64,000 nucleotides of DNA from an uncultured Methylophilaceae bacterium (lineage in GTDB: Bacteria > Pseudomonadota > Gammaproteobacteria > Burkholderiales > Methylophilaceae), in the NCBI GenBank assembly GCA_903834185.1, contig CAILHX010000002.1, positions 1 through 64,000 of the forward strand. The letters are read 5' to 3'. Below the pieces are notes generated by a model. That model searched no databases. It saw only the letters and a program-made list of their open reading frames with translations, and was not told where the DNA came from. Made by a program: the position numbers and the translations under genes. Within the stretch, counting starts at the first letter, position 1. Each line of letters opens with the position of its first letter. Below, piece by piece: positions 1 through 64,000 of this stretch.

Positions 1-1
1 C

Positions 2-1033
2 CTGCTGCCATTCCTTGGCAAGACCGACGAAGAACGGCGTGTCATCATCAATACCGTAGGGCCGGTATGGGAAGGCAACCAGACCTGGTTCATCACGGCA
101 GGCGGCGCTATTTTCGCTGCCTGGCCTTTAGTTTATGCAACGGCTTTCTCCGGCTTTTACGTTGCCCTGCTACTGGTGCTCTTCTCACTTTTTTTCCGCC
201 CGGCAGGTTTCGATTATCGTAACAAGATAGACCATCCGTCATGGCGCAGTTTCTGGGATTGGGCTTTGTTTTGCGGTGGCGCCATTCCTGCACTGATATT
301 CGGGGTAGCGGTCGGCAACCTGCTATTGGGCGTTCCTTTCTACTTTGAACCGGATCTGCGCAGCTTCTACACAGGCAGTTTCTGGCAACTGCTCAATCCA
401 TTCGCACTGCTCACCGGACTGCTGGGCGTCGCCATACTGACTATGCATGGCGCGGCTTATTTGAACCTGCGCACCGATGAAGCTGTGCAGGCACGTTCGA
501 AAGGTGTCATCTTGCTTAGCGGCGCTAGTGCTCTCTTACTCTTTGTTTCGGCTGGATTCTGGATCGCTTATGGGCTTGATGGCTATCAGATCATGAGTAC
601 GATCAACGCGAACGACTATATCGACCCTCTACACAAGGTGGTTCAAAAATCGACTGGTGCATGGCTGAATAACTACCGACAATTCCACTGGATGCTACTT
701 GCACCTACCGCTGGATTAGCAGGACTGCTGCTGACCATCTACTGCCGCCAGCACCCGCGACGCACATTCGCACTCAGCGCAGTCAGCATCGCCGGCATCA
801 TCTCGACAGCAGCTTTTTCCATGTTCCCGTTCATCATGCCTTCCAGCAGTCAGCCTAACCATAGCCTGACCTTATGGGATGCGACTTCCAGCCATCTGAC
901 CTTGCAGGTAATGTTCTGGGCGACGGTGATATTCTTGCCGCTGATCTTGCTCTATACGTCATGGGTTTATCGCGTGATGCGCGGCACGGTGACAACACGG
1001 ACTATTAGAGATAATACGCATACCGCGTACTAG
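2..1033 (+). CDS. cydB: Cytochrome bd ubiquinol oxidase subunit II, 5'-truncated
   Basis: Subunit II of the high-affinity quinol:O2 oxidoreductase in the inner membrane, which supports respiration at low oxygen. The open frame enters from the window edge at base 2, so the N-terminus is missing. Near the visible start it carries the CydB signature GPVWEGNQTW, followed by about seven hydrophobic helices, and it ends with a basic tail. cydX follows 24 bp downstream, which fits a cydABX operon whose cydA lies outside the window. Family assignment is firm from the motif, the membrane pattern and the cydX neighbour. Whether it is a cyanide-insensitive CioB-type variant cannot be decided from this fragment. 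Confidence 0.93.
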   Translation: MLPFLGKTDEERRVIINTVGPVWEGNQTWFITAGGAIFAAWPLVYATAFSGFYVALLLVLFSLFFRPAGFDYRNKIDHPSWRSFWDWALFCGGAIPALIFGVAVGNLLLGVPFYFEPDLRSFYTGSFWQLLNPFALLTGLLGVAILTMHGAAYLNLRTDEAVQARSKGVILLSGASALLLFVSAGFWIAYGLDGYQIMSTINANDYIDPLHKVVQKSTGAWLNNYRQFHWMLLAPTAGLAGLLLTIYCRQHPRRTFALSAVSIAGIISTAAFSMFPFIMPSSSQPNHSLTLWDATSSHLTLQVMFWATVIFLPLILLYTSWVYRVMRGTVTTRTIRDNTHTAY

Positions 1034-1057
1034 TGAGTTCATTCAGGGAGAAACGTA

Positions 1058-1180
1058 ATGTGGTATTTCGCGTGGATTTTGGGTCTTGGTCTGGCACTTG
1101 CCTTCGGCATCATCAACGTGATGTGGTTTGAGGCCTTGGCACCTCTGAACGAAGCTGAATCGGGAAAAGAGCATGACTAG
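1058..1180 (+). CDS. cydX: Cytochrome bd oxidase small subunit CydX
   Basis: A 40-residue single-pass membrane peptide starting MWYFAWILGLG and ending with a short charged tail. CydX stabilises the heme-containing CydAB core in the inner membrane. The N-terminal MWYF(A/S)W pattern, the Trp-Phe-Glu after the helix (residues 23-25) and the position 24 bp after cydB are all typical. The start ATG has a GGGAGAAACGTA leader that supplies a Shine-Dalgarno sequence. Genes this short are easily missed by automated calling. Confidence 0.93.
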   Translation: MWYFAWILGLGLALAFGIINVMWFEALAPLNEAESGKEHD

Positions 1181-1187
1181 CGTTTGA

Positions 1188-1439
1188 CTAGTGCAATGCT
1201 CCCGCCTCCATCATCGGCTTTTGGTACATGCCGCTTTGCGTCAACCTTTCCAGTTTAAGGCTACCCTTCATCAACACATTGGCAAAATGCTGCGCCATCT
1301 CCGGTGTTAACCTTAATGACAATGCACCTACCTCCAGTTCAACTACCTGACAATTGCTGCAGTAAATCACTCTGAACCCTGCCGTTTCTGCCAATTCTAT
1401 TTTTTCGCATTGCTGGTACGTTTTTAATTTACTTCTCAA
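1188..1439 (-). CDS. Small CxxC protein, probably Fur-regulated
   Basis: An 83-residue soluble protein of unknown function. It begins at a TTG codon with a strong AAGGAG Shine-Dalgarno seven bases upstream; no ATG fits better. The centre holds a CSNC motif (Cys-Ser-Asn-Cys, residues 28-31) followed by a stretch rich in Val, Leu and Glu, resembling small CxxC proteins found next to iron-uptake genes. That family link is only a resemblance. A near-perfect Fur box lies about 30-50 bp upstream of the start, so expression is probably derepressed when iron is scarce. Its stop lies only 8 bp from the convergent cydX stop. A metal-binding or iron-sensing role is inference. Confidence 0.7.
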   Translation of the reverse strand: MRSKLKTYQQCEKIELAETAGFRVIYCSNCQVVELEVGALSLRLTPEMAQHFANVLMKGSLKLERLTQSGMYQKPMMEAGALH

Positions 1440-1467
1440 TTAAATTCTCCTTAACGGTCAACAATAC

Positions 1468-1488
1468 AAATGATAATCATTATCATTT
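1468..1488 (-). promoter_or_regulatory. Fur box
   Basis: A 21-bp palindrome with ten perfectly matched bases on each side of one central base; the core reads TGATAATCATTATCA. This matches the classical ferric uptake regulator operator. It lies 29-49 bp upstream of the TTG start of the small CxxC gene, where it would cover the promoter. The other flank is the terminator of hppA, so the small gene is the only sensible target. Confidence 0.88.
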
Positions 1489-1506
1489 AATAATGCAACA
1501 TGAAAT

Positions 1507-1542
1507 AAAAAAAGCCTGCCGAAAGTTTCGACAGGCTTTTTG
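1507..1542 (-). terminator. Rho-independent terminator of hppA
   Basis: An inverted repeat of 12-base arms (AGCCTGCCGAAA with TTTCGACAGGCT, one mismatch) separated by a single base is flanked by A7 on the left and T5 on the right. On the minus strand it lies 19 bp past the hppA stop codon and ends in a U-run. The flanking runs would let it work in both directions. Confidence 0.85.
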
Positions 1543-1560
1543 CTTATGCCTTACAACCAA

Positions 1561-3615
1561 TTAAAGAATCGGAATAATCAGCAACGCTACAATGTTGATA
1601 ATCTTGATCAGCGGATTCACGGCAGGGCCAGCGGTATCCTTGTATGGATCGCCCACCGTATCGCCGGTCACTGCAGCTTTATGCGCTTCTGAACCTTTGC
1701 CGCCGAAATGGCCGTCTTCAATGTACTTCTTGGCGTTATCCCATGCGCCACCGCCGGTGGTCATGGAAATGGCAACGAACAAACCAGTCACGATAGTCCC
1801 GATCAACAAGCCACCCAATGCCTGCGCACCCAGCAGTTTGCCCACCACGATAGGTACCAGTACCGGCAGCAACGAAGGCACCAGCATTTCCTTGATGGCC
1901 GCTTTGGTCAGCATATCCACCGCACGGGAATAGTCAGGCTTGGCTGTTCCTTCCATGATGCCTGGAATCTCCTTGAACTGGCGGCGCACTTCCACAACCA
2001 CCGAAGAGGCTGCGCGACCCACTGCTTCCATCGCCATGGCAGCGAAAAGGTAAGGAATCATGCCGCCGATGAACAGGCCGACGATCACCAGATGGTTGGA
2101 TAGGTCGAAAGTTGTTGTACCGCCACTATGAATGGTCAGTTCATGAGTAAAATCGGCAAACAGAACCAGCGCCGCCAGACCGGCAGAGCCGATGGCATAG
2201 CCTTTGGTCACAGCCTTGGTCGTATTGCCTACCGCATCCAGCGGGTCGGTGATATTACGAATCTCGGCAGGCAGATGCGCCATTTCTGCAATTCCGCCTG
2301 CGTTATCGGTAATGGGTCCATAAGCATCCAGCGCCACGATGATGCCTGCCATGGACAACATCGCTGTTGCCGCAATGGCGATGCCGTACAACCCTGCCAG
2401 ATGGTGCGCACCCAGAATCCCCAGACAGATCACCAGCACAGGCGCAGCGGTTGATTTCATCGAAATCCCCAGCCCGGCGATCATGTTGGTTGCGTGTCCG
2501 GTCGTGCAGGACTGTGCAATATGACGTACAGGAGCGTATTCAGTAGCGGTGTAATACTCAGTAATCACCACCATCGCCGCAGTAACGACCAGACCAATCA
2601 AGGAAGCCAGATAGATGCTGTTGGCAGAGATTTGCAAGCCGGTAGAAAGTACCAGATCTGCAATCTCGGCATCACCTATCATATGCTTGGTCACGAAATA
2701 GAACAGAATGGCAGACAAGCCGCCAGCCACTGCCAGACCGCGATACAGCGCATTCATGATCTTGCCGCCTTCACGTGCCTTGACAAAATAGGTACTGATA
2801 ATGGATGCAACAATGGAGATACCTCCCAGCACCAGCGGATAAGTCATTGCGTTAGCCGCATTCGGCATCAACAGACTGCCCAGCAACATGGTGGCGATGA
2901 TGGTCACTGCATACGTCTCAAACAAGTCGGCCGCCATACCTGCACAGTCGCCCACGTTATCCCCAACGTTGTCGGCAATCACTGCTGGATTTCGCGGATC
3001 GTCTTCCGGGATCCCGGCTTCAACCTTACCCACCAGGTCGGCACCTACGTCTGCACCTTTGGTAAAGATACCGCCGCCCAGACGGGCGAAAATGGAAATG
3101 AGCGAGCTACCGAAAGCCAAGCCTACTAACGGGCCAGTTGCCACTGTCGAGCCTGCCGGTGTGATGCAAAGCAATACAGCATAGTAACCGGCTACACCCA
3201 GCAAACCCAGGCCTACGACCAGCATACCGGTGATCGCACCACCGCGGAAAGCGACTTGCAGGGCAGCATTGATGCCGCCATATGCAGCCTGCGCAGTACG
3301 CAGATTGGAACGCACCGAGATATTCATACCGATGTAACCGGCGGCTGCGGACAACAAGGCGCCTATGGCAAAACCTATGGCGGTCAAACTCCCCAGAGCA
3401 AACCAGATGACGATGAACAGAACCACGCCCACCACACCGATAGTGGTGTATTGTCGATTCAGATAGGCAGAAGCGCCTTCCTGCACCGCAGCTGCGATCT
3501 CGCGCATCCTGTCATTCCCGGTAGGTTGTGCCAGCACCCATTTGATGGTGACACCACCGTATATCAGCGCGAGCAATGCGCACGCCAGAGCAAACAATAA
3601 TCCTTGCGACAACAT
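1561..3615 (-). CDS. hppA: K+-independent H+-translocating membrane pyrophosphatase
   Basis: A 684-residue integral membrane proton pump that couples hydrolysis of pyrophosphate to H+ export. About 16 hydrophobic helices are seen. The substrate-binding and catalytic regions are clear: [14 protein letters not shown] from residue 188, then [19 protein letters not shown] around residues 205-223, and a second Asp-rich loop at about 430-440 ([11 protein letters not shown]). The segment [10 protein letters not shown] has Lys467 and Thr470, the pair that marks the K+-independent subfamily; K+-dependent enzymes carry Ala and Gly there. The gene stands alone with its own terminator. A separate soluble pyrophosphatase is encoded at 8.2-8.8 kb, so the cell can either conserve or dissipate the energy of pyrophosphate. 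Confidence 0.96.
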
Positions 3616-3728
3616 AGACTTCCCCTCTATTCGTCAATTAATCTTATAAGAATTGCAGCGAATGCTGCTCGTCGCATTATTACATATGCGCTTAAATTTT
3701 TGAGCATTTACAAGCTGACAAATAAGAA

Positions 3729-3758
3729 GAAGGCGATCTGATGTAACGGATCGCCTTC
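3729..3758 (-). terminator. Stem-loop terminator after the envelope-protein genes
   Basis: A perfect 10-bp stem (GAAGGCGATC with GATCGCCTTC) and a 10-base loop. On the minus strand it is followed by a T-rich stretch (TTCTTATTTGT). It lies about 60 bp past the stop of the 164-residue gene and closes that transcription unit. Confidence 0.72.
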
Positions 3759-3815
3759 AAGAGACATCTGCAGGGAGCTTGGCAGGTGCGTGATGCTAAG
3801 CCGAGGTGATTGAAT

Positions 3816-4310
3816 TTACGGTGGTGGCGGGCTGGCAGGTACCTTTTGCCACCCACCCTGGCATTGCGGCACATAAGGGTAGTAACCGGCAGGGCTATCG
3901 CAGTGGTACCAATATTGCGCTGCAGGAGCAGTTTGCCTTCGCAAAGGGGCGGTGCTGGTCACATTTGCATCCGGATCATCAGGCTGCTGCACATATTGTT
4001 GAGGCTGCGGAGACTGCTGAACGATAACCACAGGCGGTTGATAGGGGTCAGGATAAGGGCGTACCGGTGCTGGGTACGGATACCACACACCGCCGGCGAT
4101 CCACCACCAGCTATAACGTCCTCCATTCCAGCCGTGGTACCAGTGCCCTTCACGCCAGCGACTGAAATCCCTATCATGGAAATGGTGGATATCCCCTGCC
4201 CAGTGGTCATGCCTGTCATAGGAATCTGCAAGCGCATTGTTCTGTCCTAAAACCCCAAGTAGCGGCACAGCGAGCAATGTGCCAAGTACAATTCTTGAAA
4301 ACTTAGTCAT
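3816..4310 (-). CDS. Secreted aromatic/proline-rich protein with C-terminal YYPYV-C-GGW motif
   Basis: A 164-residue exported protein of unknown function. Residues 1-28 form a signal peptide ending in ALA-D. The middle is very rich in His, Trp, Tyr, Pro and Gln, including repeated PYP units, and probably lacks stable globular structure. The last about 32 residues carry WYHCDSPAGYYPYVPQCQGGW, broken here as WYHC / YYPYV / C / GGW, which recurs almost unchanged in the protein encoded at 4925-5311. The two Cys of this tail could form a disulfide. Only the glycine-zipper gene separates the two paralogues. An outer-membrane or periplasmic location is inferred. Confidence 0.75.
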   Translation of the reverse strand: MTKFSRIVLGTLLAVPLLGVLGQNNALADSYDRHDHWAGDIHHFHDRDFSRWREGHWYHGWNGGRYSWWWIAGGVWYPYPAPVRPYPDPYQPPVVIVQQSPQPQQYVQQPDDPDANVTSTAPLRRQTAPAAQYWYHCDSPAGYYPYVPQCQGGWQKVPASPPPP

Positions 4311-4365
4311 AGATACAATTCTCCAAATCTGCTGTTAACCTGCCCTATCATGATCCACACAACGC

Positions 4366-4899
4366 CTAAGGCTTGTAGTCTGGTGGCGGCGGTGGATATG
4401 CAGACGACGCGGGTGGAGGTGGTGGTGGCGCGTATGCAGGCGGGTTATTGGCCGGTGCCGGCTGCGTCACCAGGTTACCGGTTACACGCACGCGATGACC
4501 GCTGGAATACATGCACTGGGTATATGCATCGTCATAGCGGTGCTGTGTGGTGCGAGCGGAATACTCAGACTCGTTAGCCCCGACCACACTGCCACCCACC
4601 AACCCTACGCCTGCACCTAGCGCAGCGCCATGCCCTCCGCCTGCAAGCGCTCCGACCACGGCGCCCAATGCCGTCCCAAGTGCCGCGCTACGGGCAAAGC
4701 TGTCGTTGCCCGCCTCGTTAGCTGTTTTATCGCCTATCTGCGATTGAGCGAACTGCCTGCAGGATGCATCATCAGCTCTGAATTGGTCGAAACTTTTTCC
4801 AGTGCCCGGCAATGCCATGGAACTGGGGCCATTCGGCACTGAAGCGCAAGCAGTTAACAACACGGGCAGCATGACTGCTATTTTCTTTAAATTATTCAT
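4366..4899 (-). CDS. Glycine-zipper lipoprotein
   Basis: A 177-residue predicted outer-membrane lipoprotein. The signal peptide ends in the lipobox LLTAC (Cys18). A central stretch at about residues 72-106 is an Ala/Gly glycine zipper (repeated ALGxxxGALAGG-type units) of the kind seen in small bacterial envelope proteins. It is followed by a YDDAYTQCMYSSGH segment, where Asp/Tyr and one Cys resemble the end of YMGG-like proteins, and then a Pro-rich tail. It sits between two paralogous exported proteins with gaps of 25 and 55 bp and is probably co-transcribed with them. Function unknown; a structural or pore-like envelope role is possible. Confidence 0.75.
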   Translation of the reverse strand: MNNLKKIAVMLPVLLTACASVPNGPSSMALPGTGKSFDQFRADDASCRQFAQSQIGDKTANEAGNDSFARSAALGTALGAVVGALAGGGHGAALGAGVGLVGGSVVGANESEYSARTTQHRYDDAYTQCMYSSGHRVRVTGNLVTQPAPANNPPAYAPPPPPPASSAYPPPPPDYKP

Positions 4900-4924
4900 G
4901 ATCTTATTCCTTTAATTTCTTTCA

Positions 4925-5311
4925 TTATTTCTCAGGCGGCGTAGGCACTACGGCCGTCCATCCGCCTGGACATTCCTTGACATAGGGGTAATAGCCGTCA
5001 GGTTTATCGCAGTGATACCAGCTATTGCTCGCCTGAGGCGCTGGTGCTGCCTGTGTCGCAGGCGCCGACTGAGGCTGCTCGACATACACCGGTGGCTGTG
5101 GCTGCGGTACCACGACTACTTGTGGGGGATATGGGTACGGATAGTAAGGATAAGGGGCGTAGTAAGGATATGGATAGTAGGGGTGATAAGGCGCCCCAAA
5201 GTAAAACTCCACATCACCGTGACCGTGACCCCAGTGATCGGCCATTGCCTCGCCGCTGATGGACAACCCAGCCAGCAACATAACCCCACATAACAATCCA
5301 GACTTTTTCAT
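4925..5311 (-). CDS. Secreted Pro/Tyr-rich protein with C-terminal YYPYV-C-GGW motif
   Basis: A 128-residue exported protein, first gene of a three-gene minus-strand set. Residues 1-24 are a signal peptide ending AMA-D. The middle is a PYYPYPYYAPYPYYPYPYPP-type repeat followed by a VVVVPQPQPP run. The C-terminal part repeats the WYHC, YYPYV, C, GGW tail of the protein at 3816-4310, although the central parts differ, so the tail is probably the functional domain. A clear GGAGAAGATC leader precedes the ATG. Function unknown. Confidence 0.75.
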   Translation of the reverse strand: MKKSGLLCGVMLLAGLSISGEAMADHWGHGHGDVEFYFGAPYHPYYPYPYYAPYPYYPYPYPPQVVVVPQPQPPVYVEQPQSAPATQAAPAPQASNSWYHCDKPDGYYPYVKECPGGWTAVVPTPPEK

Positions 5312-5428
5312 GATCTTCTCCTTGCAAACGCGTTGCGGTAAATGTGCAACGCCTACATGCCCATTGGACAGCAGAGAAGTATCTAAATTTTGTCTAATCA
5401 GGTGATTTTTGTAACGGGTTGTATCTTA

Positions 5429-6805
5429 TTACGACATCGGCAACTCAAGTGTGACCAGCAGTCCCAGATCCTTGGAACCCATATTCTTGAGCTTGATGGA
5501 ACCATGGTGTTTTTCGGCGATGATACGGGCAATAGTAAGCCCCAGGCCGGTTCCGCCTGAATTTCTGGAACGAGAGCTCTCAAGCCGATTGAAAGGCTTG
5601 AACACTGCCTCTATCTGGTCCGGCGGTATACCTGCGCCACCATCAATGATGCTAATGATGGCTTTGTCATGCTCCTGCTTGACTGAAATATGCGCAAATT
5701 TGCCGTATTTGATCGCGTTATCCAAGAGGTTGGCGATGCAGCGACGCAGCGCGTGCGGTGATGCTCGCAAAGGACGGCCTATCTTACCGCTCAGAGTCAC
5801 TTCCTGACCGCTATCCGTCGCATCGTTACATAAGGTTTCTACCAGTGAATCCAGATCGACCAGATCAAAACTGGGGTAATCCGCACTCATGGTGCGCGCA
5901 AATTCCAGCCCTTCTTTCACCAGGTCCTGCGTCGCTGTCAGGTCCTCAACCAGCTTGGTGCGTAAGGTCTCGTCAGATACTTTTTCCAGGCGCAGTCTCA
6001 GGCGCGTCAACGGCGTTTGCAGATCGTGTGCGATCGCAGCAAGCATGATGGAGCGTTCTTCAATATAACTGCGTATGCTGCTCTGCATGCTGTTGAAGGC
6101 TACCGATGCTTCTCTGACTTCAGTCGAACCTTCTCCTACAGGGATTGCCGGGTGATCGATATTACGCGACAGTGCATGTGCAGCCTGCGCCAACTTGCGC
6201 AATGGCTTAGTCGCCATATGCGCAACCACCAGCGCTAGCAAGGTAAGTGCAGACAGGAATAGCGCCAGGTTTTTAAAAAAACCGCCGCCAAACGGCGGAG
6301 GTGGACGTTTGCGATGCGAAACATCCACTCTGACGGAACTGCCATCCTTCAATTTAGCAAGTACGATCTCGCAACGTACCGGCTCATCCATTCCGGGCCC
6401 CGACGTGGGACCGGGGCCACGATCATAGTTCCGGACCGGACAATCCACACCCTCACCCTGTAGTACCGTGATATCTCTATTATTACCGAGGGTAGCCCTG
6501 AGCTCAGTGGTCACAATAGAATCAGGCACTTTGCCTATCACGGCGATGGAAGGATTGAGGTCAACCCGCATCCCGTATTCGCGCGCGATCGCAACGATGG
6601 CGGAATTCGCGGAGTCGGGTGTCTCATCCAGCAGACGAATGATCTGCACCACGCGTTCCACAGTTCGCTGCGCATGCGTTTTTTCGTCGAAATCCCTTTT
6701 TTCGTAAGACGCCAGCAGCATCACCAACATGCCAGAGATCACGGTACCGCCAACCAGGATCAGAAACACTCTTGCCGTCATCGACCCAAAAAATGATTTG
6801 ATCAT
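5429..6805 (-). CDS. Sensor histidine kinase (EnvZ/CpxA type)
   Basis: A 458-residue inner-membrane kinase. The first transmembrane helix is at about 11-32, a periplasmic sensor region at 33-176 and the second helix at 177-197, followed by a HAMP linker (200-255). The HisKA dimerisation box AIAHDLQTPLTRLR has the phospho-acceptor His260. The ATPase domain has the N box NLLDNAIKYG (358-368), G1 DGGAGIP (388-394) and G2 SGGTGLGLT. The sensor region has several Cys, Pro and Gly residues, but no recognised ligand fold. The gene overlaps its response regulator by 4 bp. A Spy-like protein precedes the pair, which suggests an envelope-stress signal. Confidence 0.93.
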   Translation of the reverse strand: MIKSFFGSMTARVFLILVGGTVISGMLVMLLASYEKRDFDEKTHAQRTVERVVQIIRLLDETPDSANSAIVAIAREYGMRVDLNPSIAVIGKVPDSIVTTELRATLGNNRDITVLQGEGVDCPVRNYDRGPGPTSGPGMDEPVRCEIVLAKLKDGSSVRVDVSHRKRPPPPFGGGFFKNLALFLSALTLLALVVAHMATKPLRKLAQAAHALSRNIDHPAIPVGEGSTEVREASVAFNSMQSSIRSYIEERSIMLAAIAHDLQTPLTRLRLRLEKVSDETLRTKLVEDLTATQDLVKEGLEFARTMSADYPSFDLVDLDSLVETLCNDATDSGQEVTLSGKIGRPLRASPHALRRCIANLLDNAIKYGKFAHISVKQEHDKAIISIIDGGAGIPPDQIEAVFKPFNRLESSRSRNSGGTGLGLTIARIIAEKHHGSIKLKNMGSKDLGLLVTLELPMS

Positions 6806-7554
6806 TGATAGTCAACCGTGACGGGTGCGGTCAAAATATATCCTTCGTTTCTGACTGTTTTGATGATGTTGGGCGATTTGGAATCTATTTCTATTTTCTG
6901 TCTGACACGACTTATCTGAAGGTCTATCGAACGATCAAACGGACCGGCATCCCGTCCATGCATCAAGTCCATCAGTTGATCCCGGTTCAATACGCGGTTG
7001 GGCCGATCAAGGAATATCTTCAGCAACCTGAACTCCGCGCCCGATATGGACACCACTACCCCCTCAGGATTGATCAGGTGGCGCGAGATAATATCCAGTT
7101 GCCAGCCGGAGAATCGCATCTTCACGGGCTCGGCGGCCACAGCCTCGCCTGCAGCCGATGTTTGGGTACGTCTTAATACGCTACGTATCCTGGACAACAA
7201 CTCCAAAGGCTCGAAAGGCTTGCAGACATAATCATCCGCACCTGTTTCCAAACCTACGATACGATCAAGGGAACTGCTTTTTGCCGTCAGCATGATCACC
7301 GGCAAGTTGGACTCGGTACGTAATTCCCGGCATAACTCTATGCCATTGGTACCGGGTAGATTCAGATCCAGCACCAACAGGTCTATGCGCTCGGATTGAA
7401 GGATCTGCTGCATCTCCGGGCCATTTTCCGCCTGAAATGCGTGCAACCCGTTTCCTTCAAGAAAATCCGAGAGCAGTGACCTGATGTCGCTATCGTCATC
7501 AACGATCAGAATGTTGGTCTGACGTTGTGTGTCCCTGATATCGTTCACGTGCAC
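6802..7554 (-). CDS. OmpR-family response regulator
   Basis: A 250-residue cytoplasmic transcription factor that receives phosphate from the kinase downstream. The receiver domain (14-128) has the acidic pocket VDDD, phospho-acceptor Asp63 (LVLDLNLPG) and Lys92. The C-terminal winged helix (about 146-245) has the usual EFRLLKIF and RSIDLQISRVRQKIE segments, split here as two motifs. The ATG at 7554 overlaps its own AGG, so the GTG at 7548, with AGGA seven bases upstream, may be the true start. The 4-bp overlap with the kinase implies translational coupling. Confidence 0.93.
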   Translation of the reverse strand: MHVNDIRDTQRQTNILIVDDDSDIRSLLSDFLEGNGLHAFQAENGPEMQQILQSERIDLLVLDLNLPGTNGIELCRELRTESNLPVIMLTAKSSSLDRIVGLETGADDYVCKPFEPLELLSRIRSVLRRTQTSAAGEAVAAEPVKMRFSGWQLDIISRHLINPEGVVVSISGAEFRLLKIFLDRPNRVLNRDQLMDLMHGRDAGPFDRSIDLQISRVRQKIEIDSKSPNIIKTVRNEGYILTAPVTVDYQ

Positions 7555-7590
7555 ATCCTATCGTTTTGCAAATGAAACTATGACAGAAAA

Positions 7591-8046
7591 TCATCCACGA
7601 TCATCGTGGCGATGATGGCTTTGAAAAGATGCGTCGAATATTTGACGCTGCTCAGCCGTCAGATGCGAATAGAATTCTTTTGTCGCTTCCACGCGAGCTT
7701 CCATTCTCTTCAGCATTTCCTGCTTGATGGCCAACACTTGCTCCATACGATCAGGCGTAGAGAGTTTCGCCAGTTCATCCCCGGATGCCATTACAGGATG
7801 TTCAGATGGACGTATCCTGGCGATAAATGCAGTCCAGTCGGCTTCCTGGGTTGTCGTCAGCTGCAACTTGTCGTGTAGCGCTGCGCTACGCTTTTCAAAG
7901 TACCCTGTGCGTTCTGCCTTATCCCAATGCCCATGCTGACATGCCTCATTGGCTAATACCGGTTTGGCTATAATAAAACCGGCCATCGCCACCACCATTG
8001 CGATGACGGAATATTTCTGCAACCTGCCTAATCCATGCGTGTTCAA
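7591..8046 (-). CDS. Spy/CpxP-like periplasmic LTxxQ protein
   Basis: A 151-residue periplasmic protein of the Spy/CpxP family, which act as chaperones or as inhibitors of a sensor kinase. A signal peptide spans residues 1-32 (cleavage after VLA). Two LTxxQ motifs are present, LTTTQ at 63-67 and LTAEQ at 129-133, in an otherwise helical protein, with a His-rich end (HHRHDD). It starts at TTG, nine bases after a strong GGAGG; no ATG fits. The gene is 36 bp upstream of the response regulator, so the order is chaperone, regulator, kinase. Feedback on the kinase is inferred by analogy with CpxP. Confidence 0.85.
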   Translation of the reverse strand: MNTHGLGRLQKYSVIAMVVAMAGFIIAKPVLANEACQHGHWDKAERTGYFEKRSAALHDKLQLTTTQEADWTAFIARIRPSEHPVMASGDELAKLSTPDRMEQVLAIKQEMLKRMEARVEATKEFYSHLTAEQRQIFDASFQSHHRHDDRG

Positions 8047-8220
8047 GATTTAAAACCTCCAAAATGTTTTCTAAGCCAGTGGTGCGCTTAGTGGAGGTCA
8101 TTAGAACAGAGCAACGTATCGGTCATTTATCAAAAACCGGTGTTTTTGTATCAAGTTGTATCCCGCCATCCTGCAAGACACTTGTGCAAGAAAACGCAGG
8201 CATCAGAAAAACCTGGTCGT

Positions 8221-8769
8221 TTAGAACGCCGGCTTTATATCAGCATTGTTATAACGCTCGACCCCTGCCAGCAATTCATTCTTTGCAGCATCAAGGCCGC
8301 CCCAACCGTTGATTTTTACCCATTTACCCTTGTCGAGGTCTTTATAGTGTTCAAAGAAATGCGAGATCATGTTCAAGCGCCACTCCGAGATGTCTTCATA
8401 AGTGTGCAGGTGTTCGTACAATACGCATACTTGTGGTACCGGTACCGCCAACACTTTGGCATCCAGCCCAGCCTCATCTTCCATCAGCAGTACACCCAGC
8501 GGACGGCAACGCACGACTACTCCGGGAATCAACGGTACGGGGGTGATCACCAATACATCCACAGGGTCTCCATCGTCTGCCAGCGTATGCGGCACATAGC
8601 CATAGTTGGTGGGGTATTGCATCGAGGTCCCCATGAAACGATCGACGAAGATCGCGCCGCTCTCCTTGTCTACCTCATATTTAACCGGATCGCCCTGCAT
8701 CGGGATCTCAATGATGACATTGAAATCGTTGGGCAGATCCTTGCCCACAGAAACCTGCATTAAAGACAT
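8221..8769 (-). CDS. ppa: Inorganic pyrophosphatase (soluble, family I)
   Basis: A 182-residue cytoplasmic enzyme that hydrolyses pyrophosphate to phosphate. Family I hallmarks are visible: EIP near the N-terminus, [25 protein letters not shown] in parts, and the metal-binding [10 protein letters not shown] signature. An AAAGG six bases before the ATG supports the start. It complements the proton-pumping pyrophosphatase at 1.6-3.6 kb. It lies downstream of the membrane gene at 8809-9324 with a 39-bp gap and may be part of the long minus-strand series that begins at cbbM. Confidence 0.96.
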
Positions 8770-8808
8770 TTGGTACCTTTCTTCATTAAATGAACATATT
8801 TTTTCAAG

Positions 8809-9324
8809 CTAACTGCCTTCGCCGTGTTTGTTATTTGCGCTCAGCTTATCCATCACGGCAAATACCAGGCCGGAAAGCAGGAAGATCACCTGGATGCCGA
8901 CTTTCCACGCAATCTCCTGATTGCTCATGGCGCCCACATGCATAAAAACTTTCAACAATTCAATACCGGATATCGCGATGATAGAACCGATAAGCTTCAT
9001 TTTCAGATCGGCAAAGTCTACGTGCCCCATCCATTCCGGACGGTCTTCGTGATCGCCGGTATCCATCTTGGAGACGAAATTTTCATATCCGGCAAAAATG
9101 ATGATGATCAATAGATTGGCTACCAGCACCATATCCACCAGCGACAATATCGCCACCACCACGCTGTCTTCGGTGTCTGCGGCAGCATGCACCAGATGCA
9201 TGAACTCTACCCCAAAATGCCACAGCAGCACCATCACTGCACCCACTAATCCAAGATAAAAAGGCGCCAGCAGCCAGCGGCTGGCAAACAGTATTCTTTC
9301 TAACCAATATTCAAAATCGCGCAT
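8809..9324 (-). CDS. YqhA-family membrane protein (TIGR00645)
   Basis: A 171-residue inner-membrane protein with four hydrophobic segments (about 17-40, 58-80, 110-130 and 140-158). The N-terminal LERILFASRWLLAPFYLGL and the LVDMVLVANLLIIIIFAGYE stretch (given in pieces) are characteristic of the YqhA/TIGR00645 family, whose biochemical role is not established. It lies between carbonic anhydrase (21-bp gap) and pyrophosphatase. Its position among carbon-fixation genes is suggestive but does not prove a role in inorganic-carbon handling. Confidence 0.85.
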   Translation of the reverse strand: MRDFEYWLERILFASRWLLAPFYLGLVGAVMVLLWHFGVEFMHLVHAAADTEDSVVVAILSLVDMVLVANLLIIIIFAGYENFVSKMDTGDHEDRPEWMGHVDFADLKMKLIGSIIAISGIELLKVFMHVGAMSNQEIAWKVGIQVIFLLSGLVFAVMDKLSANNKHGEGS

Positions 9325-9345
9325 CGCTACTCTTTTATCCTGTGG

Positions 9346-9966
9346 CTAAGCCAAAGCCTCAAAAACGTCGCTCTTGGCATTGTAACCAACCAACTCCCCA
9401 GTTCCGATATCAAAATACCAGCCATGTAAAGTCAGGTCGCCGCTATCCACCCGTGCTTTTAACCATGGGAAAGTCAGCAGATTTTCCAGCGATACAAGGA
9501 TGGACTCCTCTTCACAGGCACTCAACTGTTCCGCCGCCGTAGCATCCGGCAACTCTGCCAAAACGCGCTCCCTGGCCCTCTTCGAAATATTCACCCAGCC
9601 TGGGACAAACTCGCCGGTGGTACCATTCATCAAAGCGTGGATACCTCCGCATTGGCTGTGCCCCAGCACGATAATGTTCTCCACTTTGAGCGTGCATACT
9701 GCAAACTCCAATGCGGTACTCACCCCATGCAGACCCGTGCCTTTTTCATAAGGCGGCACAAGGTTAGCCACATTACGTACCACGAACAGATCACCCGGCT
9801 CACAGTCGGTGATGATGGCGGGGTCCACCCTGGAATCCGAACAGGCAATCACGAGTGTAGTCGGACTTTGCCCGCGCTTGAGTTCGCCGAACAACTGCTG
9901 ATCTTTACCGAAATAACTTTTACGAAAGCGCTTGAACCCTGTTACAAGTTGTTTGATATCTGTCAT
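9346..9966 (-). CDS. can: Beta-class carbonic anhydrase
   Basis: A 206-residue zinc enzyme that interconverts CO2 and bicarbonate in the cytoplasm. The zinc ligands and catalytic dyad are present: Cys42, Asp44 and Arg46 in ACSDSRVDP, then His103 and Cys106 in LGHSQCGGIHAL. The length is usual for the plant-type/CynT-like subfamily. Its place downstream of cbbM-cbbQ-cbbO suggests it supplies CO2 to the form II RuBisCO, which has low CO2 specificity. Export is unlikely because no signal peptide is seen. Confidence 0.95.
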   Translation of the reverse strand: MTDIKQLVTGFKRFRKSYFGKDQQLFGELKRGQSPTTLVIACSDSRVDPAIITDCEPGDLFVVRNVANLVPPYEKGTGLHGVSTALEFAVCTLKVENIIVLGHSQCGGIHALMNGTTGEFVPGWVNISKRARERVLAELPDATAAEQLSACEEESILVSLENLLTFPWLKARVDSGDLTLHGWYFDIGTGELVGYNAKSDVFEALA

Positions 9967-9997
9967 TTTTACCTTACCCCTTAAAGTTCAGTTGTAT

Positions 9998-10897
9998 TTA
10001 CAACGCTACATCGCGCCCTGTCAGCTGTCGCATTGCCTGGCGGTATTTCTCACTGGTCTTGGAGGCGACCTCTGCGGGTAAAGCCGGCGCCGGCGGCTGT
10101 TTGTTCCAGCCGCAGGCCTCCAGCCAGTCGCGCACATACTGCTTGTCAAAACTGGGCGGATTGATGCCCACTTTATACTGTTCCGCAGGCCAGAAACGCG
10201 ACGAATCCGGAGTCAGGGCCTCGTCTATCAATACCAGATTGCCCGCTTTATCCAGCCCGAACTCGAACTTGGTATCGGCAATAATGATGCCCTTGGTCAA
10301 GGCGAATTCGGCGGCGGCCTTATACAAGGCAATGGCGGTATCACGTACCTTGGCAGCCATCTCAGCCCCGACCAGCTGTTCTGTTTGCATGAAAGTGATA
10401 TTCTCGTCATGCGTCCCCAGTTCGGCCTTGGTCGAAGGCGTGAAGATAGGCTCCGGCAACCTGGAGGCTTCAAGTAACCCTGCAGGCAGCGCAATGCCGC
10501 ACACTGTGCCAGCCTTCTTATACTCCTTCCACCCCGATCCCACCAGATAACCACGCACGACGGCTTCAATAGGCAACGGCGCCAGCTTCTTCACAACAAT
10601 GGCGCGCTCGCCCAGCTGGGCTTTTTCCCCCGGGTCACTTACCAATACATTCGGATCGATGCCGGTGAGATGATTGGGAATGATGTGCGCAAGTTTCTCG
10701 AACCAGAAATTGGCAATCTGCGTCAGCACTGCGCCCTTGCCCTCGATAGGGGTGGGGAGGATGACATCGAAAGCAGACAGGCGGTCAGTCGTGATGATCA
10801 GCATCTTGTCTGCGTCAATATCGTAAATGTCGCGCACCTTGCCTTGGTTAATCAAGCTAAGGCTTTTGATGCTGGATTGCAGTAAGGGCTGTGTCAT
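9998..10897 (-). CDS. purC: Phosphoribosylaminoimidazole-succinocarboxamide synthase
   Basis: A 299-residue ATP-dependent ligase that joins aspartate to CAIR in purine biosynthesis. The start region reads [10 protein letters not shown], typical of PurC. Conserved segments include [24 protein letters not shown] and the C-terminal DSSRFWP. It is of the longer (about 300-residue) PurC type rather than the 237-residue enterobacterial type. It lies 77 bp downstream of cbbO on the same strand, an unexpected but common type of housekeeping neighbour. A weak 6-bp hairpin (around 10933-10953) lies in the gap. Confidence 0.96.
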
Positions 10898-10974
10898 GAT
10901 GTGGATTGTAATAGCTTAAGTAAGCCTGAATTATCCCTTGTATATGCAGGGATGAAAAGATAAAGCGAGAAGTC

Positions 10975-13233
10975 CTACTTAGTCAGCGCCATGAATAAGG
11001 CGGTGAGCTTTTCCGGCAGGCGCTGCACGTTATCAATCACGGTGTATTGCTTGCCGAAAATGTCACTCACGTATTCATCAGCCTTCGAATCCATATTGAC
11101 GCAATAGCTGTATATTCCTGACTGGTCCAACTCCTGTACTGCTTTGCGCGCATCTTCGATCAACATTCGCGGGTCTTTCACATCAATGTCTGCCGGTTCG
11201 CCATCGGTCAGGATCAGCATAAGCTTCTTATCCGCTTTACGAGTTTTCAGGGTACGCGCAGCGTGGCGCATGGCGGCCCCCATGCGCGTGGAATAACCTG
11301 AATCCATTGCAGCGAGCCGACTTTTCACGGCATCTCCCCATGCCTCACCGTAGCCTTTGATGTGCAGATAGTGCACCTCGTGCCGGGTGTTGGAATGAAA
11401 GCCGGCGATGGCAAAACTGTCGCCCAGTTGCTCAACTGCCCAGCCCAGCAACGCGACGGCTACCTGGCTCAGCTCAATCAAGGTCTGGTCTGACCCCGCC
11501 ACTTTCTCTCCCAGCGATTCGGACAAGTCCAGCAGCAACATCACCGCAATATCACGCCCGTCGTTTTTGTGGCTCGTGTTGATGCGAGGGTCAGGCTGGA
11601 CACCACTCTTGAAGTCAATCAATGAACGTAGCGCCACATCCAGATCCAGCTCGCTGCCTTCTTCCTGATATCGAATGCGGACTTTTTGCTGAGGTCTGAG
11701 CATATCCAGCAAGCGCTTCAGACGCTTGGCCAACGACTCGTGCTTTTGCAAAAGACGCTCGATATCGGCAGCATTACCCGACGGGTGTAAAACTTCGTAC
11801 ACGCTAGCCCAATCGGGGCGGTAACTCTGGGTGTTGTAATCCCATTCCGGATAATGACGTGGCGGCAAGGCTTGGATTACCCCCTCTTCGGCTGTCTCCC
11901 TGTGCTCCTCAAATTGCTCTTCGTCATCGCTCTCCTCATGGAATCGCCACATATTGCGGTTATCGTCGCGATAATCAACTTCAGTATCCTTGAAGTGCAC
12001 TTTGGGCAATTGGTCGTTCTGTTGTCGCGTTTTTGCTATGAAAAGCACTGCCAGATCTGCAATCTCTTGTGTACTGGATTCGCCTTTTTGCATCAGCGCA
12101 TGAAAGCGGTTCGCAAACTCGATGACATGAGGATTTCGGTAGGAATGCCCGCCATCCAGAATGGCGCGTGACAACATGATCAAGCGATGGCGTATGGCGG
12201 ATTCTGCTTCCGGATCACAAGCATTTTCGTCAGGTACAGGATGCAGCACTAGAAACAAGTGTCGCAAGCCTGGATATTCGCGCATGGCAAGTTGCTCTAC
12301 CCGGCTATCTTCAAAAACCTCTACCGCCATACGCTGAAAGGGGCTGAAATTATCAGCGAATATCGGCGTCGTCCAGCGCCTGTGGGCAGCCATGTGAGCC
12401 AGGGCGGCACGGTAACGGTTGATTCCGCTCACGCCGTGCGCATCGTCGTAGACATCGGGCAGACGTATGCCCAAAAGGTCGTAATACGGCACCGGTTTGC
12501 GCAACTCGTCAAAACCCAGCGAGTACGGGATGAAATAATGGCTATCTTGCCACAGGCTGCGCAGATACATATCCAGCTGCCGCTCGTGGTCAGCCAGCAA
12601 AGTGCCGTGCCGCTCGCGTTGCAGCATGGCTTTGCTATCTGCTGATTGCAGGCTGAAATAGTCACGCTGGCGCTCGGGATGGTCGTGATAATAACGTACC
12701 CCGTAGTCCACCCAGCTCTTCAAACCCTGCAGTGAAAGCTGGCTTACCAGATACGGCGCCTTGTTGAAAAAGTCAGGCAGTCCTGGGCTAGGGAACGTGG
12801 TGTGAATACCGTGCACTGAGCCCGTAGTGCGCTCCATGAATTCAATCACCAAATCCAGATAGGCTTGCATCTGTTGCTGCGTTTTCAAGCGCCGCGCTAC
12901 TGCGGGCAGGGTTTGCAGAAAAGGGGCAATAGCGCTGCCGTTGGGTGAACGCCATAGCTTGCGCACCGTGCCCATGATGGCATCGAGCGCCTCTTCACCC
13001 AATACTTCAGCGATGGATGGCCATTCTTCGAGAAAGATCAGGGCAGGCTCTGGGCCACGACCAAGGCCGTTGAGAAAGCGTGCATTTTCCAGATAGGCGG
13101 CGGTACCTTTGGGCGTGAGCATTTTGAGGGCTTCGGTGATGCAGACCTCGAAAATGTCCTGCACCTGCTGGAAGCCGCTGTTCAGCTGGCTCCAGTAGGT
13201 TTGCGTGTCACCTTCGAAGGTGCGCGTAGCCAT
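10975..13233 (-). CDS. cbbO: RuBisCO activase subunit CbbO
   Basis: A 752-residue partner of CbbQ. The CbbQO complex removes inhibitory sugar phosphates from RuBisCO using ATP; CbbO is the adaptor that contacts RuBisCO. The long helical N-terminal part (1-420) is followed by a very acidic linker (EESDDEEQFEEHRE, about 433-446) and a C-terminal von Willebrand A domain (558-745). The VWA metal site is intact: Asp569-Leu-Ser571-Glu-Ser573, then a TDGEPAD segment. The stop of cbbQ lies 13 bp upstream, so the two are co-translated neighbours. Length and order match those found with form II RuBisCO. Confidence 0.95.
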   Translation of the reverse strand: MATRTFEGDTQTYWSQLNSGFQQVQDIFEVCITEALKMLTPKGTAAYLENARFLNGLGRGPEPALIFLEEWPSIAEVLGEEALDAIMGTVRKLWRSPNGSAIAPFLQTLPAVARRLKTQQQMQAYLDLVIEFMERTTGSVHGIHTTFPSPGLPDFFNKAPYLVSQLSLQGLKSWVDYGVRYYHDHPERQRDYFSLQSADSKAMLQRERHGTLLADHERQLDMYLRSLWQDSHYFIPYSLGFDELRKPVPYYDLLGIRLPDVYDDAHGVSGINRYRAALAHMAAHRRWTTPIFADNFSPFQRMAVEVFEDSRVEQLAMREYPGLRHLFLVLHPVPDENACDPEAESAIRHRLIMLSRAILDGGHSYRNPHVIEFANRFHALMQKGESSTQEIADLAVLFIAKTRQQNDQLPKVHFKDTEVDYRDDNRNMWRFHEESDDEEQFEEHRETAEEGVIQALPPRHYPEWDYNTQSYRPDWASVYEVLHPSGNAADIERLLQKHESLAKRLKRLLDMLRPQQKVRIRYQEEGSELDLDVALRSLIDFKSGVQPDPRINTSHKNDGRDIAVMLLLDLSESLGEKVAGSDQTLIELSQVAVALLGWAVEQLGDSFAIAGFHSNTRHEVHYLHIKGYGEAWGDAVKSRLAAMDSGYSTRMGAAMRHAARTLKTRKADKKLMLILTDGEPADIDVKDPRMLIEDARKAVQELDQSGIYSYCVNMDSKADEYVSDIFGKQYTVIDNVQRLPEKLTALFMALTK

Positions 13234-13246
13234 AAGCGCTCAGGTT

Positions 13247-14059
13247 TTATTCAAAAACGGCATCTATTGCGTGGTCCAGCGTGGCACGTATGTCCGCATC
13301 GTCTGTAATCGGCCGCACCATCGCCATGCGGCAAGCGTCGCGTGGCGTCACACCGCCCTTGATAAGGGCAGCAGCATAGACCAGCAATCGAGTTGAAATG
13401 CCTTCGTCCAAACCGTGCCCTTTTAGGTTGCGTGCCGCCTGCCCGATTTTTACCAGCTTGGCGGCAAGAGTCGCGTCCATGCCCGTTTCCTTGGAAACGA
13501 TAGTCGCTTCCAGCTCAGCAGTGGGGTAATCCAGATCGAAAGCGGTAAAGCGTTGCTTGGTGGATTGTTTGAGGTCTTTGAGCAGGCTTTGATATCCAGG
13601 ATTATAGGAGATGACCAACTGGAAATTGTCATGCGCGGCCACCAGCTCTCCCTTTTTATCCAACGGCAGCATACGCCTGTGGTCGGTAAGCGGGTGGATC
13701 ACCACCAGAGTATCCTGCCTCGCTTCGACAATCTCATCCAGATAGCAAATCGCGCCATAACGCGCTGCAAGGCTCAACGGGCCATCCAGCCATTGCGTGC
13801 CGTTTGCGTCCAGCAGATAACGCCCGACCAAATCGGAAGCCGTCATATCTTCGTTGCAGGCGACAGTGATGAGCGGCTTTTTGAGTTTCCAGGCCATGTG
13901 CTCGACAAAGCGCGACTTGCCGCATCCAGTGGGGCCTTTCAACATCACCGGCAAACGTGCGGCATAAGCCGCTTCATACAGCGCAATCTCGTTGCCGGCG
14001 GACTGATAGTAGGGCTGTTGCTTGACCAGATACTGCTTGATATCGAAGGTGTTGCTCAT
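13247..14059 (-). CDS. cbbQ: RuBisCO activase AAA+ ATPase CbbQ
   Basis: A MoxR-type AAA+ ATPase of 270 residues that, with CbbO, reactivates inhibited RuBisCO. Walker A is GPTGCGKS (42-49) and Walker B is ICYLDEI with Asp108 and Glu109; an arginine-rich sensor region follows (STKQRF). The ATG at 14059 (protein beginning MSNTFDIKQY) was preferred over one 12 bases upstream because GGAAA is better spaced and the family usually starts there. The gene follows cbbM after 60 bp that contain a stem-loop. It probably acts on the adjacent form II enzyme. Confidence 0.95.
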   Translation of the reverse strand: MSNTFDIKQYLVKQQPYYQSAGNEIALYEAAYAARLPVMLKGPTGCGKSRFVEHMAWKLKKPLITVACNEDMTASDLVGRYLLDANGTQWLDGPLSLAARYGAICYLDEIVEARQDTLVVIHPLTDHRRMLPLDKKGELVAAHDNFQLVISYNPGYQSLLKDLKQSTKQRFTAFDLDYPTAELEATIVSKETGMDATLAAKLVKIGQAARNLKGHGLDEGISTRLLVYAAALIKGGVTPRDACRMAMVRPITDDADIRATLDHAIDAVFE

Positions 14060-14079
14060 GCGCATTTCCATTAAGTTAC

Positions 14080-14107
14080 ATAGCGCAAGCTGGATCGCCT
14101 GCGCTAT
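14080..14107 (-). other. Stem-loop between cbbM and cbbQ
   Basis: An 8-bp perfect inverted repeat (ATAGCGCA with TGCGCTAT) with a 12-base loop lies in the 60-bp gap between the cbbM stop and the cbbQ start. No U-run follows, so it is more likely a processing or mRNA-stability element, or a weak attenuator lowering cbbQ relative to cbbM, than a full terminator. Confidence 0.5.
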
Positions 14108-14119
14108 ATTACAGCCAGC

Positions 14120-15499
14120 TTACTTATGTACGCCCAGCTTTTCGCGCCAGCCCGGGTACAACTTGTCGGCATCACCGGGGAAGGATTCGAAAGCACGCGC
14201 AAACTCCTTATGTTGCTTGGCGTATTCGATTGGATCGGCTCCCGATTTCCAGCATTCATAGGATTGACGCAGAGAGATGGCTCCAGCGGCGGGACTATCA
14301 ATGTGCCCATAGGCACCACCTCCGGAAGTATTAATGACGTTGCCGTGCCCGAGGTTCTCAAAGAAGCCCGGCAGGCGCAATGCGTTCATACCTCCGGAAA
14401 TAATAGGCGTGGTCGGCTTCATGCCGTACCACTTCTGGTAATAAACCGGACCCTGACATTCGTCGCGCTCGATCATGTAGGCGATGTTCTTGTCCGAGTT
14501 CTCACCTTCCATTTTACCGTAACCCATGGTGCCGACATGGATGCCGGAAGCGCCTTGCAGACGAGCAATCTTGGACAGCACGAATGCGCTGTAACCGCGC
14601 TTGGCAGAGGGCGAAGTGATCATACCGTGACCTGCGCGATGATAGTGCAGGTATTGGTTAGGATACTGGCGACGAGCAGTCGTGATCATGCCGGGACCAC
14701 CAACGAAACCGTCTACAAGGAATGCGACCTTGTCCGCATCCGGACCGAAGGTTTCCAGAATGAAGTCTGCGCGATGCAACATTTCGTAATGATCGTCTGC
14801 AGTTATATTAGCCGAGAAAATTTTGGCCTGACCCGTTTCATCCATGGCGCGTTTCATGGAATCATAAACCATGGGGTAAACCTTTTTCGCGGGGCAGAAC
14901 ACTTGGTTGCCTTGCGGCTCGTCGTTCTTGATAAAGTCCCCACCCAGCCAGAACTGATAAGCAGCCTTGGCAAACGGCTCAGGACGCAAACCCAGCTTTG
15001 GTTTAATAATGGTACCGGCGATGTAACCGCCATTTTCAATAGGACGACCTAACACCCGCCACATGTCACTGATGTCTTTGGACGGGCCGTCGAATAACTG
15101 CATGGCGCGTTCCGGGAAATAAATGTCGTAAATCTTTCCATGTTCGATGTCGCCCATCCCCTGGTTGTTACCAATAATCAAAGTCAGAAGTGACACAATC
15201 ATCATGCGACCGTCGGTCATGTTGCGGTCGAATAAATCGAGCGGGTAGGCGATGCGCATATCTTCGGTAGCTTCATCAATGTAATAGACCAGTGCGTCTA
15301 CGCCTTTGGTGAAGTCATCCGTAGTGCTGGTTTCAACATTGGTTCCGGTGGAAGACTCCGCTGCAAAGTGCGAAGCCGCTTCCAAATAGCCATGCCCAGA
15401 CTTTGGCTTCATCCTGTAAGCCACCAGAATATGCTTGCCGCCCTTGATTAAGCTTTCCTCTTTCAGACTCAGATCTGAATAACGCGCTGACTGATCCAT
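14120..15499 (-). CDS. cbbM: Ribulose-1,5-bisphosphate carboxylase/oxygenase, form II
   Basis: The 459-residue large subunit of form II RuBisCO, which carboxylates ribulose 1,5-bisphosphate in the Calvin cycle; form II works without a small subunit. Catalytic residues fall on the numbering of the well-studied Rhodospirillum rubrum enzyme: Lys166 (KPKLG), carbamylated Lys191 with Asp193 and Glu194 ([12 protein letters not shown]), and loop-6 Lys329 (MGYGKMEGE). The start at 15499 ([10 protein letters not shown]) is set by a GGAGGAGT directly upstream; the open frame reaches 14 codons further but without support. No cbbS is present. cbbQ and cbbO follow. Confidence 0.98.
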
Positions 15500-16027
15500 G
15501 ACTACTCCTCCAAATATAATGTAATGACCCTGCACCTCCAAAAAAACTTTCGCGCAAGCTAAATCAAACTATACCTTCGACATTCCATAAGTAACACTCA
15601 TATTTTTTGATTATTCTCACAACTACTAATTAACCATAATCCATGGCGCTTTACCTTGGTTTGCTTCAACTCACTATTTTCGAGGTAATCGCGCGCCATC
15701 CAAGTTAATCACTTGCAGCAAAGTCACTATATCTCACGCAGGCCGCTATTTCCATACAGGTCAAACAAGCATTGAGCATCACAAGGGAAAAAACCATCCA
15801 CTACCGAAAAGGTGTACAAGTCGTTTTTGATTCGGGAAGCAGGTCTTGCTTAACCCATAAAAAGCTGCCTGGGAAACGTGCATTGCTTGACATTACTTGT
15901 AATTGTACTTTAGAGTAGAAGGTCTACAGTGTTTTGTAAAAACACCACAGAATTCACCAAAGAATTCTATAGATTTACCAGATTTACCAATTTCTTTCAT
16001 AATCTTTAATTTTTCGGAGGATGTATC
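15500..16027. promoter_or_regulatory. Divergent control region between cbbM and hps
   Basis: 528 bp without a plausible gene on either strand. It must hold the promoters for cbbM (leftward) and hps (rightward). The hps promoter is annotated separately. The leftward half is AT-rich, with several T-N11-A type pairs of the sort bound by LysR regulators, but none is distinctive enough to call a CbbR site. No cbbR gene lies in the window, which is unusual because cbbR is often divergent from cbbM. Confidence 0.6.
15887..15916 (+). promoter_or_regulatory. Sigma-70 type promoter of hps
   Basis: A perfect -35 TTGACA (15887-15892) is followed after 18 bp by TAGAGT (15911-15916), a four-of-six -10 match. 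Transcription would begin near 15923, giving a leader of about 105 nt before the GTG of hps. The perfect -35 and the abundance expected of this enzyme support the call. The weak -10 suggests activator dependence. Confidence 0.55.
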
Positions 16028-16657
16028 GTGGCACTAACTCAAATGGCATTAGACTCACTGGATTTCGACGGCACCATCGCATTGGCTAGCAAAGTAGCCC
16101 CTCACGTTGACATCCTTGAAATCGGCACCCCTTGCATCAAACATAACGGCATCAAGTTACTCGAAGCACTGAAAGCAAAGTTCCCAAACAACAAGATCCT
16201 GGTTGACCTGAAGACCATGGACGCTGGTTTCTACGAAGCTGAACCATTCTACAAAGCTGGTGCTGACATCGTTACCGTTCTGGGCGTTGCTGACCTGGGC
16301 ACCATCAAAGGCGTAATCGATGTTGCCAACAAGTACGGCAAAGAAGCTCAAGTTGACCTGATCAACGTGATCGATAAAACCGCCCGTACCAAGGAAGTGG
16401 TAAAGCTGGGCGCACACATCATCGGCGTGCACACCGGTCTGGATGCACAAGCTGCTGGCGGTACCCCTTTCGTTGACCTGGCTGCTATCGCTGCGCTGAA
16501 CACCGGCGTGAAGATCTCTGTCGCTGGCGGCGTGAAGGCTGCAACCACCAAGCAAGTTAAAGATGCTGGCGCTGCTATCATCGTTGCTGGCGCTGCCATC
16601 TACGGTGCTGCTGACCCTGCTGCTGCTGCTGCTGAAATCACCGCATTGGCACACTAA
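16028..16657 (+). CDS. hps: 3-hexulose-6-phosphate synthase
   Basis: A 209-residue TIM-barrel enzyme that condenses formaldehyde with ribulose 5-phosphate to hexulose 6-phosphate, the first step of the ribulose monophosphate pathway. The OMP-decarboxylase-superfamily active site is seen as Asp60-Leu-Lys62-x-x-Asp65 (LVDLKTMDAG), with the EIGTP segment at 31-35 and a C-terminal phosphate loop (SVAGGVKA). It starts at GTG, seven bases after CGGAGG; an in-frame ATG five codons later has no ribosome site. Codon use is strongly biased, in line with high expression. It faces cbbM across the shared control region, and both enzymes draw on ribulose 5-phosphate. Confidence 0.96.
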   Translation: MALTQMALDSLDFDGTIALASKVAPHVDILEIGTPCIKHNGIKLLEALKAKFPNNKILVDLKTMDAGFYEAEPFYKAGADIVTVLGVADLGTIKGVIDVANKYGKEAQVDLINVIDKTARTKEVVKLGAHIIGVHTGLDAQAAGGTPFVDLAAIAALNTGVKISVAGGVKAATTKQVKDAGAAIIVAGAAIYGAADPAAAAAEITALAH

Positions 16658-16681
16658 GCTTCAAGACACACACAAAACTAG

Positions 16682-16725
16682 TCCACCATTTCGGTTCAAC
16701 GCTGTACCGACTTGGTGGATTTTTT
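16682..16725 (+). terminator. Terminator between hps and phi
   Basis: A stem of TCCACCA with TGGTGGA, reinforced inside by CGGT with ACCG, is followed directly by six T. It lies 25 bp after the hps stop and 65 bp before phi. Because phi has no obvious strong promoter of its own, this may be a leaky terminator that makes hps more abundant than phi. Confidence 0.75.
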
Positions 16726-16789
16726 ATGGTTTAAATTTATTTTTTTATCATTACTAACTTAATAATCAGGATTTTAAAAGGTGACCACT

Positions 16790-17329
16790 ATGCATGAGAA
16801 AGTAATCCTAGACAAAATTTCTAGCGTTCTTCAGGCCACTGACGAAAAGCTAGTGGAAGGGCTGGTAGCTGAAGTTGAAAGAGCCGGCCGTATCTTCTTG
16901 ACCGGTGCAGGCCGTTCCGGCCTGGTTTCACGTTTCTTCGCCATGCGCCTGATGCACTGCGGCTATCAAGTAAACATGGTCGGCGAGATCGTAACCAGAA
17001 GCATCGTCGCCGGCGACCTGCTGATCGTCGTTTCCGGTTCAGGCGGCACAGAATCACTGTTGCCATTCGTCAAGAAAGCCAAATCAGTTGGTGCGAGAGT
17101 TGCTATCGTGTCCATGAAGGGTAAATCCCCGATGGCCGAACTGGCAGATCTGGTATGTCAAATGGGTAGCCAGGATGAATACAGCTTTGTCACTGTTCAA
17201 GGCATGCCTATGGGTACAGTGTTCGAATTATCAACACTGATATTCCTGGAAGCCATCATCTCCCGTATCGTGCTGGCCAAAGGTTTGGATGACGACAAGA
17301 TGCGAGCACTTCACGCTAACCTCGAGTAA
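16790..17329 (+). CDS. phi: 6-phospho-3-hexuloisomerase
   Basis: A 179-residue SIS-domain isomerase that converts hexulose 6-phosphate to fructose 6-phosphate, the second step of formaldehyde fixation. Sugar-phosphate binding segments include LTGAGRSGLVSR and VVSGSGGTESL, with a GMPMGTVFELS stretch that is typical of the family. The ATG at 16790 is chosen because AGGTGA lies five bases upstream; a GTG three codons earlier overlaps that site. It lies 132 bp after hps with a terminator between them. Separate hps and phi genes are the usual arrangement in betaproteobacterial methylotrophs. Confidence 0.95.
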   Translation: MHEKVILDKISSVLQATDEKLVEGLVAEVERAGRIFLTGAGRSGLVSRFFAMRLMHCGYQVNMVGEIVTRSIVAGDLLIVVSGSGGTESLLPFVKKAKSVGARVAIVSMKGKSPMAELADLVCQMGSQDEYSFVTVQGMPMGTVFELSTLIFLEAIISRIVLAKGLDDDKMRALHANLE

Positions 17330-17351
17330 TCATCAGCACTTGGTAGTCAAT

Positions 17352-17378
17352 AAAAAAGCGGCCTTAGGCCGCTTTTTT
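17352..17378. terminator. Bidirectional terminator between phi and fba
   Basis: A GCGGCC-TTA-GGCCGC hairpin flanked by A6 and T6. It lies between the convergent ends of phi and fba and should stop transcription from both sides. Confidence 0.9.
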
Positions 17379-17431
17379 ATTGACTCAAGCTCTTTTGTTG
17401 AGCAAGTTATGCCACGACTCAATTCATCATT

Positions 17432-18496
17432 TTATTTAACGATCGCCGCCAATTCACCTTTCTTGTATCTCTCAGCCATGGTATCGCAGGAAACAGGATC
17501 GATCTTGCTGGCCTGACCAGCACTACCAAATGCCTCGAATCTGGCTTTACAGATACTACGCATTGCCAGCGTCGCGGCCTTCAGATATTTGCGCGGGTCG
17601 AAATCCTTGGGATTCTCGGCCATGTATTTTCTGATCGCGCCGGTTGAGGCCATACGCAGGTCGGTATCTATATTGACTTTGCGCACACCGTGTTTAATGC
17701 CCTTGACGATCTCTTCTACAGGTACGCCATAGGTCTCGCCCATCTGCCCGCCGAATTCGTTGATGATCTTGAGCCATTCCTGTGGTACGGAGGAGGAGCC
17801 GTGCATCACCAGATGGGTATTGGGAATGCGTGCATGGATTTCCTTGATGCGCTGGATAGAGAGGGTATCGCCGGTAGGCGGGCTGGTAAATTTGTAGGCG
17901 CCGTGCGAAGTTCCTATGGCGATCGCCAGTGCATCCACACCGGTCTTTTTGACGAAATCTGCGGCTTCTTCCGGGTCGGTCAGTAGTTGCGAATGGTCCA
18001 GTTTACCCTCTGCGCCGTGCCCATCTTCCTCGCCAGCCATACCCGATACCAGTGACCCCAGAACCCCCAGTTCACCTTCGACCGAGACGCCTATGGTGTG
18101 CGCAATATCCACGACGGCTTTGGTGACCTGCACATTGTATTCGTAGCTGGAAGGGGTTTTACCATCCTCTTTCAACGATCCATCCATCATTACCGAAGTA
18201 AAACCCGAGCGCATGGATTGTATGCATATCGGCGGCGAAGCGCCGTGATCCTGATGCATCACCACCGGAATATGCGGATAAGCTTCCACCGCTGCCAGTA
18301 TCAGATGACGCAAGAATGGCTCTCCGGCATATTTGCGTGCACCTGCAGAGCCTTGCATGATGACCGGGCTATTGGTCTCATCTGCTGCCTGCATGATGGC
18401 TTGTATCTGTTCCATATTATTGACATTGAATGCGGGTAGCCCGTAACTGTTTTCTGCCGCATGATCCAGTAGCTGCCTTAATGATACCAATGCCAT
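17432..18496 (-). CDS. fba: Fructose-bisphosphate aldolase, class II (Calvin-cycle type)
   Basis: A 354-residue zinc aldolase acting on fructose 1,6-bisphosphate and, in Calvin-cycle organisms, also on sedoheptulose 1,7-bisphosphate. The active site is visible as MHQDHGASP (Asp83 and zinc ligand His84), the glycine-rich [10 protein letters not shown] segment, and the phosphate-binding GTSHGAYKF and NIDTDLRMA stretches. Length and the extra C-terminal region fit the Calvin-cycle subtype. It is the last gene of the minus-strand tkt-gap-pgk-pyk-fba set, 47 bp after pyk, and ends at a strong terminator. Confidence 0.96.
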
Positions 18497-18543
18497 GATT
18501 AAGCTCCCTATTTAATGCACAATGTCCAAATCAAAGCGCTATT

Positions 18544-19968
18544 CTAACCGCCAACTTTGACAATTTTTAGTGTGTTCGTTCCGCCAGCCTGACCTATAGG
18601 CTCACCGATGGTAAGCAGCATCAGATCGCCGTTCTTTACTGCACCACGGGTGCGCAACTCATCTTCCGCGGCCTGCAGCACTAAATCCCGGTCTTTACTT
18701 TGCTCTTCAAAAGGGAAAGGATAAACTCCACGATATAACGTAAGTTTACGCCGCGTTTCCTTTTCCGGGGTAAGTGCATAGATAGGCGGCAGAGTGTTGG
18801 CGCGCGACATCCATTTTACGGTAGAGCCGGACTGCGTCAGCGAAGCGATGGCAGTCACATTAAGTCTATCAGCAGTATAGATGGCTGCCATGGCGATGGC
18901 TTCATCGGCACGTTCTATATGCGCGCTTTCCGGACGCCTGATGGAGCGATTATCGAAATCCTTTTCCGCTTGCAGACAAACCCTATCCAACGCCGCCACT
19001 GTTTCCACCGGATAGCTACCCACTGCAGACTCCGCCGACAACATCACTGCATCCGTACCATCCAGCACGGCGTTTGCCACATCCGATACTTCTGCTCGCG
19101 TGGGGATGGGGCTGGTGATCATGGATTCCATCATCTGCGTGGCAGTGATCACCAACTTGTTTCTCATGCGCGCTTCGCGGATCATGCGTTTTTGCAGGCC
19201 GGGGACGGCCGCATCACCGACCTCCACACCGAGGTCGCCGCGTGCCACCATGATGGCATCCGAAGCATCAATGATCTCTTCCAGTGCCAGCACCGCCTCG
19301 GCACGCTCGATCTTGGCGACGATGCTGGCATAACCGCCAGCCTTGCGTACCAGACGACGCGCCAGTTCGATGTCTGCCGCATTGCGCGGGAAAGACACGG
19401 CCAGGTAGTCTGCCTCCATCGCTGCCGCAGTTTTGATATCTTCACGATCTTTTTCGGTGAGCGCAGCGGCAGATAAACCGCCGCCCTGACGATTGATACC
19501 CTTGTTGTTGGAAAGCACGCCACTCTGGTTCACGGTGCAGAATATCTCATCACCCCGCACATCATCCACCGTCATCACCATGCGTCCGTCATCCAGCACC
19601 AGAACCGCTCCCGCCTCGACGTCATCAGTCAGCATCCTGTAGTCCAGCCCGACGCGTTCCTGATTCCCCAGTTTGCAATTGGCATCGAGGATGAATTTAT
19701 CGCCGGCGTTCAACATGATTTTGCCGTTCTCGAATTTACCTATTCGTATCTTGGGGCCCTGCATGTCGCACAACACCCCGATAGGCCGACGTAATCCTGC
19801 GGCGATCTCACGTATCAGATTGGCCGTTTGAATGTGATCTTCTGCCTTGCCATGTGAAAAGTTGAGTCGTACCACATCCACACCCGCCGAGATCATGCGC
19901 TCCAATACCTCCCGGCTGCTGGAGGCAGGGCCTATGGTGGCAACGATCTTTGTTTTGCGACGTATCAT
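18544..19968 (-). CDS. pyk: Pyruvate kinase
   Basis: A 474-residue glycolytic enzyme that makes pyruvate and ATP from phosphoenolpyruvate. It starts MIRRKTKIVATIGPASSS and contains the typical RLNFSHG, the catalytic KIERAEAV region, ARGDLGVEVG and TATQMMESM segments. It lies between pgk and fba, an arrangement common in betaproteobacterial cbb clusters. It directs fixed carbon toward pyruvate rather than serving the cycle itself. Confidence 0.96.
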   Translation of the reverse strand: MIRRKTKIVATIGPASSSREVLERMISAGVDVVRLNFSHGKAEDHIQTANLIREIAAGLRRPIGVLCDMQGPKIRIGKFENGKIMLNAGDKFILDANCKLGNQERVGLDYRMLTDDVEAGAVLVLDDGRMVMTVDDVRGDEIFCTVNQSGVLSNNKGINRQGGGLSAAALTEKDREDIKTAAAMEADYLAVSFPRNAADIELARRLVRKAGGYASIVAKIERAEAVLALEEIIDASDAIMVARGDLGVEVGDAAVPGLQKRMIREARMRNKLVITATQMMESMITSPIPTRAEVSDVANAVLDGTDAVMLSAESAVGSYPVETVAALDRVCLQAEKDFDNRSIRRPESAHIERADEAIAMAAIYTADRLNVTAIASLTQSGSTVKWMSRANTLPPIYALTPEKETRRKLTLYRGVYPFPFEEQSKDRDLVLQAAEDELRTRGAVKNGDLMLLTIGEPIGQAGGTNTLKIVKVGG

Positions 19969-20039
19969 CAGATATCAATTCCGGAATAATGACTAAGTGG
20001 GCATAGAATGAAGCGCTTGAATCTGGAAACCTGAAAATT

Positions 20040-21380
20040 TCAGGTCTTTGCGCGTTGCTCCAGGATTTCCACTGCCGGTAGCTTCTTGCCTTCCAGAAAT
20101 TCCAGGAATGCCCCACCGCCGGTAGAGATGTAGGATATTTTATCGCCGATGTTGTATTTGGCGATTGCGGCTAAGGTGTCTCCCCCGCCGGCAATGGAGA
20201 ATGCAGAGCTGTCAGCAATCGCCTGGCTCAGGGATTTTGTACCCGCACCGAACTGCTCAAGTTCGAATACACCGACCGGACCATTCCATACGATGGTTCC
20301 GGCTTTTTTCAGGTAACGCGCATAGATTTTGGCCGTTTCCGGTCCGATATCGAAAATCATGTCGTCATCTGCGATATCTTCCACTTTCTTCACCACCGCA
20401 GCTTCATTGGCATCGCATTTCTTGCCCACCACCACATCCGTTGGTATTGGAATATCCCTGCCTTTGGCTTTGGCTGATGCGATCAGCCGCTTGGCCTCCG
20501 GTACCAGGTTTTCTTCATACAAAGATTTACCGATGTTATAGCCGGCAGCTTTAATGAAGGTATTGGCAATGCCACCACCGACAATCAACTGATCCACGAT
20601 ATGCGATAAAGATTCCAGAACCGTGAGTTTGCTTGATACCTTGGAGCCGCCGACGATAGCCACCATGGGGCGTTGAGGGTTATCGAGGGCTTTGCCCAAT
20701 GCTTCCAGCTCTGCCACTAGTAGCGGTCCTGCACACGCGATAGGCGCATATTTCGCTACGCCGTGCGTGGATGCCTGGGCGCGATGGGCGGTACCGAATG
20801 CGTCCATCACAAAGATATCGCATATCTGCGCCATTTCCCAGGACAGGCGATCTTCATTATTATTTTCACCAATGTTGAAGCGCACATTTTCCAATATGCC
20901 AACTTCGCCTTCCTTCAATTCGTCCAGACTTTTCCTGCCATTGCCCAGCCAGTCCTGATACAGCTTGACCTCGCACCGGGTTTTGTCGAAATAGTCCAGG
21001 CTGTGTCTTACCCGCTCAATCTCCGCGGCAGAATACAGCGCATCCTTCATTTCGTTTACCAGATCGTAAAGCGCGCGCATCAGCAGCACGGAAGTCTTGA
21101 CCTGATTGCTCAGCAGATTGCCGAGATGGTCGGCGATCGGCTTCAGGCTGTCTTTATCGTCATAGCGACCTTCAGTCGGCCCTTCTTTCGGGCGCCCCAG
21201 ATGCGACATCAAAAATACTTTTGCCCCAGCATCCATGGCATATTTAATCGTCGGTAGCGAGGCTCGAATTCGTGAATCATCAGCCACACTACCATCTTCG
21301 TTCTGCGGAACATTGAGATCTTCTCTTATCAGAACGCGCTTACCCTTCAAGTCCAAGTCGGTCATTCTTATTACTGACAT
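20040..21380 (-). CDS. pgk: Phosphoglycerate kinase with an internal insertion
   Basis: A 446-residue enzyme that phosphorylates 3-phosphoglycerate in the Calvin cycle. Substrate-binding motifs are intact ([46 protein letters not shown]). It is about 50 residues longer than the usual 390-400. The excess lies mainly at residues 96-138, between SNQVK and CEVKLYQDW, as a helical segment ([20 protein letters not shown], then RVRHSLDY) inside the N-terminal domain. The frame is uninterrupted, so it is a real in-frame insertion. The gene lies 71 bp upstream of pyk. Confidence 0.95.
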
Positions 21381-21448
21381 GCTCGCTCTCCCCTTATAAA
21401 AAGGTCGGTAGCCGTATGGCCTCCGCCTCCAACTCTCCCATAAATCCT

Positions 21449-22564
<1,116 letters not shown>

Positions 22565-22596
22565 TCAGGTTATAAAACCTGAACCCCGGCATACAC

Positions 22597-24585
22597 TTAC
22601 AGGATGGATTTTACGGTGTTGACCACATTTTCCACAGTAAAGCCGAAGTGTTTCATCAACACGCCGCCAGGTGCAGATTCACCAAAAGTATCTATGCCAA
22701 CAGCCGCGCCATCCAGGCCTATATACTTGCGCCAGAAGTCGGTCACGCCAGCCTCGATGGATACACGCTTCACACCCTTGGTAAGTACGCTATCCTTGTA
22801 GGCTTGATCCTGACGGTCAAACACACTGGTCGAAGGCATGGATACCACGCGCGTCTTGGTTCCTGCACCATTCAACTCCGCTGCAGCTTTGATTGCCAGA
22901 TCCAGTTCGGAGCCGGTAGCAATCAGAATCACATCGGGTTTTCCGGAAACATCAGACAGCACATAGCCACCTTTACGGATGCCTGCGATCTGGGCATCGT
23001 TACGTGCGCTGAACGAGGTGTTCTGACGACTTAATACCAGACTGCTGGGGCCGTCTTTACGCTCAACCGCTACCACCCAGGCCACTGCAGTTTCCGTGGA
23101 ATCGGCTGGACGCCATACATCCATACGCGGGATGTAACGCAAACCGGATGTGGTTTCGATTGGTTGATGGGTAGGGCCGTCTTCGCCTTGTCCGATCGAA
23201 TCATGGGTGAGCACGTAGATCACGCGCTGTTTCATCAATGCCGCCATGCGCATGCCGTTACGCATATAGTCGGAGAATTGATGGAAAGTGCCGCCGAACG
23301 GCAAAAGACCGCCATGCAACGCAATGCCGTTCATAATGGCAGCCATACCGAATTCACGCACACCGTAGGAAATGTAATTTCCAGGCTGTTTTCCGCTCAC
23401 GTGCTTGAAGCTTGGGGCGCTGGTCAGGTTGGAACCGGTGAGGTCAGCAGAACCTCCGATGAATTCAGGCAGGATAGGTGCCAGCGCAGTAATCGCATTC
23501 TGCGATGCCTTACGCGTTGCAATCACTTCAGCCTTGTCATTTACAGCCTTGACCATGGCATCGGTAGCTTCTTTCCAGCCAGCAGGCAAGTCACCCGCCA
23601 TACGACGTTTGAATTCAGCGGCTTCTGTCGGATAAGCCTTGGCATAGGCAGCAAATTTTGCGTCCCATTCGCTTTCCAGCTTCGCACCTTTGGCTTTTGC
23701 ATCCCAACCTGCATAGACGTCTGCTGGAATCTCGAATGGAGGATACTTCCAGCCTATGGTTTCACGCACCAGAGCCACTTCGGCATCACCTAGCGCTGCG
23801 CCGTGGCAGTCATGGCTACCGGCCTTGTTTGGAGAACCTTTACCGATAATGGTCTTACAGCAGATCAATGATGGCTTGTCGGTGACTTTTTGCGCAGCCT
23901 TGAGTGCTTTGTCGATCGCGTCGGAATCATGTCCATCCACTGATTGCACATGCCAGCCGTATGCTTCGAAACGCTTGGCAGTGTCGTCGGTATACCAGCC
24001 TTCGATATGACCGTCGATGGAGATGCCGTTGTCATCCCAGAACGCGATCAGCTTGCCCAGACCCCAAGTACCGGCCAGTGCGCAAGACTCATGAGAAACG
24101 CCTTCCATCATGCAGCCGTCGCCCAGGAAACAGTAGGTATAGTGATTAACAATGTCATGGCCTGGCTTGTTGAATTGATCGGCCAGCAGTTTTTCAGCCA
24201 TGGCAAAACCAACTGCGTTGGAGATGCCTTGTCCCAATGGACCGGTGGTGGTTTCTACGCCAGGTGCGTAGCCGTATTCCGGGTGACCCGCGCACTTGGA
24301 ATGCAATTGACGGAAGGTCTTGATCTCGTCCATCGGCAAGTCGTAGCCAGTGAGATGCAGCAAGGAATAAATCAACATTGACCCGTGGCCATTAGACAAG
24401 ATGAAACGGTCACGGTCAGCCCAATGCGGGTTCTTTGGATTATGGCGCAGGTTGTGATTCCACAATACCTCGGCGATCTCCGCCATGCCCATAGGGGCGC
24501 CAGGGTGACCAGAGTTGGCCTTTTGCACTGCATCCATGGATAGTGCGCGGATTGCATTTGCTAAATCTGTACGAGTTGCCATCAT
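22597..24585 (-). CDS. tkt: Transketolase
   Basis: A 662-residue thiamine-diphosphate enzyme that moves two-carbon units between sugar phosphates. It regenerates ribulose 5-phosphate for both RuBisCO and hexulose-phosphate synthase. Family segments are [17 protein letters not shown], the ThDP motif GDGCMMEG, and a pyrimidine-domain [18 protein letters not shown] region (in pieces). The start MMATRT at 24585 is supported by AGGA five bases upstream; the 34 extra codons in the open frame run through a likely terminator. It is the first gene of the tkt-gap-pgk-pyk-fba set. Confidence 0.96.
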
Positions 24586-24608
24586 CTTGTTCCTATCAAA
24601 AATTGAGC

Positions 24609-24645
24609 AAAAAAGCCCCGAGCTTTCTCCAAAACTCTGCGGGGG
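24609..24645 (-). terminator. Probable terminator upstream of tkt
   Basis: On the minus strand CCCC pairs with GGGG and GAG with CTC across a three-base bulge, followed by six T. It lies about 65 bp after the phosphatase stop and just before the tkt ribosome site. It would separate the phosphatase gene from the tkt cluster, although some read-through is likely. Confidence 0.5.
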
Positions 24646-24708
24646 AATCAGCTTTGGATTATTACTTAAAACAGTCTGTTTGGGCAATAGCTACTATATT
24701 AAAAGGGT

Positions 24709-25500
24709 TTATTCATTTGCATTTACCCAGCTTTGCCAGGGGTCAAATAATTGCGGATTCCCGGCAGCTACTGCCGAACATTTACCGCAAGCATCCGTCC
24801 AGAATTCATCATTGCCCATGGTCGTTGCCTGACCGCCAGCCTCCTTCAGAATCAGCAAGCCAGCCGCATAATCCCACAGATGCTGTCCGCCATGCAGGTA
24901 AAGATCGAACCGACCGGCTGCCAGATAGCACCATTCCAAAGCCGATGCTCCAAAATTTCGCTGCGAGTAGTAAGGTGGCTCTGTCGCCAGCGCCACTGCC
25001 AACTTTTTGGGTAATCTTTTGAAATCGATCGCCCCCACACCATCTCGCATACTGGGCGCATAACTTGCTGCAGGCAAGGGTTTGCCATTAAGGAAGGCCC
25101 CATGACTCGCACTGGCATAAAACATCTCATTCAGGGCCGGAGCGTAAACCACGCCCAAAACGGGCTTGCCATGCTGCAACAGTGCTACGGATAAACAAAA
25201 ATATGGCAGGCCACCGGCAAAATTGGAAGTTCCGTCTATAGGATCCACACACCACAGCGCCTCCAATCCCGCATCCCAACAGGCCTGTTGCTGCTCGGCC
25301 GGCATTTCTTCCCCCAGTACCGGCGCGGAGACTATACTTTGCAATCGGCCTTGCAATGCATTCTGCGCTGCAATATCGGCTTCCGTCAGCACGCTACCGT
25401 CATCTTTTTGTTGCCGCGCCACTTTCAAAAAGTACGGCATTACCACCTCGTCGCCGACCTTACGCACCGCCTCGATTAATTGCTGAATCAGACTTTCCAT
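24709..25500 (-). CDS. Inositol-monophosphatase-family sugar phosphatase
   Basis: A 263-residue lithium-sensitive-type phosphatase. The metal-binding site is complete: GEEMPAEQ (Glu), then WCVDPIDGTSNFAGG with two Asp, and WDYAAG near the C-terminus. Members act on inositol phosphate, histidinol phosphate, PAP or fructose 1,6-bisphosphate, and sequence alone does not settle which. It lies directly upstream of the tkt-gap-pgk-pyk-fba set, which lacks a recognised FBPase or SBPase, so a role in the cycle is conceivable. The start at 25500 (MESLIQQ) is preferred; the ATG four codons earlier overlaps its AGG. It overlaps the upstream gene by 13 bp. Confidence 0.85.
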   Translation of the reverse strand: MESLIQQLIEAVRKVGDEVVMPYFLKVARQQKDDGSVLTEADIAAQNALQGRLQSIVSAPVLGEEMPAEQQQACWDAGLEALWCVDPIDGTSNFAGGLPYFCLSVALLQHGKPVLGVVYAPALNEMFYASASHGAFLNGKPLPAASYAPSMRDGVGAIDFKRLPKKLAVALATEPPYYSQRNFGASALEWCYLAAGRFDLYLHGGQHLWDYAAGLLILKEAGGQATTMGNDEFWTDACGKCSAVAAGNPQLFDPWQSWVNANE

Positions 25501-26042
25501 TTGATCGAACATCCTATGCTGGCGATCTGCTCAAGCGGCCCGTGCCCGGTCTGAGCGACCTGCTTCATTGCTTTGTACAGGTCACGGCGCACGCCTTCAG
25601 GTGCAGCCTCCTTGCGTGATTCGTCGAAGCGGCCGCGATATTGCAATTCAAGCTTGTGATTGAAGCCGAAGAAATCCGGTGTGCATACCGCGTCGTAAGC
25701 CCTGGCGACTTGCTGCGTTTCATCCAGCACGTAGGGGAAAGTAAAACCGAATTCGGCTGAGACCTCCTGCATACGCTGGAAATTATCATCCGGATAGTTC
25801 ACCACATCATTGGACTGGATGGCGATAGCGTTGATGCCCAATACCTGCAATTCACGCACCGCGACTACCAGCCTTGGGCGTATCGCTTTCACATAAGGGC
25901 AATGGTTACAGATAAACATGACCAGCAAACCTTTGCTTCCCATCGCCGTAGCCAGACTCCAATCCTTGCCATCTACTCCTGACAATTTGAAATCGGGCGC
26001 TTTCCAACCAAAATTGCACACAGGAGGATTAAGACTCACCAT
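25488..26042 (-). CDS. Thioredoxin-like (peroxiredoxin-like) protein
   Basis: A 184-residue cytoplasmic thioredoxin-fold protein. The N-terminal part has the AhpC/TSA-like APDFKLSGVDGK segment. The active site reads CNHCPYVKA, a CxxC motif characteristic of the PRX-like1 group, and the protein continues with QSND and a C-terminal YRGRFD. The start at 26042 is set by AAGGAG eight bases upstream; the open frame extends 37 codons further, into the divergent rsmE, without a ribosome site. The substrate is unknown; thiol-disulfide exchange or peroxide reduction is likely. It overlaps the phosphatase gene, so the two are translated together. Confidence 0.88.
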   Translation of the reverse strand: MVSLNPPVCNFGWKAPDFKLSGVDGKDWSLATAMGSKGLLVMFICNHCPYVKAIRPRLVVAVRELQVLGINAIAIQSNDVVNYPDDNFQRMQEVSAEFGFTFPYVLDETQQVARAYDAVCTPDFFGFNHKLELQYRGRFDESRKEAAPEGVRRDLYKAMKQVAQTGHGPLEQIASIGCSIKWKV

Positions 26043-26121
26043 CGCTATGACTCCTTCATTTATCGTTACAATAGAGTGAATTTTAACACCAGCTTTGCCT
26101 ATTCCATGCCCCGGTACTTCT

Positions 26122-26853
26122 ATGGCTAAATCACGCTTCCACTGCCCGGCCAAACTAGCCGTTGGCGCTATCGTAAATCTACCAGATAACGCTGCGCATC
26201 ATGCAGCCAAGGTTTTGCGCATGCAGGTGGATGATGTGCTTACTGTTTTTAACGGCGACGGGATCGATTACCGCGCGCACATTCTGCGCATCCACAAAAA
26301 CGAAGTCGCAATCAAGATCACGGACGCACAAAACGTGGTTTGCGAATCGCCGTTGCATGTAACTTTGGGACAAGCGATTTCCAGCGGCGAGCGTATGGAG
26401 TTCACCCTGCAAAAAGCCGTCGAACTAGGCGTGGCGCAGATTCAGCCCATCGCTGCCGAACGTAGCGTGGTCAAGCTTACTGGCGAGCGCGCTGCAAAGC
26501 GCCGGGAGCATTGGCAAAACGTGGTGATTTCTGCCTGCGAACAATCCGGGCGTGCCTTCATTCCAGAAGTTGCTCCCAACTTAAGCTTGGCCGAGTGGCT
26601 GAGCCGACCTGACGAATTCGGCATGAAACTACTACTTTCACCCAATGCCGACCAGACATTGCATCAATTAGAAAAGCCTCAGGGCAAAATCTGCTTGCTG
26701 ATCGGATGCGAAGGCGGCCTGTCTGAACAGGAACAGCAAAATGCGCTGCTGTGCGGCTTTGTCCCGGTCAGACTGGGCGCCAGAGTGCTCAGAACGGAAA
26801 CCGCCGCCATGGCAGCACTGGCAGCGATGCAAACCCTGTGGGGCGACTTCTAG
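26122..26853 (+). CDS. rsmE: 16S rRNA (uracil(1498)-N3)-methyltransferase
   Basis: A 243-residue SPOUT-class methyltransferase that modifies U1498 of 16S rRNA. The N-terminal PUA-like part has the HHAAKVLRMQ stretch. The C-terminal knot carries IGCEGGLSEQEQ and the LGARVLRTETAAMAAL signature that binds S-adenosylmethionine. The ATG at 26122 (MAKSRFHCP) matches the family start; the frame also opens from a TTG nine codons earlier. It diverges from the thioredoxin-like gene with an 80-bp spacer. Confidence 0.94.
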   Translation: MAKSRFHCPAKLAVGAIVNLPDNAAHHAAKVLRMQVDDVLTVFNGDGIDYRAHILRIHKNEVAIKITDAQNVVCESPLHVTLGQAISSGERMEFTLQKAVELGVAQIQPIAAERSVVKLTGERAAKRREHWQNVVISACEQSGRAFIPEVAPNLSLAEWLSRPDEFGMKLLLSPNADQTLHQLEKPQGKICLLIGCEGGLSEQEQQNALLCGFVPVRLGARVLRTETAAMAALAAMQTLWGDF

Positions 26854-26886
26854 ACATATATATATATATATCGCCTAACCATATAT

Positions 26887-26929
26887 TGCGTTTAAAGCAT
26901 AAATTGTATAAATTAATGCTTTAAACGCA
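26887..26929. promoter_or_regulatory. Inverted repeat spanning the promoter of the HTH-ArgA gene
   Basis: Two perfect 14-bp arms (TGCGTTTAAAGCAT and ATGCTTTAAACGCA) flank a 15-base AT-rich centre that holds a good -10 hexamer, TATAAA (26907-26912). The repeat ends 18 bp before the ATG of the XRE-domain protein. A dimeric repressor bound here would block RNA polymerase. Because the next gene encodes its own DNA-binding domain, self-regulation is the natural reading. No U-run follows, so it is not a terminator. An (AT)8 run lies just upstream at 26856-26871. Confidence 0.75.
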
Positions 26930-26947
26930 GATTTAAGAGGCTGGGGA

Positions 26948-28492
26948 ATGTCTATAGGTCAGGCGGTACGCAAACGGCGCAAATCCTTAAACCTGACTTT
27001 ACAGGAGCTCGCCATGCGCGTGGCCGCTGATAGCGGCAATCTATCGCGTATAGAGCGCGGGATACAGGGCGTGTCGGAAACCATGCTGCACAAGCTATGT
27101 GCAGCGCTTGATTGCACGCCTGCATTTCTTTACGCGCACGCCGACAGCTCCAGCAACGCGTCACCTTCTTCCTCTGATACCTTGCAGCCGCACGAATTCG
27201 TCAACTGGTTCCGCTCGGTTGCGCCTTATATTCACGCTTTTGGCGGTCGTACCTTCGTCATCGCTTTTGGTGGTGAGGTGGTAGATGACAAGCAATTTAT
27301 TGCATTGTCTCACGACCTCAACTTGTTGGCGAGCCTGGAAGTCAGGCTGGTTCTGGTACACGGAGCGCGCCCGCAGATCGAGCACAGGCTGCGGCGGTCG
27401 AAATTGAATACCAGCTATGTGAACGGGTTACGGGTTACGGACGAAGAAGCGATGGAATCAGTCAAGGAAGCCAACGGTGCGATCCGCGTCGAGATTGAAG
27501 CACAACTTTCGATGGGCCTCATCAACTCGCCCATGGCAGGTTCCGACATCCGTGTTGCCAGCGGTAATTTTGTGACAGCTAAGCCATTGGGTGTATTGAA
27601 CGGGATAGACCTGCAGCATACCGGTGAGGTACGAAAGGTGGATGCCATTGGGATCCAGAAACGACTGGATGACGATGAACTGGTGCTACTCTCGCCCATA
27701 GGTTATTCACCCACCGGTGAAGCATTCAATCTGACACTTGAAGACGTGGCGGTGAGCGCTGCGGTTGCGCTGGACGCGGACAAGCTGATCTTTCTGATGG
27801 ATACCTCAGGTATCTATGACGTGCACGACCAACTGCTACACGAAATGACCGCCAGAGAGGCAGAGCAATTCCTGCGTGAAACGCAGAATCCGGCAGGCGA
27901 TGTCAGCTATTACCTGCCAGCTGCCATTCGCGCTTGTAACCACGGCGTGGCACGTACACACCTGATCAGCCGCCATACCGATGGGGCAATTTTACAGGAG
28001 CTATTTACCCATAGCGGCATAGGTACCATGATCACCGAAGCGCCTCTGGAAACCATGCGAAGTGCGACCATCACCGATGTCGGCAGTATTTTGCAGCTGA
28101 TAGAACCGTTAGAGGCGGAAGGCATACTGGTGCGGCGTGGACGCGAACGTATCGAAATGGAGATCGGCTATTTCTTTGTCATGGAACACGATAACCGCGT
28201 GATCGGCTGCGCTGCGCTTTACCCCTTCGACAATAGCCGCCAGGCAGAACTCGCGTGCATGGCGGTACATCCATCTTTTCGCGGTAATGGGCGCGGCGAA
28301 AGGTTGCTGAATTACTGCGAAGAGCAAGCCAGACTGCGCCGCTTCAAGACTCTGTTCGTACTCACCACACGCACTGCACACTGGTTCCTTGAACGGGGGT
28401 TTGCAGAAGGCAAAGTCGAATCGCTACCTTCTTCCCGTCAACAGTTGTATAACTACCAGCGACAATCCAAGGTATTCATCAAGAATATATAG
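26948..28492 (+). CDS. argA: N-acetylglutamate synthase fused to an N-terminal XRE-type DNA-binding domain
   Basis: A 514-residue protein of three parts. Residues 4-62 are a Cro/C1 (XRE) helix-turn-helix (LTLQELAMRVAADSGNLSR, then IERGIQG), followed by a Ser-rich linker at 66-78. Residues 83-340 are an amino-acid-kinase fold (AFGGEVV, LVHGARPQI) as in N-acetylglutamate synthase ArgA. Residues 370-510 are a GNAT acetyltransferase with the acetyl-CoA loop RGNGRG (445-450). ArgA makes N-acetylglutamate, the first step of arginine synthesis, and normal proteins have about 440 residues without the HTH. The start is supported by GAGG before the ATG, so the HTH is part of the gene. Function as an enzyme and an arginine-sensing regulator is inferred. 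Confidence 0.88.
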   Translation: MSIGQAVRKRRKSLNLTLQELAMRVAADSGNLSRIERGIQGVSETMLHKLCAALDCTPAFLYAHADSSSNASPSSSDTLQPHEFVNWFRSVAPYIHAFGGRTFVIAFGGEVVDDKQFIALSHDLNLLASLEVRLVLVHGARPQIEHRLRRSKLNTSYVNGLRVTDEEAMESVKEANGAIRVEIEAQLSMGLINSPMAGSDIRVASGNFVTAKPLGVLNGIDLQHTGEVRKVDAIGIQKRLDDDELVLLSPIGYSPTGEAFNLTLEDVAVSAAVALDADKLIFLMDTSGIYDVHDQLLHEMTAREAEQFLRETQNPAGDVSYYLPAAIRACNHGVARTHLISRHTDGAILQELFTHSGIGTMITEAPLETMRSATITDVGSILQLIEPLEAEGILVRRGRERIEMEIGYFFVMEHDNRVIGCAALYPFDNSRQAELACMAVHPSFRGNGRGERLLNYCEEQARLRRFKTLFVLTTRTAHWFLERGFAEGKVESLPSSRQQLYNYQRQSKVFIKNI

Positions 28493-28500
28493 CCAAGGCC

Positions 28501-30153
28501 ATGAGCGACCTTATCCATACCCAGCCACGCGCCTCCATCATCATGATTGCGCGCGAGCGGCATGCGCTGACGGAAACCGCGCTGGAATACGTGAATCGCA
28601 ATACCGCAAAACCTTACCGTCTCATCTATACCGATGGCCAGACGCCGGAATGGCTATGGCAGCGCCTTGAGCAACGTGCCCCGGAATGGGGACTGGAACT
28701 GATGCGCCAGCATAAGCCCTTATGGCCTCAGGCATTAAGGAACCGCGCGCTGGATTCGATCACTACCGATTATGTTGTGTTAATAGATAACGATGTCCTG
28801 GTTTCCCCGGGCTGGTTAGAAAAATTAGTCTCCTGCGCAGATGAGACCAACGCCGGCATTGTCGGTCCCTTGTACCTATGGGGCGATGGCGTCAAAAAGC
28901 CCCTCATCCACATGGCGGGTGGCTACCTTGAAAAAACCTCCACCGAGGCTGGCGACATACTCAGGCAATTCCATCCTTTCGAAAATGCAGAGTATGAAAA
29001 AGTCATTGCAGAGCTATCGCGAAAACAATGCGATAACGTAGAGTTTCACTGCATGCTGATCAGAACATCGGTGCTTAAAGAAATGGGGGGATTCGACGAA
29101 AGCATACTGAATGTGCACGAGCATGTAGACACCTGCCTCTCTGCGAAAAAACTGGGCTGGACTACATATATGGAACCGGCAGCGCAAGTCCATTTCCTGC
29201 ATTTTGCACCCTACAGACTGGAAGATATCGCCATGCTGCGCTGGCGTTGGGCCGATGCCAGTACCGAAACCAGCATTGAGGCTTTCTGCAAAAAATGGCA
29301 TGTGCTCAATCACCCGGACACATTCGACAATATGCGCCATTTTGTCAGCAATGTACTATCCGGGGGCATAGACCCTATCCGGAAATTTTCCCAGAGCTGC
29401 GCTGATCACAATATACCGATGCGGCGCGAAGAACTCCGACAAACGCGCTCCGATATGCTGAATATGGCAGCCGAACGCGGATATAACCCCCAAGAATTGG
29501 CTATTCTGAGCAATGGCTATCGCCTCGCCCAATCCCTGACCGACGGTGGTTATCGCCCATGTAGCCGTCCGTTCGTCAATCATCTGGTCGGCGTTGCCAG
29601 CATACTGATACGTTACGGCTTCAAAATAGATCTGGTGTTGACTGGCTTGCTGCATACTTTTTATAGCCACGGGCCGTCTCATCCCGATGGCGCGGATGCT
29701 GCAGTCGAGGCTGTCGCTACGCTGCTGGGCGGCATCGGCAGCCCCATAGAGAACCGCGTTCGTAGCTATACATTGAGGAACGGCAATTTCAGTGAATTTC
29801 TGAGCCGAAAAGTGCAGGAATTACTGATCTCCGAGGTAGAGGTATTGATTCTTGCCGCCGCAGTCTCGATCGAGATCAACCTCAGCGGGGAGGTACGCTA
29901 TTCCAGCAGAAGCGACGCGCTATCCGCAGACTACAACCAAGCACTCGCTCAGGCTTGCGACTTGCTTGGAGTGAATGGGCTGTCGGCAACCTTCGATCAA
30001 ATAAACCGGTCAGCCTCTGTATCGGCTGATCTCAATACCAAACTCAATCAAAGCTACCGCTTGCTCAGTGATAAACAGAATGCTGTTTCCATGTCCAACA
30101 ACCTCCTGACAGCCCAGCATAAACTCCAAGCCAGCCAGCCCGACCTGAAGTAA
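28501..30153 (+). CDS. Family 2 glycosyltransferase fused to an HD-like domain
   Basis: A 550-residue cytoplasmic protein. The N-terminal GT-A domain (about 10-235) has ASIIMIARER at the start, the metal-binding DND at 96-98 (VLIDNDVLVSPGW) and a GGFDES acceptor segment. A linker rich in charged residues (290-355) leads to a C-terminal part with NHLVGVASIL (360-369) and GLLHTFYSHG (382-391). These resemble the DUF6817/HD-type folds, although the full HD metal set is not certain. It begins 9 bp after the ArgA-like gene, and AAGG is close to the ATG, so the two may be co-transcribed. The sugar donor and acceptor are unknown. Confidence 0.75.
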   Translation: MSDLIHTQPRASIIMIARERHALTETALEYVNRNTAKPYRLIYTDGQTPEWLWQRLEQRAPEWGLELMRQHKPLWPQALRNRALDSITTDYVVLIDNDVLVSPGWLEKLVSCADETNAGIVGPLYLWGDGVKKPLIHMAGGYLEKTSTEAGDILRQFHPFENAEYEKVIAELSRKQCDNVEFHCMLIRTSVLKEMGGFDESILNVHEHVDTCLSAKKLGWTTYMEPAAQVHFLHFAPYRLEDIAMLRWRWADASTETSIEAFCKKWHVLNHPDTFDNMRHFVSNVLSGGIDPIRKFSQSCADHNIPMRREELRQTRSDMLNMAAERGYNPQELAILSNGYRLAQSLTDGGYRPCSRPFVNHLVGVASILIRYGFKIDLVLTGLLHTFYSHGPSHPDGADAAVEAVATLLGGIGSPIENRVRSYTLRNGNFSEFLSRKVQELLISEVEVLILAAAVSIEINLSGEVRYSSRSDALSADYNQALAQACDLLGVNGLSATFDQINRSASVSADLNTKLNQSYRLLSDKQNAVSMSNNLLTAQHKLQASQPDLK

Positions 30154-30176
30154 TTTCAGGTGACGTCATCACGGCT

Positions 30177-30204
30177 CTTGAAATTCTTGTAAGCATCCTT
30201 ATCT
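30177..30204 (+). promoter_or_regulatory. Possible heat-shock (sigma-32) promoter of hsp20
   Basis: CTTGAA (30177-30182) is followed after 14 bp by CCTTATCT (30197-30204), a good fit to the sigma-32 elements CTTGAA and CCCCATNT. It lies about 55 bp before the start of the small heat-shock gene. No CIRCE operator is present, so control by the HrcA encoded at 47 kb is not indicated here. Confidence 0.5.
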
Positions 30205-30258
30205 TGTTATCAAGGCCGCATGGCACTTTGATCAACTGCTTATGAAAGGAATTTACAA

Positions 30259-30690
30259 ATGGCTAATGTATCGCTTTACGACATTTATCAAACCCGCCCT
30301 CTCGATCCATTCGGAGATGTTTTTAATGGCTTTTTCCGTCCGGTACGCGTTGATAACGCACCCGACGTGCAGCTAAGAATGGATGTGAAGGAAAACGACA
30401 ACAAATATACCGTTCATGCCGAAATTCCAGGCGTGGCAAAGGAGGATATTCAGGTCACCATCGATGGCAGTCAGGTTTCCATCAGTGCAGAAGTAAAAAA
30501 GGAAAACGAGGTAAAAGACGGCGAGTCCGTGCTACGTTCAGAACGCTACTATGGAAAAGTTTCACGTAGCTTCAAAGTTTCCAGCGAAATCGACGAATCC
30601 TCATCGCAAGCGAAATACGAGAACGGCGTGCTGGAACTAGTGCTTCCGAAAAAAGCTGCGTCTGGAAGCAAGCGGCTCACAGTCAATTAG
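30259..30690 (+). CDS. Hsp20-family small heat-shock protein
   Basis: A 143-residue cytoplasmic chaperone that holds unfolding proteins. The alpha-crystallin domain spans about 36-130 (DVKENDNKYTVHAEIPGV, given here in part) and ends with the conserved AKYENGVLELVLPKK, in which the A-x-x-x-N-G-V-L motif is clear. The N-terminal region ends in FNGFFRPVR. AAAGGA lies ten bases before the ATG. A possible sigma-32 promoter is upstream and a strong terminator follows, so it is a single-gene unit. Confidence 0.95.
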   Translation: MANVSLYDIYQTRPLDPFGDVFNGFFRPVRVDNAPDVQLRMDVKENDNKYTVHAEIPGVAKEDIQVTIDGSQVSISAEVKKENEVKDGESVLRSERYYGKVSRSFKVSSEIDESSSQAKYENGVLELVLPKKAASGSKRLTVN

Positions 30691-30723
30691 CTTTTTGTTT
30701 GGCATTTTATAGTCTCCTCCCTC

Positions 30724-30752
30724 AGCGGCCTCTTCCCCGGGCCGCTTTTTTT
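30724..30752 (+). terminator. Terminator of hsp20
   Basis: AGCGGCC pairs with GGCCGCT around a nine-base loop, followed by seven T. It is 33 bp after the hsp20 stop codon. Confidence 0.88.
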
Positions 30753-30873
30753 ATTCTGCGACGACTCCATTCGATCAATCCGGCACTTGCCTCCCATTCA
30801 AAAGCAAAGTCCAATGGAACTCATGCCCAGCCTCATGTCAAATACCCTGCAAAATTAAGTGTTTCCAATAACT

Positions 30874-30974
30874 GTGATATATAACGTTACAACACACATA
30901 AATATCGAAATATTATTTATACAATCTCGTGATATATAAAGAGATATTAATTATACAAACTGGTGATATATAAA
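30874..30974 (+). repeat. Three direct repeats upstream of the RND efflux operon
   Basis: The 11-mer GTGATATATAA occurs exactly three times, starting at 30874, 30929 and 30963. The last two copies are extended to 24-bp units with only two mismatches (each begins TTATACAA) and are spaced by 34 bp, close to three helical turns. TTATA and TATAA at the ends give each unit partial dyad symmetry. The rest of the 334-bp gap (30691-31024) holds the hsp20 terminator and AT-rich DNA without a gene. These are probably operators for the regulator of the efflux genes. Confidence 0.65.
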
Positions 30975-31024
30975 CGTATCATCTTATTCTTGATGAATAT
31001 ATTTATAAAATTTAGGAAGTTTTT

Positions 31025-32302
31025 ATGGCCTTGCAACAAGAAAACCATCCATCGGCACACACACTCAAATCCAGCGGAAAATCATACGCATACACCATAA
31101 AATGGGCATTAGTTATTCTGATCATAGCCGGTATCGCCTGGATAGTTATTACTCACAGGCAGCAAGATGACCAGAAAAAAGCAGATGTACAATCCCTGCT
31201 AGGAAACAAACCGATGCCGGTATTGGTGGCAAAATCGGAAAAGCGTGACGTCAATGTCTATCTGAATGCATTAGGTACTGTGACGCCGCGCAATACCATT
31301 ACTGTAAAAGCACGCGTGGACGGTCAGTTGTTGAATGTATATTTCCGCGAAGGACAAATGGTCAAGTCCGGCGACTTGCTGGCACAGATCGACCCACGCC
31401 CTTTTGAAGTGCAATTGGGTCAGGCAGAAGGGCAGTTAACCCGAGACAAGGCGTTACTGGATAACGCGCTGATAGATGCGGAGCGCTACAAGACCCTGCT
31501 CGCGCAGGATTCGATATCCAAGCAACAGGCTGACACGCAGCAATCTCTGGTCAACCAATACCGTGGTGCCATCGCTGTAGACCAGGCGACCGTGGATAGC
31601 GCCAAGCTCCAACTTTCGTATTGCCGCATCACCGCCCCGATGAGCGGACGCGTAGGTTTACGCCTGGTGGATCCGGGCAACATGATACATAGTGCCGACA
31701 CTACTGGCATCGTCACCATCACGCAGTTACAGCCGATCACGGCTTTATTCAGTATCCCCGAAGACGACCTGTCTGCGGTTGTACAACGGGAAAAAGCGGT
31801 GGACTCTTTGGCTGTAGATGCTTATGACCGCAGTCAAAAATTCAAGCTGGCAAGCGGCAGCCTGCTCACTACAGATAACCAGATAGATACCACAACCGGC
31901 AGCATCAAATTACGGGCGGTGTTCAAGAACGAAAACGAGACTTTATTTCCCAACCAGTTCGTCAACATCAAATTGTTGGTGGATGTAGACCAGGCCGCCA
32001 CCGTAATTCCGCAATCCGCATTGCAGCGTGGCAAGAATGGGGTCTATGTTTATGTCGTCAATCCGGACCAGACCGTGTCTTTGAAGCAGGTTACCGCAGG
32101 TGATGCAGATGGTGAATTCGTTTCGATCAAAAAAGGGCTCAATCCGGGCGAAACATTAGTCGTGGATGGTGCGGATAAATTGCGCGACGGCGCCAGAGTC
32201 AAAACTACAACCCTTGATGCCACGCAAAAAGATACCCCCGACAAGAGCAAAAAACGAGGCCATTCCAAGGAGGGGTGGCAGCACAAACAGAGCGCGGAAT
32301 AA
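31025..32302 (+). CDS. mdtA: RND efflux periplasmic adaptor (MdtA-like)
   Basis: A 425-residue membrane-fusion protein linking the inner-membrane pump to the outer-membrane channel. An N-terminal signal anchor lies at about 26-43. The lipoyl half-motifs ([20 protein letters not shown], in pieces) flank a coiled-coil hairpin at about 125-205. The beta-barrel part ([15 protein letters not shown]) and a Lys-rich C-terminal tail follow. It opens an operon with two different RND pump genes and an outer-membrane factor, the arrangement known for MdtABC-TolC. A short DNA segment with three repeats lies upstream. Confidence 0.92.
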
Positions 32303-32309
32303 GTTTGAC

Positions 32310-35300
32310 ATGAATCCATCCCGCCTTTTTATTCTACGTCCGGTAGCGACTTCGCTACTGATGATGGCTATCCTGCTGTCCGGTTTGCTGGCATACCGCA
32401 TGCTGCCGCTTTCGGCATTGCCGGAAGTCGACTATCCGACTATTCAGGTGGTCACGCTCTACCCGGGGGCCAGCCCGGATGTGATCACCTCCACCATCAC
32501 CGCCCCTCTGGAACGACAGTTCGGGCAGATGCCGGGGCTGAACCAGATGTCGTCCACCAGTTCGGGTGGCGCATCCGTGATTACCCTACAATTCAATCTG
32601 TCGTTGAGCCTTGATGTCGCCGAGCAGCAGGTTCAGGCAGCCATCAATGCGGGCAGCAACTTTTTGCCCACCGACTTGCCGACCCCGCCCATCTATAGCA
32701 AGGTCAATCCGGCAGATGCCCCGATTCTGACTGTGGCGCTTTCTTCCAGATCGCTACCGCTGACCACGGTGGAAGATCTTGCCGATACCCGGCTGGCACA
32801 GAAAATCTCGCAATTGTCCGGAGTCGGCCTGGTCACGATCAGCGGCGGCCAGCGTCCGGCAGTTCGCATACAAGCCAATCCGAAAGCGCTGGCCGCTTAC
32901 GGCATCACGCTGGAAGATCTGCGCACTTCGATCACCAATGCCAACCTGACAGAAGCCAAAGGCAGTTTCGATGGGCCGTCGCGCGCATCCACCATCGATG
33001 CCAATGACCAGGTCAGAACTCCTGAGGAATACCAGCGACTGGTGGTGGCTTATCGTAATGGCGCACCTATACGCCTGAGTGATGTAGCCAGCGTGGTTTC
33101 GGCTGCAGAGAATATCCGACTTGCCGCCTGGGCTAATCGCGAACCTGCCGTGATATTGAACATTCAACGCCAGCCTGGGGCCAATGTGATCGAAGTGGCA
33201 GACCTCGTCAAGGCGTTGTTACCGCAATTACAGGCTTCCATTCCGGGCGCGGTAGATGTCACCCTGCTCACAGACCGAACTACCACTATCCGTGCCTCGG
33301 TCAAGGATGTGCAATTCGAATTGCTGCTATCGGTGGCGCTGGTGGTGATGGTGATCTTCCTGTTCCTGCGTAACATCCCGGCAACCATCATCCCCAGTTT
33401 CGCCGTACCGCTGTCGTTAGTGGGTACTTTTGGTGTGATGTACCTGATGGATTTCAGCATCAATAACCTGACGCTGATGGCGCTCACCATCGCCACCGGT
33501 TTTGTGGTGGATGACGCAGTGGTGATGATAGAGAATATCTCACGCTACATCGAGCAGGGCGATACCCCACTGGAAGCCGCGCTCAAAGGTTCCAAACAGA
33601 TCGGTTTCACCATCATCTCGCTCACACTCTCACTCATTGCGGTACTGATACCGCTACTGTTCATGGGCGATGTAGTGGGACGTCTGTTCCGGGAGTTCGC
33701 CATCACACTCTCCGTTGCCATCCTGATCTCAGCAGTGGTGTCGCTGACGCTGACGCCGATGATGTGCGCAAAATTGCTACGCCATAAACCGGATTCGGAG
33801 CAAACATGGTTCTACCGGGCTGCAGGCGGCTTCATCGACAGGCTGACCGCGTTTTACGGAAAATTGCTGACGCATGTACTCAACCACCAATGGTTAACGC
33901 TGCTGGTGGCGTTAGGTACGTTGTTGCTGACTATCGCCTTGTACATCATGATCCCCAAAGGCTTCTTCCCGATACAGGATACCGGCGTGATCCAGGGCAT
34001 TACCGAAGCCCCGCAATCGATTTCCTTTGCGGCGATGGCTGAGCGCCAACAAGCTTTGGTGGACGTGATACTCAAGGATCCGGCAGTGGAAAGCCTGTCA
34101 TCTTTCATCGGCGTTGACGGCACCAATACCACGCTCAATAGCGGGCGCTTGCTGATCAATCTCAAACCCAAAACGAAACGTGGCGATAATGTACAAGTGG
34201 TGATGACGCATCTGCAACAGGAAGTTGCCGAAGTCAGCGGCATTAAGCTGTATATGCAGCCGGTACAGGATCTGACCATTGAAGATCATGTCAGCCGTAA
34301 CCAATACCAGTTCGTCATGGAAGATGCAGACCCGCAGATACTGGAGAATGGTGTGGATGCTTTGCTCAAACGCCTGCGCCAATCCCCTGCGTTGAAAGAT
34401 ACCGCCAGCGATATTCAGGATAAAGGCTTGCAAGCTTATCTGGAGATAGATCGTGATACGGCAGGGCGGCTGGGCATCACCACCGCAGCCATCGACAACG
34501 CGTTATACAATGCTTTCGGCCAGCGCCTGATCTCCAATATCTTTACCCAATCCAACCAGTACCGCGTGGTATTGGAGGTGGCACCGGAGTTTAGCCGGGG
34601 ATTGGATGCACTGAACGGGATCTACGTCACTTCGATCAAGAGTGACGGAACCAGCGGAGGTCAGGTTCCGCTGAATACGGTCGCCAAGATCAGCACACGC
34701 GAAACACCATTACTCATTAACCACTTCGGGCAATTCCCGGCAGCGAATATCTCATTCAATCTCGGCGCGGAGTCTTCACTCAGCGATGCAGTCAAAGCCA
34801 TACAGGACGCCCAGCAGGAGGTCATGCTACCGCAGAGTACACGGCTGGTATTCCAGGGTGCCGCCACTGCATTCCAGGCCTCGTTGAGTAATCAGTTATT
34901 GCTGATTCTGGCAGCGGTGGTGACCATGTATATCGTGCTCGGTGTGCTATATGAAAGTTATGTACATCCTGTCACCATACTTTCCACCCTGCCTTCTGCC
35001 GGCGTAGGCGCACTACTGGCACTCATGATGTCCGGCAACGATCTGGGTATCGTCGGCATCATCGGCATCATCCTGTTGATCGGTATCGTCAAAAAGAACG
35101 CCATCATGATGATCGATTTCGCGCTTGAGGCACAACGCGATGAAGGCAAGCCTGCGCGCGAGGCGATCTATGAGGCTTGCATGCTGCGATTACGCCCCAT
35201 CCTGATGACCACTATGGCATCGCTGTTAGGCGCACTGCCATTGATGTTAGGTACCGGCGTTGGTTCCGAGTTGCGGCATCCATTGGGGTTGACCATGGTA

Positions 35301-35411
35301 GGCGGCCTGATCGTAAGCCAGGCACTCACGTTATTCACTACGCCCGTCATCTATTTGTTATTCGATGGCATTGCCAGGCGCGTATCGGCCAGGGTTAAAG
35401 CGAGCAATTGA
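32310..35411 (+). CDS. mdtB: RND multidrug efflux transporter, MdtB-like
   Basis: A 1033-residue inner-membrane proton/drug antiporter of the hydrophobe/amphiphile RND family. The protein begins [18 protein letters not shown], like E. coli MdtB. Twelve membrane helices are seen in two halves, with the proton-relay helix [14 protein letters not shown] (two Asp) and the repeated [11 protein letters not shown]. It starts 8 bp after mdtA; the open frame reaches 48 codons further upstream inside mdtA, but family alignment favours 32310. In E. coli MdtB and MdtC form a heterotrimer, and the same is expected here because mdtC follows. Confidence 0.94.
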
Positions 35412-35437
35412 AGGCACGCCAAGTGAGCCCACTCTAA

Positions 35438-38400
35438 TTGAATTTTTCTGCCATCTTCGTTAATCGCCCGGTCGCTACCAGCCTGCTAACGCTGGCGATC
35501 ACACTTGCAGGTGCCGTGGCCTTCAATCTGTTGCCGGTATCGGCATTGCCGCAAGTGGATTTCCCCACCATCTCGATAGAAGCATCGTTGCCGGGTGCCA
35601 GCCCTGAAACGATGGCCACTGCAGTTGCTACCCCGCTTGAAAGATCGCTGGGGCGTATTGCAGGGGTCAACGAAATGACCTCTTCCAGTTCTCAGGGTTC
35701 GACCCGGATCATTCTGCAATTCGACCTTGAACGTAACATTAATGGCGCCGCCCGCGATGTCGAGGCTGCCATCAATGCAGCACACAGCCTGTTACCGACA
35801 GGATTGCCGACCAACCCGACCTACCATAAGGTCAACCCGGCAGATGCACCCATTATGATCATCGCGCTGACTTCCGATATTCTGCCCCAAGGCAAGCTCT
35901 ACGATGCGGCATCGACTGTCATGGCGCAAAAGCTGTCTCAGGTCAAAGGTGTCGGGCAAGTCAGCATAGGCGGTAGTTCACTACCCGCGGTGCGTGTCGA
36001 GCTCAATCCGGATGCGCTCAATAAATATGGCATTCCCCTAACCGCCGTCAGCAACGCGATCTCTTCCACTAACGCAAACCGCCCCAAAGGGATCATTGAA
36101 GACGGTGACCGTCAATGGCAGCTATCCGCCAATGATCAGGCCCAGACTGCCAAAGATTATATGCCGTTGATCATTTCCTATCACGATGGGGCACCGGTGC
36201 GGCTGGCCGATGTCGCAGATGTGGTGGATTCGGTGCAGGATGTCCGTAACGAAGGCCTGGCGAACGGTAAGCCTGCCGTACTAATCCAGATTCGTCGTCA
36301 GCCGGGCGCCAATATCATCGAGACCATAGACCGTATTCGCGCCGCATTACCGCAATTGAAGTCTTCCATCGCCGGAGCGATTGACGTCACTATCGTCAGT
36401 GACCGTTCCCCTACCATCCGCGCTTCTGTGCATGATGTGGAGAACTCATTGGCAATCTCCATCAGTCTGGTGATCATGGTCGTTTTCCTGTTTTTGCGTA
36501 ACCCGCGCGCGTCCATCATTCCCGCGGTTGCAGTCCCGGTTTCATTGGTCGGCACCTTTGGCGTCATGTATCTATGCGGCTACAGTCTGGATAATCTGTC
36601 GCTGATGGCACTCACAGTAGGGACGGGGTTTGTCGTGGACGATGCCATCGTGGTACTGGAAAACGTTTCGCGCCATATCGAAAACGGCGAAACGCCCTTG
36701 CAGGCTACGCTCAAAGGAGCGCGCGAAGTGGCATTCACTGTCGTGTCCATGAGCGTTTCTCTGGTGGCGGTATTTCTCCCGTTGTTATTGATGGGCGGTA
36801 TCGTCGGACGGTTATTGCGGGAGTTTGCCGTGACCCTGTCAGTAGCAGTTGCAGTCTCACTTCTGGTCTCGCTGACTGCCACGCCGATGATGTGTGCTCA
36901 TCTACTCAAGCACAAACATGAGAATGCAAAACCCGGGCGTTTTGCGGAGTGGGGCGAACGCATTTTCAACGCCCTGCTGCAAGCCTATAAAAATACCCTG
37001 AATGTTGTGTTGCGCCATAGCCGCCTCACCATGCTGGTATTGCTGGCAACGGTGTGCCTCAATTTCTACTTGTATATCATCGTTCCCAAGGGCTTCGTCC
37101 CGCAGCAGGATACCGGGCGAATCTCGGGTGCGATCCAGGCTGATCAGAGCATCTCCTTTCAGGCCATGCAAAAAAAGTTGGCTGATTTTATAGCCATTAT
37201 CCGGCGTGACCCGGCAGTCGCCAACGTGGTGGGATTCATCGGCGGCGGTGCCCGTAACGGCGGTTTCATCTTCATCATTCTCAAACCGCAATCCGTGCGC
37301 AAGGTCTCGGCTGACCTGGTCATCAAAAGGCTACGTCCCAAGCTTAACAAGGAACCTGGTGCCAATCTATACCTGCAAACTGATCAGGATATCCGCATGG
37401 GAGGCCGGGCAGGTAATGCACAATATCAGTACACCTTGCAGGGAGACGACCTGAAGGAACTGCAAAACTGGGAGCCGCGCATACGCGAAGCGATCACTAA
37501 ACTGCCGTTAGTGACAGATGTGAGCGGAGACAAGCAGGATCAAGGGCTGCAAACACTACTCACCATCGATCGCGATGCAGCTGCCCGTCTGGGTGTTACG
37601 GTGAAAATGATAGATACCGTGCTTAACGGCGCTTTTGGTCAGCGCCAGGTCTCCACCATTTACGCACCGCTCAATCAGTACTATGTGATCATGGAAGTCG
37701 CGCCGCAGTATTGGCAAAATCCGGAATCGCTACGAAGGATCTATATCGTGACTGCAGATGGGGCACAGGTGCCGCTATCGGCGATCAGCCACTTTGAACC
37801 AAGCACTTCGCCTCTAGGTGTCAATCATCAAGGCCAGTTTGCGGCCTCAACTATTTCATTCAATCTGAAACCCGGCGTTTCGCTATCGCAAGCGACCGTC
37901 GCCATTGATAACACTTTTACCAGCATAGGCGTGCCCGGCTCGATACGCGGTAGTTTTCAGGGAACCGCCAAAGTATTCCAGGCCTCTCTTGAGAATCAGC
38001 CCTGGCTCATCCTGGCTGCCCTGCTGACGGTCTATATCGTCCTCGGGATATTGTACGAGAGCTATATCCACCCGCTGACCATACTTTCCACCCTGCCATC
38101 GGCAGGAATAGGAGCATTACTGGCACTGCTGGCCTTTCATGGAGAGTTCAACATCATGGCGATGATAGGTGTGATCCTGCTGATAGGTATCGTCAAAAAG
38201 AACGCGATTATGATGATTGATTTTGCCATCGACGCCCAACGCAGTCGTAATCTCAGCCCGCAGGAAGCGATCTATGAGGCCTGCCAGATCCGCTTCCGCC
38301 CCATCATCATGACCACCATGGCAGCATTATTTGGCGCACTGCCGTTAGCATTGGGTTGGGGGGAAGGTTTTGAGTTAAGGCAACCCCTGGGGATATCCAT

Positions 38401-38545
38401 TGTCGGAGGTCTTATCGTGAGTCAGTTACTTACGCTATACACCACACCGGTGGTTTACCTTTATCTTGATCGTTTCAGTATCTGGTTCGTCCGCCGTTTT
38501 GGCCGGAGTGAGAAGCGTCCTATTGAAAGTTTGGCGAGCCAGTGA
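35438..38545 (+). CDS. mdtC: RND multidrug efflux transporter, MdtC-like
   Basis: A 1035-residue RND pump, the partner of MdtB. It begins at TTG ([17 protein letters not shown]) and follows the MdtC pattern throughout: [17 protein letters not shown]-type porter region, [26 protein letters not shown] with the two relay Asp residues, and [11 protein letters not shown]. Overall similarity to E. coli MdtC is higher than to MdtB, so the two genes are distinct subfamily members and not a recent duplication. It lies 26 bp after mdtB. Substrates of the E. coli homologue include bile salts and novobiocin; those here are unknown. Confidence 0.94.
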
Positions 38546-38571
38546 TGTATAAGGAAATAAGGAGTCGTTGT

Positions 38572-40032
38572 ATGAGAGCATTCAACCAGGCGAAACCATT
38601 TAATCAAATCGTGCAAGCTGCACTATTGAGCGTGTGCCTGTTATCTGCATGCACGGTAGGGCCGGATTATGTGAAGCCGGCCATGGACGTGCCCGCTGCA
38701 TTCAAGGAACAGCAAGGCTGGAAGGTAGCGCAACCAAAGGATGAACTCCCGCGCGGGAAATGGTGGGAGATCTTTGGCGATAGCACGCTGAATCAATTAA
38801 TCGAGCAAGTCGAGGTATCCAACCAAAACCTGCGCATCGTTGAAGCACAATACCGTCAGGCGCAAGCTTTGGCACAACAGGCAGGCGCTGCCTATTACCC
38901 TGCCGTCACCGGCGGCGTTTCAGCAACGCGCAGTCGCGCTGGCAATACCAATGGCACTACAGGTGTCAGCAGCTCAAATATCAATACAACATATAACCTG
39001 AATGCTGGTGTCAGCTGGGAAGCCGACCTGTGGGGAAGCATCAGGCGCTCGGTAGAAGCCGGCAGCGCCAGTGCAGAAGCCAGTGCCGCAGATATTGAAG
39101 CGGCCAAATTGAGTGCGCAGGCGGAATTGGCACAGGATTACTTTTTGCTACGCATCGCAGATGCCAGAAAAGTGCTGCTGGACGATACCGTCGCTGCTTA
39201 TGAAAAATCGCTGCAACTCACCCAAAACCAGTACAACGTTGGTGTTGCAGCACGCGCAGATGTGGTGACAGCTGACACGCAGCTGAAATCAGCCAAAGCT
39301 CAGGCTGCGGATGTGGGTGTGCAGCGCGCGCAACTTGAGCATGCAATCGCCATCCTGATCGGCAAAACGCCCGCCGAGTTCTCTATGGCTCCGCTCTCTT
39401 CAAAGTTTGAGTTACTGCCACCACAAATTCCGCTTGGTATGCCATCGCAATTACTTGAACGCCGCCCGGACATTGCCGCAGCGGAACGCCGGGCGGCCTC
39501 AGCCAACGCCAAGATCGGGGTGGCAGAAGCCGCGTTTTATCCTGACCTTACACTTTCTGCCGAGGCCGGATTCAAGAGCACCAGCTTCGCCAAATGGCTG
39601 ACTTTTCCTGCCCGATTCTGGACACTAGGCCCGGCCTTGGCACAAACCATTTTTGATGGCGGCTTGCGCAAGGCACAGACCGCACAAGCAGTTGCCGTAT
39701 ACGACCAAAGTGTGGCCACGTATCGTCAAACCGTACTGGGCGGATTTCAGGAAGTAGAAGACAATCTGGCAGCGTTACGTATTCTGGAGCAGGAAGCAGC
39801 ACTGCAGGATGAAGCGGTAAAGTCTGCTCGCGAATCGGTGCAGATCACCACCAATCAATACAAGGCAGGCATCGTCAACTTCCTCAATGTCGTTAATGTC
39901 GAAACCATTGCGCTTGATAATCAACGAACCGCACTCACCATTCAAAGCAACCGGCTTTCTGCATCAGTATTGTTGATCAAGGCGCTGGGTGGCGGCTGGA
40001 AAGCCAGTGACCTCCACTCCTCCAAAGGGTAA
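38572..40032 (+). CDS. RND outer-membrane factor (NodT/OprM family lipoprotein)
   Basis: A 486-residue TolC-type channel that carries the efflux substrate across the outer membrane. The signal peptide ends in the lipobox LLSAC, so the N-terminal Cys is lipidated. Two repeats of the OEP domain follow (about 60-250 and 265-470), with the second showing LLERRPDIAAAERRAASAN and QTIFDGGLRKAQ. The start at 38572 is set by AAGGAG seven bases upstream; an upstream ATG that overlaps the mdtC stop is less likely. It completes a self-contained tripartite efflux operon. Confidence 0.93.
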   Translation: MRAFNQAKPFNQIVQAALLSVCLLSACTVGPDYVKPAMDVPAAFKEQQGWKVAQPKDELPRGKWWEIFGDSTLNQLIEQVEVSNQNLRIVEAQYRQAQALAQQAGAAYYPAVTGGVSATRSRAGNTNGTTGVSSSNINTTYNLNAGVSWEADLWGSIRRSVEAGSASAEASAADIEAAKLSAQAELAQDYFLLRIADARKVLLDDTVAAYEKSLQLTQNQYNVGVAARADVVTADTQLKSAKAQAADVGVQRAQLEHAIAILIGKTPAEFSMAPLSSKFELLPPQIPLGMPSQLLERRPDIAAAERRAASANAKIGVAEAAFYPDLTLSAEAGFKSTSFAKWLTFPARFWTLGPALAQTIFDGGLRKAQTAQAVAVYDQSVATYRQTVLGGFQEVEDNLAALRILEQEAALQDEAVKSARESVQITTNQYKAGIVNFLNVVNVETIALDNQRTALTIQSNRLSASVLLIKALGGGWKASDLHSSKG

Positions 40033-40036
40033 TTAA

Positions 40037-40087
40037 GCATCAGCTCAAATAACCGGGCGTGATGCCCCCTTTTATTTGAGCTGATGC
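40037..40087. terminator. Long inverted repeat between convergent genes
   Basis: Perfect 16-bp arms (GCATCAGCTCAAATAA and its complement) flank a 19-base loop that contains a second small hairpin (GGGC with GCCC). The right arm begins exactly at the stop codon of the MFS gene. It probably terminates transcription from both the efflux operon and the MFS gene. Confidence 0.8.
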
Positions 40088-41289
40088 AATTCCAGCTTGC
40101 GCAGTTTGGGTGACAGCCTGGCTGTTATCGCCACCACCAGCAAGGTCATCATGCCGCCAAACACCACCGATGGAACCAAACCCAGCAAGCGCGCGGCGAC
40201 GCCTGACTCGAATGCGCCAAGCTCATTGGAAGACCCGATGAAAATGCCGTTGATCGCCGCTACCCTACCACGCATGGCATCCGGCGTGGAGAGCTGATAG
40301 ATGGTGGTGCGCATCACTACGGAAAGTCCATCGAACACACCGGAAAACAATAGCAGTGCACCCGCTATCCAGAAATTCGTCGTCACCCCGAAGGCAATGA
40401 TACATAAGCCAAAACCTGCTACTGAGCCCAATAGCCAATGCCCGGCATGGCTGTTGATGGAGTGGCGTGCAAGGTAGGCACCGGTCAGCAACGCGCCTAT
40501 CGCCGGCGCGCCGCGCAATATGCCCAGGCCTTCCGGCCCGAAGTGATAGATATCGTGGATGAATGCGGGCAGCATGGAAACCGCTCCACCAAACAATACT
40601 GCGAACATGTCCAGCGACATCGCAGCCAGCAGTAGCTGGTTACTCATTACAAAGCGCAAGCCATCTCCTATACTGGAGAATACCGATGGGCTTTCAGCCG
40701 ATGGCGGTTCTTGGATCCGTAACGTGAGCAGTGCCATCACCGCAGCTGCTGCCAGTGCCATCGCCACGCAATAGGTCGTCGTTTTACCTGTCCATCCTAC
40801 AAGCACACCACCCAACGCCGGCCCTACTACCAGGCCCGTCTGAAACACTGAACTGCCCAGACCGGAGCCACGTGCGTATTGCTCGCGCGGCAGGATCAGT
40901 GCGAACAAGGCACTGTAGGACGGCCCGATGAAAGCGCGCGCGATGCCGGTCATCATAATGGAAGCATAAATCCATAATGTCGCGTCGCCCTGCAGCCAAC
41001 CCAGGGAAACGGCGATTAAAGCAAACGTATTCAATACCAGCATCAGACAGGCGCCGATGGCGAACAAGCGGCGCGAATAGTGGTCTACCGCATGCCCGGC
41101 AAACAAAGCGCAGCAAAAATAAGGGATAACTTCGGCCAGCCCCACCAACCCTAATGCCAGAGGATCGTGCGTCAATTCATAGATATGCCAGCCCACCGTC
41201 ACCGACACCATCTGGTAGGAAAACACGATAAGCATGCGGAAAATCAACAGCTTGATAAAGGCAGGGCTGAGTAAGGGGGCGTCAGACAT
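40072..41289 (-). CDS. MFS transporter (EntS/MFS_3-like)
   Basis: A 405-residue inner-membrane transporter with about twelve hydrophobic segments. It begins with LLSPAFIKLLIFRM and has a GLAEVIPYFCCALFAGHAVDHYSRR loop (in pieces) between helices 2 and 3, as in the MFS_3/EntS group of exporters. Substrates of this group include siderophores and drugs; the one here cannot be told from sequence. It is convergent with the RND operon, shares its terminator, and stands as a single gene. Confidence 0.85.
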   Translation of the reverse strand: MSDAPLLSPAFIKLLIFRMLIVFSYQMVSVTVGWHIYELTHDPLALGLVGLAEVIPYFCCALFAGHAVDHYSRRLFAIGACLMLVLNTFALIAVSLGWLQGDATLWIYASIMMTGIARAFIGPSYSALFALILPREQYARGSGLGSSVFQTGLVVGPALGGVLVGWTGKTTTYCVAMALAAAAVMALLTLRIQEPPSAESPSVFSSIGDGLRFVMSNQLLLAAMSLDMFAVLFGGAVSMLPAFIHDIYHFGPEGLGILRGAPAIGALLTGAYLARHSINSHAGHWLLGSVAGFGLCIIAFGVTTNFWIAGALLLFSGVFDGLSVVMRTTIYQLSTPDAMRGRVAAINGIFIGSSNELGAFESGVAARLLGLVPSVVFGGMMTLLVVAITARLSPKLRKLELHQLK

Positions 41290-41390
41290 ATCAGGTTAAA
41301 TCAATTCAAGGTAGTAAATCAGGTGCAGGAAGACAGTATACCGGAGCCTGCCGGGAAACATGCGGCACAACCATGTGATAATGTTTTAGC

Positions 41391-42524
41391 ATGAATATTC
41401 AAACGCTGAATTCTATCAACGACATCGCTGCAGACGAATGGGATGGTCTGAACATGGATGGCAACCCGTTCACCTGTCACGCCTTTTTATCGGCGGCGGA
41501 AAATCATGGGGCGACCATCGCCAGCATGGGCTGGTATCCTTGTCATATGCTGCTCCGCGAGCAAAGCGGCACATTGCTGGGTGCGCTACCGGTATTTTTA
41601 CGCACGCATTCCTTTGGCGACTTTTCCCATGACTGGCCGTGGGCATCTGCATATGACAGGTTAGGTTTGCAGTATTACCCCAAGCTGGTGAGTGGTAACC
41701 CCTATACGCCTACCAGTGGGGTCAGGTTTCTGGTGGCGCAAGATGCAGACCGTGAAATAGTGGTCAAAATGCTGCTAAAGGCGGTATTACAGCAAGTGAA
41801 AACCCTGCATGCGTCGTGCTGGCAATGCCTCTATTTGCAGAGTGACGATCTCGTCTCGCTAAAGCAGGCAGGGTTACTGATCCGGCAAGGCACGCAATTC
41901 CATTGGCATAATCGCGGCTACCGCCATTTCGAAGATTTTCTGGCGACTTTTTCCGCAGACAAACGCAAAAAGGCCAAACGTGAAAGAAGGCGCATCGTTG
42001 AACAAGGCTTGACCATCATGGTGCGGCATGGAGATGAAATTGAACCTGCGTTGTGGAGTTCCATCCATGCCCATTACCGCGAAACTTTTCTGCGCTATGG
42101 CAACCATCCTGCTTTCAGTCGCGACTTCTTCGTGGAAATCGGTGCTGCATTGCAACAGCGCTTGGTGCTTTTTCTGGCATTTGATGGCGACAAACACGTC
42201 GCCACCGCCATTTGCTACCGCGACCGGGAAACACTGTACGGCAGGCATTGGGGTGCCGATACCAATTACCACAGCCTGCATTTCGAGCTTTGTTTCTATC
42301 AGGGCATAGACTATTGCATTGGCCAAGGTCTGCAACGATTTGAGCCCGGCGCGCAGGGCGAACATAAACTCAGCCGTGGCTTTGAACCTGCGGATACTTG
42401 GTCAGCATTCTGGATAGAAGAGGAACGCATGCGCGCACCCATCGCTGATTTTTTACAAAGAGAGAGTCAGGCAGTCGCCTGCTATCAGGATGAAATGAAC
42501 GAACATTCGCCGTTCAAGAATTGA
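41391..42524 (+). CDS. FemAB-like/GNAT-fold protein (PF04339 type)
   Basis: A 377-residue cytoplasmic protein of the FemAB-like family once called DUF482. Characteristic parts are NPFTCHAFLSAAENHG near the N-terminus, GDFSHDWPWASAY and, in the C-terminal half, ATAICYRDRETLYGRHWG and FEPGAQGEHKLSRGF. These proteins have two GNAT-like lobes and are thought to transfer amino-acyl or acyl groups, but no substrate is proven. It lies alone between the MFS gene and the cytochrome pair; the start ATG has no strong ribosome site. Confidence 0.82.
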   Translation: MNIQTLNSINDIAADEWDGLNMDGNPFTCHAFLSAAENHGATIASMGWYPCHMLLREQSGTLLGALPVFLRTHSFGDFSHDWPWASAYDRLGLQYYPKLVSGNPYTPTSGVRFLVAQDADREIVVKMLLKAVLQQVKTLHASCWQCLYLQSDDLVSLKQAGLLIRQGTQFHWHNRGYRHFEDFLATFSADKRKKAKRERRRIVEQGLTIMVRHGDEIEPALWSSIHAHYRETFLRYGNHPAFSRDFFVEIGAALQQRLVLFLAFDGDKHVATAICYRDRETLYGRHWGADTNYHSLHFELCFYQGIDYCIGQGLQRFEPGAQGEHKLSRGFEPADTWSAFWIEEERMRAPIADFLQRESQAVACYQDEMNEHSPFKN

Positions 42525-42527
42525 ACC

Positions 42528-43082
42528 TCAGAGTTCCGTGGCTTGCCGCTCGCCTTTTTGGGTCACCCGTTTGCAACCGGTGATCATCGCGCGAATCAGA
42601 TTATCTTTGTGTACGATACTCTCGGCAATAACACCCGTCACATGCAAAATGATCAATACCAGCCAAGTCCAGGCCGCATAAAGGTGTATCGTTTGCAGCA
42701 GTTCCGGCTGATCGATCAACCAACCATCGTTATACACCAACCACCCGGAAGTCACGGTCACCAGCCCGATCACTAACATTAAATAAATCGCAACCGATCC
42801 TGCTGGATTGTGGCCGATATAGCGCTTGGCATTGCCGTGCAATTCCGAAATGATATGCTTGATGGCCTTGACCGGATCCCACGGGAACGTACGAAAACAG
42901 GCGTAGCCGGTTTTGGTAAAGCCCCATACGATACGGGCTAGCAGCAATACGGCCACTACATAACCCGCCCGTATGTGAATCAGGCGTTCCCACTCGGAAG
43001 CGTGCGTATAGAACGCCACCGAGAAGGCAATCACCAAGGACCAGTGGAATATCCTGACAAATGGATCCCAAACGTACTGCAT
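42528..43082 (-). CDS. Cytochrome b561-type membrane protein
   Basis: A 184-residue di-heme cytochrome b with four helices, like the b-type subunit of Ni/Fe hydrogenases and SHP-associated cytochromes. Heme-ligand histidines are expected in FHWSLV (helix 1), IHIRAGYV (helix 2), and IHLYAAW and ILHVTGV (helices 3-4); all four are present. The start ATG at 43082 has AGAGG five bases upstream; a preceding TTG is less likely. It lies 27 bp after the SHP-type cytochrome and would pass electrons from the quinone pool to it. Confidence 0.88.
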   Translation of the reverse strand: MQYVWDPFVRIFHWSLVIAFSVAFYTHASEWERLIHIRAGYVVAVLLLARIVWGFTKTGYACFRTFPWDPVKAIKHIISELHGNAKRYIGHNPAGSVAIYLMLVIGLVTVTSGWLVYNDGWLIDQPELLQTIHLYAAWTWLVLIILHVTGVIAESIVHKDNLIRAMITGCKRVTQKGERQATEL

Positions 43083-43109
43083 CAATACCTCTCGAAATCC
43101 CTGTTTGGA

Positions 43110-43547
43110 TTATTTCTTGGGGGTAGCGTCTTTAACCGTGATCAGGTACGTAATAAAGTTAGCTTTTTCCTGGGCAGTACAATCACTACCGGTAATGTCA
43201 TTGCAATGCTCAACAAACTTGTCTTCCACCTTTTCCAGATCAGTAAAACGCTTTGCGTTAACTGCAGGTGCCAGTGGGCGAATCAACTTGCCGGTAACGA
43301 CATGCTTGCCGTTGTCAGCTGGATTTGAAGTATGGCAGGAAGCACATGAGACCTTGTGTCCCTGTAAGCCGATCTGACGATTGAAAAACACCTTGCCATC
43401 TTCTGCTGAAGGCGTAAAGCCTTTGTCTATGCCCTTGGCGATACCAGTATATTTGTCAGCCAGCTTCTGTGCAGTGGCAACATCCGCATGTGCATTCAGC
43501 ACTGTCATGCCAAGTAACGCTACAAGAATGAAACTAATCTTCGTCAT
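43110..43547 (-). CDS. shp: SHP-type monoheme cytochrome c (DUF1924)
   Basis: A 145-residue periplasmic cytochrome c. The signal peptide ends at about Ala21. A single heme site is seen at Cys68-Ala-Ser-Cys71-His72 with the typical PADNGKHVVTGKLIRPLAP sequence after it (in pieces). The pattern fits the Sphaeroides heme protein (DUF1924) family, which can bind oxygen or nitric oxide at the heme. The gene precedes a cytochrome b gene by 27 bp. A perfect FNR box and a matching -10 lie upstream, pointing to expression at low oxygen. The gene symbol reflects family, not proof of function. Confidence 0.85.
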   Translation of the reverse strand: MTKISFILVALLGMTVLNAHADVATAQKLADKYTGIAKGIDKGFTPSAEDGKVFFNRQIGLQGHKVSCASCHTSNPADNGKHVVTGKLIRPLAPAVNAKRFTDLEKVEDKFVEHCNDITGSDCTAQEKANFITYLITVKDATPKK

Positions 43548-43712
43548 GTAAATCTCCTGATATCGTAAATTAAAAACAGCAATTCATTATTCTTCACGCA
43601 ATTACAAGCAGGCTAATTCAAGTTGGCTTCACTTCTGTTTAGCTTAACCACAAGATATCCGGTTCTGCCATGGATATCACTAGCTTGAACGTCCCTAGTG
43701 ACATTGTGACTC

Positions 43713-43754
43713 ATTAGAACACCTGCACGCAAACAAATATTTGATGAAGATCAA
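43713..43754 (-). promoter_or_regulatory. FNR box and -10 element of the shp operon
   Basis: TTGATGAAGATCAA (43741-43754) matches the FNR consensus TTGAT-N4-ATCAA exactly. On the minus strand a TCTAAT -10 (43718-43713) lies downstream and would start transcription near 43706. The FNR dyad centre (43747.5) is then at about -41.5, the standard position for class II activation. The leader before shp would be about 160 nt. The box is also 142 bp from the divergent TetR gene and fits that direction less well. Confidence 0.7.
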
Positions 43755-43847
43755 ATGAAAATTAAATTACATCCCTTTGCAGCGCGCTGCCAAGGCAATT
43801 TGCAGTTGTCATGAAAGAAGCAACCGCTTGGTGATTCGTTTGCATTT

Positions 43848-43866
43848 TATTACCTTACGGTATAAT
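43848..43866 (+). promoter_or_regulatory. Promoter and possible self-operator of the TetR gene
   Basis: A perfect -10 TATAAT (43861-43866) overlaps the right half of an imperfect dyad, TATTACC-TTAC-GGTATAAT. A TTTGCA -35-like element lies 16 bp upstream (43839-43844). A TetR dimer bound to the dyad would block the -10. The start codon is 30 bp downstream. Confidence 0.5.
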
Positions 43867-43895
43867 AATCAAATCCAACAAGAATCTTGCATCTG

Positions 43896-44519
43896 ATGGC
43901 CACAGCAGAATTGAAAAAACAGCGCGGAAGACCCTCCAACTTCGACCATGATGAGGCGCTTGAAAAGGCACTGCATGTGTTCTGGAAACGTGGGTACGAA
44001 GGGGCGTCCATGACTGAGCTGACCAAAGTGCTGGGCATCAACCGCCCCAGTATCTATGCTGCTTTCGGCAACAAGGAAGAATTATTTCGCAAAGCCCTGG
44101 AAAAATATCTGAAAGGCCCGGTCGCATATGCAGCTGAAGCGATGCAGCAACCTACCGCCAGACTAAGCATGGAGATGTTCTTAACCAAATCGGCTGCGGC
44201 TCTGAGCAGCCCCGGCACGCCGCGCGGCTGCCTGATGGTGCAAGGCGCATTATCCTGCGGGCCGGGCGCTAAGCTGATACAACAAGAATTGGCTTCTCAG
44301 CGCAGATACCATGAAGAAATTATCAGGAAACGTCTAGAACAGGCCAAGACTCTTGCCGAGTTACCGCAGGATTTGAACAGCGCTGCCTTGGCAAAATATA
44401 TCAGCGCCGTACAACAGGGAATGTCAGTGCAAGCGACTAGCGGTGCCAGCGAAGCGGAGCTTTTGTCTATTGCCGAACTGGCTCTACGGAACTGGCCGGA
44501 GAAGCGACCATCAAGTTAG
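43896..44519 (+). CDS. TetR/AcrR-family transcriptional regulator
   Basis: A 207-residue repressor. The N-terminal HTH (about 15-60) reads GRPSNFDHDEALEKAL, then GYEGASMTELTKVLGINRPSIYAAFGNKEELF in pieces, typical of TetR proteins of the AcrR subgroup. The C-terminal part has GTPRGCLMVQGALSCGPG, found in regulators of the TetR_C_33-like type. The ATG at 43896 was chosen; an in-frame TTG three codons earlier is weaker. No obvious target gene is adjacent other than the gene itself. It is convergent with recN, overlapping by 4 bp. Confidence 0.9.
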   Translation: MATAELKKQRGRPSNFDHDEALEKALHVFWKRGYEGASMTELTKVLGINRPSIYAAFGNKEELFRKALEKYLKGPVAYAAEAMQQPTARLSMEMFLTKSAAALSSPGTPRGCLMVQGALSCGPGAKLIQQELASQRRYHEEIIRKRLEQAKTLAELPQDLNSAALAKYISAVQQGMSVQATSGASEAELLSIAELALRNWPEKRPSS

Positions 44520-46168
44520 GAACCCAGCATCTCTGCCGCATGTTTGCGGGTGGTCGCTGTAATTTCCACGCCACCCAGCATCCGCGCAATTTCTTCTACC
44601 CGTTCCACCGCATCCAGGCCAGTGATATGACTCAATGTCTGGTCGTTTTGCGTGGTCTTGCTGACTCTTAAATGCTGCTTGCCTTGTGCTGCAACCTGAG
44701 GCAAATGAGTAATCACCAGTACTTGACGAGAATGACCCAGGCGTTGCAGCAACTGGCCGACGATTTCCGCCACACCGCCGCCTATGCCCACATCCACTTC
44801 GTCGAAAATCATGGTGGGCGTGGCTCCTTGCTGTGCAGTGACAACTCTCAAGGCCAGGCTGATACGCGACAACTCGCCGCCGGAAGCAACTTTACTCAGC
44901 GCCTTAGGCTCCATGCCCGCATGACTTGCAACCATGAACTCAATTTGCTCCATTCCATTTGCAGTGCCTTGCTCCAGGGGATGCATCGCTATTTCCAGTC
45001 TGCCTCCAGACAGAGCCAAACGTTGCATTTCGGCAGTCACCTGCGCACTCAATCCGGATGCAGCTTTTAGCCTGATGGCACTCAATTGCGTGGCCAGTTG
45101 CTGATATTGCTGCAGAGCCGCAGATTCCTGTTGAGCCAACTTCCCATCATCCCCGATGTCACTCAGTTCGATGATACGGCTCTGCCATCTCTGCAATAAC
45201 GCGGGCAACTCTTCCGGACGCATACGGTATTTTCGCGCCGCTGTATGTATCGCCTGAATACGACTCTCCACTGCGTGCAAACGCTGAGGATCTAGCTCAG
45301 CGCGATTCAGGTATTTATTCAGGAAGCGATCAGCCTCTTCCAGTTGTATCATTCCACTTTCCAGATTATCCAGCGCCTCCTGTATGGCGGGATCGTATTC
45401 CAGCAATTCCTGCAGTTTGTGTTGGGTCAATAACAATTGAGATAGTGCTGCAAATTCGCCTTCTGCCAATAGTTCGCGGCACGCCTCGCTGCCGGAAATC
45501 AGGCTGGCTGCATGTGCTAAACGACTATGCTCCTGCTGCAGACTCTCCCATTCCTCTACCGAGACATTGAGCTGGCTGAGTTCGCGTACCTGATCACGTA
45601 ACTCGGCAAGCTCTTCGGCATAAGCACTTGCGTTGCGTTCCATCTCTACCCGGCGCTCAAACAGGGCGCGCCAGATTTTGTATGCTGCCGCGACTTCCAG
45701 ACTCAGCGGTGCGGCAGTAGCAAAGTCGTCAAGCAGCACGCGTTGTGAGGCTGGTTTCAGCAAGGAGTGGTGGGCGTGCTGGCTGTATATATCCACCAGC
45801 AGGTCGCCCGCTTCGCGCAGCTGTTGCATGGTGGCAGTGCTGCCATTGATAAACCCACGGCTGCGACCATCGGCATAAAGAATACGGCGCAGCAAACAGG
45901 TATTACCGTCTGCCAACTCGCTATCGGCCAACCATGATTGCAATTCAGGTAAATTCGTCACATCGAATTCGGCACTGATCTCTGCGCGCTCGCATCCATT
46001 GCGCACCACGCCTGATTCGCCGCGTTCGCCCAGAGCAAGTGACAACGCGTCGATGAGGATGGATTTGCCTGCCCCGGTTTCACCGGTAAGTACGGTCAGT
46101 CCGGAGTCGAACTCCAGCTCCAGCCGGTCGACGATGACAAAATCCTTGATAGAGAGCGAGCGCAGCAT
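44516..46168 (-). CDS. recN: DNA repair protein RecN
   Basis: A 550-residue SMC-like ATPase used in repair of double-strand breaks. Walker A is GETGAGKSIL near the N-terminus. A long coiled-coil centre (about 160-380) follows, and the C-terminal ABC part has LSKVASGGELSRISLAL and MIFDEVDVGIGGGVAE. It starts 9 bp after nadK, and the two form an operon seen widely in proteobacteria. No LexA box was recognised ahead of the pair. Confidence 0.96.
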   Translation of the reverse strand: MLRSLSIKDFVIVDRLELEFDSGLTVLTGETGAGKSILIDALSLALGERGESGVVRNGCERAEISAEFDVTNLPELQSWLADSELADGNTCLLRRILYADGRSRGFINGSTATMQQLREAGDLLVDIYSQHAHHSLLKPASQRVLLDDFATAAPLSLEVAAAYKIWRALFERRVEMERNASAYAEELAELRDQVRELSQLNVSVEEWESLQQEHSRLAHAASLISGSEACRELLAEGEFAALSQLLLTQHKLQELLEYDPAIQEALDNLESGMIQLEEADRFLNKYLNRAELDPQRLHAVESRIQAIHTAARKYRMRPEELPALLQRWQSRIIELSDIGDDGKLAQQESAALQQYQQLATQLSAIRLKAASGLSAQVTAEMQRLALSGGRLEIAMHPLEQGTANGMEQIEFMVASHAGMEPKALSKVASGGELSRISLALRVVTAQQGATPTMIFDEVDVGIGGGVAEIVGQLLQRLGHSRQVLVITHLPQVAAQGKQHLRVSKTTQNDQTLSHITGLDAVERVEEIARMLGGVEITATTRKHAAEMLGS

Positions 46169-46177
46169 GTCTGATGC

Positions 46178-47041
46178 TTAACCCCAGTGCAATTTCTCGC
46201 GTAGTACTTTGTAGTGGCTATGATCAGCAGGATGCAGGAACGTTACCGTCAACTCGTGCCGCTTCACATGCACGATGTCTCCCAGTTCCAGCTCCATATA
46301 GGGCAGGCCATCCACCTGAATGCGCGCGTTCTCGCCACGGCTGAAACGGATATCCACCTGACTGGTGTTGTGGATGATGATGGGACGGCTGGTCAGGCTA
46401 TGCGCGCAGATGGGAACGATGGTGATGGCGTCCAGCGCAGGATGCAATACCGGTCCGCCCGCAGAAAGCGCATAGGCTGTGCTGCCGGTTGGCGTTGCTA
46501 CCACCAGCCCATCGGTACGCTGACGCGTCAACGGCTGACCGTCTATGGTCATCTCCAATTCGATCAGTCTGGCAGTTGCTCCCTTGCTCACCACTACGTC
46601 ATTGATTGCCCTGCCCTTGCTCACCATCACACCATTACGCTCCACATCTGCACATAACATGATGCGTTGCTCCAGCGTGTATTGTCCGGCGATGATACGC
46701 TCCATGCTGGACAACATCAGGTCGGAAGAGATATCAGTCAAAAAGCCGAAAGTCCCTCGATTGACCCCTACCAGAGGAATGCCGAAATTGCCCAAGGCGC
46801 GTGCGGCAGTCAGCATGGTGCCGTCACCTCCGATGACAACGGCCAACTCGGTCTCCGCCCCTATTGCCTGCATGGAGCGGATCTCGTAGTTCTTGATGTC
46901 GAGATGAGTGGCAGTGTTTTCTTCCACAAATACCGCGATACCATGCTCAACCAGAAACCGAGCCAGCGTCAGTACCTGCTCACGCATAGCCTGGTCCATG
47001 TATTTGCCGATCAAGGCGACAGATTTGAATGAAGATTTCAT
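46178..47041 (-). CDS. nadK: NAD kinase
   Basis: A 287-residue enzyme that makes NADP from NAD and ATP or polyphosphate. The conserved VVIGGDGTML and GFLTDIS motifs, then NDVVVSKG and the GSTAYALSAGGP loop, define the family. The ATG at 47041 is preferred over a GTG two codons upstream. It diverges from hrcA with a 64-bp spacer and precedes recN. Confidence 0.96.
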   Translation of the reverse strand: MKSSFKSVALIGKYMDQAMREQVLTLARFLVEHGIAVFVEENTATHLDIKNYEIRSMQAIGAETELAVVIGGDGTMLTAARALGNFGIPLVGVNRGTFGFLTDISSDLMLSSMERIIAGQYTLEQRIMLCADVERNGVMVSKGRAINDVVVSKGATARLIELEMTIDGQPLTRQRTDGLVVATPTGSTAYALSAGGPVLHPALDAITIVPICAHSLTSRPIIIHNTSQVDIRFSRGENARIQVDGLPYMELELGDIVHVKRHELTVTFLHPADHSHYKVLREKLHWG

Positions 47042-47105
47042 AAACACATTAAACCATAGCCAATACTCTGGCGAAAGAGCGTGTTGCCCGTTAGAATCGT
47101 AGGAT

Positions 47106-48125
47106 ATGGATCAACGCGCACAATTGCTGTTAAAAAGCCTGGTAGAACATTACATCAGTGATGGCCAACCGGTAGGTTCGCGCACTTTGTCCAAGTATGC
47201 GGGACTGGATCTATCTCCCGCCACCATACGCAATGTGATGTCCGACCTGGAAGAGTTGGGGTTCATCGCCAGCCCGCACACTTCTGCAGGACGCATCCCC
47301 ACGCCGCAGGGTTATCGTTTCTTTGTCGATACTCTGCTCAAGATACAGCCCTTGCACCAGCTGGAGATCAAGCGTTTGCAGCAAGAACTGTCTTCGCCCG
47401 ACCCGCAAGAGCTCATTTCCTCGGCTGCCAATATGCTTTCCAGCCTCACCCAGTTCGCCGGGTTGGTGATGTTGCCGAAACGGAACACTATCGCGTTCCG
47501 TCAGCTGGAGTTTTTACCGCTTTCGGAAAAACGTATTCTTCTGATCATCGTGACCACCGACGGTAACGTACAAAACCGCATTATCGTGGCGGACAAGAAC
47601 TACAGCACGTCAGAACTCACTCAAGCAGCCAATTTCTTTAACCAGCATTACACCGGCTGCACCTTTGAACAGGCGCACAAAAAATTGCATCAGGAATTGA
47701 GCCAGTTGCAGACCGACATGACGCGTTTGATGTCTGCCGCGATGGAAGCCAGCGGCAAAGTGATGACGGATGAAGCAAGCGAGGGCTTGGTGATGTCGGG
47801 CGAGCGCAATCTATTACAGATAGATGATTTGTCCACCAACGTCGCTTCGCTGCGCAAGCTGTTCGAAGCCTTTGAGCGCCGCAGTGCGTTAATGCAGTTG
47901 CTGGACACCAGTCGCCGCGCAGAAGGGGTGCACCTGTTCATTGGCGGCGAATCAGGTTTTCTGCCGCTGGATGAATGCAGCATGGTCACCGCCCCTTATG
48001 AGGTTGACGGCCAGGTAGTAGGCACCCTGGGGGTCATAGGCCCCACGCGCATGGCTTATGAACGTGTGATTCCGATCGTCGACGTTACGTCGCGGCTGCT
48101 TTCCAGCGCGCTATCCATTCATTAA
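47106..48125 (+). CDS. hrcA: Heat-inducible transcription repressor HrcA
   Basis: A 339-residue repressor that binds CIRCE operators upstream of groESL and other heat-shock genes. The winged-helix part has [28 protein letters not shown] (in pieces), followed by [20 protein letters not shown] and the inserted dimerisation domain. No CIRCE element was seen in the window, so its targets are elsewhere. hemH follows by 13 bp, a gene order known from other betaproteobacteria. Confidence 0.95.
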
Positions 48126-48138
48126 TTTTAAGAATCCA

Positions 48139-49245
48139 ATGCCATTTTACAATCAGGAACCATCCTACGCGCACGGCACATTGCCGAAGATAGGCATATT
48201 GCTTGTCAATCTCGGCACTCCCGATGCCCCCACCCCTGCAGCAGTCAGACGTTACCTCAAACAATTCTTAAGCGATCGCCGCGTGGTGGAGATCCCACGT
48301 GCCATCTGGTGGCTGATCCTGAACCTCATCATTCTGAATGTACGCCCACGTAAATCCGCCTCCAAATATGCACTGATCTGGAATGCAGAAGGCTCGCCAC
48401 TATTGGTACACACGCGGAAACAAGCGCAGTTGTTGCAGCAACAATTATCCCAGCGTATCAGTTCACCAGTTGCCGTGGAGTTCGGCATGAGCTATGGCAA
48501 CCCCAGCATCCCCTCCGCCATGGCAAAACTCCAGGCACAGCACTGCAGCAGGATACTGGTGCTCCCGTTATTCCCGCAGTATGCTGCCAGCAGCACAGGT
48601 TCTGCATTTGATGCTGTGTGGAACACGCTGTTGCATAGCCGTAACGTGCCGGAACTTCGCAGCGTACACAGTTACCATGACCATCCTGCCTATATCGCGG
48701 CACTGGCCGAAAGCGTGCGGCTGCATTGGGCGCAGCACGGGCGCGCGGAAAAACTGTTGATGAGTTTTCACGGAGTCCCTTCATATACCCTGGATAAGGG
48801 CGACCCTTACCATTGCCTTTGCCATAAGACAGGACGCTTGCTGGGCGAGGCACTAGGATTGAATAGCGAGCAGTATCTGGTCAGCTTTCAATCTCGGTTC
48901 GGCGCCGCTGAATGGATCAAGCCTTATACTGCGCCTACCTTAAGTGCATGGGCCAAACAGGGCATAAAAAGCGTGGATGTGATCTGCCCCGGATTCCCTG
49001 CAGACTGCCTGGAAACGCTGGAAGAGATCGCCATGGAGTGCAAGGCAGAGTTCCTGAATGCAGGCGGGCAAAGCTTCCATTACATCCCGGCATTGAATGA
49101 AAACAGTGAATGGATAAGCGCTTTGGCCGATATCACTCAGGATCATATGCAAGGCTGGTTAAACACGGGCAGCGCGACTGATACTGGTGTAATAGAATCA
49201 AAGCTTAGCCGCGAGCTTGCATTAGCCATGGGAGCCAAGTCATGA
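48139..49245 (+). CDS. hemH: Ferrochelatase
   Basis: A 368-residue enzyme that inserts ferrous iron into protoporphyrin IX, the last step of heme synthesis. The conserved [13 protein letters not shown], the metal-site LMSFHGVP with its catalytic His, the [19 protein letters not shown] segment (in pieces) and [17 protein letters not shown] are present. It is 13 bp after hrcA. Its stop overlaps the start of a short reading frame that runs into hldD. Confidence 0.95.
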
Positions 49246-49292
49246 CCGCACTTGCTATACTTGTGTTTTTAACGACTACCCACCAACCATGA
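49242..49292 (+). CDS. Possible 16-codon mini-cistron coupling hemH to hldD
   Basis: A short frame ([16 protein letters not shown]) begins with an ATG overlapping the hemH stop (ATGA) and ends with a TGA overlapping the hldD start (ATGA). GGGAG lies seven bases before its ATG, whereas hldD itself has no ribosome site. Ribosomes finishing this peptide could restart at hldD. The peptide is probably not important in itself. The overlap at both ends may be chance. Confidence 0.35.
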
Positions 49293-50269
49293 TCGTCATC
49301 ACCGGCGGCGCAGGCATGATAGGCAGCATGATCGCCTGGAATCTCAACCAGCAGGGTAGAGATGATCTGATCATTGTCGACCACCTGCAACAACCCGACC
49401 AATGGCAGAACCTATGCCATAGACGCATTGCCGATTATCTGGACAAGGATGAGCTTTTCCCTTGGCTGGAGAGCCGCCACGAGCATCGCAAGGGAATAGA
49501 CGCGATCATCCATATGGGAGCCATCAGCGCCACGACCGAGCGCGATTTCAACCGTCTGGTACAGGAAAATCTGCGCTACAGCCAGCATCTTTGGACATGG
49601 TGCGCCAAGCATGAAGTGCCTTTCCTGTACGCCAGTTCAGCGGCTACTTACGGCGGGGGTGAAAGCGGCTACGATGACAGGGAGCAGATCCTGCGCCCGT
49701 TGAACGGCTATGGCTATTCCAAATACCTGTTCGACCAATGGGTCACGCGACAGGTGAAAACAGGTGCAGCAACGCCGCCGCAATGGTGTGGATTCAAGTT
49801 CTTTAATGTGTACGGCCCCAACGAATATCACAAGGAACGCATGTCCAGCGTGGTGTTGCATACTTACAACCAGGTGCGCGATACCGGTACCATGCACTTG
49901 TTCAAGAGTGACCGCGCAGATGTCGCCGACGGCATGCAGAGCCGGGATTTTATCTATGTCAAAGACGCCGCAAACATCGTCTCCCACTTTCTGCAAAATC
50001 CACAGCATTCCGGCATCTTCAATGCGGGGAGCGGTGAGGCGCGAAGCTTTCGCGATCTGGCGGAAAATGTGATGCTCAGCATGGGCAAGCAAAAATCCAT
50101 TACCTGGATAGAGATGCCGGATGACCTGAAAGGAAAATACCAGTACTTCACCCAGGCCAATATACAAAAACTGCGCGCTAGCGGCTATACGCAGGCGTTA
50201 ACATCATTGGAAGACGGCATACGCGATTACGTGCAAAACTATTTGATGCAAGCAGATCCTTATTGTTAG
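49289..50269 (+). CDS. hldD: ADP-L-glycero-D-manno-heptose 6-epimerase
   Basis: A 326-residue SDR-type epimerase that finishes the ADP-heptose precursor for the inner core of lipopolysaccharide. The nucleotide-binding motif is GGAGMIGS near the N-terminus and the catalytic Tyr-Lys is in GYGYSKYLFDQW (YxxxK). KFFNVYGPNEYHK is a further family signature. No Shine-Dalgarno precedes the ATG, so translation may depend on the preceding mini-cistron. gmhA and hldE follow, giving most of the pathway. Confidence 0.95.
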   Translation: MIVITGGAGMIGSMIAWNLNQQGRDDLIIVDHLQQPDQWQNLCHRRIADYLDKDELFPWLESRHEHRKGIDAIIHMGAISATTERDFNRLVQENLRYSQHLWTWCAKHEVPFLYASSAATYGGGESGYDDREQILRPLNGYGYSKYLFDQWVTRQVKTGAATPPQWCGFKFFNVYGPNEYHKERMSSVVLHTYNQVRDTGTMHLFKSDRADVADGMQSRDFIYVKDAANIVSHFLQNPQHSGIFNAGSGEARSFRDLAENVMLSMGKQKSITWIEMPDDLKGKYQYFTQANIQKLRASGYTQALTSLEDGIRDYVQNYLMQADPYC

Positions 50270-50279
50270 GAAGTCCGGA

Positions 50280-50861
50280 ATGAGCGCATCAATAACCATA
50301 AAAGCAGCCATTGCAGCGCATCAAAGCGTGATCACGCAGCTGGACACGTTTACACCGCAGATCGAGGCCTTAAGTCAAAAGATGCTGCACTGCCTGCAAA
50401 CGGGCGGCAAGATCGTGTGGATGGGCAACGGAGGCAGTGCCGCCGATAGTCAGCATCTGGCTGCAGAGATGGTGGTGCGTTACCAGACCGAACGCCGAGG
50501 CCTGGCGTCGATCGCACTGACGACCGACACCTCGATACTCACTGCAGCAGGCAACGATTACGGCTTTGAATATGTATACGCCCGTCAGGTCGAGGCGCTG
50601 TGCTCGGACAAGGATATCGTCATCGGCATTTCCACCTCGGGCAACAGCCCCAATGTGCTGCGCGCGATCGAGGCCGCAAAAGCGCTCGGGGCTTATACCG
50701 CGGGCATGACCGCAGGCGGCGGCGGCAAGCTGGCCCAGCTGTGCGATCTGGTGCTGGCGATACCGACCACGGTCACAGCGCGTGCGCAGGAAGCGCACAT
50801 TCTGATTGGCCATATTTTATGTGAATTGATAGACCAGGCTTATGCAAACCCGACTTCTTGA
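50280..50861 (+). CDS. gmhA: Sedoheptulose-7-phosphate isomerase
   Basis: A 193-residue SIS-domain isomerase that starts heptose synthesis from sedoheptulose 7-phosphate. Sugar-phosphate loops are GNGGSAADSQHLAAE and ISTSGNSPNVL, and HILCELID with its His and Glu residues lies at the C-terminus. It is 10 bp after hldD and overlaps hldE by 20 bp, so the three genes are coupled. The related DiaA protein is similar, but the LPS context favours GmhA. Confidence 0.92.
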   Translation: MSASITIKAAIAAHQSVITQLDTFTPQIEALSQKMLHCLQTGGKIVWMGNGGSAADSQHLAAEMVVRYQTERRGLASIALTTDTSILTAAGNDYGFEYVYARQVEALCSDKDIVIGISTSGNSPNVLRAIEAAKALGAYTAGMTAGGGGKLAQLCDLVLAIPTTVTARAQEAHILIGHILCELIDQAYANPTS

Positions 50862-52314
50862 AGCAACGCGCCGCCGCTTTCTGCCACCGAACAGCAGCCG
50901 ACCTGTCTGGGCATTAGTGGTGGGCGATCTGATGCTGGATCGTTATCTGTGGGGCAAGGTAGAACGTATTTCGCCGGAAGCGCCGGTTCCCGTGGTACTG
51001 ATAGAAAAAGATAGCGCTTGCCCGGGAGGCGCCTCCAACGTGGCTGCCAACCTCATCAGCCTGGGCGTGAGCTGTGCTTTGATAGGCTGCGTGGGTAACG
51101 ATGCGACAGGCACACAGCTGAAAGACGTTTTGCAACAGGCCAGGATAGGGACGCACGGCATTGTCACGCTCGACAATTACACCACCATCACCAAAACGCG
51201 GGTCATGGGTGGACACCAGCAGATGCTGCGGCTGGATAGAGAACCGCAACAGGCGCTGGATCAAACCCAGACTGAATTGCTGAAGACACAGGTCAATGTA
51301 CTGCTCGCGCAAAACCCTTCGGTGGTGGTGCTCTCTGATTACGCCAAAGGCTTGCTGACTCCTGAGCTCTGCCAATTCGTCATCCTGGCAGCGCGCGTGC
51401 GTCATATTCCGGTACTGGTCGACCCCAAAGGCCGCGATTACAGCAAATATCAGGGAGCGACCGCACTTACTCCCAACTGGCAGGAAACCGCAGAGGCATG
51501 CGGCGAAAGCAGCAAACATACCGAAGCCTTGCTTGCTGCGGCCGGCACCCTGCGGCAAAAACTGGCGCTGAAATTTCTTGCCGTCACGCGCAGCGAAGCA
51601 GGTATTTCATTGTTCGAAGAAGCCCGCACCACGCATCTTCCCGCGACCGCCAAACAGGTTTTCGATGTCTCCGGCGCCGGCGACACAGTGATCGCAACTT
51701 TGGCTGCGGGGCTGGTGGCAGGACTTAATCCCATGGAGGCTTTGCAACTGGCCAATCTGGCTGCGGGCATCGTCGTCGGCAAAGTCGGCACATCGCCCGT
51801 GACCAGCGCCGAATTACAGGCCGCATTGACCATGGAGACCTCGCAGCAGCAAGCGGACAAGATATGTTCCTGGGAGCAGATCACCAACAAGCTGATGCAG
51901 TGGCAGGGGCAGAAAATCGTGTTCACCAACGGCTGTTTCGACCTGCTGCATGCCGGACATGTCACCTATCTGGAACAGGCGAAAAAACTGGGGGATAAGC
52001 TCATCGTCGGCCTCAACACCGACCGTTCCGTAAGTGCACTGAAAGGTCCTGAGCGCCCCATCATCCATGAGGCCGACCGTGCCCGCGTGCTGGCGGCGCT
52101 GGAGGCGGTAGATGCAGTAGTGCTGTTCGATCAGGATACGCCACTGGCACTGATCGCGCATATCAAACCGCAGGTGCTGGTCAAAGGTAACGATTATGCC
52201 GAACAAGACGTGGTCGGCGGTAACGAGGTAAAGGCATGGGGAGGAAGCGTAGCGCTTGTCCCAGTTGTTCCCGGACATAGCAGCAGCAAGATCATCGAGA
52301 AGATTCAACCCTGA
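50842..52314 (+). CDS. hldE: Bifunctional heptose 7-phosphate kinase / heptose 1-phosphate adenylyltransferase
   Basis: A 490-residue two-domain enzyme. Residues 25-335 form a PfkB/ribokinase-type kinase (VGDLMLDRYLWG, catalytic DVSGAGDTVIAT). Residues 355-490 form a nucleotidyltransferase with VFTNGCFDLLHAGHV and the HxGH motif (HAGH). It phosphorylates D-glycero-D-manno-heptose 7-phosphate and then adds AMP to the 1-phosphate. The phosphatase GmhB is not in the window. The start lies inside the end of gmhA. Confidence 0.94.
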   Translation: MQTRLLEATRRRFLPPNSSRPVWALVVGDLMLDRYLWGKVERISPEAPVPVVLIEKDSACPGGASNVAANLISLGVSCALIGCVGNDATGTQLKDVLQQARIGTHGIVTLDNYTTITKTRVMGGHQQMLRLDREPQQALDQTQTELLKTQVNVLLAQNPSVVVLSDYAKGLLTPELCQFVILAARVRHIPVLVDPKGRDYSKYQGATALTPNWQETAEACGESSKHTEALLAAAGTLRQKLALKFLAVTRSEAGISLFEEARTTHLPATAKQVFDVSGAGDTVIATLAAGLVAGLNPMEALQLANLAAGIVVGKVGTSPVTSAELQAALTMETSQQQADKICSWEQITNKLMQWQGQKIVFTNGCFDLLHAGHVTYLEQAKKLGDKLIVGLNTDRSVSALKGPERPIIHEADRARVLAALEAVDAVVLFDQDTPLALIAHIKPQVLVKGNDYAEQDVVGGNEVKAWGGSVALVPVVPGHSSSKIIEKIQP

Positions 52315-52322
52315 AATACGGT

Positions 52323-52436
52323 ATGCTAATGATGGAAAATGGGGAAAACCAGATGAGGATCATAAAAGCGACGAGCGATTTGTTCATCATGATGTTCTTT
52401 GTCGTGCCCCTGACTAATCATTTTTCAAAAACCTGA
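52323..52436 (+). CDS. Short hydrophobic reading frame after hldE (doubtful)
   Basis: A 37-codon frame in the 173-bp gap between hldE and the glycosyltransferase. An inner ATG at 52353 (MRIIKATSDLF) has GGGGA upstream and gives 27 residues with a hydrophobic centre (FIMMFFVVPL) that could span a membrane. Its TGA is directly followed by a GTG in the frame of the next gene. There is no family evidence, and it may be non-coding. Confidence 0.2.
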   Translation: MLMMENGENQMRIIKATSDLFIMMFFVVPLTNHFSKT

Positions 52437-52487
52437 GTGCACAGCCGGCAACACACTAACAGCACAGCTCAATTCAAAACATCCACC

Positions 52488-53528
52488 ATGAAGATAACTC
52501 AGATCATGCTCGCCAAGGGGTTTGGTGGCGCCGAACGTCATTTTGTTGACCTGTCTCTGGTACTGGCTGACAAAGGCTATCGCGTACAGGCGATCTGCCA
52601 TAACCGCTTCTCCAAACAGATCGAATTAGCCAGACACCCGAATATCACGGTGCAGACCATACCTGTATTTGCAACATGGGACCCTTACGCACGCTATAAA
52701 CTGAAACAACTGATCACCAGATTTCAACCACAGGTGATCCACGCCCATCTTGCGCGCGGCGCATTTATCGGGGGCAAGGTGGCGAATGCGCTCGGAATAC
52801 CAGCAGTGGTGAATCTGCACAACTATATTGACCTCAAATATTATCGCGACATCGACATCTTCATCCCTGCGACTGAAGATCAAAAAAATTACCTGTTGGC
52901 TAACGGCATACCAGCCGATCAAATCACCCACATGCCGCATTTTTCGCTATTGCCGGCACTTGCAGCCCAGCCTTTGCCCAAAAACCGGCCTTTGTGTTTT
53001 GTCACCCTAGGCAGGTTGGTAAAGAAAAAAGGCTTTGATGTGCTATTACGTGCATTCAGACGCTATCTGGATGATGCCAGGGCCGGACAGCTGATTATCG
53101 GCGGCGATGGTGGCGAACTGGAAGCGTTGAAGCAACTGACGGCAGAGCTTAAACTGAATGCAAATGTCACCTTCCCTGGCTGGGTGGAAGACGTCGCGGG
53201 CTTCCTGCAACAGGGCGATGTGTTCGTGCTGCCCTCTCTTGATGAACCTTTCGGCATTGTGGTTCTGGAAGCCATGGCCAGCGGCAAACCTATCATCTCT
53301 ACCCGCACCCAGGGACCCATCACCATACTGGACGAGCACACTGCCTACTTTGCAGGAATCGGCGATGTAGCAACGCTGGCGCAAGCCATGCTATCCGTGC
53401 ATGCCGAGCCGCAAGTTGCCCTGCAAAAAGCACAGGCTGCCACAAACCTGTACCAGAGTACTTATTCCGCGGAAGCCGTAGTGCCGAAGGTTGAAGCCAT
53501 TTATCAACATCTGACCCGGCATCCATGA
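52488..53528 (+). CDS. Family 4 glycosyltransferase
   Basis: A 346-residue GT-B glycosyltransferase. The N-terminal lobe begins MKITQIMLAKGFGGAERHF and the C-terminal donor site shows VTLGRLVKKKGFDVLL, then DEPFGIVVLEAMASGKPII, the E-x7-E signature of GT4. It lies after the ADP-heptose genes, so a role in LPS core assembly is likely, but the sugar is unknown. An upstream in-frame GTG (52437) was rejected in favour of the ATG at 52488 that matches the family start. It overlaps photolyase by 4 bp. Confidence 0.9.
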   Translation: MKITQIMLAKGFGGAERHFVDLSLVLADKGYRVQAICHNRFSKQIELARHPNITVQTIPVFATWDPYARYKLKQLITRFQPQVIHAHLARGAFIGGKVANALGIPAVVNLHNYIDLKYYRDIDIFIPATEDQKNYLLANGIPADQITHMPHFSLLPALAAQPLPKNRPLCFVTLGRLVKKKGFDVLLRAFRRYLDDARAGQLIIGGDGGELEALKQLTAELKLNANVTFPGWVEDVAGFLQQGDVFVLPSLDEPFGIVVLEAMASGKPIISTRTQGPITILDEHTAYFAGIGDVATLAQAMLSVHAEPQVALQKAQAATNLYQSTYSAEAVVPKVEAIYQHLTRHP

Positions 53529-54955
53529 AATACAGTCGTGCCCTGGTATGGTTCCGGCGCGACCTGAGAAATTTCGACCATGCCGCGCTGTACCATGCGC
53601 TGAAAGAATCAGCTCAGGTGTATTGCGTCTTCGTCTTTGACCGCGAGATTCTGGATGCGCTGACTGATAAAGGCGACCGGCGTGTAACTTTCATCTGGCA
53701 AAGCATCTGTGAATTGGATCAAGCACTGCAGGCGCAGGGCGGCGGCCTGATAGTCCTGCACGGACAGGCGAGAGATGAAATACCTGCCCTGGCAAAAAGC
53801 TTGCAAGTGGATGCGGTATATACCAATCATGATTATGAGCCGCAGGCGATATTGCGCGATGCTGCTGTTGCCCGGACATTATCAGCGGCCAATATCGTCT
53901 TGCATGACTTCAAGGATCAGGTGATCTTCGAAGCCGACGAAGTGCTTACTAAAGAGAGTCTCCCTTATAGCGTTTTCACGCCATACAAAAACGCCTGGCT
54001 CAAACAGCTAAGCTCGTTTTACTTTAAAGCGTACCCGGTTGAGAATTACATCGCACATCTAGCACGTCCGCCACAACGAGCGATACCCGCATTAGCAGAG
54101 ATGGGTTTCGAGCAAGCAGAACTGCTTATCCCGACCGGAATGGCAGGCGCCCAAAAGCTTTTCGCTGATTTTCAGCAGCGCATCAAAGACTACGGGGATA
54201 CACGTAATTTCCCCGCGGTTAAAGGCCCTTCTTACCTGTCAGTACATCTGCGTTTCGGCACACTGTCCATACGCACCATTGCAGGACATGCCCGGACTTA
54301 TCACAGTGAAGGCGCTGAAACATGGCTATCGGAACTGATATGGCGCGATTTCTATTTCATGATCCTGCATCATCATCCTCATGTAGCCTCAGGCCATACT
54401 TTCAAACCGCAATTCGAACACCTGGCTTTTCCCAATGACTCTGCCTATTTCTCTGCATGGTGTGAAGGTAGAACCGGCTACCCGCTGGTAGACGCGGCGA
54501 TGCGCCAGTTAAACCAGACCGGCTATATGCATAATCGATTGCGTATGGTGACGGCCAGCTTCCTGGTCAAGGATTTATTGGTGGACTGGCGCTGGGGTGA
54601 ACGTTATTTCTCCGAGAAACTGCTGGACTTTGATCTCAGCGCCAACAATGGCGGCTGGCAATGGGCTGCGTCCACGGGATGCGATGCTCAACCATGGTTC
54701 CGCATCTTCAATCCCGTCACGCAGTCGCAAAAATTCGACCCCCAGGGTAAATTCATTCGCAAATACGTCCCGGAACTCGCACGCTGCGACGATAAGGAAA
54801 TACATGCTCCCTGGCTGATACCCGCCTTGCGTCAACAAGCATGCGGCGTAGTATCGGGTGTGCACTACCCCGCCCCCATAGTTGAGCATAGCGTGATGAG
54901 AGAAAAAGCCCTCAAACTGTATGCTTTAAGCAACAGTCAAGCTGGTACGCATTAA
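53525..54955 (+). CDS. phrB: Deoxyribodipyrimidine photolyase
   Basis: A 476-residue flavoprotein that repairs UV-induced pyrimidine dimers using light. The N-terminal antenna domain begins ALVWFRRDLRNFDHAAL. The FAD-binding part has ELIWRDFYFMILHHHPHV, TGYPLVDAAMRQLNQTGYMHNRLRMV and WRWGERYF, ending with the Trp-rich NNGGWQWAASTGCDAQPWFRIFNP, all given in pieces. The pattern is class I CPD photolyase. It starts inside the last codons of the glycosyltransferase (ATGA overlap). Confidence 0.95.
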   Translation: MKYSRALVWFRRDLRNFDHAALYHALKESAQVYCVFVFDREILDALTDKGDRRVTFIWQSICELDQALQAQGGGLIVLHGQARDEIPALAKSLQVDAVYTNHDYEPQAILRDAAVARTLSAANIVLHDFKDQVIFEADEVLTKESLPYSVFTPYKNAWLKQLSSFYFKAYPVENYIAHLARPPQRAIPALAEMGFEQAELLIPTGMAGAQKLFADFQQRIKDYGDTRNFPAVKGPSYLSVHLRFGTLSIRTIAGHARTYHSEGAETWLSELIWRDFYFMILHHHPHVASGHTFKPQFEHLAFPNDSAYFSAWCEGRTGYPLVDAAMRQLNQTGYMHNRLRMVTASFLVKDLLVDWRWGERYFSEKLLDFDLSANNGGWQWAASTGCDAQPWFRIFNPVTQSQKFDPQGKFIRKYVPELARCDDKEIHAPWLIPALRQQACGVVSGVHYPAPIVEHSVMREKALKLYALSNSQAGTH

Positions 54956-55027
54956 GCAGTGGACAAAATGCAACACCTCCATTAAAGTAGGGGTGCAAAA
55001 ATAACAGCAATTGCAACGGAATAAACC

Positions 55028-55786
55028 ATGCATATGAAACGTGTCACCACTATCGTTTTCGCCCTGCTCGCCATATCTCTGGCTGGCTGTGCCACTCAAG
55101 GCAACAAAGACCCATTGGAAGGGTTGAATCGCGGAGTCTACAAATTCAACAAAGCGGCGGATGAGGTCGTCATCAAGCCTGTAGCCGGTGCTTATAAAGC
55201 CGTGTTGCCGAGTCCGGTACGCAGTGGCGTGAATAACTTCTTCTCCAACCTTAATGACCTTGTCACGACAGTCAATGACCTGCTGCAGTTCAAGCTGGAC
55301 AAGGCGATGTCTGATGGCGGTCGGTTCGTGATCAACTCCACCTTTGGCATTGCAGGCATATTCGACTGGGCTTCCAAGGACGGCATACAAAAGCATGATG
55401 AAGATTTCGGTCAAACTCTGGCAGCCTGGGGCTGGAAAGACAGTACCTATTTGATGCTACCACTGTTAGGCCCAAGCACAGTAAGAGACACCGGCGGTTT
55501 GGTCACCGATAGCCTGCTGTTCGATCCTATCGGCTATGCAGACCCGGCTGTACGTAACAGCTTGGTTGTCGTCAAGGTGATTGATCGCCGTGCGCAGTAT
55601 CTGCCAGGCAGTGATCTGCTGGATGAAGCGGCGCTGGATCCTTACATCTTCATGCGTGACGCTTACATGCAACGTCGTGACAACCAGATCAACGATGGTG
55701 ACGACTCTGCGAAACAACACGATGACAGTGCTGAAAATGAAGATGCAGCTCCTGCCGCTGACAAGCCTGCAGAAACAGCTAAATAA
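55028..55786 (+). CDS. mlaA: MlaA/VacJ-family outer-membrane lipoprotein
   Basis: A 252-residue lipoprotein that removes misplaced phospholipids from the outer leaflet of the outer membrane. The lipobox is SLAGC. The core reads DPLEGLNRGVYKFNKAADE, FFSNLNDLVTTVNDLLQ and NSTFGIAGIFDWAS in the usual order, followed by the conserved PLLGPSTVRD. The C-terminal tail after residue 215 is acidic and Ala/Pro-rich and specific to this protein. No mlaBCDEF genes are nearby. A strong terminator follows. Confidence 0.94.
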   Translation: MHMKRVTTIVFALLAISLAGCATQGNKDPLEGLNRGVYKFNKAADEVVIKPVAGAYKAVLPSPVRSGVNNFFSNLNDLVTTVNDLLQFKLDKAMSDGGRFVINSTFGIAGIFDWASKDGIQKHDEDFGQTLAAWGWKDSTYLMLPLLGPSTVRDTGGLVTDSLLFDPIGYADPAVRNSLVVVKVIDRRAQYLPGSDLLDEAALDPYIFMRDAYMQRRDNQINDGDDSAKQHDDSAENEDAAPAADKPAETAK

Positions 55787-55803
55787 ATCTAATCGCTACA
55801 CAT

Positions 55804-55832
55804 AAAAAAGCCCCGAATTTCGGGGCTTTTTT
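55804..55832. terminator. Bidirectional terminator between mlaA and pmbA
   Basis: GCCCCGAA-T-TTCGGGGC flanked by A6 and T6. It lies between the convergent ends of mlaA and pmbA. Confidence 0.92.
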
Positions 55833-55869
55833 ATTTCTATGCTTATGCTTACCTACACCCACGCGTTGA

Positions 55870-57213
55870 CTATTCACCTGCAATAGTCATGCGTTCTATC
55901 AGGATAGAGCCGCATTGCTTTGAGCCCTGAACCAGCACATCGTTTCCCACCGCTTGTATGCCGAGAAACATATCCTTGAGGTTGCTGGCGATGGTGATCT
56001 CTTCCACAGCATGCTGGATCTCGCCATGCTCCACCCAGAACCCTGCCGCACCTCGTGAATAATCGCCGGTGACCATATTTAGACCGTGACCAAGCAGTTC
56101 CGTCACCAGCAAACCTTTGCCCATCTGCTTGAGCAACCCGTTCAAATCATGCTCGCCGCTTTTTACGATCAGATTGTGGTTACCGCCTGCGTTGCCGGTG
56201 GTGGTCATGCCCAATTTGCGTGAGGAATAACTGGATAACATATAACCCTGTAACACACCGTCTATGATCAATTCCCTATCCCGGGTAGCAACGCCCTCGT
56301 TGTCGAATGCGCTACTGGCCAGCCCCTTGGGTAGAAATGGCCTCTCACTGATCTGCACCACAGGCGAGAACACCGGTTTGCCAAGATAATCCAGCAGGAA
56401 CGAAGATTTACGATACAGATTACCGCCGGAAATCGCGCTCACAAAATTTGATATCAATCCCGATGCCAGACTATTCTCGAATATCACCGGACACTGCTGA
56501 GTACTTACTTTGCGAATATCAAGTCGGCGCACGGTACGCTCCCCGGCCTTGTGACCAACATCGGCGGCGCTTTCCATATCGGCAGCAGAACGGGCTGTGG
56601 AATACCAGTAGTCACGTTGCATCTCTTCGTTCTTGCCTTCGGCGATGACCGAACAGCTGATGCTGTGGCGTGACGTAGGGTAGCCCTGACAGAAGCCGTT
56701 ACTATTGGCGTAAACGAACATGCCTTCCGAGTTGGAGACCCCCGCACCTTCAGAATTGGTGATGCGTTTATCCACCTTGAGTGCGGCAGCTTCGCAGCTG
56801 CGGGCAAGCGCTATTGCCTGCTCGACACTGATCTCCCACGGATGATATAGATCCAGATCGCGCATCCCGGTTGCGAGCAAGTTGGCATCGGCCAGTCCGC
56901 AGAATGGATCTTGTGCGGTATATCTGGCGATGCTGCAAGCCGCATTCACGGTATCGCTCAGCGCTTGCTCCGATAGATCGGTAGTGCTGGCGCTACCGCG
57001 CCGGTCGCCAAAATACACGGTGACCGACATGCCCTTATCACGGTTATATTCTATCGTCTCGACTTCATCCAGCCGTACCGAGACGTTCTGTCCGAAACTC
57101 AGGCTGATATCCGTTTCAGCGGCACTGGCGCCAGCCGCTTTGGCCAGCTTCAGAACTTGTTGCGACAGGTCTTTTAATTGATTCAAGGTAAGGCTGAAAC
57201 GAGTATCTTGCAT
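55870..57213 (-). CDS. pmbA: Metalloprotease PmbA/TldE
   Basis: A 447-residue cytoplasmic protein that forms the TldD/TldE complex, which processes peptides such as microcin precursors and degrades CcdA. The conserved SEGAGVSNSEGMF, the KSGEHDLNGLLKQMGKGLLVTELLG (in pieces) and the MVTGDYSRGAAGFWVEHGEI segment are visible. As usual for TldE, the HExxxH zinc site found in TldD is absent. It diverges from yjgA with an 80-bp spacer, a widespread conserved gene pair. Confidence 0.94.
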   Translation of the reverse strand: MQDTRFSLTLNQLKDLSQQVLKLAKAAGASAAETDISLSFGQNVSVRLDEVETIEYNRDKGMSVTVYFGDRRGSASTTDLSEQALSDTVNAACSIARYTAQDPFCGLADANLLATGMRDLDLYHPWEISVEQAIALARSCEAAALKVDKRITNSEGAGVSNSEGMFVYANSNGFCQGYPTSRHSISCSVIAEGKNEEMQRDYWYSTARSAADMESAADVGHKAGERTVRRLDIRKVSTQQCPVIFENSLASGLISNFVSAISGGNLYRKSSFLLDYLGKPVFSPVVQISERPFLPKGLASSAFDNEGVATRDRELIIDGVLQGYMLSSYSSRKLGMTTTGNAGGNHNLIVKSGEHDLNGLLKQMGKGLLVTELLGHGLNMVTGDYSRGAAGFWVEHGEIQHAVEEITIASNLKDMFLGIQAVGNDVLVQGSKQCGSILIERMTIAGE

Positions 57214-57293
57214 AAAATTAGAAATATAAAGTTGTTAAACCCAAAAAGTTATTAAAGCCACAAAAGCCAGAGTGACTGCTATGATACCCGACC

Positions 57294-57806
57294 ATGCAAG
57301 AAACAGAACAAATCATCAGCAAGACGCAACGCAAGCAGGAAATGCACGAGTTGCAGGAACTGGGCGAAGAATTGGTAGCGTTGCCTAAAGAGCGGCTGCG
57401 CCAGATCGAGCTGCCCGAGAATCTGCGCGATGCGATTATTGAGGCTCAACGCATCACCGCACATGGCGGGCGTAAAAGACAATTACAGTACATCGGAAAA
57501 TTGATGCGCGGTGTAGATGCCGAGCCTATACTGCAAAAAATGAAACAATGGCAAGGCCAGCACGCCGCAGAGACCGCACGTATGCATCAACTGGAAAATT
57601 GGCGCAATCGGCTGATCACCGATGCCGGGGCGCTCTCCGAATTCATTCAACTGCATCAGCAAGCAGACGTTCAACAGTTGCGCACCCTGATACGTAATGC
57701 GCAGAAAGAAGCCGCGAACAACAAGCCGCCCAAAAGCAGCAGGGAATTATTCAAAGCGGTGCGCGACATCATCGCCGCCGGCGCATCAAAACCTGCCGTA
57801 GAATAA
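57294..57806 (+). CDS. darP: Ribosome-associated protein DarP/YjgA (DUF615)
   Basis: A 170-residue basic helical protein that helps late assembly of the 50S ribosomal subunit. It contains KRQEMHELQELGEELVALP-type N-terminus and then LPENLRDAIIEAQRITAHGGRKRQLQYIGKLMR (in pieces), the core of the family. It is divergent from pmbA, matching the yjgA-pmbA pair found in E. coli. No signal peptide. Confidence 0.92.
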   Translation: MQETEQIISKTQRKQEMHELQELGEELVALPKERLRQIELPENLRDAIIEAQRITAHGGRKRQLQYIGKLMRGVDAEPILQKMKQWQGQHAAETARMHQLENWRNRLITDAGALSEFIQLHQQADVQQLRTLIRNAQKEAANNKPPKSSRELFKAVRDIIAAGASKPAVE

Positions 57807-57821
57807 GCGCTACCTGAAGCC

Positions 57822-58568
57822 TTACTTGGCGTTCAGTTGCACTTCTTTCTGCATCAACAGGTCCTCACGCAGAAAAGTGATCTCTATTTTCTTTCCCATA
57901 TTGTCGTGCACTGCCTGCACCAGGACATCTCCACTCTTGGCTTCTACATCGTTTATCTTCAGCACCACATCACCTTTGAGTAACCCTGCTGCAGCTGCCG
58001 GAGAACCCTTGATGACTGCCACGATGGGCAGCCCCGGTTTGTCTTTATCGGTCTGATGATCCTGCACATGCAGACCCAGCGCCGGCGGCGGCAACTTTAC
58101 CCAGTAGGTTGCGTAATACTCGTAAAAAGGCTGGCTCAGGGGAAGCCGTTGCGTGTCTGGAGCACCTTGCTCAATGTTGGTTTGCTCCTGTTCGGCATGG
58201 CTCAACGCTGCTTGTTCCTTGGCCTGCTGCAAACGCAGGGAATCAGGCACCTTGGTCAGCGGTAATGTATATACCAGGGAGATATCGGCACCCACCTTCT
58301 TTTCCTGCGCCAACAATTGTTGCACCGGCACTACAGTATCCTGAAAAGACGAAGTGCCCAGCATGTCAAAACCATCTTCCAGCAATCGCTGGTAATCAGC
58401 ATCCTTGTCGACCCCACGGAATACCCTGGGTTCGCCCTGCTTGGTCGAGCCCTGCACGCCAGGGCGTGCCACATAATTCCTGGCATACGGGTTGTCATCC
58501 GACGAGGCGGCAAAAACCGTGGTAGTTGCCAACACCAGCAGTGTCATCAGGGTGGTGATAAATCGCAT
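57822..58568 (-). CDS. Exported PDZ-domain protein
   Basis: A 248-residue periplasmic protein. The signal peptide ends at about residue 20 (VFAASS). The middle (50-165) is a helical region without a recognised family. The C-terminal PDZ domain (about 165-245) has LPIVAVIKGSPAAAAGLLKGDVVLKINDVEAKS in pieces, including the ligand-binding loop and the AGLLKGD motif. No protease domain is fused, so it probably acts as an adaptor or scaffold. It is convergent with darP, separated by 15 bp. Confidence 0.85.
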   Translation of the reverse strand: MRFITTLMTLLVLATTTVFAASSDDNPYARNYVARPGVQGSTKQGEPRVFRGVDKDADYQRLLEDGFDMLGTSSFQDTVVPVQQLLAQEKKVGADISLVYTLPLTKVPDSLRLQQAKEQAALSHAEQEQTNIEQGAPDTQRLPLSQPFYEYYATYWVKLPPPALGLHVQDHQTDKDKPGLPIVAVIKGSPAAAAGLLKGDVVLKINDVEAKSGDVLVQAVHDNMGKKIEITFLREDLLMQKEVQLNAK

Positions 58569-58676
58569 CTTTGAATGCTCCTATTTTTTGTCAATGTTAT
58601 GATAAAAACTTGATTCCAATTTATGGCTCAAGTTTACGACACTGAAATGGCACAACAATTCATTACACCCTCGACA

Positions 58677-59261
58677 ATGCCTGTAATTAAAATTGCACTG
58701 GTCAGCATCAGCGACCGCGCTTCGCTAGGTGTGTACGAAGACCAGGGCATCCCCGCCTTGCGTGAGTGGCTGAATAAAGCACTGGCGACGCCATGGCAGG
58801 AGGTCTGTCGAATCATACCTGACGAACAGGATGAAATCACATCCACCCTGCTCGACCTTGTAGACCATCAAGGTTGCAGTCTGGTTCTGACCACAGGCGG
58901 TACCGGCCCGGCTTTGCGTGACGTCACCCCTGAAGCGACCCTGGCAGTGGCCGATAAGGTGATGCCCGGCTTTGGCGAACAGATGCGGCAGGTCAGCCTG
59001 AATTTCGTGCCCACCGCCATTTTGTCCAGACAAGTCGCCGTGACACGCAAGCAAAGCCTGATCATCAATCTGCCCGGCCAGCCCAAAGCCATTGTACAGA
59101 CGCTGGAAGGACTCAAGGATAACGATGGCAATAGCAAAGTAAGCGGCATTTTTGCTGCCGTACCGTACTGCCTGGACTTGATCGGTGCCCCCTACATTGA
59201 AACCAACGCCGCGGTAGTGGCTGCATTTCGTCCGAAATCCGCGCAAAAGGCCATTCCCTGA
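58677..59261 (+). CDS. mog: Molybdopterin adenylyltransferase
   Basis: A 194-residue enzyme of the MoCF/MogA family that adenylates molybdopterin before molybdenum insertion. It begins IKIALVSISDRASLGVYED, and the nucleotide-binding TTGGTGPALRDVTPEAT and the INLPGQPKAI loop are conserved. The open frame starts 18 codons earlier at 58623, but no ribosome site supports any of the candidate ATGs; the one nearest the family start was chosen. It overlaps thiL by one base (TGATG). Confidence 0.9.
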   Translation: MPVIKIALVSISDRASLGVYEDQGIPALREWLNKALATPWQEVCRIIPDEQDEITSTLLDLVDHQGCSLVLTTGGTGPALRDVTPEATLAVADKVMPGFGEQMRQVSLNFVPTAILSRQVAVTRKQSLIINLPGQPKAIVQTLEGLKDNDGNSKVSGIFAAVPYCLDLIGAPYIETNAAVVAAFRPKSAQKAIP

Positions 59262-60217
59262 TGGCATCAGAATTCGACCTGATCGCTCGCTACTTCACTC
59301 GTGCCAGTCCGCAAGCCATAATGGGCGTGGGAGATGATGCGGCGCTAATAGCTCCAGGCAATGGCATGGAACTGGTCGTTTCCACCGACATGCTGGTAGA
59401 AGGAATACATTTCCTGCCCAATACCAATGCGGAAAAACTGGGCTGGAAAGCGCTCGCCGTCAATGTCTCAGACCTTGCAGCAATGGGTGCCGATCCCAGA
59501 TGGGCAACGCTTTCCTTGTCTCTGCCAGAGATCAATCAAGCCTGGCTGGCTGGCTTCTCCAAAGGTTTTTTTGAATGCGCAGAACGCTTTGGCGTTGATC
59601 TGATCGGGGGTGATACCACACGCGGCCCGCTTAATATCAGCATCACCATCATGGGTGAAGTGCCACACGGCATGGCGCTACGGCGCAATGCCGCACAATC
59701 CGGAGACGACATCTGGGTGACGGGCCAGCTCGGCAATGCGGCACTCGGCCTGGCAGCGTTAAAAGGAGAAGTACCGGTAGAAGGCCTGGAAGCCTGTATC
59801 GCTGCATTACTTATGCCACAACCCAGAGTGGAACTTGGCATAGCGCTACGGGGCAGTGCCCATGCCGCCATTGATATTTCCGACGGATTAATCGCGGATC
59901 TCGGTCATATCCTGCAACGCTCCAAACGCGGCGCTGATATCAGGCTCAATGACATCCCGCGTTCTGCTAGCGTTTCCAGCATGATGCGCAAACCACTGGG
60001 CATGCATTGCATGCTGGCGGGCGGCGACGATTACGAACTATGTTTCACCGCCCCCAAAAGACATGACGACAGGATAGTCGCGTTACGAAACACGCTGAAC
60101 ATTCCCATTACCAGAATCGGCTCCATCAACTCCGGCAATCAGCTGCGCCTGCTGGATGGATATGGCAAAGAGGTAGCGTTTGATGAAAGCGGCTATGACC
60201 ACTTCGCCTCAACCTGA
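59261..60217 (+). CDS. thiL: Thiamine-monophosphate kinase
   Basis: A 318-residue AIR-synthase-fold kinase that makes thiamine diphosphate, the cofactor of transketolase. The GVGDDAALI ATP/Mg site, NVSDLAAMGADPRW and the GGDTTRGP loop, then AIDISDGLIADLGH, are conserved in sequence. It begins at the stop codon of mog and overlaps pgpA by 35 bp, consistent with a thiL-pgpA-pncC operon common in proteobacteria. Confidence 0.95.
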   Translation: MASEFDLIARYFTRASPQAIMGVGDDAALIAPGNGMELVVSTDMLVEGIHFLPNTNAEKLGWKALAVNVSDLAAMGADPRWATLSLSLPEINQAWLAGFSKGFFECAERFGVDLIGGDTTRGPLNISITIMGEVPHGMALRRNAAQSGDDIWVTGQLGNAALGLAALKGEVPVEGLEACIAALLMPQPRVELGIALRGSAHAAIDISDGLIADLGHILQRSKRGADIRLNDIPRSASVSSMMRKPLGMHCMLAGGDDYELCFTAPKRHDDRIVALRNTLNIPITRIGSINSGNQLRLLDGYGKEVAFDESGYDHFAST

Positions 60218-60698
60218 CCTCAAATTCCTGCTGCGTAAGCCCGCGCATTTCCTGGCACTGGGATTTGGCAGCGGCCTCATGCCAAAAGCACCAGGCACTG
60301 CCGGTTCGCTCGCCGCCATCCCGCTATTCCTGCTGTTTTACCTAAGCACAGACATTCCCTTGGTGTATACCTTAGCCATCATCACCTTGTTATTCATACT
60401 GGGCATCAGGTATTGCGATATCGCAGGTAAAGCTTTAGGTGTGGCCGACCACGGCAGCATCGTCTGGGATGAAATGGTCGCCATGTGGCTGATACTGGCG
60501 CTGACCCCGCACGTACCGGTGATTTATGTGTTGGATTTTGCGCTGTTTCGCCTGTTCGATATCTGGAAACCATTCCCCATCAAACAATGCGACGCAAAGC
60601 TCAAAGGCGGGCTCGGCGTCATGTTCGATGACCTGCTGGCCGCAGGCTATGCGCTGATGGTGTTCAAGGCACTGCAATGGATGATGACGCGCTACTGA
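60183..60698 (+). CDS. pgpA: Phosphatidylglycerophosphatase A
   Basis: A 171-residue inner-membrane phosphatase that makes phosphatidylglycerol. The GFGSGLMPKAPGTAGSL N-terminal motif and DHGSIVWDEMVAMWL are hallmarks of PgpA, with four hydrophobic helices. The start at 60183 has GAGG about nine bases upstream; another ATG at 60195 is possible. It overlaps both thiL and pncC, so the three are translationally coupled. Confidence 0.92.
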   Translation: MKAAMTTSPQPDLKFLLRKPAHFLALGFGSGLMPKAPGTAGSLAAIPLFLLFYLSTDIPLVYTLAIITLLFILGIRYCDIAGKALGVADHGSIVWDEMVAMWLILALTPHVPVIYVLDFALFRLFDIWKPFPIKQCDAKLKGGLGVMFDDLLAAGYALMVFKALQWMMTRY

Positions 60699-61174
60699 CG
60701 CTGGCTGCCGAACTCGGCGCTGCGCTGAAAAAGCGCGGCTGGATGCTGGCACTTGCCGAATCCTGTACCGGCGGCATGGCAGCACAATTCGTTACTGCCA
60801 TTGCCGGCAGCTCGGGCTGGTTCGAGCGCGGCTTCGTCACCTACAGCAATGCCGCAAAAATGGAGATGCTGGGGGTATCCTTGTTCACAGTAGATAAGCA
60901 CGGGGCGGTAAGCCTGGAGACCGCACGGGAGATGGCGCTGGGCGCGCTCAAGAATAGCCGCGCACAAATCGCGGCGTCCATCACCGGTATCGCCGGGCCG
61001 GATGGTGGCACGCAGCAAAAACTCGTGGGTACAGTCTGCTTTGCCTGGGTCAATATGATCCAGGTCAGCACATCCATCGAACATTTTGCCGGAGACCGCA
61101 CTGCGGTTCGCCGACAGGCCGTAAGCCACTGCCTGCAAAGGCTGTTACAGCTTACGTTAGCACCCGATCTATGA
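60677..61174 (+). CDS. pncC: Nicotinamide-nucleotide amidase PncC (CinA C-terminal type)
   Basis: A 165-residue enzyme that deamidates nicotinamide mononucleotide, salvaging NAD. It corresponds to the C-terminal domain of CinA: LALAESCTGGMAAQFVTAIAGSS near the N-terminus (in pieces), then TYSNAAKMEMLGV, and TGIAGPDGG with its catalytic loop. The stand-alone length is typical. It overlaps pgpA by 22 bp, and recA follows, reflecting the classical cinA-recA linkage. Confidence 0.93.
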   Translation: MDDDALLTLAAELGAALKKRGWMLALAESCTGGMAAQFVTAIAGSSGWFERGFVTYSNAAKMEMLGVSLFTVDKHGAVSLETAREMALGALKNSRAQIAASITGIAGPDGGTQQKLVGTVCFAWVNMIQVSTSIEHFAGDRTAVRRQAVSHCLQRLLQLTLAPDL

Positions 61175-61210
61175 CATAATTTGCGTTTTGACAGGTCTAG
61201 GAAAAGCTAC

Positions 61211-62248
61211 ATGGATGACAATAAAAGCAAGGCATTGGCGGCAGCGCTCTCGCAGATCGAGAAGCAGTTCGGCAAGGGCTCCATCATGCGCATGGGCGAC
61301 ACCGATGTGGCACGTGACATTCAGGTAGTTTCCACCGGTTCGCTAGGGTTGGATCTGGCTTTGGGCGTCGGCGGCCTGCCGCGTGGGCGCGTGGTAGAGA
61401 TCTACGGCCCTGAGTCTTCAGGCAAAACCACACTTACCCTGCAAGTCATCGCCGAAATGCAGAAACTGGGCGGCGTCGCTGCTTTCATTGACGCTGAACA
61501 CGCACTAGACCCGCAATATGCACAAAAACTCGGTGTGAATGTCTCCGAACTGCTGATCTCGCAACCGGATACCGGCGAACAGGCACTGGAGATCGCGGAT
61601 ATGCTGGTACGTTCCGGCTCCGTGGATATCGTTGTCATAGACTCGGTCGCGGCGCTGGTACCCAAGGCCGAAATCGAAGGCGAAATGGGCGATTCACACA
61701 TGGGATTGCAAGCGCGTTTGATGTCGCAAGCACTACGCAAACTTACCGGCAACATCAAGCGCACCAACACCATGGTGATCTTCATCAATCAGATCCGCAT
61801 GAAGATAGGCGTAATGTTCGGCAACCCGGAAACCACCACCGGCGGCAATGCTCTGAAATTCTACGCCTCGGTTCGGCTGGATATCCGCCGCACCGGCGCC
61901 ATCAAGAAAGGTGACGAAGTCATCGGCAGCGAGACCCGTGTAAAAGTAGTGAAGAACAAAGTGGCACCGCCGTTCAAGCAGGCCGAATTCGATATCCTCT
62001 ACGGCGAGGGCATTTCGCGCCAGGGAGAGGTTATCGAGATCGGCACCACGCTGAAACTGGTGGAGAAATCCGGTGCCTGGTATGCCTATAAAGGCGAAAA
62101 GATCGGTCAGGGCAAGGACAATGCGCGGGAATATCTGAAAGAACATCCGGAAATCGCTGCAGAAATTGAAGGCAAGATACGCGAACACGTCAACATGGGC
62201 CTGGGCGAAGTGGTGAAGACGGTGATACCGGAATCAGGTGACGACTAA
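61211..62248 (+). CDS. recA: Recombinase RecA
   Basis: A 345-residue ATPase that forms filaments on single-stranded DNA for recombination and SOS induction. Walker A is [10 protein letters not shown]; the MAW-region stretch and the DNA-binding loops [23 protein letters not shown] (in pieces) are intact. The start at 61211 ([10 protein letters not shown]) is supported by AGGA about eight bases upstream. No convincing LexA operator was found in the short space after pncC. recX overlaps its end. Confidence 0.98.
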
Positions 62249-62696
62249 ACCTGTCATCTCGCTGCGCCAACGCGCGTTGAACTATCTATCACGTCGCGAA
62301 CACTCCCGCCGTGAACTGCAACACAAACTGGCCACATTCGCAGAGGAAAGCGATGACAACACGGATGAAATAAACGCGCTGCTGGACGATTTTCAAAAGC
62401 GCGGATGGCTTTCCGATGAGCGGTTTGCAGAACAAGTGGTGCACGCCAGGAAAAGCCGCTACGGCAGTATGAAAATTGCCCATGAATTGCGTGAAAAAGG
62501 CGTGGATGAAGGATTGGTGGTAAGCGCGGTAGAGGATGTCGACGACTTCAGGAACGCCAAAAGTGTATGGCAAAGAAAATTCGGCGAATTACCTGCAAAC
62601 CGCGAAGCATGGGCAAAACAGGCAAGGTTTTTACAAAGTCGCGGATTCGGCTTTGATGTAATAAAACGAGTGTTGAATAACACCCCTGAAGAATAA
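62238..62696 (+). CDS. recX: RecA regulator RecX
   Basis: A 152-residue protein that limits RecA filament growth. Typical features are the helical [21 protein letters not shown] start, the [37 protein letters not shown] core (in pieces) and a C-terminal [16 protein letters not shown]. The GTG at 62238 overlaps the recA end by 11 bp, so translation is coupled. A hairpin terminator follows the stop. Confidence 0.93.
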
Positions 62697-62701
62697 ATAG
62701 C

Positions 62702-62769
62702 GCAGGCGGCCTCGCCTGTTTTTATTTTGAACACTTTATTTTGAGCAATATGCAGGCGAGGCCGCCTGC
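62702..62769. repeat. Inverted repeat containing the recX terminator, upstream of alaS
   Basis: Perfect 17-bp arms (62702-62718 and 62753-62769, each rich in AGGCGGCC-type bases) lie 34 bp apart. Each arm is itself a small hairpin, CAGGCG-N4-CGCCTG; the left one is followed by TTTTTATTTT and works as a rho-independent terminator of recX. The right arm ends 12 bp before the alaS ATG. The layout resembles a REP-like or miniature repeat element inserted between genes. Confidence 0.7.
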
Positions 62770-62781
62770 ACCATAAAAAAC

Positions 62782-64000
<1,219 letters not shown>

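Follow-up and report, generated by a model that had tools for sequence, protein, structure and literature searches.

In Methylophilaceae, bacteria that use methanol, the gene for N-acetylglutamate synthase (NAGS), which takes the first step in arginine synthesis, is argA; it encodes an enzyme fused to a helix-turn-helix (HTH) domain of the Cro/CI type and is preceded by a pair of short dyads. We consider it likely that this pair is the operator through which the fused enzyme, HTH-ArgA, controls its own promoter as an arginine-sensing autorepressor. HTH-ArgA is probably best explained as a new member of the trigger enzymes, which include PutA, BirA and NadR (PMC8249747). Here, we report a comparative analysis of the protein, its promoter region and the distribution of the dyads, centered on one argA locus in a 64-kb window, the whole stretch of DNA analyzed (64,000 nucleotides). 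The features of this locus are collected in Table 1.

Table 1. Features of the argA locus in the window
Feature	Position	Strand	Basis or remark
Putative operator box 1	26884..26902	.	TATTGCGTTTAAAGCATAA; matrix score 18.4 and family footprint
Predicted -35 hexamer TTGCGT	26886..26891	+	15-bp spacer, weak; same relative position in several relatives
Inverted repeat	26887-26929	.	Arms 26887-26900 and 26916-26929, perfect 14 bp
Predicted -10 hexamer TATAAA, flanked by box 1 and box 2	26907..26912	+	TATAAT-like hexamer at a similar place in relatives
Putative operator box 2	26914..26932	.	TAATGCTTTAAACGCAGAT; matrix score 16.6 and family footprint
HTH-ArgA, NAGS, 514 aa, N-terminal HTH	26948..28492	+	NF003641, E 1e-204
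Cro/CI-type HTH domain, aa 1-61	26948..27130	+	HTH_31, HTH_3 and HTH_26 at residues 3-61; conserved in the family
Amino-acid-kinase-like domain, aa 102-341, arginine-sensing part of NAGS	27251..27970	+	PF00696, E 1.6e-31
Arginine-site motif ELFTHSGIGT, aa 351-360	27998..28027	+	Motif definition from PMC4490483

The matches of HTH-ArgA to NF003641 and TIGR01890 begin at residues 80-84 and lie far above the cut-offs. The protein aligns fully with the NAGS structure 2r8v, which indicates that the enzyme domains are intact by sequence; such domains and a DNA-binding domain of the protein's own are two features of a trigger enzyme. For the third, DNA binding that alters transcription in response to a metabolite, the conserved boxes and the covariation described below are indirect signs. 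Arginine-sensitive NAGS and NAGK proteins share the motif E-(L/I)-(F/M)-(T/S)-x-x-G-x-G-T (PMC4490483), which is retained as E-L-F-T-x-x-G-I-G-T in all 30 family fusion proteins examined. A single-sequence structure model was of low confidence (pLDDT 33), and no result rests on it. The HTH is present in nearly all Methylophilaceae genomes with a full-length ArgA match. In 24 genomes from other families of the same order, the alignment starts only at residues 48-82, mostly 62-82, and none of the matches listed from outside the family, in a search of 274 genomes of the class, covers the intact HTH span. Thus delimited by sequence matching, the HTH-NAGS fusion is confined to Methylophilaceae, the family that has the boxes.

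The sequence-only reading of this DNA had described a perfect 14-bp inverted repeat around TATAAA upstream of HTH-argA, and the repeat is present as described. Its left arm, TGCGTTTAAAGCAT (26887-26900), and right arm, ATGCTTTAAACGCA (26916-26929), are separated by 15 nt, and the argA ATG (26948) lies 18 nt downstream of the right-arm end. The repeat can be extended to 19-nt arms (26887-26905 and 26911-26929) that are 95% complementary and enclose a 5-nt loop. Such a repeat arose in 5 of 4000 random 97-bp sequences with the dinucleotide make-up of the argA intergenic region. On the scale of a 64-kb window, about 0.5 such repeats are expected in order-1 random sequence (3 in 6 windows); perfect repeats of such size occur at four places in the real window, including the one at argA. 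Two of the other three, at 17345-17385 and 55802-55834, are GC-rich hairpins followed by T-runs, with A- and T-runs at their flanks, and are likely bidirectional terminators. The third (40039-40085; GCATCAGCTCAAATAA ... TTATTTGAGCTGATGC) has no T-run behind it. An (AT)n run at 26855-26871 immediately follows the rsmE stop codon.

In an alignment of 37 upstream regions from the family, conservation falls on two 19-bp boxes of the form WWWTGC-N7-GCAWWW, whose centers are mainly 29-30 bp apart. In the window, the TGC-N7-GCA dyad of box 1 is centered at 26893 and overlaps the predicted -35, and that of box 2 is centered at 26923, 30 bp away, and overlaps the predicted transcription start. The long repeat with 14-bp arms arises because, in this genome, the two boxes mirror each other almost perfectly. 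The proposal of an operator is supported, but the 14-bp arm is not the unit of recognition; each arm contains a TGC-N7-GCA dyad of its own.

An inverted repeat of this kind could also act as RNA, as the rsmE terminator, an attenuator or a leader structure, and the 43-nt segment does fold at -20 kcal/mol (z = -6.1). Against this, the fold is non-significant in four of the five relatives folded, and the predicted transcript begins within the second arm and would lack the first. No stretch combining a GC-rich stem with a T-run was found at 26887-26940 on either strand, and no terminator match falls on the repeat, in agreement with the sequence-only reading that it is not a terminator. Compared with each other, the 7-bp box cores match at all 7 positions here and at 3.8 of 7 in relatives; cores taken from mismatched genomes match at 3.1 of 7. 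We regard the hairpin reading as highly improbable and discarded it on the strength of the terminator scan and the folding of relatives. Because the match between box cores is near the mismatched level and the hairpin is non-significant in most of the relatives folded, these comparisons indicate that the two DNA dyads, rather than a hairpin, are under selection.

A consensus promoter scan of this sequence found no promoter, and the promoter reading from this sequence alone is weak, albeit plausible. Most relatives have a -35-like TTGC or TTTGC inside box 1, a TATAAT-like -10 immediately before box 2 and a predicted start inside box 2.

Of the 113 usable family genomes, 103 have a pair of boxes upstream of HTH-argA with a spacing of 28-31 bp, compared with 0.9% of shuffled upstream regions. 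This count uses a simple dyad score (pass, 15) that was written after the first set of upstream regions had been seen; the 79 regions fetched beyond that set are the fairer test, and 71 of the 76 usable ones pass. In leave-one-out scoring, the median pair score is 26.1, and 35 of 36 regions exceed the 99% shuffle level (9.7), with the first or the second box being weak in some family genomes. The boxes are absent upstream of five HTH-less argA genes from other families (pair scores, -11 to -28.5). Dyad sites thus lie at the regulator's own promoter and are conserved alongside the regulator, as is characteristic of Cro/CI-type operators.

The two-box pattern is also nearly exclusive to this promoter. 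A search of 120 family genomes yielded matches in 39, compared with 2 matches in total for a reversed control pattern, and 26 of the 30 family loci fetched with the pattern lie directly upstream of HTH-argA. In the genome of the window, the pattern occurs once, at argA. The scan of other arginine genes comprised argC, argF, argG, argJ and carA. No box pair was found upstream of these five genes in 28-30 genomes each, and their median pair scores range from -6.0 to -2.0, compared with 27.2 for argA. A single good box near argJ was seen in one genome only and did not recur. Single boxes number 32 in the window's own genome, compared with 19 for the reversed-pattern control, and are mostly intragenic; those between genes lie beside waaA/nrdJ, an mshL-like gene and tadA/aroC. 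The loose pattern WTTGCN7GCAWW proved uninformative. A search for ArgR (PF01316) gave no match above the cut-off in 61 genomes of the order, with the Escherichia coli and Bacillus subtilis controls detected. Both marks of an ArgR regulon, an argR gene and sites at several arginine genes, were not found in the genomes and genes scanned. The suggestion of an arginine regulon that accompanied the description of the repeat is therefore not borne out: with the pair nearly exclusive to HTH-argA, no pair at the other arginine genes scanned and ArgR not found, the genomic evidence points to autoregulation of a single target.

Residue 40 of the ArgA HTH (Q in this protein; codon at 27065-27067) covaries with the half-site base. 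The half-site is TGC with Q at this position and TGT with L or M; the mean TGC fraction is 0.75 in 53 genomes with Q and approximately 0.17 in 40 genomes with L or M. Phylogenetically independent contrasts, taken from a tree that leaves out the recognition region and with L or M set against all other residues, agree in direction in five of five cases (p = 0.03, one-sided, for five equal signs), two of them involving reduced genomes with poorly defined boxes. The narrower comparison of Q with L comprises two independent pairs. In ten genomes, residue 40 is I and the TGC half-site is kept, and linker columns of the alignment correlate with the boxes too. The covariation is suggestive, although not conclusive, in tying the boxes to the HTH of ArgA itself. 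One genus, represented by 11 reduced genomes, has a divergent HTH (SKIEQGKLKPS) and TTGT-N7-ACA boxes, and regulation may be altered or decaying there.

XRE proteins are numerous in bacteria, and another regulator, of this or a different type, might bind the boxes, leaving the HTH of ArgA vestigial or used otherwise; the genome-wide search was aimed at sites and not at rival regulators. However, the boxes are confined to argA genes that carry the HTH and are nearly absent elsewhere, the HTH core NLSRIERG is close to invariant in the family, and residue 40 follows the half-site base, all of which makes another regulator improbable. The family-wide conservation, the near-exclusivity and the covariation together support the self-operator layout that had been proposed from the sequence.

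In the mechanism that we favor, autorepression by HTH-ArgA, the enzyme's HTH domains would bind in pairs, one pair to each 19-bp dyad (TGC-N7-GCA within A/T-rich sequence). With box 1 over the predicted -35, box 2 over the predicted transcription start and the predicted -10 between them, occupancy would block RNA polymerase. In Neisseria gonorrhoeae NAGS, the N-terminal helix shifts and the hexamer ring becomes wider when arginine binds (PMC4490483). The HTH of HTH-ArgA is joined immediately before the region that aligns with this helix. Arginine may alter the geometry of the HTH domains and favor operator binding; it is a likely corepressor because the known arginine site is kept and the HTH sits before the helix that arginine moves. 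A single conformational change would then inhibit the enzyme and shut off its gene. DNA binding, repression rather than activation, the effect of arginine and the bridging of both boxes by one hexamer are steps that we infer, and the role of arginine as effector is deduced by analogy with a relative that has no HTH.

The same protein and sites could, in principle, operate with the opposite logic, through binding at low arginine, self-activation or arginine-independent autorepression. The sequence sets the sites and not the sign, many Cro/CI-type proteins merely autorepress, and PutA represses in the absence of its substrate (PMC8249747). Box 2 on the predicted start and box 1 on the -35 nevertheless suit repression, and the arginine site kept beside the point of HTH attachment would be a ready-made sensor, so that we consider such logic unlikely. 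More tentatively, and with somewhat less than even confidence, arginine-sensing autorepression may extend to a family-wide, single-target trigger enzyme operating without ArgR, in which one allosteric event produces both feedback inhibition and autorepression and HTH pairs of a single ring bridge boxes approximately three helical turns apart.

HTH-ArgA resembles PutA, BirA and NadR in that a metabolic enzyme carries a DNA-binding domain of its own and controls transcription, a control that is predicted from sequence in the case of HTH-ArgA; PutA likewise has a single target region that contains its own gene (PMC8249747). In contrast to these proteins, the enzyme here is NAGS, its Cro/CI-type HTH sits at the N-terminus, and the signal is presumed to be the end product of the pathway, acting at an allosteric site, rather than a substrate or product of the enzyme. 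Arginine-dependent repression of argA through paired promoter boxes, as with ArgR and its ARG boxes, would match the logic proposed for HTH-ArgA. However, ArgR is a separate protein with another fold and a multi-gene regulon of approximately 20 genes per genome (PMC5343134), whereas the HTH-ArgA boxes differ in sequence from ARG boxes and point to a single target. The hexameric NAGS of N. gonorrhoeae (2r8v, 3d2p) shares the kinase-like and acetyltransferase domains, the N-terminal helix region and the arginine motif with HTH-ArgA, but lacks the HTH, and its known regulation is allosteric inhibition only. Cro/CI (XRE) autorepressors have the same type of HTH, short dyad operators and paired sites over their own promoters; in HTH-ArgA, by contrast, the effector part is a biosynthetic enzyme, and NAGS fusions were found in Methylophilaceae only. 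In the open-access literature searched, NAGS is not named among the trigger enzymes, and no description of an HTH-NAGS fusion was found.

If correct, this reading would explain how the entry into arginine synthesis can be regulated at the gene level in bacteria without ArgR and would make NAGS one of the few trigger enzymes. HTH-ArgA would also be a compact test case of an existing allosteric ring wired to DNA through one added domain, in which residue 40 and the half-site base make specificity directly testable. Knowledge of the operator would be useful for the physiology and engineering of methylotrophs, for which descriptions of arginine-pathway control are scarce.

Genes downstream of argA may share its control. 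In the window, a glycosyltransferase-2 gene (28501-30153), which also matches DUF6817 weakly, starts 8 bp past the argA stop and may share the argA transcript. In the genome of the window, argB is on a separate contig; in several genera (seven genomes), it lies directly behind HTH-argA and would be co-regulated if co-transcribed.
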